Source: Methylococcus sp. (GTDB taxonomy: Bacteria > Pseudomonadota > Gammaproteobacteria > Methylococcales > Methylococcaceae). Taken from it: 47,956 nt of DNA. The translations under genes were made by a program, and so were the position numbers. Position 1 is the first letter of the stretch, and each line of letters starts with the position of its first letter. The stretch covers positions 1-47,956 of the forward strand of contig QYQA01000082.1 in the NCBI GenBank assembly GCA_007280285.1, written 5' to 3'. Under the pieces are notes generated by a model, which was not told where the DNA came from, ran no database searches, and saw only the letters and a program-made list of their open reading frames with translations. Below, in pieces: positions 1 to 47,956 of the stretch.

Positions 1-3
1 CCC

Positions 4-387
4 ATGAGCCTGACTGGACGATTGATCAAAACCGCCATCAAATGGACGCCTGAACGGCTGATTACCTTGGTCGCTAACATTGCCCTCAAAGGCATTGCCC
101 GCGTCAGCGCCTTCAACGTCGATCTAGGGCAACGGACGCTCCACGTCGAGACCACCCTCTACGGCGAAAACGAAAGCATCATCCTCCATCTGAGTCAGTT
201 TGCCCTTCACCCTCACGGCGAAGGCTACAGCTTCATTCTTGGCCAAGCGGAATCAAATCGCCCCTGGCTCAACAACCTCCTCCGTCACGTGGTCGGTAAA
301 GCGCTTCCGGTGCCTCATCTTCCTCAATTGGCGCCTTATATGGGCCTCGCATTAGAACTTATTGGTCCCCCCAAAGGCTGCGATTAA
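4..387 (+). CDS. Hypothetical protein, about 127 aa, possibly 5'-incomplete
   Basis: I do not recognise this protein. It is a short soluble-looking chain with no evident signal peptide or transmembrane helix. Its composition is typical of a folded domain: an amphipathic start followed by alternating hydrophobic strands. The ATG at position 4 is the first codon after the window edge and the frame is open to base 1, so the true start may lie outside. The gene converges on hrpA, with 15 bases between the two stop codons and no clear terminator. Codon use resembles the neighbours, so it is probably a real gene, but no function can be assigned. Confidence 0.55.
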   Translation: MSLTGRLIKTAIKWTPERLITLVANIALKGIARVSAFNVDLGQRTLHVETTLYGENESIILHLSQFALHPHGEGYSFILGQAESNRPWLNNLLRHVVGKALPVPHLPQLAPYMGLALELIGPPKGCD

Positions 388-402
388 GGCGGCCTTCCTG
401 GC

Positions 403-3400
403 TTAGGTCTTGCCGTTCAAAAGGGCCCAGCCATCTGCCATGCGCTTCCCAGAGACCGGCACCAAAGTCTTCAGCTGCTGCGCAAATAAGGACACCCGAA
501 ACTCTTCCAATAGCCAACGAAAGGCATCACGTTCGGGATAACGGCGCCCTTGCTCCCGCTCTACCAGCGTCCAGTAGCACTCTAGAAAGGGAGCAATCTG
601 GCTCAGCTGGTGGAGATCCTTTTGGGGATCCTGAGGGGCCTTTTGTAAGCGGTTGAGGATGGCGCCCAAATACCTTGGCATTTCGCAAAGGTTCAGCCAA
701 GAGGTCGTCACCCAAAAACCCTGATAGATCATCCGGCCCAACTGCTTCTCGATATCCTCCCGAAGGACCGCTGACAGGGGGCCCGCCAGTGCTTTTTGGA
801 TTGATCGATAAAGATCCAGAATCTTTCGGGCGGCTTCAGCCATCTGATCGGCCCGGCCCAATAGATCACTGCGGGCCATTCGAACCCGGTCATCGAAAGC
901 CCCTGCACTGCGGAGAATGGGTTGGCCTTCGAGAAAGACCGATGCGACCAGACGATCCAGAAGATCCTCCCTAAGCTCACGGCTCTTGGCGAGGCCGCTG
1001 TAAAGGAAGGGATGCCCTTGCAGCTGTCGATAGCTTAATTCAGTGGCCGCATCGATCACTAACTGACGTTTGATGTACTTGATCTCCTTTAAGAGCACGA
1101 TGCGCAATAGCCTTGAGACGCCCAGCTCATGCGCTTGAGCGGCCGCCTCGGGTGATTCAAAAACACGAACCCCAATCGTCTCACCCTCATCCACGACGGC
1201 CGGAAATCCATAGACCTTCTGGCCCTCATGCTCCCCATCGAAGCTGTCGCCAAGATCACCAAAGGACCAGTGGGTCAGCCCCGTATGAAGATAGGCCTGA
1301 CTCGCAATTTTTTGGAACGTTTTCCCGGCATCTCCCGAGTGACGGCGCTTGAGGACTTCAAGATCACGGGATTGATCAATGATCCGGTCATGCACATCGA
1401 TCACCTTAAAGGTCATCCGAAGATGATTCGGAAGAATATCCTCCCGAAAGGCGTCTGCCCCTACCGCAATACCGCCTGTTTTTTTAAGGGCCATGGATAA
1501 TTGCCCATAGAGAGAGCCTCGCCCGATGTCGAGCATGGGCAAGATGCGATCGGCATAGTCTGGCACCGGAACGAAATGAATTCGAAGCGTTTTGGGCAAG
1601 GATTTGATCAAGGCCACCAATTTTTCTCGCAACATTCCAGGGACTAGCCATCGAAATGGCGCTTCATCGAGGGTATTGAGAAGATGCAGTGGCATCAGGG
1701 CGGTCACCCCATCCTCCTCATGGCCGGGTTCAAAGCGGTACTGCAGCGGGATGCGGATGGATCCGATCTGACAGTGGTCTGGAAAATTAACCGCATCGAG
1801 GGTCGCATCCACCTTGACGGTAATGTCATCAGCGGTGAGCTTCAACAGCCCTGGATCCTTCGCCTCACTCAGTTTCCGCCATTTCTCAAAGGTGACGCCG
1901 CTGACGACATCTGCTGGGATCCTCTGGTCAAAGAAACCGGTGAGCCAAGCCTCATCGACCAGAAGATCGACGCGGCGACCTTTTTGCTGAAGGTAATCCG
2001 CCTCTTCCAAAAGCTTGAGATTGTGAGGAAAGAAAGGCGCCCTGCTCTCATAGTCCATCTGCACGAGGGCATGGCGGATGAACATTTCGCGGGCTTCTTT
2101 GGGATTCACCCGTTCGTAGGGGATCTTTCGTCCTGATTGAATGATCAGACTAAATAATTGGGTCCGCTCATGGACCGCCACGCGCCCAGCTTTCCGCTCC
2201 CAATGAGGGTCATAGTAGTGCGATTTGATGAGATGGGCTCCGATCGATTCGATCCATTCAGGTTCGATCGCCGCGACTGTTCGTCCATAGACCTTGGTCG
2301 TCTCGATCTGTTCTTGGGAGATGATCCACTTAGGCTTAACCTTGAACAGGTAGGACCCCGGATGAATGTGAAGCCTGACTCCCCTTGCGCCTAGATAGTC
2401 GTTCTGCTCCTGTTTGAGCGCCACATTCGACAGGAGCCCTGAGAGAAGCGCCCGATGAATCTCGGGATAATCGGCGGGCACCTCGTTCATCTTGAAGCCC
2501 AAATCGCCCTTAATCACCTCCATGATCTGGCTATGCACATCCTGCCACTCCGACATCCGGACGAAGGAAAGGAAAGAATCACGGCAATATTGGCGTAACT
2601 TTGCTCTCGATCGATGCTGTTTTTCATGATGAAAATCTCGCCAAAGATTCAACAACCCCACAAAATCCGAGCGCTCATCTTTGAACCTTGCATGCTTTTG
2701 ATCCGCCTGAGGGGCTCTGTCCTGAGGCCGCTCCCGGGGATCTGGAACACTCAGAGCCGAGGCAATGGTCGCTATTTCACAGAGGCAGTTTTCATCACGA
2801 GCGGCTATCAGCATTCGGCCGAGACGGGGATCAACGGGAAGTTTTGCAAGCCCTCGGCCTATCGGCGTGATCTCGTTGCGCTCATTCAGCGCATTCAACT
2901 CCTGAAGGGTTCGAAGGCCATCCCGAATCAAACGCTCATCAGGGGGCTCGACAAAAGGGAAACGCGCGATGTCGCCAAGCCGCAGCGCATGCATCTGCAG
3001 GATAACCGCAGCGAGATTCGTCCGCAAAATCTCAGGATCGGTAAATTCCGGGCGGTTAATGAAATCCTCCTCCGAATAAAGCCTGATCGCGATGCCAGGG
3101 CCAACCCGGCCACAGCGTCCAGAGCGCTGATGGGCAGACGCCTGGGAGATTTTTTCAATGGGCAGACGCTGAAGCTTGCTGCGGTGTGAATAGCGACTGA
3201 TTCTGGCATAGCCGGTGTCGATGACTGAGCGGATGCCGGGGACGGTCAGGGACGTTTCAGCGACGTTAGTCGACAGGACAATCCGCCGCTGTCCGATAGG
3301 TTTGAAGACCTTTTCCTGCTCCGATTGGGAAAGCCTTGAATAAAGCGGCAAAATCTCGCATTTGGAAGGATGATGTTTCTTCAAAGATTCGTGGGTCTCC

Positions 3401-4302
3401 CGAATCTCCCGCTCGCCGCTGAGAAAGATCAGGATATCGCCCGGGTTTTCCCGCCAGAGTTCATCGACCGCATCCAGAATCGCCTGCTGTTCAGGGTGAT
3501 CGGTTTCATCCCCTTCTTCCACCTCGACCGGTCGATAGCGAAGATCCACAGGATAAGACCGCCCAGAGACATGGAGAATCGGAGCATCGTCAAAGTGTTT
3601 TGAGAACCGCTCAGGATCAATCGTCGCTGAAGTAATCACGACTTTAAGGTCAGGACGCCGAGGCAATAGCCACTTGAGATACCCCAGAAGGAAATCGATA
3701 TTGAGGCTGCGTTCATGGGCCTCATCGACGATCAGGGTGTCATAGGCATCAAGAAACCGGTCCCGCGGGGTTTCCGCGAGCAAAATTCCATCGGTCATCA
3801 ATTTGATAAGACTTTCCGGCCGGCTCTGATCTTGAAAGCGGACCTTGTAACCCACGGCTTGGCCTAGGGGCTGACCCATTTCTTCGGCAATCCGCATCGC
3901 AACGGCTCTTGCCGCGATGCGGCGCGGCTGGGTATGACCAATAAAGCCGCGGCGGCCGCGCCCCGCCTCAAGGCAGATTTTGGGAAGCTGCGTTGTCTTA
4001 CCGGATCCCGTCTCTCCACACACGATGATCACCTGGTGGGCCATTAAGGCATTCAGGATATCCTGACGTCGCTCTGAAACCGGGAGCTCTGGGTAGGAAA
4101 TTTTTGGGATTGACTGGACTCTTCGATCAACCAAGGCCTCGGAAGCGAGCAGGCGTTGTTCGAGCGCCTCAAAAGCCCCTTCCAAATGAAGACCCGTCTT
4201 TTGATCAGCCAGCAGGCGGTCTAACATTCTGACCAGCCGATGGCGATCTTTGGAGAGGCACTGCCCGATGCGCTGGCGGAAAATCTTGGGATCAGTGAAC
4301 AT
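403..4302 (-). CDS. hrpA: ATP-dependent RNA helicase HrpA (DEAH box)
   Basis: A 1299-residue DEAH/RHA-type RNA helicase, essentially the length of Escherichia coli HrpA. The P-loop GETGSGKT is at residues 96-103 and the Walker B motif DEAH at 193-196. The SATI motif (motif III) follows, and the QRSGRCGR motif VI lies near residue 390. The long C-terminal region typical of HrpA (helicase-associated, OB-fold and a DUF3418-type tail) is present. Family knowledge: HrpA unwinds RNA, has been linked to mRNA processing, and rescues stalled or collided ribosomes. The gene diverges from mutL across 132 bases and converges on the small gene at 4-387. No frameshift or truncation is seen. Confidence 0.96.
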   Translation of the reverse strand: MFTDPKIFRQRIGQCLSKDRHRLVRMLDRLLADQKTGLHLEGAFEALEQRLLASEALVDRRVQSIPKISYPELPVSERRQDILNALMAHQVIIVCGETGSGKTTQLPKICLEAGRGRRGFIGHTQPRRIAARAVAMRIAEEMGQPLGQAVGYKVRFQDQSRPESLIKLMTDGILLAETPRDRFLDAYDTLIVDEAHERSLNIDFLLGYLKWLLPRRPDLKVVITSATIDPERFSKHFDDAPILHVSGRSYPVDLRYRPVEVEEGDETDHPEQQAILDAVDELWRENPGDILIFLSGEREIRETHESLKKHHPSKCEILPLYSRLSQSEQEKVFKPIGQRRIVLSTNVAETSLTVPGIRSVIDTGYARISRYSHRSKLQRLPIEKISQASAHQRSGRCGRVGPGIAIRLYSEEDFINRPEFTDPEILRTNLAAVILQMHALRLGDIARFPFVEPPDERLIRDGLRTLQELNALNERNEITPIGRGLAKLPVDPRLGRMLIAARDENCLCEIATIASALSVPDPRERPQDRAPQADQKHARFKDERSDFVGLLNLWRDFHHEKQHRSRAKLRQYCRDSFLSFVRMSEWQDVHSQIMEVIKGDLGFKMNEVPADYPEIHRALLSGLLSNVALKQEQNDYLGARGVRLHIHPGSYLFKVKPKWIISQEQIETTKVYGRTVAAIEPEWIESIGAHLIKSHYYDPHWERKAGRVAVHERTQLFSLIIQSGRKIPYERVNPKEAREMFIRHALVQMDYESRAPFFPHNLKLLEEADYLQQKGRRVDLLVDEAWLTGFFDQRIPADVVSGVTFEKWRKLSEAKDPGLLKLTADDITVKVDATLDAVNFPDHCQIGSIRIPLQYRFEPGHEEDGVTALMPLHLLNTLDEAPFRWLVPGMLREKLVALIKSLPKTLRIHFVPVPDYADRILPMLDIGRGSLYGQLSMALKKTGGIAVGADAFREDILPNHLRMTFKVIDVHDRIIDQSRDLEVLKRRHSGDAGKTFQKIASQAYLHTGLTHWSFGDLGDSFDGEHEGQKVYGFPAVVDEGETIGVRVFESPEAAAQAHELGVSRLLRIVLLKEIKYIKRQLVIDAATELSYRQLQGHPFLYSGLAKSRELREDLLDRLVASVFLEGQPILRSAGAFDDRVRMARSDLLGRADQMAEAARKILDLYRSIQKALAGPLSAVLREDIEKQLGRMIYQGFWVTTSWLNLCEMPRYLGAILNRLQKAPQDPQKDLHQLSQIAPFLECYWTLVEREQGRRYPERDAFRWLLEEFRVSLFAQQLKTLVPVSGKRMADGWALLNGKT

Positions 4303-4434
4303 AGCAAATATTATCTAATTGCGGAAATTTAAGGGGCAGATCCTCGCCTGTAAAGGAAATATTTATGCACTAAACGCTTTTAAGCCCTCAAGGCCTCCGG
4401 CACAATAGCCTCTTCTTTTTCTCTTTCTTCGCGT

Positions 4435-6273
4435 ATGGCTATTCGAACCCTCCCCCCTCAGCTCATTAATCAGATCGCGGCCGGCGAGGTCGTAGAACGA
4501 CCGGCATCCGCTGTCAAGGAATTGGTGGAGAACGCCTTTGACGCCGGATCAGACCGCATTGAGGTCGATATAGAACAAGGCGGCCTCGGGCTCCTTCGGG
4601 TGAGGGACAACGGAAGCGGGATCGCCAAAGACGAATTGGCGCTGGCCCTGTCACGCCATGCCACAAGCAAAATCAGCAGCCTTGAAGATCTGGAGCAGGT
4701 CGCCACCATGGGGTTTCGGGGTGAGGCACTGCCGAGTATCAGTTCCGTTTCAAGGCTGATCCTCACGTCAAGGCAGCGCGGCGAACCCAACGCCTGGCAA
4801 GTAAGTACCGATGGCGCCGAAACCTTCTTTGAGGTGCGCCCCGCGGCCCACCCCGAGGGGAGCACCGTCGAAGTTCGGGATCTCTTTTACAACACCCCCG
4901 CCCGACGGAAATTCCTAAAATCTGAAAAAACGGAATTCCAGCACATCGACACCCTGATTCGCCGCATGTCGCTGGCACGACTTGATGTCGGCATCACCCT
5001 GACCCATAACCAGCGGGAAATTATTCGTTTAAAGCCCTCTCTCGACGCCCACGATGTCGATCAGCGGCTGACGATGCTTCTTGGGACGGACTTTCTGGAG
5101 CAAAGTCTTCCACTTGATATGACCGCATCAGGACTCCGCCTCCATGGCTGGGTGAGCCTCCCGACGTTTTCGAGAAGCCAACAGGACCAGCAGTTTTTCT
5201 ATGTCAATGGACGCCTAGTCCGTGACAAACTCATCAACGTGGCGATGCGGCAGGCTTACCAGGACGTCCTCTACCACGGCCGTCACCCGCTCTATGTGCT
5301 CTATCTTGAAATCGATCCCCAGCTGGTCGATGTGAACGCCCACCCAACCAAAATGGAGGTCCGGTTCCGAGAGTCAAGGATGGTTCACGACTTTATCTTT
5401 CGCTCCCTCCATAAGGCCCTCGGGCAATCCATAGCGGGCTTGAGCGTAGCCCCTCCCCGCCACGAAAACGTGAAGATTCAGGAATCGCCCGCTTTTTTAT
5501 CGGACGAGGGACACACCAGCCCGCCGCCATCGGCATCAGGGACCACCGCGTTTTCGGTAGGACATTCAACGAACCCGTTTCGCCAGTCAACCCTTCCACT
5601 GCCGGTGGATCAGCTCGTCGAAACCTATGGCCACCTCCTGAGTGGTCATCGTTCTCCGTCTTTAGAGGACGCCCATCAAGCTATCTCCTCAGCGCCGCTT
5701 GGTTTTGCTCTGGCCCACCTTCATGGCGCCTTCATCCTGGCCCAGAATGAGAAGGGACTCATCCTCGTTGATGCCCATGCCGCTCATGAGCGAGTCACTT
5801 ATGAAAAATTGAAGCAACAGCGTGATGGCGGAAATATTCCAAGCCAGCCGCTCTTACTGCCGATCCGGGTCGAAGTCACTGAGCAGGAAGCAGAGATCGC
5901 CAGTGAGCAAGTTGAAATGCTCCTTGAGTTTGGTGTGGATCTCAGCCGGATGTCCCCGACCACGCTGCTGGTGAGAGCCCTTCCAGCCGCCCTTTCCCAA
6001 GGTCATGCAGAACAGTTGATCCGCGATGTATTGGCAGATCTGAAGGAAGATGGACAATCTCGGCGGATGGAAGAGACCTTCAACGCCCTACTTGGAAGCC
6101 TCGCCTGCCATGGCTCGGTCAGAGCACATCGCCCGCTGACCATCGGGGAGATGAATGCGCTTCTTAGAGAGATGGAGCAGACGGAGAGAAGCGGCCAATG
6201 TAACCATGGCCGACCGACTTGGATTCAATTAACCCTGAAGGAATTAGATGGGCTTTTTCAAAGAGGACGCTAG
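4435..6273 (+). CDS. mutL: DNA mismatch repair protein MutL
   Basis: A 612-residue GHKL-family ATPase. N-terminal motifs are intact: the start MAIRTLPPQLINQIAAGEVV, ELVENAFDAG near residue 30, DNGSGI near 58, and GFRGEAL near 93. The C-terminal domain keeps the metal-dependent endonuclease signature D-x-H-A-x2-E-x4-E beginning at D446 (written DAHAAHERVTYE here), plus ACHGS, CNHGRP and the terminal FQR. Escherichia coli MutL lacks these nuclease motifs; they mark species whose MutL nicks DNA itself without MutH. MutL couples MutS mismatch recognition to strand incision. It ends in TAG, showing that amber works as a normal stop here. In many gammaproteobacteria mutL sits near miaA and hfq; neither is present in this window. 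Confidence 0.96.
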   Translation: MAIRTLPPQLINQIAAGEVVERPASAVKELVENAFDAGSDRIEVDIEQGGLGLLRVRDNGSGIAKDELALALSRHATSKISSLEDLEQVATMGFRGEALPSISSVSRLILTSRQRGEPNAWQVSTDGAETFFEVRPAAHPEGSTVEVRDLFYNTPARRKFLKSEKTEFQHIDTLIRRMSLARLDVGITLTHNQREIIRLKPSLDAHDVDQRLTMLLGTDFLEQSLPLDMTASGLRLHGWVSLPTFSRSQQDQQFFYVNGRLVRDKLINVAMRQAYQDVLYHGRHPLYVLYLEIDPQLVDVNAHPTKMEVRFRESRMVHDFIFRSLHKALGQSIAGLSVAPPRHENVKIQESPAFLSDEGHTSPPPSASGTTAFSVGHSTNPFRQSTLPLPVDQLVETYGHLLSGHRSPSLEDAHQAISSAPLGFALAHLHGAFILAQNEKGLILVDAHAAHERVTYEKLKQQRDGGNIPSQPLLLPIRVEVTEQEAEIASEQVEMLLEFGVDLSRMSPTTLLVRALPAALSQGHAEQLIRDVLADLKEDGQSRRMEETFNALLGSLACHGSVRAHRPLTIGEMNALLREMEQTERSGQCNHGRPTWIQLTLKELDGLFQRGR

Positions 6274-6466
6274 TTTGAGCGTCAGCGCTTCAACCAACCA
6301 TGAAGCATGCGCTGCCATGACCATTTTTGTGGAGGTCTTGGAAAAGTGGATCGGCTTTGAGGGTGACCGGCATCCTCCTGTCTCCCGGCAGACGGGGCGC
6401 TGCAACCGTCATACGCCGGCTAAGCCTGCTTCTGGGTCTACTGCGCTAGGTTAGTGGTCTTTGTGC

Positions 6467-6554
6467 TGGCGGAGAGAGAGGGATTCGAACCCTCGATACG
6501 TTGCCGTATACACGATTTCCAGTCGTGCGCCTTCGACCACTCGGCCACCTCTCC
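6467..6554 (-). tRNA. tRNA-Ser (anticodon GGA)
   Basis: On the minus strand an 88-base class II tRNA folds cleanly. The acceptor 5' strand GGAGAGG pairs with TCTCTCC (one G-T pair), followed by discriminator G and an encoded CCA. The anticodon loop reads CTGGAAA, giving anticodon GGA. There is a long variable arm and a T-loop TTCGAAT flanked by GAGGG/CCCTC. A tRNA with GGA reads UCC and UCU serine codons. It stands alone between mutL and epmA with its own promoter. Confidence 0.97.
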
Positions 6555-6566
6555 AGCAAGCCGATC

Positions 6567-6595
6567 ATTATAGAGCAAATCGGGCGCCTTGGAAG
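6567..6595 (-). promoter_or_regulatory. Putative promoter of tRNA-Ser
   Basis: A perfect -10 hexamer TATAAT occurs on the minus strand at 6567-6572, placing the start about 6 bases ahead of the mature tRNA 5' end. The upstream -35 candidate (TTCCAA) is weak. A GC-rich stretch follows the -10, as is common for stable-RNA promoters. Confidence 0.55.
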
Positions 6596-6630
6596 AAGAA
6601 AGGACGGATAAAGACGGTGGCTCCTTAAGG

Positions 6631-7629
6631 TCAAGCTCTCTCGATCGGGAACCCTAGCACGTCCTCAAGGGAGCTTGATCCGATCAGAGCCATCAGTAGA
6701 CGGTCCAATCCGATAGCCATTCCAGAACAGGCGGGTAATCCCACCCGTAGCGCCTCCAACAGCCGTTGATCCATGGGCAGCATCACCTGGCCATGATCCT
6801 GTCGTCGCTCAAGGTCTCTCTCAAACCGCTGGCGTTGCTCGTTGGGGTCTCTCAATTCATGAAACCCATTACCGAGCTCCATCCCTGCGAGAAAAAGCTC
6901 TGCCCGCTCGACATAACGAGGATCATGGGGGCAGGATCTAGCGAGGGAGGGAAGAATCGCTGGGTAACCGATGACCACCGTCAATGCATCCCGGCCAAGA
7001 TCAGGCTGGATGAAATGCCCGAATAAAAGATCCAACCAGGTCGCGCGGTCTTCACCGCAAAGATGCGATGCCTCAGGCAGACCTAAAGCCTCCGCTTTGG
7101 CCTGAAATTCACTGAATGAGGATTCGAGGGGGTCACATTGAAGTCTTGCCAGAAAGAGAGTCTGATAACTGATTCGTCTTGAGGTCAAGCCTTTCCCAAA
7201 GGATGCCGCTAACATCAAAATGAGCGCCTCAACTTCATCGATCAATTGATCCAAACCAAAATCCACCCGATACCATTCGAGCAAACTGAACTCGGGATTA
7301 TGGTAGCGGCCTTGCTCTTCATTCCGAAAGGCTTTGACGATCTGATAAATGGATCCAGAACCTCCCGCTAAAAGCCGCTTCATCGCGAATTCGGGCGAAG
7401 TCTGAAGGTAAAGATCCCCTGAATACGAGGACCCCGGGCGGTGGTAGGCCGTTTTAAAAGGGGTGAGCGCTGGGTCAGTGACAGTTCCCCAAGATAGGAG
7501 GGGGGTTTCCACTTCGAGAACGCCGCGGTCCTCAAAAAACGTGCGGATAGACCGATTGAGCTGCGCTCTCATTTTGATCGCTGAGAGCGGGCATGAAGGC
7601 GCCCAATGTAAGGGCATGAGTGCTTTCAT
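6631..7629 (-). CDS. epmA: EF-P beta-lysine ligase EpmA (GenX/PoxA/YjeA)
   Basis: A lysyl-tRNA synthetase paralogue that lacks the anticodon-binding domain. It ligates (R)-beta-lysine to the conserved lysine of elongation factor P using ATP. The class II core is visible: FFEDRGVLEVETP (motif 1 region), FRNEEQGRYHNPEFSLLEWYR (motif 2), and a C-terminal SGMAIGLDRLLM (motif 3). The start at 7629 gives 332 aa, near the usual 325. Another ATG at 7617 gives 328 aa. An upstream TTG at 7674 would add residues that family members lack. It follows efp on the same strand by about 60 bases, so co-transcription is likely. Confidence 0.92.
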   Translation of the reverse strand: MKALMPLHWAPSCPLSAIKMRAQLNRSIRTFFEDRGVLEVETPLLSWGTVTDPALTPFKTAYHRPGSSYSGDLYLQTSPEFAMKRLLAGGSGSIYQIVKAFRNEEQGRYHNPEFSLLEWYRVDFGLDQLIDEVEALILMLAASFGKGLTSRRISYQTLFLARLQCDPLESSFSEFQAKAEALGLPEASHLCGEDRATWLDLLFGHFIQPDLGRDALTVVIGYPAILPSLARSCPHDPRYVERAELFLAGMELGNGFHELRDPNEQRQRFERDLERRQDHGQVMLPMDQRLLEALRVGLPACSGMAIGLDRLLMALIGSSSLEDVLGFPIERA

Positions 7630-7688
7630 CAGGGGGATGGTCGGTGCGAGACCCAGACCTCGCACCCTGATCAATGAGCGATCAGTGC

Positions 7689-8255
7689 TTATTTGACGCG
7701 TGAGACGTATTCGCCTGTCCGAGTATCAACCTTGATGATCTCATCAACGCCGATAAACAGCGGAACACGAACCACAGCGCCCGTCTCAAGGGTGGCTGGC
7801 TTGCCACCACCACCTGAAGTATCACCGCGAACCCCGGGGTCCGTTTCGGTGATTTTTAGTTCAACAAAATTCGGTGACGCGACCCCAATCGGCACCCCGT
7901 TGTAAAGGGTGACTTGGCAGATATCCTGCTCTTTCAGCCATTTCTTAGCATCAGCAACCGCGGCCTCATCGGCACCGTACTGCTCGAAGGTCTCAACCAC
8001 CATGAAGTGCCACAACTCACCATCATTATAGAGATACTGCATATCGGTATCGACCACGTCGGCCGTTTCAAAGGTTTCACCGGACTTAAAGGTCCGCTCA
8101 AGGACCCTACCGGTCTTGAGGTTCCTTAACTTAACGCGGTTGAAGGCTTGACCCTTACCTGGTTTGACGAATTCATTTTCGAGGATGTTGTAGGGGTCAC
8201 CATCCATCATCAACTTCATGCCGCCTTTGAAATCACTGGTGCTGACTGTCGCCAT
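7689..8255 (-). CDS. efp: Translation elongation factor P
   Basis: A 188-residue EF-P with the KOW-like N-terminal domain and two OB domains. The loop VKPGKGQAF places Lys34 exactly where Escherichia coli EF-P is beta-lysylated by EpmA, so this is the Lys-type and not the Arg-type (EarP) factor. EF-P binds between the P and E sites and speeds peptide-bond formation at polyproline stretches. The gene diverges from epmB across 111 bases and precedes epmA. All three members of the modification pathway are therefore adjacent. Confidence 0.97.
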
Positions 8256-8293
8256 TCGTGCCTCTAGCTATGATGTGCCTGGATAAACATGGC

Positions 8294-8323
8294 ATTATAA
8301 TGGACTGTTGCCCGCTTTGATAA
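8294..8323 (-). promoter_or_regulatory. Putative efp promoter
   Basis: On the minus strand TATAAT (8294-8299) is preceded, after an 18-base spacer, by TTATCA (8318-8323). The predicted transcript would start about 30 bases before the efp ATG. The -10 lies in the palindrome ATTATAAT, so a plus-strand -10 for epmB overlaps it. Confidence 0.5.
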
Positions 8324-8366
8324 TTTAAGACTTTTAGGTCCCCTAGGTGGCCTATAGAAACGCTCC

Positions 8367-9356
8367 ATGACCATGTCAAACACCTGGCAGGCCCAATTGG
8401 CCGATGCCTATATCGATCCCCTGGCCCTTTTAAAAGATCTTGGCATCAATCCCAATGACTTACCGGAGAAGATCGCGTCTAGGACCGGCTTCGCGTTCAA
8501 AGTCACCCGATCCTTTGCGGCCAGAATGAAGCCCGGAGACCCTTTAGACCCCCTCCTGCGTCAGGTACTTCCAAGCCTAGAGGAAGACAAGATAGTGCCT
8601 GGATTTCATCGAGACCCCGTTGGGGATCTGGAGGCCATCGAGGAACCTGGCCTCCTCCATAAATATCAGGGGCGCGTCCTCTTAATTACCACCGGTGCTT
8701 GCGCTATTCACTGCCGTTACTGCTTTCGTCGAAATTTTCCTTATCAGGAGCAGCAGCTCGCAAAACGTCGCGAATCCATCAGTCTTGAGAGAATAAAAGA
8801 GGATCCTTCGATTTCGGAAGTCATCTTCAGTGGTGGCGATCCCCTGGTCCTTAGCAACGATCGCCTGAGGACCCTGATCGCGGCCATTGCGGCCATTCCA
8901 AGCGTTGAGCGCCTAAGACTCCATACCCGACTTCCGATCGTTCTTCCTTCGAGAATCGACCCAGAATTGCGCGACATCCTTCAATCGACCCGCCTCAAGG
9001 TCATTGTGGTCATTCACGCGAATCATTCCAATGAAATAAATGATGAAGTCCACCAAGCGCTTGAAGCCTTGAGCCTTCAAGGCATCACGCTACTCAATCA
9101 AACGGTCCTCCTCAAGGGGATCAACGATGACGCTGATCTCCTGAGCGACTTGAGTCACCGTCTTTTTGAGGGAGGGGTACTTCCCTATTACCTCCACCTT
9201 CTCGATCGCGCTCAGGGGACGCATCATTTCGAGGTCGAGGAAGCAAAAGCCAAAGCGATCTATGAAGGGCTTCTGTCACGGCTTCCAGGCTACCTCGTCC
9301 CCAAAATGGTCCGCGAGGAAAAAGGGGCGCCCTCGAAAATCCCGTTGCTTGGATGA
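8367..9356 (+). CDS. epmB: EF-P lysine 2,3-aminomutase EpmB (YjeK)
   Basis: A 329-residue radical SAM enzyme that converts (S)-lysine to (R)-beta-lysine, the donor for EpmA. The 4Fe-4S-binding motif CxxxCxxC is at C112, C116 and C119 (ACAIHCRYCF). A SGGDP motif for SAM binding follows. The conserved YLVPKMVRE near the C-terminus holds the lysine expected to bind PLP. It lacks the extra C-terminal zinc/oligomerisation region of clostridial lysine 2,3-aminomutases, as is usual for EpmB. A second ATG two codons downstream is an equally possible start. It diverges from efp and ends at a strong terminator shared with pnp. Confidence 0.95.
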   Translation: MTMSNTWQAQLADAYIDPLALLKDLGINPNDLPEKIASRTGFAFKVTRSFAARMKPGDPLDPLLRQVLPSLEEDKIVPGFHRDPVGDLEAIEEPGLLHKYQGRVLLITTGACAIHCRYCFRRNFPYQEQQLAKRRESISLERIKEDPSISEVIFSGGDPLVLSNDRLRTLIAAIAAIPSVERLRLHTRLPIVLPSRIDPELRDILQSTRLKVIVVIHANHSNEINDEVHQALEALSLQGITLLNQTVLLKGINDDADLLSDLSHRLFEGGVLPYYLHLLDRAQGTHHFEVEEAKAKAIYEGLLSRLPGYLVPKMVREEKGAPSKIPLLG

Positions 9357-9358
9357 CG

Positions 9359-9385
9359 AAAAAAGGGGCCATAGGGCCCCTTTTT
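9359..9385. terminator. Bidirectional intrinsic terminator between epmB and pnp
   Basis: GGGGCC (9365-9370) pairs with GGCCCC (9375-9380). The stem is flanked by an A-tract on the left and a T-tract (9381-9385) on the right, so it can stop transcription from both convergent genes. Confidence 0.85.
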
Positions 9386-9409
9386 GTCTAGCACCGCGCT
9401 GTGGCGGTC

Positions 9410-11494
9410 TTATTCGTCTTCTTCGATGGCCTTCATACTGAGACGAACACGGCCCTGGCGATCAATTTCTAAGACCTTGACACGAACAACATCGCCTTCA
9501 GACAGCTTGTCGCTGACCTTTTCAACATGTTCGTCGGAGATCTGGGAGATATGCACCAGCCCGTCTTTGCCCGGCAGCACCGTCACGAAGGCACCAAAAT
9601 CCATCAGCCGCGCAACGCGGCCTTCATAGATCTTGCCCACTTCGACTTCTGCCGTAATGTCTTCAATCCGGCGACGCGCTTCATCACCCGCCTCACGATC
9701 AACAGAAGCCACCTTGACGACACCGTCATCGGTGATATCGATGCTGGCGCCGGTTTCCTCGGTGATGGCCCTGATGGTCGCACCGCCCTTGCCGATGACA
9801 TCGCGGATCTTGCTGGGGTCAATGCTAAAGCTGACGATCCGTGGCGCATAATCGGACATTTGCTGCCTTGGCGCTGAGAGGACCTCGGCCATCTTGCCAA
9901 GAATATGGAGACGACCGGCTTTGGCCTGCTCTAGGGCTTTTCGCATGATTTCAGCGGTGATCCCATCAATCTTGATATCCATCTGCAGCGCGGTAATACC
10001 GTCTTCGCTACCCGCCACCTTAAAGTCCATATCACCCAGATGATCTTCGTCACCCATGATGTCTGAAAGGACCGCAAAATGATCACCGTCCTTGATCAAA
10101 CCCATCGCAATCCCAGCGACGGGCGCCAGCGTCGGAACCCCTGCATCCATCAGCGCGAGGCTTGAACCACACACCGAAGCCATAGAGCTCGAACCATTGG
10201 ATTCGGTAATCTCAGAAACGACGCGGACCACATAAGGGAATTCCTCCTGATCCGGCATCACGGCTTGAACACCGCGCTTTGCGAGTCGCCCATGGCCGAC
10301 TTCCCGGCGCTTTGGGGAACCCATCATGCCGATCTCACCCACACAGTAGGGAGGAAAGTTGTAATGGAACAGGAAGGTTTCCTTGTACTCGCCCTCAATC
10401 GCATCAATCAACTGCGCATCACGGCCGGTTCCAAGGGTTGCGACCACCAGCGCCTGTGTTTCGCCGCGAGTAAACAGGGCCGAACCGTGGGTCCTTGGGA
10501 GAACACCCGTCCGGATGCTGATCGGACGGACCGTTGAGAGGTCGCGGCCATCAATACGCTTGGATTCTAGAAGGATGCGGGCACGGACACTGTTGTATTC
10601 GAGATCCTCGATGAGCGTCTTAATCACTTTGGCGGTATGGAAACCATCCGCGGTCAAGGCTTCGATGGTCTGCGTCCTCGCCACTTTCAATGCATTCTGG
10701 CGCTGCTGCTTATCGGCAATCTGATAGGCGACCTTAATCGCCTCTTCGGCATGATGGGCCACCGCCTTGACCAGACTTGCATCATGAACGGGTGCGACCC
10801 ATTCCCAGTGATTAACGCCCACCTCATCAGCCAGCTCGCGAATCGCTTGGATAGCAACCTGCATCTGTTCGTGACCGTAGACCACAGCGCCGAGCATCTC
10901 ATCCTCGGAGAGCATATCCGCCTCAGATTCCACCATCAACACCGCATTAGCCGTTCCAGCGACCACGAGATCAAGCAGGGAGTCATCCAGCTCGGTCGCG
11001 GTCGGGTTGAGGACATACTGCTCATCGATAAACCCAACACGGGCCGCACCAATCGGACCCTTGAAGGGCATTCCGGACAGGGTCAGTGCAGCAGAAGCAC
11101 CGAGCAGCGCTGGAATATCGGGGTCGATTTCAGGATTGAGGGACATCACGGTCGCCGTCACCTGGACGTCGTGATTAAATCCTTCTGGGAACAGTGGACG
11201 CACGGGGCGGTCAATGAGACGCGCCGTCAGGGTTTCCTTTTCCGCGGGGCGTCCTTCACGTTTAAAAAATCCACCTGGAATCTTGCCCGCAGCGTAGGCC
11301 TTTTCCTGATAGTCCACGCGCAAGGGGAAGAAATCGGTATCGGGCGATGCTTCGCGCTTGCCGACCGCGGTTACGAGAACCACGGTACCGCCCATGTCGA
11401 CCATCACGGCCGCATCGGCCTGACGAGCAATTTCGCCTGTTTCCAGGGTGACGACGTGATCGCCGTACTTGAACTGTTTCCGGATTGGATTCAC
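9410..11494 (-). CDS. pnp: Polyribonucleotide nucleotidyltransferase (PNPase)
   Basis: A 694-residue 3'-to-5' phosphorolytic exoribonuclease. Two RNase PH-like domains are separated by an all-helical segment, followed by a KH domain ([20 protein letters not shown]) and a C-terminal S1 domain ([29 protein letters not shown]). It degrades mRNA and is a core component of the RNA degradosome. The start is GTG at 11494. It lies 23 bases downstream of rpsO, the classical rpsO-pnp operon, and ends at the terminator shared with epmB. Length and domains are as expected; the tail is acidic and short. Confidence 0.97.
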
Positions 11495-11517
11495 AACAAA
11501 CCTCTCAAGGTTCAGGA

Positions 11518-11787
11518 TTAGCGACGCAGGCCCAGTCTCTCGATCAAGCTCTTGTAGCGATCAACATCCTTTCCCTTAAGGTAGTCGAGCAATTTGCGGC
11601 GCTGGTTAACCAGGCGCAGAAGGCCACGACGGGAATGGTGATCCTTCTTGTTCACGACAAAATGGGGGGTCAAGTGATTGATGCGCGCAGTCAAAAGCGC
11701 AACTTGCACTTCAGGGGACCCGGTATCATTCGCAGCACGTTGATAATTTTGTACAACGGCACTTTTTTCGGTGGCGGTATAAGGCAT
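11518..11787 (-). CDS. rpsO: 30S ribosomal protein S15
   Basis: An 89-residue protein starting [20 protein letters not shown], identical in length to Escherichia coli S15. The ATG at 11787 is preceded by AGGAGT at good spacing. An upstream in-frame start at 11829 would overlap the promoter and is not credible. S15 is an early 16S rRNA-binding protein of the small-subunit platform. In enterobacteria it represses its own mRNA through a pseudoknot; I did not establish such a fold here. It has its own promoter and leads into pnp. Confidence 0.97.
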
Positions 11788-11827
11788 TTTTCGACTCCTA
11801 AAAACTCGGACTTCTGCTAAACAAACC

Positions 11828-11856
11828 ATTTTAACTTTCTATGACCCCGTTATCAA
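11828..11856 (-). promoter_or_regulatory. Promoter of rpsO-pnp
   Basis: On the minus strand TTGATA (11851-11856), a 17-base spacer and TAAAAT (11828-11833) form a near-consensus sigma70 promoter. Each hexamer has one mismatch. Transcription would start near 11821, about 34 bases before the rpsO ATG. Confidence 0.75.
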
Positions 11857-11918
11857 ACAGGATCACATCAGATCACTCGTAAGAGACTCTAGGGCGACCC
11901 AATGACTCCTGGCTTCTC

Positions 11919-12845
11919 TCATTCGATCGTCCCTGGAGTCCCAAGCTGAAGGATCCGTCTAGGACCCACACGGCCATCATCCAGTACTTCCCCAAGCCCC
12001 ATGAATCCGATGCCGGGGCCATAAAGACGGACCCATCCAGAGGTCGGTGCCTGAGTCACCAACACAGGGTTTCCCTGACGAACAAGCGCGCTCAATGAGT
12101 CACTAAGTTCTACCCGAGGGAAATGGGCTACTAGACCGTCCATGGGCTGAAGGCACCGATCTCGAACAGGAAGTTCCAACGCCTCAAGGCCATCCACCGT
12201 CGTGGCGTTTTCGAGGCGGAGATCGCCCACAGCGGTCCTCCTCAACACTTCGACATGCCCCCCACAGCCTAGGGCGCGACCAATATCCTGGGCCAGCGAA
12301 CGAATATAGGTCCCCTTGGAGCAATGAACTTCAAGATCCAAGGACGTCTCAGTAAAGCCTTGGAGAAGGAGTTCGTAAATCGTAATAGGGCGCGGCTCAC
12401 GTTCAATGTCGAGCCCTTTTCGGGCCAGGTCGTAGAGCCTTTGCCCCTGATGTTTTAGCGCCGAATACATCGGCGGCACCTGGGCAATCGCTCCTCGAAA
12501 CGGCGTCAGGACCTCATCGATCAGGCTGGCCGTCAGCGGGGGGACTTCACCTTGCAAGATCACCGCCCCTTCGATGTCCGCCGTGTCCGTCTCAACGCCG
12601 AGCCTGACCCTGACCACATATCGTTTGTCGGAATGAAGGAGATAACTCGAAAGCTTGGTGGCCTCCCCAAGACAAATCGGCAAAAGCCCGCTCGCAATCG
12701 GATCAAGACTTCCGGTATGACCCGCCTTTTGAGCGTTAAAAAGCCGCTTGACCTTCTGGAGGGAAGCGTTCGAGGAATAACCAGGGACCTTGTCCAGCAG
12801 AAAAACCCCATGGATGGGGCGACGATTTGAACGAAACTGACTCAT
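11919..12845 (-). CDS. truB: tRNA pseudouridine(55) synthase TruB
   Basis: A 308-residue pseudouridine synthase that modifies U55 in the T-loop of all elongator tRNAs. The catalytic motif [23 protein letters not shown] contains Asp48. [17 protein letters not shown] and the [15 protein letters not shown] motif are intact, followed by a C-terminal PUA-like domain. Its ATG overlaps the rbfA stop codon (ATGA), which indicates translational coupling. It is the last gene of the rimP operon before the rpsO promoter. Confidence 0.96.
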
Positions 12846-13224
12846 TCGTCCCGATCATCATCCCGCAGGAGCTTGGGTTGCTCTTCAAGACCTTTGAGCA
12901 ACGCATCCATATGCATCCCTCGCTCAATCGAATCATCGTAGGCGAACCTGAGCTCAGGGAGAACTCGGATTCGGATTCTTTTGCCTAGCTCTCGGCGAAG
13001 CTCCGGAACATCCTGCATCAATCGCTTGACAGCCTCTTTCACCGGCAACTTGGCCGCAAGAAAACTGACATAAAGTTTAGCAACCGACAGATCGCGACTC
13101 AACTCAACATCACTGACAGTGATCATGCCAAGCTTGGGATCCTTCATATGGGTTCTGAGGATCTCTGCCATTTCCCGCTGAATCTGAGAGGCGACCCGAT
13201 CGCTGCGGCTGAACTCTCTAGGCA

Positions 13225-13225
<1 letters not shown>
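12842..13225 (-). CDS. rbfA: 30S ribosome-binding factor RbfA
   Basis: A 127-residue KH-like protein that binds immature 30S subunits and aids 16S 5'-end processing and cold adaptation. It opens [23 protein letters not shown], typical of the family, and has the [19 protein letters not shown] core strands. Its start overlaps the infB stop by one base (TGATG) and its stop overlaps the truB start (ATGA). The three cistrons are thus tightly coupled. The acidic tail DDDRDE is short. Confidence 0.96.
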
Positions 13226-15813
<2,588 letters not shown>

Positions 15814-15840
15814 ACTTAGCCTCTGCTCTTCCGCATTGGG

Positions 15841-17346
15841 TTAACTTTCCGCAAACCAGGGCCGGCGAGCGACCATGATCAACTGGCCCGCTCGCACTTC
15901 GTCCATTCCCTCGATATCCAACATTTCATCGATGGACAACTCAGCAAGATCCTCCATGGTGGTGATTCCCCGACCAGCAAGCGCTTCTGCAAGGACTGGA
16001 TCCATTCCTTCCATAGTCAGGAGCTCAGCCGTCGGCGCCCCAGGCTCGAGCTTCTCTTCAGTGGCAATCGCCTTGATCAGAAGAGCGTCCCGGGCACGAT
16101 TACGCAGCTCCTCCACAATATCTTCGTCAAATTCGTCGATTTCCAGCAATTCCTTAGCAGGAACATAGGCCAACTCTTCGACCGTTGAAAAGCCTTCCCG
16201 CACCAAAATTTCTGCGACGCCTTCATCCACATCCAACTGCTGGACGAAAGACTGAATCAGGATCTCGGTTTCCTTTTCACTCTTTTCCTCGGCCTGCGTC
16301 TCACTCATGACGTTCAGCGTCCATCCGGTCAGCTCAGACGCCAAGCGAACATTCTGACCCCCGCGACCAATGGCCATCGAGAGATTTTCATCACTGACAG
16401 CGATATCCATGGAGTGACGGTCTTCATCCATCACGATAGAGACGATCTCCGCCGGGGACATCGCATTCACTACAAACTGAGCTTCATTTTCATTCCAGAG
16501 AATGATATCCACCCGCTCTCCCGCCAATTCGTTGGAGACCGCCTGAACCCTTGACCCCCGCATGCCGACACAAGCACCCACAGGATCAAGCCGAGGATCA
16601 TGGCTTCTGACCGCGATCTTGGCCCTGACGCCAGGATCCCTCGCGGCACCCACAATTTCGATGATGCCTTCGCTGACTTCCGGCACCTCCAGTTTGAAAA
16701 GGGCAACAATGAGGTCAGGCGATGTCCTCGTGACGAACAACTGCGGTCCTCTCACCTCTTGGCGAACCTCCTTGAGGTAACCGCGGAGACGATCACCGGA
16801 GCGCACGGCTTCCCGCTGGATCATTTCTTCCCGAGGAATAAAGGCTTCAACGTTGTTGCCGAGATCAAGGAAAACATTACCGCGCTCTACGCGCTTAATG
16901 ATCCCGGTGACCAGCTCACCCACCCGATCCTTGTAAGCCTCAACCACCTTCCTGCGCTCGGCATCCCGAACCCGCTGAACGATGACCTGCTTCGCAGTCT
17001 GGGCTTCGATGCGGCCAAACCCGATGGACTCCATGGGTTCGATGACGAAGCCGCCAACCTCGGCACTGCCGAAACGTTGGCTCGCATCCTCAAGGGTCAT
17101 CTGCAGTTCAGCATTGAACGGCTCCTCGATCGTGCCTTCATCTGACTCGACCACGGTCCAGCGCCGAAAGGTGTCGTAGTCACCGGTTTTACGATCAATT
17201 TTGATCTGCGCGTCAAGACGGTTTTCATAGCTCTTCATGGTCGCCATCCGAAGCGCGTCCTCAATCGCTGCGAAAACGATCTCCTTCTCGATGTCCTTCT
17301 CGTGAGAAAAGGCATCAACGACCAGCAGGATTTCTTTGTTTGCCAT
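15841..17346 (-). CDS. nusA: Transcription termination/antitermination factor NusA
   Basis: A 501-residue NusA beginning MANKEILLVVDAFSHEK. The order is N-terminal RNA polymerase-binding domain, S1 domain (GIIKRVERGNVFLDLG), KH1, KH2 (ENLSMAIGRGGQNVRLASELTGW) and two C-terminal acidic repeat domains, as in Escherichia coli. The ATG at 17346 is chosen over one five codons upstream (17361) because family members start MxxEIL. NusA binds RNA polymerase and stimulates pausing and intrinsic termination. This is notable because the operon leader carries two terminators. It follows rimP by 18 bases. Confidence 0.97.
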   Translation of the reverse strand: MANKEILLVVDAFSHEKDIEKEIVFAAIEDALRMATMKSYENRLDAQIKIDRKTGDYDTFRRWTVVESDEGTIEEPFNAELQMTLEDASQRFGSAEVGGFVIEPMESIGFGRIEAQTAKQVIVQRVRDAERRKVVEAYKDRVGELVTGIIKRVERGNVFLDLGNNVEAFIPREEMIQREAVRSGDRLRGYLKEVRQEVRGPQLFVTRTSPDLIVALFKLEVPEVSEGIIEIVGAARDPGVRAKIAVRSHDPRLDPVGACVGMRGSRVQAVSNELAGERVDIILWNENEAQFVVNAMSPAEIVSIVMDEDRHSMDIAVSDENLSMAIGRGGQNVRLASELTGWTLNVMSETQAEEKSEKETEILIQSFVQQLDVDEGVAEILVREGFSTVEELAYVPAKELLEIDEFDEDIVEELRNRARDALLIKAIATEEKLEPGAPTAELLTMEGMDPVLAEALAGRGITTMEDLAELSIDEMLDIEGMDEVRAGQLIMVARRPWFAES

Positions 17347-17364
17347 GGCAACATCCTTCAAAAA

Positions 17365-17817
17365 TTAATTGTCAAATTGCGGCGACAATCGCGCCTTCTC
17401 AATCATGTCAAAAGGAACTCTGAAGGTCAGACCATCCTCGACCAGGATCAGGTCATGACCATCAATGCCCTCAATCAGCGCCTTGAATCGGCGGCGGCCT
17501 TCAAGAGGCCTTGAAAGCTGCAAGCGCACCAGCTCGCCTTTAAAGCGTTCGAAGTGTTCGAGGGTGAACAACGGACGATCCATGCCGGGGGATGAGACCT
17601 CAAGCTGATAGCGTCCTGGAATAGGGTCTTCAACATCGAGAACACCGCTCAATTGATAGCTCACCTTGGAGCAGTCTTCCACCCGGATCCCCTCAGGGTG
17701 ATCGATATAGACCCTGAGTACCCGCTGATGCCCGTCAAACTCAAGCCCGACGAGTTCATAGCCCAGCCCGGTCACCACCGGATCAAGAAGCTCTGTCAGC
17801 CCCTTACTTGCCTTCAA
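17365..17817 (-). CDS. rimP: Ribosome maturation factor RimP
   Basis: A 150-residue RimP starting LKASKGLTELLDPVVTGLGYELVGLEF. I chose the TTG at 17817 because the product then has the length of Escherichia coli RimP and a GAGGTGG ribosome-binding site (17821-17827) lies just upstream. An ATG further upstream (17925) would run through both leader terminators and is rejected. RimP is needed for maturation of the 30S subunit. A rare TTG start plus leader terminators suggests expression is held down. It is the first gene of the rimP-nusA-infB-rbfA-truB operon. Confidence 0.93.
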   Translation of the reverse strand: MKASKGLTELLDPVVTGLGYELVGLEFDGHQRVLRVYIDHPEGIRVEDCSKVSYQLSGVLDVEDPIPGRYQLEVSSPGMDRPLFTLEHFERFKGELVRLQLSRPLEGRRRFKALIEGIDGHDLILVEDGLTFRVPFDMIEKARLSPQFDN

Positions 17818-17838
17818 GCACCACCTCAAAAACGTCCG

Positions 17839-17865
17839 AAAATAAAAAATGGGCGCGAAGCCCAT
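17839..17865 (-). terminator. Intrinsic terminator 2 in the rimP leader
   Basis: On the minus strand ATGGGC (17860-17865) and GCCCAT (17849-17854) form a stem with a TTCGC loop. A T-rich run TTTTTTATTTT follows (to 17839). It sits only about 20 bases before the rimP TTG. The plus strand has no T-run after the stem, so it acts only toward rimP. Confidence 0.8.
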
Positions 17866-17880
17866 CCCGTCAACCAGTCC

Positions 17881-17909
17881 CTTAAAACCAAAAACGCCCC
17901 GATGGGGCG
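17881..17909 (-). terminator. Intrinsic terminator 1 in the rimP leader
   Basis: On the minus strand CGCCCC (17904-17909), loop ATC, GGGGCG (17895-17900), then TTTTTGGTTTT. No minus-strand gene exists upstream for it to terminate, because hslR diverges. It is therefore a leader element. Confidence 0.75.
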
Positions 17910-17920
17910 AATGTCGAGAC

Positions 17921-17942
17921 GGCACCGGTTTGAGCCTGTGCC
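17921..17942 (-). promoter_or_regulatory. Third hairpin of the rimP leader
   Basis: On the minus strand GGCACAGG, loop CTCAAA, then CCGGTGCC: a stem with one internal mismatch and no T-run. It is upstream of the two terminators and could be a NusA-binding, pausing or antiterminator element. Confidence 0.4.
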
Positions 17943-17960
17943 ACCCAAAAAAGGAATGTT

Positions 17961-17988
17961 AGCATATCCTTTAAAATTAGTCGAATAA
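17961..17988 (-). promoter_or_regulatory. Weak candidate promoter of the rimP operon
   Basis: A -10-like TATGCT on the minus strand (17961-17966) lies in an AT-rich segment with a poor -35 (TTATTC, 17983-17988). It is the only AT-rich promoter-like stretch between hslR and the leader hairpins. Transcription would start near 17954. Confidence 0.3.
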
Positions 17989-18060
17989 ACGCCGCTCTCA
18001 TCGGCCCACCTCTGAGGCCGATTGAGAGGACATGACCCCACCTTAGGCTTTGTAGCGCCG

Positions 18061-18471
18061 ATGACTGCTCATCTACTGGATCATCAACCACCCAACATGC
18101 GACTCGACAAGTGGCTTTGGGCTGCCCGATTCTTCAAGACAAGGCAACTGGCCATCGAAGCGATCGATGGCGGTAAGGTGCATGTCAACGGGCATCGAGG
18201 AAAACCCAGCAAGGACATCACGATCGGCACCCAACTCTCGATCACCAAGGAGTCCTATTCCTTTGATATTACCGTGACCGGTCTTAATCTAACGCGAAGA
18301 CCCGCTGGTGAGGCGGCTCAACTCTATGAAGAATCCAAAGAAAGCCAGGACAAACGTCAACTCGAAATCGCGAGGCGCCGGGAGCAGCGGGACTTGGGTA
18401 TTCCGCATGATATTCGCCCAAACAAACGTGATCGCCGACTGATCCATCGCTTCAAACGGATTGAGGACTGA
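18061..18471 (+). CDS. hslR: Heat shock protein 15 (S4-domain RNA-binding protein HslR)
   Basis: A 136-residue S4-domain protein: MRLDKWLWAARFFKTRQLAIEAIDGGKVHVNG is the RNA-binding fold, followed by a basic C-terminal helix (RPNKRDRRLIHRFKRIED). Escherichia coli Hsp15 (133 aa) binds 50S subunits that carry a blocked nascent chain and helps recycle them. The ATG at 18061 gives a 12-residue N-terminal extension like that of the family. The ATG at 18097 would begin exactly at MRLDKW and is the alternative. The gene diverges from rimP. Confidence 0.9.
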   Translation: MTAHLLDHQPPNMRLDKWLWAARFFKTRQLAIEAIDGGKVHVNGHRGKPSKDITIGTQLSITKESYSFDITVTGLNLTRRPAGEAAQLYEESKESQDKRQLEIARRREQRDLGIPHDIRPNKRDRRLIHRFKRIED

Positions 18472-18505
18472 ACCTTTAAACCACCACGTGCCCCACCTGG
18501 CGCGG

Positions 18506-18534
18506 TCGACAAGGGGCTTTTCGGCAGGGATAAT
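18506..18534 (+). promoter_or_regulatory. Promoter of the SnoaL-GNAT-nitrilase-citramalate synthase operon
   Basis: TCGACA (18506-18511), a 17-base spacer, then GATAAT (18529-18534), with one mismatch per hexamer. A short hairpin TGGGGT...ACCCCA (18556-18577) follows in the leader. AAGGAG (18591-18596) is a strong ribosome-binding site for the first gene. Confidence 0.65.
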
Positions 18535-18602
18535 CATGCGCTGTTTGGCATGCTCTGGGGTGATCGATAGAACCCCAACACCTTCCCATCAAGGAGATCT
18601 TC

Positions 18603-19010
18603 ATGAATCAAAAAAGCCACGCCCTGATCGAGGCCTACTATGCCGCCTTCAATGCCGGCGATATGGACACCTTCCTCCATCTTTTGACCGACGACGTTAT
18701 TCATGACATCAACCAGGGGCATCGTGAGATTGGCAAGGCCGCCTTTGCCGCTTTCATGGATCGAATGAATCAGAATTACGGCGAACAACTGGCCGAGATG
18801 GTGATCATGACCTCCGACGATGGGACCCGGGCTGCCGCCGAGTTTGTGGTGCTCGGTACCTACAAGGTCACCGATGAAGGATTGCCAGAAGCCCGCGGGC
18901 AGTCCTACCGGCTGCCTGCCGGGGCCTTTTTTGATCTCCGGGATGGGAAGGTGGCAAGGATCACCAACTATTACAACCTCGAGGACTGGATGGCTCAGGT
19001 CAGCGCCTAA
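18603..19010 (+). CDS. SnoaL-like / ketosteroid isomerase-related protein
   Basis: A 135-residue protein with the NTF2/SnoaL cone fold pattern. The N-terminal helix reads HALIEAYYAAFNAGDMDTFLHLLTDDVIHDINQG, followed by the curved sheet ending FFDLRDGKVARITNYYNLEDW. It resembles the proteobacterial 'ketosteroid isomerase-related' family, whose substrate is unknown. The start has a strong AAGGAG site 6 bases upstream. It is the first gene of a compact operon with a GNAT enzyme, a nitrilase-like amidase and citramalate synthase, which suggests action on the same metabolite. No steroid pathway is implied. Confidence 0.8.
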   Translation: MNQKSHALIEAYYAAFNAGDMDTFLHLLTDDVIHDINQGHREIGKAAFAAFMDRMNQNYGEQLAEMVIMTSDDGTRAAAEFVVLGTYKVTDEGLPEARGQSYRLPAGAFFDLRDGKVARITNYYNLEDWMAQVSA

Positions 19011-19036
19011 TTGGACATTGAAAGCCCATCAGGACC

Positions 19037-19651
19037 ATGACTGAAGCACTCACCATTCGTCGATTCAACGGTAACGACCCTGAATTAAGGCCCTTTTTGA
19101 AGGACCTCGCCCGCCTGCGCATGGAGGTCTTTCATGACTTCCCTTATCTCTACGACGGCACGGCCGAGTATGAGGAAAAATATCTCGAGACTTACACCCA
19201 GTGCTCAGACAGCCTCGTGGTTCTCGTCCTCGATGGCGAGCGGGTGGTCGGGGCGACCACCGGCCTTCCCATGACAGATGAAACGCCGGAGTTTAAGGCC
19301 CCTTTCATCGCGGCAGGGTATGATCCTAAGACGATCTTCTACTGCGCCGAATCGGTCCTCCTCCCCGCCTATCGGGGGCGCGGGGTATATCCGCGCTTCT
19401 TTGAAGAAAGAGAAGGTCATGCCCTGAGCCTTGGACGCTTTGATCTTTCCTGTTTCTGTTGTGTCGTGCGTCCCGACGACCACCCTTTAAGACCTTTAGA
19501 TTACGCCCCCCTCGACCGAATCTGGAGCAAATTTGGTTACCAGAAGCACCCGGAGCTGACCACAACGTATGACTGGAAGGATGTGGACCAGGCGCTAGAA
19601 ACCCCGAAAACCATGGTCTTCTGGCTGAAATCCTTCAAGGAGGCCCGCTAA
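19037..19651 (+). CDS. GNAT-family N-acetyltransferase
   Basis: A 204-residue GNAT protein. The acyl-CoA pyrophosphate-binding motif is YRGRGVY (residues 112-118), preceded by the beta-4 strand FYCAESVLL. The acceptor is unknown. The stop codon overlaps the start of the downstream carbon-nitrogen hydrolase (TAATG, one base shared), so the two are translationally coupled. GNAT and nitrilase domains are fused in one polypeptide in some other bacteria. An acylation/deacylation pair acting on one amine is therefore an attractive but unproven idea. Confidence 0.82.
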   Translation: MTEALTIRRFNGNDPELRPFLKDLARLRMEVFHDFPYLYDGTAEYEEKYLETYTQCSDSLVVLVLDGERVVGATTGLPMTDETPEFKAPFIAAGYDPKTIFYCAESVLLPAYRGRGVYPRFFEEREGHALSLGRFDLSCFCCVVRPDDHPLRPLDYAPLDRIWSKFGYQKHPELTTTYDWKDVDQALETPKTMVFWLKSFKEAR

Positions 19652-20532
19652 TGGAACAGGCGTTTCGGATCGCAACGGCGCAATACGACCTGAGTCAATT
19701 TGAAAACTTTGCCACCTATGAGGCCAAGATAGGCCGCTGGGTGCAAGAGGCCGTCACGGGGGGAGCTCACTTTCTGGTGTTCCCAGAATACTTCAGCATG
19801 GAACTCGCCTCGTTGTTTGAGGAGAACACCCTCCGATCACTGTCAAAAGAGCTGCACGCGCTGCAGGAAGTCGTGCCTGAATTTAAACGCCTTTTCGGTC
19901 AACTGGCCGAGCACCATGGCATCACGATCGTGGCCGGCAGCATTCCGGTGCGTCATGTTCAAGGTGAATACCGAAACCGCAGCTATCTCTTTCATCCCGA
20001 CGGACGGTCAGAGCATCAGGACAAACTCCAGATGACCCGCTTTGAGCATGAACAATGGTTCATCACCGGCGGACATGACATCCGGGTCATTGAAACGGTG
20101 CATGGCCGAATCGGCATCAACATCTGCTATGACAGCGAATTCCCGATGATCGCACGTCGGCAAGTCGAGGCGGGGGCCGACCTTATCGTCGTCCCAAGTT
20201 GCACCGACACCCTAGCAGGCTATTGGCGGGTCCGCATCGGATGTCAAGCCCGGGCGCTCGAGAACCAGTGCTTTGTGGTGCAATCACCCACCGTGGGCAC
20301 CGCCCCTTGGTCAGAGGCTGTCGACATCAATATTGGCGCCGCCGGGGTCTATACCCCTATCGATTATGGGTTCCCGGACCATGGGGTTCTGGCCATTGGC
20401 GCGCTGAGCGAACCTCAGTGGGTGTTTGCAGATCTCGATCTCGCCGCCATCGCGCATATTCGAAAGACCGGACAGGTTTTCAATGACCGAGACTGGCCTT
20501 CACAATTTCGCCCTGAACTGAATACCCGATGA
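19651..20532 (+). CDS. Carbon-nitrogen hydrolase (nitrilase superfamily)
   Basis: A 293-residue hydrolase with the full catalytic triad: Glu46 (FPEYFS), Lys125 (DKLQMTRFE) and Cys159 (GINICYDSEFP). The last block shows the usual Cys-Tyr-Asp context of amidases and not that of true nitrilases. It most likely hydrolyses an amide or N-carbamoyl bond, like omega-amidase or N-carbamoylputrescine amidase relatives; the substrate is unknown. It is coupled to the GNAT gene upstream (TAATG) and to the citramalate synthase gene downstream (ATGA). Both ends are thus interlocked in the operon. Confidence 0.86.
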   Translation: MEQAFRIATAQYDLSQFENFATYEAKIGRWVQEAVTGGAHFLVFPEYFSMELASLFEENTLRSLSKELHALQEVVPEFKRLFGQLAEHHGITIVAGSIPVRHVQGEYRNRSYLFHPDGRSEHQDKLQMTRFEHEQWFITGGHDIRVIETVHGRIGINICYDSEFPMIARRQVEAGADLIVVPSCTDTLAGYWRVRIGCQARALENQCFVVQSPTVGTAPWSEAVDINIGAAGVYTPIDYGFPDHGVLAIGALSEPQWVFADLDLAAIAHIRKTGQVFNDRDWPSQFRPELNTR

Positions 20533-22154
20533 TTGCAGCGTCACCCATGTCACTCGCACCAAAGACCATTGAACTGTTCGATACCACCCTCCGTGATGGC
20601 AGCCAGACCGCTGGCATTAACTTTTCTCTCGAGGATAAAGTCCGTATTGCTGAACGTTTAGCGGACTTTCAGATCGGCTGGATCGAGGGCGGATGGCCTG
20701 GAGCAAGCCCTAAGGACACCGAATTCTTCGAGCGAATGCGGCAGCGACAGTGGGCAAAAACAAAGCTGATCGCCTTTGGCAGTATGGCGCGCCCCGGCAA
20801 ATCGGCTAGCGAGGATCCGGGACTTCGGCATCTGGTGGACAGTGGTGCCGATGGGGCCTGTGTTTTTGGGAAAAGCTGGGGACTCCATGTCACCAAGGCG
20901 CTCGGGATTAGCTTTTCTGAAAATCTCGACCTCATTGAGGACACGATCCGCTGGCTCAAGGAGCAATTACCGAGCGTCTTTTTTGACGCTGAGCATTTCT
21001 TTGATGGCTACCGCGAGAACCCCGAATATGCCCTTGAAGTGCTGAAGGCGGCGCACTCCGCCGGTGCTGATGGACTGGTCCTTTGTGACACCAACGGCGG
21101 CAGCATCCCCTCACAGGTCGCAGCCACGGTTGCCGATGTCATTCGTCATTGCCCCGATGTCTTGGTTGGAATCCATGCCCACAACGATTCGGAGCTGGCT
21201 GTAGCCAATTCAGTGGCGGCGATGGAAGCGGGCGCCCGCATGATCCAGGGGACCATGAATGGCATTGGTGAGCGCTGCGGTAATGCCAATCTGGTCTCGA
21301 TCATTCCCATTCTTCAGCTAAAAATGGGATTCAACTGCGGCATTGATAGTGAACGTCTAAAACAGCTTGCCTCTCTGTCGCGTTTCGTCAATGAAATGGC
21401 CAATCGCCAACCCTGGCCCTATCAGCCCTTCGTCGGACACAACGCATTTGCCCATAAAGGCGGCATTCATGCCTCGGCCGTTCAGAAGGATGCGAGGCTT
21501 TATGAGCATCTAGACCCCGAACTGGTGGGTAACGACCGCTTGATTCTTATTTCAGATCAAGCAGGCAAAAGTAGCGTCCAGCTGAAAATGGCCGAAATGG
21601 GATTCGATGTCGCTCGGGACGCCAATGATCCAGCGATTAGGACGGCCATCAATCGGGTGAAAGAGCTCGAAAACAGAGGATTTGCCTACGAAGGTGCTGA
21701 AGCGTCCTTCCAACTTCTGCTCCTCAAGGCCATGAACCGCTTCACACCTTTTTTTGAATTAAAGGAATTCAAGGTGATTGACGAGCGTCATGGCGATCAG
21801 GACGCGCCGATATCCGAGGTCTCCGTCACCCTTTTGGTCGGAGAGGAGATCACGAGCACCACTGCGCGGGGGAACGGCCCGGTCAATGCCATGGACAATG
21901 CCTTGCGGGAGGCCCTACTCCCCTTCTACCCCGCCCTTGCCAGCATGCGGCTGACCGACTTCAAGGTCCGCGTCCTCACCACCAACCAGGCGACCCGAGC
22001 CACCGTTAGAGTCCTTATTGAGTCCACCGACGGTCATGCCGAATGGGGCACCGTTGGCGTCTCGGCCAACATGGTCGATGCCAGTTACCAGGCGCTCGCC
22101 GATGCAATCCAGTTCAAGCTGATGACCGATAAAACAGTGCCCCATGAACAATAA
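20529..22154 (+). CDS. cimA: (R)-citramalate synthase (CimA type)
   Basis: A 541-residue member of the DRE-TIM metallolyase family. IELFDTTLRDGSQTAGINFSLEDK holds the catalytic Arg-Asp metal site, HAHNDSELA the metal-binding histidines, and GTMNGIGERCGNANL the family signature. A C-terminal regulatory (LeuA dimer) domain follows. The sequence resembles the long citramalate synthase subfamily and not LeuA or NifV. It would condense acetyl-CoA with pyruvate to citramalate for isoleucine synthesis without threonine. The start at 20529 overlaps the hydrolase stop (ATGA); a second ATG is at 20547. A homocitrate- or methylmalate-type substrate cannot be excluded. Confidence 0.83.
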   Translation: MIAASPMSLAPKTIELFDTTLRDGSQTAGINFSLEDKVRIAERLADFQIGWIEGGWPGASPKDTEFFERMRQRQWAKTKLIAFGSMARPGKSASEDPGLRHLVDSGADGACVFGKSWGLHVTKALGISFSENLDLIEDTIRWLKEQLPSVFFDAEHFFDGYRENPEYALEVLKAAHSAGADGLVLCDTNGGSIPSQVAATVADVIRHCPDVLVGIHAHNDSELAVANSVAAMEAGARMIQGTMNGIGERCGNANLVSIIPILQLKMGFNCGIDSERLKQLASLSRFVNEMANRQPWPYQPFVGHNAFAHKGGIHASAVQKDARLYEHLDPELVGNDRLILISDQAGKSSVQLKMAEMGFDVARDANDPAIRTAINRVKELENRGFAYEGAEASFQLLLLKAMNRFTPFFELKEFKVIDERHGDQDAPISEVSVTLLVGEEITSTTARGNGPVNAMDNALREALLPFYPALASMRLTDFKVRVLTTNQATRATVRVLIESTDGHAEWGTVGVSANMVDASYQALADAIQFKLMTDKTVPHEQ

Positions 22155-22246
22155 GCGCGAAACCCCCATGGTCTCTTATTGGGAGGACCTTCCTTGACCC
22201 CTTTGTCCCCCTCAAAAGCTGTCATCATCACCTCCCTGAGAGGCTG

Positions 22247-22275
22247 TTGATTTCAGAAAAACCGCGACGTATACT
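22247..22275 (+). promoter_or_regulatory. Promoter of pqqA
   Basis: TTGATT (22247-22252), a 17-base spacer, then TATACT (22270-22275). The transcript would start near 22282 and include a small hairpin (GCTTT CAT AAAGC, 22286-22298) before the GGAGG site at 22328-22332. Confidence 0.65.
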
Positions 22276-22340
22276 GCGCGTCGAAGCTTTCATAAAGCCT
22301 GACCCAAAAACAACGAATTTACTTTTTGGAGGATGACGAC

Positions 22341-22415
22341 ATGAGATGGGAAAAACCAAGCTACAACGACATGCGTTTCGGCTTTGAAGTGACCATGTAC
22401 ATCTACAACCGTTAA
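22341..22415 (+). CDS. pqqA: PQQ precursor peptide PqqA
   Basis: A 24-residue peptide. Glu16 and Tyr20 in EVTMY are the two residues cross-linked by PqqE and built into pyrroloquinoline quinone, matching the invariant E-x3-Y motif. GGAGG lies 8 bases before the ATG, a strong ribosome-binding site for a peptide needed in quantity. It is the first gene of the pqq operon and is followed directly by a terminator-like hairpin. Confidence 0.97.
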   Translation: MRWEKPSYNDMRFGFEVTMYIYNR

Positions 22416-22432
22416 TTAACGGCTTGTAACCG

Positions 22433-22469
22433 AAACGGGGCTCTGCAGCAATGTTGAGCCCCGTTTTTT
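22433..22469 (+). terminator. Intrinsic terminator/attenuator between pqqA and pqqB
   Basis: AAACGGGGCTC (22433-22443) pairs with GAGCCCCGTTT (22456-22466), followed by a T-run to 22469. The strong stem inside the operon should yield abundant short pqqA mRNA and less pqqBCDE read-through. Confidence 0.85.
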
Positions 22470-22502
22470 ATTCCTGAAGCTCTCCCGAAGCGGACGACAA
22501 CC

Positions 22503-23417
22503 ATGAAGATTAGAGTGCTCGGCGCTGGCGCAGGTGGGGGCTTCCCGCAATGGAACTGTAACTGTGCGCAGTGTGCCGGCGTCAGAGATCAGACGCTTGA
22601 GGCCACCCCGAGAACACAATCCTCGATCGCGGTCAGCGTTGATGATGAACAGTGGGTCCTCTTCAATGCCTCTCCAGACATCAGAACCCAACTGGAGGCT
22701 TTCCCCGGCGCCCATCCCAGAAAGGGCATTCGAGATTCTGGAATCAAAGCCATTGTGCTGATCGACAGCCAGATCGATCACACCACGGGTCTCTTAATGC
22801 TCAGGGAATCGTCCTCCCCGCTCCCTATTTTCTGTAGTGAGATGGTCCGTCAGGATCTGACCTCGGGCTTTCCGATCTTCACCATTCTCGGCCACTATTG
22901 CGGGGTTCAACATCATCCTATTCCGCTCGATGGCCGTCCATTCACCATCGCTGGCTTCGAAGATCTTCGCTTTTACAGTCACTCTCTGAAAAGTAAAGCC
23001 CCGCCCTACTCCCCGCACCGGCATGACCCGCACGATGGCGATAATATCGGCGTCATCATTGAGCAGGTTTCTAGCGGGAAGAAACTTTATTATGCACCAG
23101 GGCTGGGTGAGATCGAACCCCATGTGAAGAGGGCCTTTGAATCCGTAGACTGCATTCTGGTCGATGGCACCTTCTGGCAACATGACGAGATGGAGCGCCG
23201 CGGCATCAGTAGCAAGCGTGCACTGGAGATGGGGCATCTCCCCCAATCAGGCGCCGGAGGGATGATCTCAACCCTTGATGGACTTCCTGCTCGGAAGATC
23301 CTGATTCACATCAACAATACCAATCCGATTCTGGACGAAGCATCGCCGGAGCGCCATGAACTGAAGGCGCACGGCATCGAAGTCGCCCATGATGGACTGG
23401 AGATTTGCCTGAATTGA
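22503..23417 (+). CDS. pqqB: PQQ biosynthesis protein PqqB
   Basis: A 304-residue metallo-beta-lactamase-fold protein with the characteristic N-terminus [21 protein letters not shown]. The [12 protein letters not shown] segment and later His/Asp ligands support an iron- or zinc-dependent hydroxylase role in tailoring the cross-linked tyrosine. Length matches the family (about 300). It follows the pqqA terminator by 33 bases and precedes pqqC by 10 bases. Confidence 0.96.
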
Positions 23418-23427
23418 AGGAACGTCG

Positions 23428-24156
23428 ATGAGTGAAACCCAAGCGCCCTGGAGTCCCGAGGTTTTCGAAACGAAACTACGCGAGAAGGAAGCCTACTACC
23501 ACATCCATCACCCCTATCAGGTGGAAATGGCTAAAGGACATCTCACCCGCGAACAGATTCAGGGCTGGGTCGCAAACCGGTTTTATTATCAAATCAACAT
23601 CCCGGTCAAGGACGCCAATATCCTAGCTAATTGCCCTGATCGTGATACCCGCAGACTCTGGATACAGCGGATGATTGACCACGATGGCGATCAAGAAGAA
23701 AAAGGCGGGATTGAAGCGTGGACCCGCCTTGGGCAAGCGGTTGGCATCCCCCGCGAAGAACTTTGGTCACTAAAACGAGTCTTACCTGGCGTTCGCTTTG
23801 CCGTCGATGCTTATGTTCATTTTGCCCGCAATGCGTCCTGGCAAGAAGCCGCCTGCTCGTCTCTGACCGAAATGTTCGCGCCAACGATTCACCAGCAGCG
23901 CCTCGGCGGCTGGCCGGATCTTTACCCATGGATCGATCAGGAAGGCCTTGCCTATTTTAGGAAGCGGGTCAGTCAGGCCAATCGGGATGTCGAGCATGGC
24001 CTCGCCATCACACTGTCGCACTTTAGAACCAGAGAACAGCAGGACAAAGCAGTTGACATTCTGGCGTTCAAATTGGATATCCTATGGACGATGCTCGATG
24101 CCATGTGGCTGGCCTATATGGACCAGAAACCCCCGTACTTCAATATCCATCGCTGA
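23428..24156 (+). CDS. pqqC: Pyrroloquinoline-quinone synthase PqqC
   Basis: A 242-residue all-helical, cofactor-free oxidase that closes the ring and performs the final eight-electron oxidation to PQQ. Recognisable blocks are [39 protein letters not shown] and the C-terminal WTMLDAMW helix. AAGGAA precedes the ATG. Its stop overlaps the pqqD start by one base (TGATG). The length matches stand-alone PqqC and not a PqqCD fusion. Confidence 0.96.
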
Positions 24157-24437
24157 TGTCATCGATGATCCAAGATAGCACCCGATTAGGCCTTTCCCCC
24201 CTCTATCGACTGCAGTGGGAAGAATCACAGCAACGCTTTGTGATGCTCTATCCGGAGGGCATGGTGGAACTCAATGGCCCTGCCGCTGAAATTCTGAAGC
24301 TCTGCGATGGCACCCGCAGCTTCAGCGACATGGTGGGCACCCTTGAAACCGCGTTTGACACTCAAGGGCTCCGCAGCGATATCGAAGAACTGGTTCAAGC
24401 CGCACTCGATCATGGCTGGATTACCATCCTATCCTAA
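24156..24437 (+). CDS. pqqD: PqqA-binding chaperone PqqD
   Basis: A 93-residue RiPP recognition element that holds PqqA and presents it to PqqE. The core reads [35 protein letters not shown], followed by a helical tail, as in known PqqD proteins. The start overlaps the pqqC stop; a second ATG is at 24165. Its 3' end overlaps pqqE by 26 bases. That fits the tight PqqD-PqqE complex and the natural PqqDE fusions known elsewhere. Confidence 0.93.
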
Positions 24438-25539
24438 CGGCAGCCCTCGCTGGCTGCTGGCAGAGCTGACCTACCGCTGTCCCTTGCAGTGCCCCTACTG
24501 CTCGAACCCGGTTGACTATGCCATGCATCAAAACGAACTGAGCACCGAGGAATGGTGTCGGGTCTTGTCAGAGGCTCGCGCTTTAGGCGCGGTTCAGCTC
24601 GGTCTTTCAGGCGGAGAACCCTTAATCCGCCAGGACCTTTCGGCCCTCGTTCTGCATGCCCGGGAGCTCGGCTATTACACGAACCTGATCACCTCAGGCT
24701 ATGGCCTCACCGCGGAACGGATAGCAGACCTTAAGTCCTCGGGCCTTGATCATATCCAGATCAGTATCCAGGCACCTGAAAAGACGCTGAATGACACACT
24801 GGCCGGCACCGAGTCCTTTGAGCAGAAAAAAAAGGTCGCCCGACTGATCAAGGCGCAAGGCTACCCCATGGTGCTCTGTGTGGTCATCCATCGTCAGAAC
24901 ATCCATCTCATGTCCGACATTCTGGCGATGGCGACAGAACTGGGTGCCGACTACCTGGAGCTCGCCAACACACAGTACTACGGCTGGGCCCACCTCAATC
25001 GTGACCAGCTGATGCCGACTCGGGAGCAATTCGAGACGGCAGAGGTCATCGCCCAGGCCTACAAGGAAAAGGTCAAGGGCCAAATGAAAATCTACTATGT
25101 CGTTCCCGATTACTACGAGGATCGGCCCAAGCCCTGCATGAACGGTTGGGGAACGACCTTTCTGACGGTTGCCCCAGATGGCCTGGCCCTGCCCTGCCAC
25201 GAGGCCCGGATATTGCCGGGTCTTGACTGTCCAAACGTTCGGGACTTTTCAATCAGGGAAATCTGGGAAGAGTCGCCAGCCTTTAAACATTTCCGCCATT
25301 TTGACTGGATGGAGGAACCGTGCAAAAGCTGTCCGGAGAAAATCAAGGACTTCGGCGGCTGCCGGTGCCAGGCCTATCTGTTGACGGGGAACCTCAATGC
25401 CACCGACCCTGTCTGCAGCAAATCACCCCTCCATCACACGGTAGAGGAAGCGATCCACCTCGCCGAACAAGACCGAGTATCGGGGAGCCCGAAACCGCTC
25501 ATCTTCAGAAACAGTCTGAATTCTAAGACCTTAGGTTGA
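24412..25539 (+). CDS. pqqE: PqqA peptide cyclase PqqE (radical SAM/SPASM)
   Basis: A 375-residue radical SAM enzyme forming the Glu-Tyr carbon-carbon bond in PqqA. The SAM cluster motif is C23, C27 and C30 (CPLQCPYC). The C-terminal SPASM region has the auxiliary-cluster cysteines (CMNGWG, CHEAR, CKSCPEK, CRCQ, CSKSP). The ATG at 24412 is chosen because it gives the family length. The more upstream in-frame start only adds translation of the pqqD overlap. No pqqF or pqqG protease gene follows; ubiX converges 3 bases downstream. Confidence 0.95.
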
Positions 25540-25542
25540 CGC

Positions 25543-26118
25543 CTAAGATTCGGAAATACCGCTCCAAGGCGTATAAAGCCCCGAAATCTCGATGCCCGCC
25601 ACCGACAGCACTCGCCCCACAGTCTCATCAATGATGGCCTCAAGACTCTTAGGACCGCCATAGAAGGCCGGCAACGGAGGGTAGATGATGCCTCCCATCT
25701 CGGTGATAATCCCCATATTACGGATATGCACCAGATGAAGGGGCGCTTCCCGCGGCAGAATCACCAATCGCCGACGCTCCTTCAGAACGACATCCGCTGC
25801 CCGGGCAATCAGATTGTCACCAAAGCCATGGGCTATCGCAGCCAGCGTCTTCATGGAGCAGGGAACAATGATCATGCCCTCGGTACGAAACCCCCCGCTC
25901 GCAATACTGGCTGCAATATCGTCAATGTGATGCACTTTGTCTGCGAGTTTTGCAAACTCGCTCTTCTTAAGGCCCAGCTCGTGATGGATGTTAAGCGCGC
26001 CAGCCGCTGAGACCACCAAATGCGTTTCAAAGCCCCCGGCCTCCCTCAGAACTTCAAGGATACGCTTGCCATAAATGGCGCCAGTGGCGCCGGTCATGCC
26101 GATAATAAGTCGTTTCAA
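25543..26118 (-). CDS. ubiX: Flavin prenyltransferase UbiX
   Basis: A 191-residue flavoprotein of the UbiX/Pad1 family. It attaches a dimethylallyl group to FMN to make prenyl-FMN, the cofactor of UbiD decarboxylase in ubiquinone synthesis. IIGMTGATGAIYGKRILEVL is the FMN-binding start, and VVSAAGALNI, MIIVPCSMKTLAAIAHG and REAPLHLVHIRNM are family hallmarks. The start is TTG (26118), overlapping the stop of the upstream peptidase gene (TTGA). No ubiD is present in the window. Confidence 0.94.
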   Translation of the reverse strand: MKRLIIGMTGATGAIYGKRILEVLREAGGFETHLVVSAAGALNIHHELGLKKSEFAKLADKVHHIDDIAASIASGGFRTEGMIIVPCSMKTLAAIAHGFGDNLIARAADVVLKERRRLVILPREAPLHLVHIRNMGIITEMGGIIYPPLPAFYGGPKSLEAIIDETVGRVLSVAGIEISGLYTPWSGISES

Positions 26119-27083
26119 CGCGTGAACTCCTTTTCCAATTGATGGGCCATCGCAAGGGCCGCTTCCACCAGCGCACTGACCATCTGATCCCCCGCAGCAA
26201 TATGCCCACCTTCTTCTACAATCTTCAAGGAAGACCCCGGGAGTGCGCCATGGAGTGTCAGACTCGACTCAAGGGGGCAAACAAGATCTTGACGGCCATG
26301 AACGATCATCGTTGGAATACCGATCAGCTGACCGATATTCTCAAGAATCTCGTTCTCACCGATATAGTAGTGATGGACCGCATAATGGAGTTCCAAGCGC
26401 GCCTGCTGGATCACCCTGGCTGAAACGGAATGGTCGGCGACCCAAGGCCTCGACACCGCCCCAAGGGTGACCGCGGTTCCCCAATGCTCCCAAGCCCGCG
26501 CCACCCGTCGCCGTTCAAGCTCATCCTTGCCGGTCAGTGCCTCATAGAGTGTCTTGAGCGTTTCAAGGGTATCCCCTCGATCATAGTCGACCAAGGTCTC
26601 GAACCAGACATCACCCAGGAGCCGGCGGACCCCATCGGCACCTAAAAACCAGTCCATATCTCGTTGGCGCGCCAGAAAGCAGCCGCGAAGAATCAGGCCT
26701 GCTACGGCCTTGGGGTAAGTCTCTGCATAAAGCAGCGCTAAGGTGGCGCCCCAAGACCCACCAAAAAGAACCCATCGCTCTAATCCAAGTCGCGACCGAA
26801 TGACTTCAAGGTCTTCAATTAAATCGATGGTCGTATTGGCTTCAAGACAGCCGGGAGGGCTTGATTGGCCTGCGCCCCGTTGATCCACGAGGATAATGCG
26901 GTACGTGGCTGGATCAAAGAAGGTGCGGTGATGGGGCTTACAGCCTGAACCCGGGCCGCCGTGCAGAAAAACGACAGGAATACCCTTGGGGTTACCGGAC
27001 TCTTCCACGGCGATCACATGGGCGCCTCTTAGGATCCGGTGGGAGGCGTGAGGCTCAATGGGTAAAAAGGGAGGCGTCATCAA
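26115..27083 (-). CDS. pip: Proline iminopeptidase
   Basis: A 322-residue alpha/beta hydrolase that releases N-terminal proline from peptides. The oxyanion motif HGGPG is at residues 41-45, VDQRGAGQSSP follows, and the nucleophile Ser110 sits in GGSWG. The late Asp and His appear in MIVHGRQDLVCP and VEEGGHIAAG. The frame begins with two adjacent ATG codons (27083, 27080). It is coupled to ubiX downstream. Its length and all motifs match the family, with no sign of damage. Confidence 0.93.
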   Translation of the reverse strand: MMTPPFLPIEPHASHRILRGAHVIAVEESGNPKGIPVVFLHGGPGSGCKPHHRTFFDPATYRIILVDQRGAGQSSPPGCLEANTTIDLIEDLEVIRSRLGLERWVLFGGSWGATLALLYAETYPKAVAGLILRGCFLARQRDMDWFLGADGVRRLLGDVWFETLVDYDRGDTLETLKTLYEALTGKDELERRRVARAWEHWGTAVTLGAVSRPWVADHSVSARVIQQARLELHYAVHHYYIGENEILENIGQLIGIPTMIVHGRQDLVCPLESSLTLHGALPGSSLKIVEEGGHIAAGDQMVSALVEAALAMAHQLEKEFTR

Positions 27084-27149
27084 AGGATGGATCAGAAGAA
27101 CAAGAGGATGGGCCCATCTACTCTACCGCGATCACCCCCAAGGCTCCAC

Positions 27150-27179
27150 AAAAAAAAGGGGCCCCAAAGGCCCCTTTTT
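27150..27179 (-). terminator. Strong terminator after the outer-membrane protein gene
   Basis: AAAAAGGGGCC (27153-27163) pairs with GGCCCCTTTTT (27169-27179). The A-tract at 27150-27157 gives a T-run on the minus strand, placing it 16 bases after the barrel gene stop and before pip. Confidence 0.88.
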
Positions 27180-27195
27180 GCTTCATGGGTTTGGC

Positions 27196-28149
27196 TTAGA
27201 AGCCCACACCGATGTAACCACCCGCGGTCAGGCCCTGGGTTGGGGTCTGATTATAGATAGCGCCGTTAACTGCGCCGCTAGAATTAGCACCTTGGTAGCG
27301 GTAGTTGAGATCGCCACCGGTGAACTGGTAACGGAAATCACTACCGATCCAGATGTTCTTCCAGAGGTTGTACTCGATACCCGTGCCCAGCATCAGGCCT
27401 GGATTCAGAACGGTGACGCCACTCGAAGGCGGGCTCACGACGTTGATCGCAAGACCAAACGGGATGATCCAGGGACGAAGGTTACCTTCCATCAGATTGA
27501 ACTTGATTTTCGGCGATGCGGCAATCGTCAGCATGGTGATCTGATTGGTCACCTTTTGACCCACGATGCTGCTGACGAAACTGTTGTAGGACTGGCCATA
27601 GTTCTGGTACTCGAACATGACTTCGCCATCAAGAGCAACCATATCGCTCAGACCAAAAAAGTCACTGGACAGGCGATGATCAAAACCAGCACCTACGTAC
27701 CAGCCATTGCCATTCCCTGAGGGGGTGCCGTAACCCGCCGGGTTGTATGCTGAACTGGAGGTCAGCAGTTCGTTATGACGGTTTGTGGTGAGTGCCGCAA
27801 AACCACCACGGAAGAACAACAGATCCTGGCCCTGCTCTTCCTTTGCCGCAGTTTCAGCAATCTGAGTTTCAAGTTGGGTCTGCTTCGCTTCAACAGCGTC
27901 AGCCGCCTGCTTTTGGGTCGTCAGCTGGGCACGAAGGTCGCCGACTTCGGATTCAAGATTGGCGATGCGCGTATCGTCAACCCGGAGATGACGTTCATCA
28001 GCGCGGACCAGGCTACGGGTGCTGGGGGTCGTCGCCTTCTTGGTGTGTTTATGCTTGGCGTGAGCCATCGCTTGAGGAGCAACCGCAGTCATGGCGACAA
28101 CAGCGCTCACGATAGCGGCAAGACTCAGCAGCTTGCGTGGGTTATTCAT
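27196..28149 (-). CDS. Outer-membrane beta-barrel protein with N-terminal coiled coil
   Basis: A 317-residue exported protein. The signal peptide MNNPRKLLSLAAIVSAVVAM... ends in AMA at about residue 29. A His/Lys-rich linker and a coiled coil follow (about residues 45-100: ANLESEVGDLRAQL and repeated Gln/Ala heptads). The rest is an amphipathic-strand domain (GWYVGAGFDHRL, MVALDGEVMFEYQN, GTGIEYNLWKNIWIGSDFRYQF) ending GGYIGVGF. A terminal Phe is the usual barrel-assembly signal. The ATG at 28149 has a GAGGGAGA site. The architecture resembles porin-like proteins with trimeric coiled-coil heads; the function is not known. Confidence 0.82.
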   Translation of the reverse strand: MNNPRKLLSLAAIVSAVVAMTAVAPQAMAHAKHKHTKKATTPSTRSLVRADERHLRVDDTRIANLESEVGDLRAQLTTQKQAADAVEAKQTQLETQIAETAAKEEQGQDLLFFRGGFAALTTNRHNELLTSSSAYNPAGYGTPSGNGNGWYVGAGFDHRLSSDFFGLSDMVALDGEVMFEYQNYGQSYNSFVSSIVGQKVTNQITMLTIAASPKIKFNLMEGNLRPWIIPFGLAINVVSPPSSGVTVLNPGLMLGTGIEYNLWKNIWIGSDFRYQFTGGDLNYRYQGANSSGAVNGAIYNQTPTQGLTAGGYIGVGF

Positions 28150-28177
28150 ATGGGGTCTCCCTCGTGTAATCAGGAAT

Positions 28178-28183
28178 ATTATA
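28178..28183 (-). promoter_or_regulatory. -10 element of the outer-membrane protein gene
   Basis: A perfect TATAAT on the minus strand, giving a leader of about 22 bases before the ATG at 28149. No good -35 is present. An inverted repeat (28197-28211) occupies that position, suggesting activator or repressor control. Confidence 0.55.
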
Positions 28184-28196
28184 CGTTGTAATATAG

Positions 28197-28211
28197 CAAC
28201 AACTGTTGTTG
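28197..28211. promoter_or_regulatory. Inverted repeat CAACAAC-T-GTTGTTG, candidate operator
   Basis: Two perfect 7-base arms are separated by one base. The repeat overlaps the expected -35 region of the outer-membrane protein promoter. The position fits a dimeric regulator site; the regulator is unknown. Confidence 0.45.
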
Positions 28212-28426
28212 AGGCGCACTTAGCATAGCAAGAAATCATGCGATTGCAAGATAATTTTATTTTCAAAATAAGCTTTTGTTATTATTGATTTATTCTCATT
28301 TTTTAGGCCGCCAAAAAAGACCTCTGGACCGCCATAGTGCGCTTTACAACCCCCCCATAAGAGACCACCCATGCGTCCGATTGTTGCAGATAAGACACAA
28401 ACTGGCATCCATACCCTATGTGACCG

Positions 28427-28432
28427 TATAAT
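28427..28432 (+). promoter_or_regulatory. Candidate -10 element for mclA
   Basis: A perfect TATAAT 128 bases before mclA in the 410-base gap between the divergent barrel gene and mclA. The -35 is poor. The rest of this gap (28268-28550) is AT-rich near the barrel gene and shows no gene. Confidence 0.35.
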
Positions 28433-28559
28433 GTCCGTTTGACCGCCGGTTGAGTGAACACTTTCGATTGACGCCAGCGCCCGCTGTCGCTCACCGACTG
28501 CCGGAACCTTCCGGAACGGCCTAACGCCATCATCCACCCCGTGACAACCCTGGAGCTTC

Positions 28560-29531
28560 ATGACCATGGCGATAAAAAATCGCTTGCACCGCAGCGAACT
28601 CGCGGTTCCTGGCAGCAATCCTAGAATGCTGGAGAAAGCCCCCATGGCGGGCGCTGATATCGTTTTTCTGGACCTCGAGGACGCGGTTGCGCCAGACGAC
28701 AAGGAACAAGCACGATCCAACATCATCCACGCCCTCAAGACCTACGACTGGTCCTCATGTGCCGTTTCCATCCGGATGAATGGCCTTGATACGCACTATG
28801 CCTATCGCGATCTGGTCGATATCGTTGAGGCTTGCGGCGATCAATTAGACACCATCTTGATCCCCAAGGTTGGCTGCGCTGCGGATGTCTACTTTGTGGC
28901 CACCATGCTCACGCAAATCGAAGCCTCCAAGGGCTTCAAACCGATCAATATTCATGTCCTCATCGAGACGGCCATGGGCATGGCGAACGTCGAAGAAATC
29001 GCTAAAGCCTGCCCGGAAAGGATGGAGGCCATGGTTTTTGGGGTGGCGGACTATGCCGCCTCCGTCAGGGCGCGAACCACCCAGATCGGCGGAGCCAACC
29101 CAGACTATGGCATGCTGACAGATCCAGATGCTTCAGGAGAGCGGTCTTATCACTGGGGTGATCAATGGCACTACGCGATCTCAAGAATGGCCGCAGCCTG
29201 CAGAGCCTATGGCCTGAGGCCCATTGATGGTCCTTTTGGCGATTTCAGTGACCCCGAGGGCTACAAGGTCGCCGCTCGTCGCGCTGCAGCCCTTGGCTGC
29301 GAAGGGAAGTGGGCGATCCACCCCTCACAGGTCGCCCTGGCCAACGCGGTGTTCACCCCGACCGAACAGGAAGTTGATCGCGCCCGCCGCATCCTGATCG
29401 AAATGGAAAAAGCGGCCAAGGAAGGGAAAGGGGCTGTCTCCCTCGATGGTCGACTGATTGATGCCGCATCCATCAGGATGGCGGAAAATGTCGTCAAGCA
29501 AATCGAACAAATCGAATCGTTCAAGGGGTAA
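28560..29531 (+). CDS. mclA: L-malyl-CoA lyase
   Basis: A 323-residue CitE-superfamily lyase that splits malyl-CoA into acetyl-CoA and glyoxylate. The conserved blocks are RSELAVPGSNPRMLEKA, FLDLEDAVAPDDK (metal-binding Glu/Asp) and LIETAMG. The block from SYHWGDQWHYAISRM through RPIDGPFGDFSDPEGY closely matches serine-cycle malyl-CoA lyases and not citrate lyase. The start may be the ATG at 28560 or 28566; GGAG lies just upstream. It is followed by mtkA and mtkB, the enzymes that make its substrate. beta-Methylmalyl-CoA lyase activity is also possible. Confidence 0.92.
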   Translation: MTMAIKNRLHRSELAVPGSNPRMLEKAPMAGADIVFLDLEDAVAPDDKEQARSNIIHALKTYDWSSCAVSIRMNGLDTHYAYRDLVDIVEACGDQLDTILIPKVGCAADVYFVATMLTQIEASKGFKPINIHVLIETAMGMANVEEIAKACPERMEAMVFGVADYAASVRARTTQIGGANPDYGMLTDPDASGERSYHWGDQWHYAISRMAAACRAYGLRPIDGPFGDFSDPEGYKVAARRAAALGCEGKWAIHPSQVALANAVFTPTEQEVDRARRILIEMEKAAKEGKGAVSLDGRLIDAASIRMAENVVKQIEQIESFKG

Positions 29532-29568
29532 ACCCGCGAGCACTCTCCCTTTAAGAGGTCATTCTGCC

Positions 29569-30741
29569 GTGAACATTCATGAATACCAGGCGAAGGAGCT
29601 CCTGCAATCCTTCGGGGTTCCCGTCCCATCAGGAAGCGTGGCTTATAACTCAACGCAAGCGAGCCAAGTCGCTGAAGAGCTCGGCGGCAACCGCTGGGTC
29701 GTCAAGGCGCAAGTGCACGCCGGCGGCCGCGGCAAGGCCGGCGGAGTCAAGGTCGTCAGCAGTTTGGATGAGGTCAAAAAAGCGGCTGATGCCATGCTGG
29801 GGTCACGGCTGATCACCCACCAGACGGGCCCTGAAGGCTCCTTGATCCAGCGCGTCTTGATCGAACAGGCCAGCACCATCCGAGATGAGCTTTACTTAGG
29901 CTTCATCATTGATCGGGCCAGTCAGCGCATCACGTTGATTGCTTCAAGTGAAGGCGGCATGGAGATCGAGGAAGTCGCTAAAACCCACCCCGAAAAAATC
30001 ATCACAGAAATCGTCGACCCAGCCATCGGTCTCCGGGACTTCCAGTGCCGAAAAGTAGCCACAGCGATCGGCCTCAAGGGCAAGCTGATGCCTCAGGCGG
30101 TTCGGGTTATGAAAGCCATTTACCGCTGCATGCGAGATAATGATGCCCTTCAAGCTGAGATCAACCCGCTGGCCATCGTCGGCGGTGACGACGATCTAAG
30201 ACTGATGGTGCTGGACGCCAAATTCAACTTCGACGACAACGCCTTATACCGGCAAAAGACCATCACCGAAATGCGTGACCTTCAAGAAGAAGACCCCAAG
30301 GAGGTTGAAGCGTCAGGTCACGGCCTTAACTATATTGCTCTTGACGGCAATATCGGCTGCATCGTCAATGGGGCCGGCCTTGCCATGGCCTCCCTTGATG
30401 CCATCACCCTCCATGGCGGAAAGCCTGCCAACTTCCTGGATGTGGGCGGCGGCGCATCACCTGAAAAGGTCACTAATGCCTGTCGTATTGTCTTAGAAGA
30501 CCCGAACGTTCAGTGCATCCTGGTCAATATCTTTGCCGGCATTAATCGGTGCGACTGGATCGCCAAAGGCCTCATCCAGGCTTGCGACAGCCTAAAGATC
30601 AAGGTCCCCCTGATCGTCCGCCTAGCCGGAACCAATGTTGAAGAAGGCCGCAAGATTCTCAAAGAATCAGGTCTCACCTTCATTACCGCTGAAAATCTCG
30701 ACAGCGCAGCTGAAAAGGCTGTTGCTATCGTCAAGGGATAA
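29569..30741 (+). CDS. mtkA: Malate-CoA ligase (malate thiokinase) beta subunit
   Basis: A 390-residue ATP-grasp subunit homologous to succinyl-CoA synthetase SucC. The start [22 protein letters not shown] uses GTG at 29569, preceded by AGAGG. ATP-binding residues ([18 protein letters not shown]) and the C-terminal INPLAIV and [16 protein letters not shown] blocks are present. The adjacent mclA argues for malate and not succinate as the acid substrate. Sequence alone cannot fully separate the two. Product: malyl-CoA at the expense of ATP. Confidence 0.85.
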
Positions 30742-30745
30742 ACCC

Positions 30746-31636
30746 ATGAGCGTTTTCGTCAACAAGCATTCAAAAGTCATCTTCCAAGGCTTCACCGGGG
30801 AGCACGCCACCTTTCACGCCCGGGACGCGATAAGTATCGGGACCCAGGTGGTCGGTGGCGTCACGCCCGGCAAGGGAGGCACCACACACCTTGGACTTCC
30901 CGTTTTTGATACGGTTGCAGAAGCGGTCGCTGCCACCGGCGCCGATGTCTCAGCTGTCTTTGTGCCGCCTCCCTTCAGTGCCGATGCCCTGATGGAGGCG
31001 ATTGATGCCGGCATCAAGGTGGCCGTCACCATCGCCGATGGGATTCCCATCCATGACATGGTGCAAGTCCAGCGTTACCGCGTCGGCAAGGACGCCATCA
31101 TCATTGGTCCAAATACACCCGGGATTATCACCCCCGGCGAATGCAAGGTCGGCATTATGCCTTCCCACATTTATCGAAGAGGCAATATCGGCATCGTCTC
31201 GCGCTCCGGCACCCTCAATTACGAAGCCACCGAACAGATGACGGCATTAGGTCTTGGGATTACCACCTCCGTTGGCATCGGCGGTGATCCCGTGAACGGC
31301 ACCGACTTTGTCACGGTTCTTAGAGCCTTCGAAGCAGACCCCGAAACCGAAGTCGTCGTGATGATTGGAGAAATTGGTGGCCCTCAAGAAGTCGCTGCCG
31401 CCCGCTGGGCTAAAGACCATATGACGAAGCCTCTGATCGGCTTCGTGGCCGGCGTGGCCGCTCCCGCTGGCCGCCGTATGGGGCATGCCGGCGCCATCAT
31501 CGCCAGTGAAGCCGATACCGCCAGCGCCAAAATGGATGCGATGGAGGCATTGGGGCATTACGTCGCGAGAAACCCCGCTCACATTGGCCAGACGGTTCTT
31601 GAAGCGATGCGGAAACAAGGCATTGCCATTCGTTGA
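30746..31636 (+). CDS. mtkB: Malate-CoA ligase (malate thiokinase) alpha subunit
   Basis: A 296-residue subunit homologous to SucD. It has the CoA-binding Rossmann part ([37 protein letters not shown]). The phosphohistidine loop is [34 protein letters not shown] and IGEIGGPQE resemble serine-cycle MtkB proteins. It starts at ATG 30746, 4 bases after mtkA. With mclA it provides the malate to acetyl-CoA plus glyoxylate step. The succinyl-CoA synthetase alternative is less likely given the context. Confidence 0.85.
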
Positions 31637-31649
31637 GCCTCAACATCTC

Positions 31650-31979
31650 ATGGAGCAACCCCTGAAAACCCTCACCGCCAAAGATTTGGAGGCCCGCCGT
31701 CAGTCGGGCGACGCACTCTGGTTGCTCGATGTTCGCGAGCCTCATGAATTTGCCTACTGCCACATCTCTGGCAGCATCAATATCCCAATGAACACGATTC
31801 CCTCAAGGCTGTCGGAGATTGATGTCAATGCGGCCATCGTGACCATCTGCCATCACGGGATCCGCAGTGCCGCGGTGGCTCACTTTCTGATCGCTCAGGG
31901 GGTCACCGAGGTCATTAATCTCGAGGGAGGCGTCGACGCCTTCGCGCGGGATATCGACCCGACGATGGGGCGCTACTAA
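31650..31979 (+). CDS. Rhodanese-like domain protein
   Basis: A 109-residue single-domain rhodanese. [23 protein letters not shown] is the conserved core and the active-site loop CHHGIRS starts at Cys67, so it can carry a persulfide. It lies 13 bases after mtkB and 5 bases before dtd, so it is probably co-transcribed with both. The sulfur acceptor is unknown. The ATG at 31650 is preferred; an upstream in-frame start would lie deep inside mtkB. Confidence 0.87.
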
Positions 31980-31984
31980 GCGCA

Positions 31985-32431
31985 ATGATCAGCGTGGTCC
32001 AGCGTGTCAGTGAGGCCTCGGTGCAGGTTGAGGGGATCCTCGTGGGCGCCATCAAGCACGGCCTTTTGGCCTTGGTGGCCATTGAAAAAGGGGACACCGA
32101 AAGCACCGCCCACAAACTCGCCGAAAAACTTCTAGCCTATCGCATGTTCCAAGACAGCGAGGGCAAGATGAACCTTGATGTGGGTGCGGTTGGTGGCGGC
32201 ATCCTCCTGGTCTCCCAATTCACGCTGGCAGCAGATACCGGCAAAGGATTGAGGCCCAGCTTTACCCCCGCAGCCGATCCTGAGACCGGTCAACGCCTGT
32301 TCGATGTGGTGGTAGACCGAATCCGATCAGACCATCCAAAGGTCGCAACGGGTCAATTCGGCGCCGACATGAAGGTCGCACTCATCAATGACGGTCCAGT
32401 GACCTTCACCTTCAGAATTCCTCCCGCATAA
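31985..32431 (+). CDS. dtd: D-aminoacyl-tRNA deacylase
   Basis: A 148-residue DTD that hydrolyses D-amino acids (and glycine mischarged on tRNA-Ala) from tRNA. The two active-site motifs are intact: SQFTLAAD at about 77-84 and NDGPVTF at about 135-141, of the cross-subunit Gly-Pro type. Length equals the Escherichia coli enzyme within a few residues. It converges on the lipoprotein gene with one base between stop codons. Confidence 0.95.
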
Positions 32432-32432
32432 A

Positions 32433-32777
32433 CTAAGGTCCACAGTGGTAAGCCTTGCCGACCAAGGTGGCATTTGCGGTGCCACCGGACAATTCGTGCT
32501 GAGAGTACTGTTGCTGCTGAATCAGGACCGCATTGCCACCGAGGCGCGCTGCCTCATTCTTAATGGCATGCCGCGCGCCAAGAATCAGGTTCTCATTGCT
32601 GGTGAACGTGCCTGAAAACCGATTGCCCTGGCTCCCTGAGACATCGCCAATGAAGGCGCACTTCTTGACTTCCCTCGGGGTCGTCATGACCTCCACCTTT
32701 TCGGCGCCGGGATTGAGGGGATTGGCGACACAACCCAATAAGAGAACACTCAAGCTTAAGGTGACAGTTCGTTTCAT
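32433..32777 (-). CDS. DUF4156 lipoprotein (YjeI-like)
   Basis: A 114-residue lipoprotein. The signal sequence ends in the lipobox LLLGC, with the cysteine becoming the lipidated N-terminus. The mature part has the DUF4156 pattern: a conserved CAFIGDVSGSQGN, then FTSNENLILGARHAIKNEAARLGGNAVLI. The ATG at 32777 is chosen because GAGGT lies 6 bases upstream; a GTG at 32789 is possible. Function of the family is not known. Confidence 0.85.
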   Translation of the reverse strand: MKRTVTLSLSVLLLGCVANPLNPGAEKVEVMTTPREVKKCAFIGDVSGSQGNRFSGTFTSNENLILGARHAIKNEAARLGGNAVLIQQQQYSQHELSGGTANATLVGKAYHCGP

Positions 32778-32795
32778 CAGTGACCTCACGGAAAA

Positions 32796-32815
32796 CCCCG
32801 CCCTTCAGGGTGGGG
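32796..32815 (+). repeat. GC-rich palindrome resembling an IS200/IS605-type end
   Basis: CCCCGCCC pairs with GGGTGGGG around a TTCA loop (one G-T pair), followed by AGGACATCAAA. From memory, right ends of IS200/IS605-family elements often look like this. No transposase or TnpB gene is nearby. It could equally be a simple structured spacer. Confidence 0.35.
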
Positions 32816-32891
32816 AGGACATCAAAGGATTCTCAACATTCAATCGAATGAAAGGGGCCCACACAGACCCCCTTTGAAAGAACCTACGCCG

Positions 32892-32897
32892 TATAAT
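32892..32897 (+). promoter_or_regulatory. Candidate -10 element of uvrA
   Basis: TATAAT 69 bases before the uvrA ATG, with no good -35 at the right distance. No LexA box of the CTG-N10-CAG type is seen near it. An imperfect stem AAAGGGG/CCCCTTT (32851-32875) lies just upstream. Confidence 0.4.
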
Positions 32898-32965
32898 GGG
32901 GCCGGTCAAGAGATCTTGTCTCCCCCCATCCATCCCCATCCTCTTTACGATCGATCAGCCTCCTC

Positions 32966-35863
32966 ATGGATATGATTCGCATTCGCGGCGCAAGGACCCA
33001 CAACCTCAAGAACATCGACCTTGACCTTCCTCGTGATCGCCTGATCGTCATCACTGGACTCTCAGGTTCCGGGAAATCCTCATTGGCCTTCGATACCATC
33101 TATGCCGAGGGCCAAAGACGCTATGTAGAATCCCTCTCGGCCTACGCCCGACAATTCCTGTCCGTCATGGAAAAACCGGATGTGGATCATATTGAGGGGC
33201 TTTCCCCCGCCATCTCAATAGAACAAAAATCGACCTCCCACAACCCGCGCTCGACGGTCGGTACCATTACGGAAGTCTATGACTACCTGAGGCTCCTCTA
33301 TGCGCGCGTCGGGACGCCGCAATGCCCGGATCATGGCGTATCCCTTATCGCCCAGACCGTCAGCCAGATGGTCGATCAAGTCATGCAAGAACCCTTCGAC
33401 AGCCGCTGGATGTTGCTTGCACCCGTCGTCAACGACCGGAAAGGCGAACATCTTCAGGTCCTTGAGGACCTCAAAAACCGTGGTTTTGTTCGGGCCAGGA
33501 TCAACGGCGAGGTGTTTGAAATCGATGACCCACCTAAACTTGAGCTTCGTAAAAAACACACCATTGAAGCCGTTGTAGACCGTTTCAAGATTCGCGCAGA
33601 CCTGGTGACCCGCCTTGCCGAATCCTTTGAAACGGCACTCAAGCTGGCTGGCGGCCTCGCCCTGGTGGTCTCCATGGATAAGGATGGCAAAGAAACGATC
33701 TTCTCCGATCAATATGCTTGCCCTCATTGTGGCTATGCGTTGAGTGAACTTGAGCCACGGATTTTTTCCTTCAACAACCCCAAAGGGGCTTGTCCTGAGT
33801 GCGATGGGCTCGGTATCCGGCAGTATTTCGATCCAGATCTCGTGGTGCACAGCCCACACCTAAGCCTTGCCGATGGCGCCGTCAGACACTGGGACCGGCG
33901 AAATGCCTACTACTACCATCTCATCCTGTCACTCGCCGAACATTACAGCTTCGACCCAGAACAACCCTTCGATTCCCTCCCCTCGGAGATCAAGAAGGTC
34001 ATTCTGTTCGGCAGCGGCCGCGAAGCCATTACCTTTACATCGCCGACATCACGGGGAACCACGACCACCCAACGACACCGCTTTGAGGGTGTGATCCCCA
34101 ATATGGAGCGGCGTTACCTCGAAACCGATTCGATGAGTGTCCGCGAGGAGCTGGCCAAATATCAAGCGAATAAGCCCTGCCCGAGCTGCCATGGCGCTCG
34201 CCTTAATCGCGCCGCCCGCCATGTCTTCATTGACCAACAACCACTTCACCATCTCACCCGCCTGCCGATCCGGCGTGCCGTTGATTTCTTCCAAACTCTG
34301 GAGCTTGAGGGACAACGCGGTCAAGTGGCCGCCAAAATCATCAAAGAAATCGGCTAGCGATTGAAATTTCTGGTCAACGTGGGGCTCGACTATCTGACCC
34401 TTAATCGCAGCGCCGCCACCCTCTCAGGAGGCGAAGCCCAAAGGATTCGACTGGCCAGTCAAGTGGGTGCTGGACTGGTGGGGGTCATGTATGTGCTGGA
34501 CGAACCCTCGATCGGCCTCCACCAGCGCGATAATCAGCGGCTTCTGGATACCCTGATTCATCTCAGAGACATCGGTAATACGGTGATCGTGGTTGAACAC
34601 GATGAAGAGGCCATCCGTCTGGCTGATCGCGTGGTGGATATTGGACCTGGAGCCGGTGTTCACGGCGGAGAGATTGTCGCCAGTGGGACCCCGGAGGAAG
34701 TCATGGCCCACCCCCACTCCCTCACCGGGCAATACCTTTCCGGAAGGTTACTGATCGAAGTTCCAACTAAACGGGGGGCGTTCGACCCTCAGAAGGTTTT
34801 AACCCTCAAAGGGGCTAAGGGTAACAATTTGAAGGATGTCACTGCCCTCTTTCCGGTCGGTCTTTTGACCTGTGTCACGGGCGTTTCAGGGTCCGGCAAA
34901 TCAACTCTCGTCAATGACACCCTCTTCAGAATCGCAGCGCGGGAGCTCAATGGCGCAAGCCAGGCGGCGGCCCCCTTCGAAAAAGCCGAAGGTCTCGATC
35001 ACTTTGACAAGGTTGTCGATATCGATCAGAGCCCCATCGGCAGAACGCCCCGCTCCAACCCAGCGACATATACCCAGGTCTTCACTCCGATCCGAGAGCT
35101 CTTTGCAGCAACCCCAGAGGCTCGGTCGCGGGGATACTCCCTGGGACGCTTCAGCTTCAACGTCAAAGGCGGACGCTGCGAGGCCTGTGCGGGCGATGGC
35201 GTGATCAAGGTCGAAATGCATTTCCTACCGGACCTCTTCGTCAACTGCGATGCCTGTCAGGGCAAGCGTTATAACCGGGAAACCCTCGATATTCGCTACA
35301 AAGGCAAAACCATTGATGAAGTCCTCAGCATGACCGTTGAAGTCGCCGCGAGCTTCTTTTCAGCGATCCCGACCGTCTCTCGAAAGCTTGATACCCTGAT
35401 GGAGGTGGGTCTTGGCTATATCACCCTCGGCCAGAACGCAGTGACTCTCTCAGGGGGCGAAGCACAACGCGTCAAGTTGGCTCGGGAACTATCGAAACGA
35501 GATACCGGCAAAACCCTTTATATCCTCGATGAGCCCACCACAGGCCTTCACTTTCATGACATTCGCCAGCTCCTTTCGGTTCTTCATCAACTGAGGGATC
35601 ATGGCAACACCGTGATCATCATCGAACACAACCTCGATGTCATCAAAACGGCCGACTGGATCATTGATCTGGGCCCTGAGGGGGGAGATGGCGGAGGCAC
35701 GATTATCGCCACAGGCACCCCCGAAACGGTTGCGGAGACGCCAAGTTCCTATACGGGGCAATACCTTCGAAAGGTACTTTCAAGGACTGAAGTAACGCCA
35801 TCAAAGCCTAAAAAAATCCCGGGCAAACGTCAGGCTCAGCGCAAAACCCCACTCGAAATCTAG
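32966..35863 (+). pseudogene. uvrA: uvrA, excinuclease ABC subunit A, interrupted by an in-frame amber codon
   Basis: UvrA recognises bulky DNA lesions as a dimer with two ABC ATPase modules. All landmarks are present: first Walker [10 protein letters not shown] near residue 31, zinc-motif cysteines (CPHC, CPEC, CPSC), first signature [14 protein letters not shown], second Walker [17 protein letters not shown] zinc motif and second signature [15 protein letters not shown]. Codon 464 (34355-34357) is TAG. The frame continues unchanged on both sides and would give about 965 aa. Homologues have KEIxERLKFL here, so GAG to TAG is a single change. The break parts the first Walker A from its signature, so separate fragments (32966-34357 and 34361-35863) should not work. 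Sequencing error is possible. Confidence 0.9.
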
Positions 35864-35904
35864 CCTCGTCGCCCGTCGCCAGCTCTAAGGCTCAGGACCT
35901 TCCC

Positions 35905-36166
35905 TGCGATAAAGTGGCAGAAAACACGAGGGAGGCCACCAAGCTAACCGACTATGCGGCCAAGCTAGGCATCGGCGCCATATACAAGCGCCTCGGGTTC
36001 CTCCTAGAACGTGATCACCCTGACCAAGGCGCGCTGATCGAGGAATGCCAGGCGAAGCTCTCCACCGGCTATGCCAAGCTGGACCCCTTCATTACCGGCT
36101 GATCGCCTGGTCACCGCTTGGCGCGTCTGGGTATCCGCGACTGAACTCCACAAGGCCGCGCGATGA
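35905..36166 (+). pseudogene. Remnant of an AbiEi-type antitoxin (C-terminal part, frameshifted)
   Basis: The translation KLTDYAAKLGIGAIYKRLGFLLE, then LIEECQAKLSTGYAKLDP, matches my recollection of the C-terminal region of type IV antitoxins of the AbiEi family. The frame breaks at 36100. Skipping that one base continues DRLVTAWRVWVSATELHKAAR to a TGA at 36164-36166, which is the expected family ending. The N-terminal winged-helix part is absent, because the fragment begins just after uvrA. The shifted-frame stop overlaps the abiEii start (ATGA), the original operon junction. Confidence 0.7.
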
Positions 36167-36375
36167 TCCCAAAGCAGGAGATCATGGCACTCGCCACCGA
36201 GCTCCAGCTTCAGGTGCATATTGTCGAGAAAGACTATGCACTCGGCTGGCTTCTTGCCGGCATCGCTGCACATCCAGCAATCTGCGACCGATGGGTCTTC
36301 AAGGGGGGTACCAGTTTGAAGAAGTGCTGTATTCTCACGTCCGCTTTCAGCACGGGATCTGGCCATCAGTGCCAT
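36163..36375 (+). pseudogene. Remnant of an AbiEii-type nucleotidyltransferase toxin (N-terminal part)
   Basis: MIPKQEIMALATELQLQ, VVEKDY-like VEKDYALGWLLAGIAAHP and RWVFKGGTSLKKC are the N-terminal hallmarks of AbiEii/AbiGii toxins, whose KGGT-S/L motif begins the nucleotidyltransferase site. After KKC (about 36325) the expected YFETYRFSEDLDF appears only in pieces in other frames. The catalytic Asp residues are therefore lost. The frame ends at 36405, against about 300 residues for an intact toxin. It is non-functional debris of a phage-defence locus. Confidence 0.7.
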
Positions 36376-36448
36376 GAATATGGCCCTCTGAAAAGAGACA
36401 AATAAAATCAGCGAAGCCCATCATCAAACGTGAAAATACAGCCATCAA

Positions 36449-36458
36449 ATCACGTGAT
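36449..36458. promoter_or_regulatory. 10-base palindrome upstream of the efflux operon
   Basis: ATCACGTGAT is a perfect palindrome about 34 bases before the -35 of the TolC gene. A related half (ATCAAACGTGA) lies about 20 bases upstream. It could be a regulator site. The rest of 36376-36600 is AT-rich and shows no gene. Confidence 0.35.
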
Positions 36459-36491
36459 CGCACTCATATAACCAGAACCCAAAATATTTTC

Positions 36492-36520
36492 TTCACGGCC
36501 GACACCTTATGATATATAAT
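36492..36520 (+). promoter_or_regulatory. Promoter of the efflux-sqr operon
   Basis: TTCACG (36492-36497), a 17-base spacer and a perfect TATAAT (36515-36520). Transcription would start near 36527, leaving a leader of about 74 bases before the TolC-like ATG. Confidence 0.65.
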
Positions 36521-36600
36521 CATTCACTAATATCTTGTATCCGGCTTTAGCCAAGCCTTACCCTTCTGCCTTGACCCAAAACGTCGCAGCCATCGTCACC

Positions 36601-37974
36601 ATGCATCATTGTTTTCGACTGATACGTGTTGGATTATCGGCCCTGTTGTTTTCTTCAACCGTCTTGGCGACACCCCAAAACGCACCGGACAAGGGAACAC
36701 CCAGCCGAGGCCTCAGCTTAAAGGAGGCGATAGATCTCGCCTTTGCCCAGAACCCAGATCTCGCCGTTGCGGTCTCCAGAATCGGACAGGCTGAATCTCG
36801 GGTCGCCGAGGTCGCAGCCGGGTTCTATCCCAAAGTGACCGCTCGGGTCGGTTATGACTACACGAATAATCCCGCCCTCGCCTTCTCCTACATCGTCTCC
36901 CAACGACGATTTAATGCCAATAGCAGTGACTTTAATAGTCAGGTGAATAATCCTGGTTGGGTTGAAAACTTCCGGCCGGAAGTCATCGGTAGCATCAACC
37001 TTTATCGGGGTGGCCAGGATGATTATCTCCATAAGGCGGCTGAACTGGGCGTCAAGGCCACAGAACTTGAGTATGCAGCGCTCAGAAACCGCCTCGCCGC
37101 GGCGGTCACTGCCGCCTTCTATGCGGTCATATCAGCCCCAAAACAGGTCGAAATCGCCAAGCGCTCCATCATTGCCGTTGATAAGGCAGTAGAACACACC
37201 CGCCTGAAGGTCGAGGAAGGCAGCGCCCTCCGAGGGGATGTCCTGAGTCTCGAGGTCCGCTCAAAATCCGCAAAAGAATCAGAGCTTCAGGCCATCAATA
37301 ACGTCAATCTCTCAAGGTCTGCACTGAAATCCCTTTTGGGAGACACCGGAACGGAGCTTCCTGAGGTGCGTGAACTCGAAGTGCCCACGCCGACCCTGAA
37401 GGAGAATCTTAAGACCCTGTTTGATGAAGCGTCTAACCACAGACCCGAATTACAGGCGGCGAACCACCAGATCGAGATTCGACAGCACGAACTCAGCGCG
37501 GCCAACGGTGCGATTCTCCCAAGAGTCAACGCCTATGCCGCCTATGGCTCTAATAGTCGCACCCTGAACCCCTCAACTTACGAAGGCAATGCCAGCATTG
37601 GCATCAACGCGGAAATGGATCTTTTTGCAGGCGGCGCCATCAATGCCCGCATTTCAGCCGCAGAACGCCGTCTTGCCGAAGCCGAAGCCGTCGAACAAAA
37701 AGCCCGTCTTGAGGTTGAACAACAGGTACGTCAGACCTATTCGACCCTAGAGCAAGCTCTTGAGCGCCTCAAGGTCTCAAAAGCCGGGGCGCAATCGGCT
37801 GAGGAGGCGCTGCGGCTCGTTAATGAGCAGTACCACGGTGGGACCGCTCCCGTGACCCGCTATCTTGAAGCAGAGACCGATCGTGCGAGCGCTTCGCTGA
37901 GAGCCGTGGTCGCACAATTTGAGACCCAGGTTGCCGAAGCCCAACTGCTTGAAGCCATCGGGCACTGGCGATGA
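36601..37974 (+). CDS. TolC-family outer-membrane efflux protein
   Basis: A 457-residue outer-membrane channel of an RND tripartite pump. The signal peptide MHHCFRLIRVGLSALLFSSTVLA is followed by two outer-membrane efflux repeats, each a long helical hairpin with a strand pair (SLKEAIDLAFAQNPDLAVA..., and RPELQAANHQIEIRQHELSAANGAILPRV). The second ends GGTAPVTRYLEAETD. The ATG at 36601 starts directly at the signal peptide; an upstream in-frame start would add a non-signal extension. It is the first gene of a five-gene operon. Substrate cannot be told from this subunit. Confidence 0.9.
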   Translation: MHHCFRLIRVGLSALLFSSTVLATPQNAPDKGTPSRGLSLKEAIDLAFAQNPDLAVAVSRIGQAESRVAEVAAGFYPKVTARVGYDYTNNPALAFSYIVSQRRFNANSSDFNSQVNNPGWVENFRPEVIGSINLYRGGQDDYLHKAAELGVKATELEYAALRNRLAAAVTAAFYAVISAPKQVEIAKRSIIAVDKAVEHTRLKVEEGSALRGDVLSLEVRSKSAKESELQAINNVNLSRSALKSLLGDTGTELPEVRELEVPTPTLKENLKTLFDEASNHRPELQAANHQIEIRQHELSAANGAILPRVNAYAAYGSNSRTLNPSTYEGNASIGINAEMDLFAGGAINARISAAERRLAEAEAVEQKARLEVEQQVRQTYSTLEQALERLKVSKAGAQSAEEALRLVNEQYHGGTAPVTRYLEAETDRASASLRAVVAQFETQVAEAQLLEAIGHWR

Positions 37975-38011
37975 TGATTTCCATCCATATAAAGCAAAGA
38001 CAGGTCCCGCC

Positions 38012-39097
38012 ATGTCCGAAATGAACGCCTCCTCCCGCAGTATCCTGATCAAACTCGGGATCACCGTGGCAGGCTTTGTTTTCGTGTTGATCTTGATCGA
38101 GGGTGGCTTTAAGGGCAAGACGAAGCCTGGTCAAACAGTGCTCACTGCATCAGCTCCGACGGCACCTAAGACCGTGCCCGTGGTGCGACTCGAGGGGGGA
38201 GATACCAGTGTCTGGCCAGCGACCATCACCGCCCTTAAAGTCATTACCATTGCCCCCGCGATCAATGGCCGTATTCTCGAACTTCCCTTCAGCAACGGCC
38301 AGCGAGTAAAGCGTGGCCAACTCATCGCCCGCATCGATCACCCAGGCCTTGATGCCCGATTAGCGCAGGCGAGAAGTGAGCTTAAAGCCAGAGAAGCCGA
38401 GGCCCAAAGAGCCCGGGCAGATGCCCATCGGCTCAGGAATCTCTTTGAGCGGGAGGCAGCAACCCGTCAGGCCCTTGAAGCCGCCGAGGCTCAAGAGTCT
38501 CAAGGAAGCGCCATGGTCCTGAAAGCCCGTGACGGTGTCCGTGAAGCCGAAGCCCAACTCGCAGAAACCCGTCTTTTAGCTCCATTCGATGGAACGATTG
38601 ATGTTCGACACCAAGAACTAGGCGATATGGCGATGCCCGGTCAGCCCATTCTAACGCTCCTCCAATCAGGCTCATTGCGCGTTGCAGCCAGTATCCCAGA
38701 CCTCTGCAGCCACGCCATTCAAATCGGTGCCTCTCTAACCATCCGAACCGCATCCTCAGATCCCATCCAAAACGCCTTGATCGATGAAATCGTAGCCTCC
38801 GAAGACCCGACCACCCATACCCTATTGATTAAGGCAACGCTCGCCATGGTTGATGGCCAAGCGATTCGGCCTGGAAACTTTGCCACCGTCAGCCTTGCTT
38901 GCGGCACCCTTAACACCCTCGCCATCCCAGAAGAAGGGATCCATCGGAATGGCCAACTGGAGATGGTTCATATCATTAAAGAAGGAAAGCCCGTCATCAG
39001 GTTGGTTCGAACAGGCCGAAAGATCGGGACTCAAATCGAAATTCTCTCGGGCGTTGATGAAGGCGATCGCGTGGTCATGGATCGAGACGAACCATGA
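38012..39097 (+). CDS. RND efflux periplasmic adaptor (membrane fusion protein)
   Basis: A 361-residue HlyD/AcrA-type adaptor. An N-terminal transmembrane anchor (ILIKLGITVAGFVFVLILI, about residues 11-29) takes the place of a lipobox. The biotinyl-lipoyl halves (ITIAPAINGRILELPFSNGQRVKRGQLIARID and RLLAPFDGTIDVRHQELGDMAMPGQPILTL) flank a coiled-coil hairpin rich in Ala/Glu/Arg. Beta-barrel and membrane-proximal domains follow. It is 37 bases after the TolC gene and its stop overlaps the pump start (ATGA). Confidence 0.92.
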   Translation: MSEMNASSRSILIKLGITVAGFVFVLILIEGGFKGKTKPGQTVLTASAPTAPKTVPVVRLEGGDTSVWPATITALKVITIAPAINGRILELPFSNGQRVKRGQLIARIDHPGLDARLAQARSELKAREAEAQRARADAHRLRNLFEREAATRQALEAAEAQESQGSAMVLKARDGVREAEAQLAETRLLAPFDGTIDVRHQELGDMAMPGQPILTLLQSGSLRVAASIPDLCSHAIQIGASLTIRTASSDPIQNALIDEIVASEDPTTHTLLIKATLAMVDGQAIRPGNFATVSLACGTLNTLAIPEEGIHRNGQLEMVHIIKEGKPVIRLVRTGRKIGTQIEILSGVDEGDRVVMDRDEP

Positions 39098-42000
39098 AAA
39101 ACGCCAAACCGACGCCTCAAGAGCGCGGCATCACAAGCAAGATCGTCGAAGTCTTCATTACCTCGCGACTCTCCGTTCTCTTGCTGATCGCCTCTTTTCT
39201 CGCGGGGTTTGCAGCCCTCGCACTGACGCCCCGCGAAGAAGAGCCGCAGATTATCGTCCCGGTGGCCGATGTTCTGATTTCGGCCCCCGGAACCTCTGCG
39301 GAGGCCATTGAAAAACTGATCGCCACACCGCTTGAAAGCCTCCTCCGAGGGATTGATGGCGTCGAATATGTCTACTCCGCCTCAAGAGATAATGAAGCGC
39401 TGGTAACCGTTCGTTTTTATGTCGGCGAAGACCGGGAAGACAGTCTTCTTAAGGTCTGGAGCCGGCTGCTGTCCCATCAGGCCGACATGGCCCCCCAAAT
39501 CAAGCAATGGCGAGTGACACCGATCGAAATCGACGATGTTCCGATTGTCACCTTAACCCTCTCCTCCATCTCCGATAACGCGGATACAGCCAGCCTCCGA
39601 CGAGTCGCCGATGAACTAAAGGACAAATTCTCCGCCATCCAAGATGCCGGCAATATCACCGTCACCGGGGGTGAGGCGCGACGGATTCTGATCACGCCTG
39701 ATCCGGCGCGGCTTGGAGGCTTTGGTCTGACCCTCGATGACCTCATGCTGGCCTTGAAGGCAGGCAATCTCAACCTCAGTGCTGGCACGTTTGATCAGTC
39801 AAACCAGGTCGTTCGTCTCGATGCAGGTCCCGCCTTCGAGAAACTCGAAGATGTTAAGAGGCTCCCTATTCGGATGATCGATGGGAAACCCTTATTGCTT
39901 CAGGATGTCGCCACCATCTTAGATCGGGAAGAAGAACTGACCCACTACACCAGAATCGGCTTCGGTGCAGCGGCAGCGGAAAGCAAAACCGTCGGCAACC
40001 CAGCATCCGGGGTCGACGCCCAATTACCACCCAAGGCCTTTGACCGACGCGAAGCCGTCACCCTTGGCATTGCTAAACGCAAGGGAGCCAATGCGGTCAC
40101 AGTGGCTGAAGCCGTCATGAAGACAGCCGAAACCGCCAAAGGATCGTTGATCCCGGAAGATATTAGAATCACCGTCACCCGCGATAACGGGGAAACCGCT
40201 GATCACAAAGTCAACGAACTGGTCAAACATCTGCTGATTGCGATCGTCACCATCGTCATCCTGCTGGCGTTTGCCCTTGGCCCGAAGGAAGCCTTCATTG
40301 TTGCCCTGGCCGTTCCAATGACGCTCGGAGTGACCCTCCTGATGGATCTCATCTTTGGGTACACCATTAATCGGGTAACACTCTTTGCTCTGATCCTCTC
40401 TCTTGGGCTCCTGGTCGATGACCCCATCGTCGATGTTGAGAACATCTACCGCCATTTTAAATTACGCCGCGAACCACCACTCGATGCGGCGCTGAGCGCC
40501 ATTGAGGAAGTCAGACCTCCTACCATTTTTGCGACCTTCACGGTCATCGTCTCGTTTTTGCCGATGTTCTTTATCACCGGCATGATGGGACCCTACATGG
40601 CGCCCATGGCCTTCAATGTCCCGGTGGCCATGTTGATGTCCCTTCTGGTGGCGTTCACCGTGACACCGTGGGCGACCTATCACCTTCTTCAAAGTGAATA
40701 TGGCCAGGGCGAACTAGTGGATCCAAGAGCTTCCGTACTCTGGCGTTTTTATGAAAAAAGTCTCGGCCCGATGCTCAAGGCTCCCACCCATGCACGCCTC
40801 TTTTTGATCATCGTTTTTGTCGCCTTCGTGCTGTCCGCCTTGCTCGCGGTCTTTCGGGTCGTTCCCTTGAAACTGCTGCCCTTTGACAACAAGACGGAGC
40901 TAGCACTGGTCATTGACATGCCGAGGGGCAGCACCCTTGAAAAAACCGATGCCCTCGCTCGGGATCTCGAGGATTACCTCCTCACAGTCAATGAAGTGAC
41001 GGATGTGGAGACCTACGTTGGCACGGCCTCCCCCATGGATTTCAATGGGATGGTCCGTCACTATTACCTTAGAGGAGAACCCTTTAAGGGTGACATGAGA
41101 ATCAACCTCTTACCAAAGGAAGCGAGAAGCCAGCAGTCGCATGAAATTGCTCTTAGGATTCGAAGCGACGTCAAAGCGATTGCCAAAGCCCATGAAGGCA
41201 ATGTCAAAATTGTCGAAAGCCCACCAGGCCCACCGGTCCTTTCGACCTTTGTTGCCGAAGTCTATGGCCCACTCAGCGCTGGCCCGATGGAGCTTGCCGA
41301 CGTGACCCAGCGGGTCAGCAAGGAGGTGAGCACCATTGAGGGCGTCGTGGATGTCGACAATACCGTAGACGCCCCACAGACGGTCTATGAGTATCGACTC
41401 GATCGACTCAAAGCCGCCGAGGTAGGTATCACGGTCAGCCAGGCGGCCCATACGCTCGAGACCGCTCTCGGCGGCACCGATCAAGGCACCCTGCGGGTTG
41501 ATCAGGAGCGTCAACCACTCACCATCACGCTTCGCCTGAATCGAGGCGACCGCTCTAGCATCATGGCCCTTGAGTCCCTCAAAATCAGAGGCTATGAAGG
41601 CCAGCTGGTCGCCTTGGGGGACATCGGCACCGTCGAGCAACATCCAGCGAATCTCACGATCTATCATAAGAATCTTCGCCGTCTCCATTACGTCACAGCC
41701 GAAATGGTAGGCCGCGAACCGGTTGAAGCGGTTCTCGATTTCGGTCGTATCCGTGATCAAAGCCCACTCCCTGAAGACTACACGGTCGATTTAGCGGGGG
41801 AGGGCGAGTGGAAAATAACGGTCGATGTCTTTCGGGACCTTGGGCTCGCTTTTGGGGCCGCTCTGCTGATGATTTATGTGCTGCTCGTCGCCCAGACCGG
41901 GTCTCTCGGACTGCCCTTAATCATCATGGTCGCCATCCCACTGACCGTCATCGGCATCATGCCCGGATTCTGGCTGCTCAATAGCCTGTTCACGACCCCC

Positions 42001-42384
42001 ATTGACGGCATCGAGAATCCTATCCTGTTCACCGCGACAGCCATGATTGGAATGATCGCCTTAGCGGGCATCGTGGTGAGAAATTCGATCATTCTCATTG
42101 ACTTCATTGCCCGCTTGAGAGCTCAAGGACTCCCTCTTGAAGCCGCTCTGATTGAGGCTGGAGCCACCCGTATGCGGCCCATTTTTCTCACCGCAGGGGC
42201 CGCTTTGTTTGGTTCTTTGATTATTACTCTTGATCCCATTTTTTCAGGGTTGGCGTGGAGTTTCATTTTTGGGATCTTCGCCTCCACGGCGTTTTCCCTC
42301 TATGTCGTGCCGCTGGTCTACTTCCTAATCAACCGAAATCCACACCACGATGTCATCCCCACCACCCAGGAAGAAAATCCATGA
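39094..42384 (+). CDS. RND-family efflux pump inner-membrane subunit
   Basis: A 1096-residue AcrB-like transporter with the usual twelve-helix duplicated layout and two large periplasmic loops. The transmembrane-4 proton relay is GLLVDDPIVDVENIYRH, where the paired Asp residues (about 442-443) correspond to AcrB D407/D408. VDDPIVDVEN differs from the usual VDDAIVVVEN and marks a sub-branch of poorly characterised pumps. The second half has GIVVRNSIILIDFI. It is coupled at both ends by ATGA overlaps to the adaptor and to the DUF2892 gene. The substrate is unknown; neighbours hint at a sulfur compound, but this is only inference. Confidence 0.92.
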   Translation: MKNAKPTPQERGITSKIVEVFITSRLSVLLLIASFLAGFAALALTPREEEPQIIVPVADVLISAPGTSAEAIEKLIATPLESLLRGIDGVEYVYSASRDNEALVTVRFYVGEDREDSLLKVWSRLLSHQADMAPQIKQWRVTPIEIDDVPIVTLTLSSISDNADTASLRRVADELKDKFSAIQDAGNITVTGGEARRILITPDPARLGGFGLTLDDLMLALKAGNLNLSAGTFDQSNQVVRLDAGPAFEKLEDVKRLPIRMIDGKPLLLQDVATILDREEELTHYTRIGFGAAAAESKTVGNPASGVDAQLPPKAFDRREAVTLGIAKRKGANAVTVAEAVMKTAETAKGSLIPEDIRITVTRDNGETADHKVNELVKHLLIAIVTIVILLAFALGPKEAFIVALAVPMTLGVTLLMDLIFGYTINRVTLFALILSLGLLVDDPIVDVENIYRHFKLRREPPLDAALSAIEEVRPPTIFATFTVIVSFLPMFFITGMMGPYMAPMAFNVPVAMLMSLLVAFTVTPWATYHLLQSEYGQGELVDPRASVLWRFYEKSLGPMLKAPTHARLFLIIVFVAFVLSALLAVFRVVPLKLLPFDNKTELALVIDMPRGSTLEKTDALARDLEDYLLTVNEVTDVETYVGTASPMDFNGMVRHYYLRGEPFKGDMRINLLPKEARSQQSHEIALRIRSDVKAIAKAHEGNVKIVESPPGPPVLSTFVAEVYGPLSAGPMELADVTQRVSKEVSTIEGVVDVDNTVDAPQTVYEYRLDRLKAAEVGITVSQAAHTLETALGGTDQGTLRVDQERQPLTITLRLNRGDRSSIMALESLKIRGYEGQLVALGDIGTVEQHPANLTIYHKNLRRLHYVTAEMVGREPVEAVLDFGRIRDQSPLPEDYTVDLAGEGEWKITVDVFRDLGLAFGAALLMIYVLLVAQTGSLGLPLIIMVAIPLTVIGIMPGFWLLNSLFTTPIDGIENPILFTATAMIGMIALAGIVVRNSIILIDFIARLRAQGLPLEAALIEAGATRMRPIFLTAGAALFGSLIITLDPIFSGLAWSFIFGIFASTAFSLYVVPLVYFLINRNPHHDVIPTTQEENP

Positions 42385-42611
42385 CAAGCGATCGAATCAT
42401 CCGCATCGTTGCAGGTCTTTTTGTGATGTTATCCCTCGCCTTAGGCCTTGAGGAGAGCCCTCTCTTTCATGACAGTCACTGGCTGTGGTTTACCGCCTTT
42501 GTCGGCCTTAACCTTTTCCAAAGTGGGTTTACCCGATTCTGCCCCTTGGAAAGGTTATTGGTCAAACTGGGCTTAGCCCAATCACTGGCCCATTCGAGCC
42601 ATAAACCCTAA
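42381..42611 (+). CDS. DUF2892 / YgaP-type membrane protein
   Basis: A 76-residue protein with two hydrophobic helices (IIRIVAGLFVMLSLALGL and HWLWFTAFVGLNLFQSGFT) and the motif GFTRFCPLERLLVKLG, typical of DUF2892. In YgaP the same domain is fused to a rhodanese and anchors it to the inner membrane. Such proteins are frequent beside sulfide-oxidising enzymes. The start overlaps the pump stop (ATGA) and sqr follows 37 bases later. Confidence 0.9.
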   Translation: MTSDRIIRIVAGLFVMLSLALGLEESPLFHDSHWLWFTAFVGLNLFQSGFTRFCPLERLLVKLGLAQSLAHSSHKP

Positions 42612-42648
42612 GGGCGGCAACGCCCCAGATCACCCTGAGGAGAAACCC

Positions 42649-43926
42649 ATGTCTAAAATTGTGATTGTAGGCGCCGGTATCGGGGGCATCCCGATGGCAT
42701 TTGAAATGAAGGAAATGGCTCGCAAAAGCGATGAAGTCGTCGTCATCGCCAACACCCCGACCTTCCACTTTGTTCCTTCCAACCCCTGGGTTGCCGTTAA
42801 TTGGAGAAAACCCTCGGATATCAAGGTCCAGCTGGCCCCGGTGCTCAAGAAAAAAGGCATTACCTTTATTCAAAATACCGTGACCCGCTTCCAGCCCGAA
42901 CTCAGTCGGGTCGCACTAGCCGATGGATCCCACGTGACTTATGACTTCCTGATCATTGCCACCGGGCCAAAGCTTGCTTTTGACGAGATCGAAGGTCTCG
43001 GCCCAGAGGGGCACACCCAATCGGTCTGCCATGTCGATCATGCCGGCGAATCCGGTGAGTTCTGGAACGAGTTTGTTAAGGATCCAGGGCCCATTATCAT
43101 CGGCGCCGTCCAGGGCGCTTCCTGTTTTGGGCCTGCCTATGAATATCTCTTCATCGCCGAGACGGATTTAAGGAAGCGGAAGATCCGAGACAAGGTCAAG
43201 ATGACCTACGTGACCTCCGAGCCCTTTATCGGACACCTCGGCCTAGGGGGTGTTGGTGATACCAAGGGCCTTTTGGAGAGTGAGTTGCGCAACAAGCACG
43301 TTGACTGGATTTGTAATGCCAAGGTCGACAAGATCGAAGCCGGGATGATGTATGTCACCGAATTCGATGAGAATGGGCAGGAAAAGAAGAAGCATGAGCT
43401 TCCTTTTAAACACAGCATGATGCTGCCGGCCTTCAAGGGCGTCGATGGCCTCATCGGGGTCGAGAAACTGGTCAACCCGAGAGGATTCGTTCTGGTCGAT
43501 GAGCATCAAAGAAATCCGACCTTCAAGAACGTTTATTCGATCGGTGTCTGTATCGCCATTCCACCCCTGAGCCAGACCCCGGTTCCGACCGGGACACCGA
43601 AAACCGGATATATGATTGAATCCATGGTCACGGCAACCGCCCATAACATCCGAGAGGAACTGGAGGGCAAGGCGCCCACCCACAAAGCCACCTGGAACGC
43701 CTTGTGTCTTGCTGACTTTGGCGATTCGGGTGTTGCCTTCCTGGCGATGCCACAGATCCCCCCGAGGAACGTCCAGTGGTCATCCAGTGGTCGTTGGGTC
43801 CATTGGGCCAAGATCGCTTATGAAAAGTACTTCATCCGCAAGGTTAGAAAAGGGATCAGTGAGCCCACCTACGAGCGTCTCCCCCTCAAGGCCATGGGTA
43901 TTGTGCGACTAAAAAAGAAGGACTGA
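42649..43926 (+). CDS. sqr: Sulfide:quinone oxidoreductase (type I-like)
   Basis: A 425-residue flavoprotein that oxidises sulfide to sulfane sulfur and passes electrons to quinone at the membrane. The FAD-binding start is KIVIVGAGIGGIPMAFEM. The three redox cysteines fall at C127 (SVCHVDHA), C159 (GASCFGPAYEY) and C353 (ALCLADFGDSG), the pattern of the Acidithiobacillus ferrooxidans enzyme. The C-terminal amphipathic membrane anchor (VHWAKIAYEKYFIRKVRKG) is intact. GAGGAGA precedes the ATG. As the last gene of an efflux operon it suggests sulfide or persulfide detoxification. A strong terminator follows. Confidence 0.95.
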   Translation: MSKIVIVGAGIGGIPMAFEMKEMARKSDEVVVIANTPTFHFVPSNPWVAVNWRKPSDIKVQLAPVLKKKGITFIQNTVTRFQPELSRVALADGSHVTYDFLIIATGPKLAFDEIEGLGPEGHTQSVCHVDHAGESGEFWNEFVKDPGPIIIGAVQGASCFGPAYEYLFIAETDLRKRKIRDKVKMTYVTSEPFIGHLGLGGVGDTKGLLESELRNKHVDWICNAKVDKIEAGMMYVTEFDENGQEKKKHELPFKHSMMLPAFKGVDGLIGVEKLVNPRGFVLVDEHQRNPTFKNVYSIGVCIAIPPLSQTPVPTGTPKTGYMIESMVTATAHNIREELEGKAPTHKATWNALCLADFGDSGVAFLAMPQIPPRNVQWSSSGRWVHWAKIAYEKYFIRKVRKGISEPTYERLPLKAMGIVRLKKKD

Positions 43927-43940
43927 GCCCCGACATGTTT

Positions 43941-43980
43941 AAAAAAGCCCTAGGGAATTCCAACAACCCGGGGCTTTTTT
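43941..43980 (+). terminator. Intrinsic terminator after sqr
   Basis: AAAAAAGCCC (43941-43950) pairs with GGGCTTTTTT (43971-43980), and an inner GGG/CCC pairing extends the stem. The A- and T-tracts make it usable from both sides. Confidence 0.85.
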
Positions 43981-44108
43981 ATTGCCCAACGTCTTTTATT
44001 TCTTATTCCGACCCCAGCACCAAACACGGGGTGCAGCCCCTCAGGAAGATCATAAAATCAGCCACATTTTCCCATTAAAAAACCAGTGTAGCCGCATAGA
44101 ATGGCTTC

Positions 44109-45023
44109 ATGAAACACCTGATTGATCCCAAGATCGATTGCGTCTTCAAAGCCCTCCTGGGGGCCGAAGAGAATCGAAACTTGTTAGTGCATTTCTTGAA
44201 TGCCGTTCTCGCCCTGGAGCTAAAAGCGCCACTGGCCGATGTTGAAATTTTAAATCCCTATAACGAGAGGGAGTTCGCTCACGACAAGCTCAGTATCGTG
44301 GATGTCAAGGCCAGAGATTCTGAAGGACAGCTATTTCAAATCGAGATTCAGTTGGTGCAATATGCTCAGCTTGTATCAAGGATTCTCTACAGCTGGGCGG
44401 ATATCTATAGTCAGCAGCTCCAAAGCGGCGAGAGTTACAACAAAGTGAAACCGACCTACTCGATTTGGCTTTTGGATGATACGCTGATCGCAACCGACCA
44501 AGATTATGTTCGCAGTTACAAAATGAGGGATGCCAGAGGCCAAACCCTATTTGATCATGGCGGGATCTGGCTGTTTGAGATTAAAAAATTCCACGCCCAA
44601 AAGGTTGGCAGCGAGGAGCAACGTTGGCTCCGTTTCCTCAAAGAGGGCCATCAGCTGGATGATATTTTACTGCCCGACTGGATGTTCACAAAAGAGATGG
44701 AGCAAGCCATGAGTACATTGAAAAAGTTTTCAGATAAAGAACGGGATTATCACGAATATCAGGCTCGTCAGAACTACTTGCGCCAGCAACAGGCCATTCA
44801 GCAGGAGCTCGAGAGCGCTGTTACTCGGACGGATCAGGCGCATATGGAGACAGAACGTGCTCTCCTCGAAACGCGGAACGCCATAGAAGCAAAAGAGCGT
44901 GCTATGGAAGAAACACAGAGGGCCATGGCAGAAAGGGAGAATGCTCTAAAGGAAAGACAAGACGCCTTCGCTGAAATAGCGCGCCTTAAGGCGCTCTTGG
45001 AACACGCAGGCCAAATCCCCTAG
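44109..45023 (+). CDS. Rpn/PD-(D/E)XK nuclease family protein with C-terminal coiled coil
   Basis: A 304-residue member of the Rpn (recombination-promoting nuclease, transposase-like PDDEXK_2) family. The N-terminal domain starts LIDPKIDCVFKALLGAEENRNLLVHFLNAVL. The nuclease core shows Asp65 (SIVDVKA) and Glu79-x-Gln81 (FQIEIQ). From about residue 200 there is a long Glu/Arg/Ala-rich coiled coil with near-repeated units (ERALLETRNAIEAKERAMEETQRAM). Such genes are commonly mobile in copy number but carry no inverted repeats. The frame ends in TAG. The role in this host is unknown. Confidence 0.87.
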   Translation: MKHLIDPKIDCVFKALLGAEENRNLLVHFLNAVLALELKAPLADVEILNPYNEREFAHDKLSIVDVKARDSEGQLFQIEIQLVQYAQLVSRILYSWADIYSQQLQSGESYNKVKPTYSIWLLDDTLIATDQDYVRSYKMRDARGQTLFDHGGIWLFEIKKFHAQKVGSEEQRWLRFLKEGHQLDDILLPDWMFTKEMEQAMSTLKKFSDKERDYHEYQARQNYLRQQQAIQQELESAVTRTDQAHMETERALLETRNAIEAKERAMEETQRAMAERENALKERQDAFAEIARLKALLEHAGQIP

Positions 45024-45073
45024 AGGGGGGGCTATCCGAGCCATCAGGATGACTCAACAAAGGGCTAGATAGG

Positions 45074-45108
45074 CCGCTCGAAATTGCTCCAAGCGCTTTT
45101 TCGAGCGG
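45074..45108. repeat. Inverted repeat in the rpn-aspS gap
   Basis: CCGCTCGAAA (45074-45083) and TTTCGAGCGG (45099-45108) are perfect 10-base arms around a 15-base loop. No T-run follows on either strand, so it is not a textbook terminator, though it lies between the convergent rpn and aspS stops. Confidence 0.55.
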
Positions 45109-45157
45109 GTTCCACCCACGCTCTTCTCTCCTTTTAGAGTCAGGCTACGAGCTTCCC

Positions 45158-46945
45158 TTAATCGCCCTTCGATTCAATAGGTGGTTTCCGCAGACGGATC
45201 CCAAGCTCACGGAGCTGGAAGTCGGTCACTTCAGCAGGCGCATCGATCATCGGACACCAAGCTGACTGGGTCTTCGGGAAGGCCATGACTTCCCGAATGG
45301 AGTGAGCGCCGGTCATCAGCATAACCAGACGATCCATGCCGAAGGCAATTCCCCCATGGGGCGGCGCCCCGTATTTCAGTGCATTGAGGAGGAAGCCAAA
45401 CTTCTGTTGGGCTTCTTCTTCCGAGATTCCAAGGAGCTTGAAGACAACTTCCTGCATCTCGGTCTGATGGATACGCACCGAGCCACCCCCAATTTCAGTC
45501 CCATTCAGCACCATGTCATAAGCCCTTGAGAGGGCCCGCTGCGGCTCCCATTGAAGTTCTTCAAGGCTGCACTTGGGGGCGGTAAAGGGATGGTGCAGCG
45601 CGAATAAACGCTGATCTTTGTCGTCCCATTCGAACATCGGAAAATCAACCACCCAAAGCGGCGCCCAAGCGCCTTTCGCATGGCCCTGCTCGTGACCGAT
45701 CTTGAGCCTGAGTGCGCCCATCGCTTCATTGACGATTTTGGCCTTGTCGGCACCAAAAAATACCAGATCGCCGGTTTGGGCACCGACCCGATCGAGGATT
45801 TCAAGGACGGCTTCGCCGGGAATAAATTTGATAATGGGCGATTGGAGGCCGTCAAGACCCGCGCTGCGGTCGGTCACCTTGATGTAAGCGAGACCCTTCG
45901 CTCCATAAATAGCGACGTACTGCGTCAGATCATCAATGTCTTTCCGTGACAATTCAGCGCCACCTGGTAGACAAAGGGCGACCACGCGGCCTTCGGGGTC
46001 CTTCGCCGGCCCCGCAAACACCTTGAATTCAATATCGCTCAGAAGATCAGCGACATCGACCAATTCAAGCAGAATCCGAAGATCTGGCTTATCGGAGCCA
46101 AAACGACGCATGGCCTCAGCATAGGACAGACGCGGGAAGGGTTCTGGAAGTTCGACGTCTAGTGTTGCCTTAAACAGTTCACGAATCATCACCTCCATGA
46201 GGTCGGTGATCGCCTGTTCATCCATAAACGAGGTTTCGATATCAAGCTGGGTAAATTCCGGCTGACGATCGGCTCGAAGATCCTCATCGCGGAAACAGCG
46301 GACCACCTGGTAATACCGATCCATCCCAGAAACCATCAGCAGCTGTTTGTACAACTGAGGCGATTGCGGCAGGGCAAAGAAATGATTCGGGTGGGTGCGA
46401 CTTGGCACCAGATAATCCCGAGCCCCTTCGGGGGTCGCCTTGGTCAGGAAAGGCGTCTCGATTTCATAGAAGCCATGATCATCCATAAAGTTACGGAGAT
46501 GGCGGGTGACATCGCGGCGCATCTTCATGCGCTGCTGCATCAAGGGCCTTCTAAGATCGATGTACCGATAGCGAAGTCTCGTCTCCTCACTCACCTCAAT
46601 ATCGCTTTCAAGGGGAAATGGCGGGGTTTCAGACTTATTGAGGATTTCAAGTGCCGTGGCCAACACCTCAATCTTGCCGGTCGTGAGATTGAGATTCTCG
46701 GTGCCTTCGGGCCGGGGCCGAACCTTGCCATGAACCCTCAGAACAAACTCACTGCGAACCGTCTCAGCAAGGCTAAAGGCAGCCTGATAGTCAGGATCAA
46801 AGACGACCTGAACCAGTCCTTCCCGATCACGAAGATCGATGAAAATAACCCCCCCATGGTCGCGACGCCGATGAACCCAGCCGCAAAGATCGACTTCAAG
46901 ATTCAGATGGCTTTCCGTTACTTCTCCACAGCGGTGGCTACGCAT
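45158..46945 (-). CDS. aspS: Aspartate-tRNA ligase
   Basis: A 595-residue class II synthetase. The N-terminal OB fold ([31 protein letters not shown]) binds the anticodon. Motif 2 is [20 protein letters not shown], the bacterial GAD insertion domain lies in the middle, and motif 3 is [16 protein letters not shown]. Length matches bacterial AspRS. Whether it is discriminating or also charges tRNA-Asn cannot be decided here, and no gatCAB genes are present in this window. The start at 46945 follows a promoter with a perfect -10. Confidence 0.96.
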
Positions 46946-46982
46946 GACTCATTCCCTGAACAGCAAAAGGTGAAATCCTTGA

Positions 46983-46988
46983 ATTATA
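46983..46988 (-). promoter_or_regulatory. -10 element of the aspS promoter
   Basis: TATAAT on the minus strand, with a weak -35 (TTGTGT, 18-base spacer). The leader would be about 31 bases. Further upstream, a GGGGG/CCCCC stem (47076-47090) followed by TTTT on the minus strand lies between aspS and polA. Confidence 0.5.
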
Positions 46989-47139
46989 AGGCCTCCAGGC
47001 CCTATCACACAAGGCTTCATCGCGCCAGGAGAGGGTTATTGGTGGCTCTCATCAGAGAATTAAGATCCGCAAAAGGGGGGTCTGGCCCCCTCTGCTGACT
47101 GTTAGAATAGGGACTTCCTTCCACCAGCAGCATCCCACC

Positions 47140-47956
47140 ATGACCGTCACCGGCCAGCAATCCCTGATCCTCGTCGATGGTTCTTCCTTTCTCTACCGGG
47201 CATTTCACGCGCTCCCCCCCCTCCACAATTCGAAAGGGCAACCCACAGGCGCCATTTTGGGCGTTGCCAATATGCTCCGAAAGCTGGTCGCCAACTACCC
47301 TAAAAGCCATATCGGAGTCGTCTTTGATGCCCCAGGACGCACCTTCAGAGACGACCTTTTCGAAGCCTATAAATCCCATCGCCCGCCGATGCCGGAGGAT
47401 CTTCGCTGTCAGATAGAACCCCTTCATGCGGTGATTCGTGCCATGGGACTCCCGATTCTGATTGAAGCCGGGGTTGAAGCCGATGATGTCATCGGGACCC
47501 TCGCCGTGGCGGCCTTTAAAAGGGGCTTTGAGGTCATCATTTCAACCGGCGATAAAGACATGGCTCAGCTGGTCAATGAAGGCATCACACTTGAAAACAC
47601 CATGTTCAATATCCGCATGGACCGGCAAGGGGTCATCGAAAAATTTGGCGTCCCCCCAGAGCGCATCATCGACTACTTGGCGCTGGTCGGTGATACCTCA
47701 GACAATATTCCCGGCGTCCCCAAAGTGGGGCCAAAAACGGCGGCTAAATGGCTTCGAGAATATGGCTCTCTTGATCATCTCATGGCGAAGGCCGAAGAGA
47801 TCAGCGGCAAAGTCGGCGAATCCTTGAGAGAATCACTCGGGCAGATTCCCCTTTCAAGGGAGCTCGCCACCATCAAATGTGATCTTAAGTTACCGCTCAC
47901 CCCAGACCAACTGTCGCTCTCGCCGGTTGACCTTGACCTGTCCCTTATACACCTCT
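47140..47956 (+). CDS. polA: DNA polymerase I, N-terminal part (runs off the window)
   Basis: About 272 codons of PolA are present, covering the 5'-to-3' exonuclease (FEN) domain. SLILVDGSSFLYRAFHALPPL holds the first metal-binding Asp. GVEADDVIGTLA and ISTGDKDMAQLV carry the acidic cluster, and GDTSDNIPGVPKVGPKTA is the helix-hairpin-helix. The ATG at 47140 is the natural start for the family. The gene diverges from aspS. The frame is open to the edge, but its last six codons come from an adapter-like sequence (47938-47956) and should not be trusted. Confidence 0.94.
   Translation, partial: MTVTGQQSLILVDGSSFLYRAFHALPPLHNSKGQPTGAILGVANMLRKLVANYPKSHIGVVFDAPGRTFRDDLFEAYKSHRPPMPEDLRCQIEPLHAVIRAMGLPILIEAGVEADDVIGTLAVAAFKRGFEVIISTGDKDMAQLVNEGITLENTMFNIRMDRQGVIEKFGVPPERIIDYLALVGDTSDNIPGVPKVGPKTAAKWLREYGSLDHLMAKAEEISGKVGESLRESLGQIPLSRELATIKCDLKLPLTPDQLSLSPVDLDLSLIHL
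47938..47956 (+). other. Probable Nextera/Tn5 mosaic-end adapter remnant
   Basis: The final 19 bases CTGTCCCTTATACACCTCT match the 19-base Tn5 mosaic end CTGTCTCTTATACACATCT at 17 positions and stop exactly at the window edge. This points to untrimmed adapter at a contig end and not to genomic sequence. Confidence 0.7.

Follow-up and report, generated by a model that had tools for sequence, protein, structure and literature searches.

A tandem-terminator rimP-leader ahead of the rimP-nusA operon of a methane-oxidizing Methylococcaceae bacterium

The rimP-nusA operon of a Methylococcus sp. is preceded by two tandem intrinsic terminators, and the leader that carries them very probably acts as a transcription attenuator, most likely one at which NusA raises termination. 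It belongs to a described class of element, the tandem gammaproteobacterial rimP-leader. The leader lies on the minus strand of the window, i.e., the whole 47,956-nt stretch of DNA that was analyzed, which comes from an incomplete assembly (2.2 Mb) of an uncultured, methane-oxidizing member of the Methylococcaceae. The NusA encoded here shares 96–97% identity with its nearest named records, which are Methylococcus-like Methylococcaceae MAGs. The features of the leader and of the operon, in the order in which they would be transcribed, are as follows.

17956..17964, minus strand: extended -10 promoter-like box, TGCTAACAT; T25, G26, T28, A29, A32 and T33 vary little or not at all across 30 family leaders
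about 17948-17914, minus strand: P0 hairpin, between the putative transcript start and T1; MFE -16.1 kcal/mol, z -2.6
17909-17895, minus strand: intrinsic terminator T1; stem CGCCCC/GGGGCG, loop AUC, U-tract to about 17885
17868-17846 (to 17840 with its U-tract), minus strand: intrinsic terminator T2; stem GGGAUGGGC/GCCCAUUUU, with a nearly invariant GGGC..GCCC
17821..17827, minus strand: likely Shine-Dalgarno sequence, GAGGTGG, read from the sequence; its GAGG ends 6 nt before the TTG
17365..17817, minus strand: rimP, TTG start; Pfam RimP_N and RimP C-terminal domains in the translation
15841..17346, minus strand: nusA; Pfam NusA_N, S1 and KH_5
13225..15813, minus strand: infB; Pfam IF-2 domains
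12842..13225, minus strand: rbfA; Pfam RBFA
11919..12845, minus strand: truB; Pfam TruB_N

Read on the minus strand, T1 is CGCCCC-AUC-GGGGCG followed by UUUUUGGUUUU, and T2 is GGGAUGGGC-UUCGC-GCCCAUUUU followed by UUAUUUU. Upstream of both, the letters TGnTAnnAT recur 42–70 nt before T1 in the aligned family leaders, and no clear -35 box accompanies them. They are best read as an extended -10 box; transcription would therefore begin upstream of T1 and T2, at about 17949. Almost every family leader has a hairpin in the place of P0 (mean z -1.2), and its sequence is not conserved.

The gene upstream of the leader encodes an S4-domain, HslR-like protein and runs divergently (plus strand, from about 18058), so T1 and T2 are needed by no minus-strand gene. 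The original prediction, which had described two minus-strand terminators and a third hairpin (P0) upstream of rimP with no upstream gene in need of termination, is thus borne out, and a pair of terminators serving an upstream gene is ruled out by the divergent orientation of the neighbor. The same arrangement bears on the idea that the terminators are fixed and unregulated, and serve to protect the operon against transcription arriving from upstream or to release a small RNA. The rimP leader is indeed listed among the ProQ-bound small RNAs that derive from attenuators (PMC5391140), but the window holds no upstream minus-strand gene, the promoter-like box stands between any upstream source and T1, and placing two unregulated terminators ahead of essential genes would waste transcription; this explanation is very unlikely.

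The region between the promoter-like box of rimP and the divergent hslR-like gene contains a 35-nt inverted repeat (window 17994-18028, CTCTCAATCGGCC..GGGCCGATGAGAG, z -3.4). The corresponding hairpin (18028-17994) was rejected as a part of the rimP leader because it is located upstream of the -10 box, occurs as a single copy in the genome, and was not seen in the upstream sequence of the two closest relatives. It may be part of the hslR-like gene's 5′ region. Elsewhere in the window, two strong hairpins with A and T runs on either side are found at 27154-27178 and 9364-9381, and these are likely two-way terminators.

The rimP start codon is a TTG (17817-17815, minus strand), which is plausible because a GAGG stands 6 nt upstream. 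Four of the five same-genus relatives that were read also use TTG, while in the rest of the Methylococcaceae rimP mostly begins with ATG. The TTG had been proposed as a second brake on expression. This start is largely confined to this genus, and for that reason the proposed brake falls outside the conserved element.

Terminator-like sites, taken singly, are not more common in this region than expected by chance, with three found against 2.2 expected in 2 kb. A close pair on the same strand is rarer, being unique in the 48-kb window and present in 2 of 100 dinucleotide shuffles. It is conservation that provides the decisive evidence for the terminator pair. T2 is found in all 34 of the readable Methylococcaceae leaders, and T1 at its usual spacing in 30 of the same 34, being missing or displaced in the other four (L028, L033, L034 and L035). 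A covariance model covering both terminators, referred to as R1, was built from family leaders only. It finds the window leader at an E-value of about 5e-11, the window being one of its source sequences, and it finds leaders in other families of the order, which were not used in building it, at E-values down to 4e-9. In the alignment, 84.9% of the cells are paired, compared with 25–61% when the partner is slid, a figure that comes from related rows in a structure-fitted alignment. At T1, two-sided, compensatory changes occur at all six pairs across the order. T2 hardly varies inside the family (GGGC..GCCC), so its pairing is backed mainly by the stem of another family of the order, GAGCC..GGCUC, which differs in sequence and pairs equally well. 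The conservation of stems in relatives, a comparison that the original prediction had called for, is therefore evident for both terminators.

The reach of the element extends beyond the order. Among 274 genomes of the class Gammaproteobacteria, R1 has matches in 21, and in 12 of the 17 such matches that were read rimP lies directly downstream. Several of these rimP-adjacent matches have no tRNA gene within the sequence that was read. In the other five, rimP was not detected nearby and the match was taken as chance. R1, which was made without E. coli, also finds the leader of E. coli K-12 (E 8.5e-6 in 801 bases), and the match falls between metY and rimP, inside the stretch assigned to Rfam family RF01770 (102 bits; NC_000913.3 3318024-3318124). 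The reverse comparison is weaker. RF01770 aligns to the window leader end to end and in the right place, yet with only 16.6 bits (E 4.2), below its gathering cut-off of 47 bits; it scores 28.5 in another Methylococcus genome (L016), and the cut-off is not reached by any genome of the order. Under Rfam's rule the leader therefore does not count as a hit to RF01770, and its assignment to the tandem gammaproteobacterial rimP-leader rests on motif, place, covariation, and the E. coli bridge. Other Rfam elements gave weak chance matches only.

The surroundings of the leader differ among the families of the order with respect to tRNA genes. In families other than the Methylococcaceae, an initiator-type tRNA-Met gene lies a few bases before T1, and in one genome of another family (L045 165-338) two tRNA-Phe genes take its place before the rimP leader. 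In the Methylococcaceae, ARAGORN places a tRNA-Met at the rimP locus in 1 of 32 stretches, and at the locus in the window there is no tRNA gene upstream of the leader. The initiator-type tRNA-Met of this genome is located on another contig (L085 512-588), where it apparently adjoins a pgpA-like gene and apparently has a terminator of its own. The original prediction had regarded a double terminator in a gammaproteobacterium, and one lacking an upstream tRNA gene, as unusual. This claim of rarity proved wrong, as the tandem arrangement is the published gammaproteobacterial form (RF01770), with both terminators present in E. coli, and absence of the tRNA gene is the rule in the Methylococcaceae.

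Proximity to tRNA-Met elsewhere in the order means that T1 may descend from a tRNA terminator. One reading, which we consider a genuine possibility without favoring it, is that T1 is a mere leftover from a tRNA-Met formerly upstream, acting as a passive reducer of expression, while T2 alone is regulatory. The position of tRNA-Met directly before T1 in other families, its presence on another contig in this genome, and the occurrence of T2 in every family leader when T1 is missing or displaced in four would all fit such a history. Against it, leaders that have no tRNA still preserve the T1 stem, with compensatory changes, and in E. coli T1 persists at a distance of about 120 nt from metY. A more elaborate history can be offered tentatively, as rather less likely than not: once the tRNA left the locus in the Methylococcaceae, the terminator of the initiator tRNA became the first of two rimP-nusA attenuators, with a promoter and a pause-type P0 placed before it. 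That tRNA-Met is gone and T1 kept in the mRNA leader is the sole mildly new point of this analysis, one that was not found described, and its weight is small.

If transcription does begin at about 17949, RNA polymerase would meet T1 and then T2 before reaching rimP, and only those polymerases that read through both would express rimP-nusA-infB-rbfA-truB. What sets the level of readthrough is probably a protein. An RNA switch, in which an antiterminator forms between P0 (or its 5′ arm) and an arm of T1 (or T2) and a ligand or leader event selects the form, has a precedent in the clear potential antiterminator reported for the tandem form (PMC2965389), and pairings of this kind can be drawn for the window leader, where GGGUGG could base-pair with UCGCCC of T1 or, in the full fold, with CGCCCA of T2. 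The full leader folds slightly better in this T2-breaking form (-45.1 versus about -40 kcal/mol for the summed separate hairpins), and the same type of fold occurs in the closest relatives and is absent from most of the family. Over 28 leaders, however, shuffling P0 leaves its pairing with T1 just as strong (mean z +0.15), so no evidence for a switch was seen, and the sequence of P0 is not conserved; we regard this alternative as improbable. The lack of an antiterminator above the level of shuffled sequence fits protein-modulated termination. With an RNA switch improbable and the terminators serving no upstream gene, a protein acting on termination is suggested, with NusA the best candidate. 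NusA made from the operon would most likely raise termination at both sites, T1 and T2, thereby limiting its own synthesis. The autogenous attenuation put forward in the original prediction is accordingly a reasonable reading: the terminators do belong to the leader of the operon itself, their stems are conserved, and a conserved promoter-like box precedes them, while control by NusA is a published hypothesis (PMC2965389).

The finding is real but ordinary, since the element was described as early as 2010 and occupies the same place in E. coli, and it leaves the picture of NusA autoregulation unchanged. What is gained is a wider range for a described attenuator, which now includes a family of methane oxidizers that the Rfam model misses at its cut-off, an example of the tandem form surviving without a neighboring initiator tRNA gene, and a comparison in which T2 stands out as a nearly invariant core and T1 as an upstream terminator that varies more.

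Among known systems, the closest is the rimP-leader of Naville and Gautheret (2010, PMC2965389), who reported that attenuators precede rimP more often than any other gene and proposed NusA as the regulator. Its terminator carries the motif GGGc..gCCC. The general form, including that of Firmicutes, has a single terminator, and several Gammaproteobacteria have a second, tandem terminator upstream with the inverse motif CCCg..cGGG. The window leader shares with the tandem form (PMC2965389; RF01770) its 5′ leader position before rimP-nusA-infB, its two terminators with U-tracts and their spacing, the polarity of the stems (CCC..GGG, then GGGC..GCCC), and the end-to-end alignment to the Rfam model. 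It differs in its score (16.6 versus 47 bits) and in having a promoter-like box 42–43 nt before T1. It is taken as a further case of the described element. The E. coli metY-rimP-nusA-infB leader has its terminators t1 and t2 where T1 and T2 lie here, together with several promoters and the initiator tRNA gene metY upstream, unlike the window leader; its transcripts rise when NusA termination is reduced, and autogenous control by NusA is supported there (PMC6511841). Finally, the B. subtilis nusA operon, which the original prediction had cited for NusA-dependent leader termination, is likewise preceded by a site of termination. NusA autoregulation through it is stated as established in PMC12288461, and the likeness to the window leader lies in termination ahead of the nusA operon.
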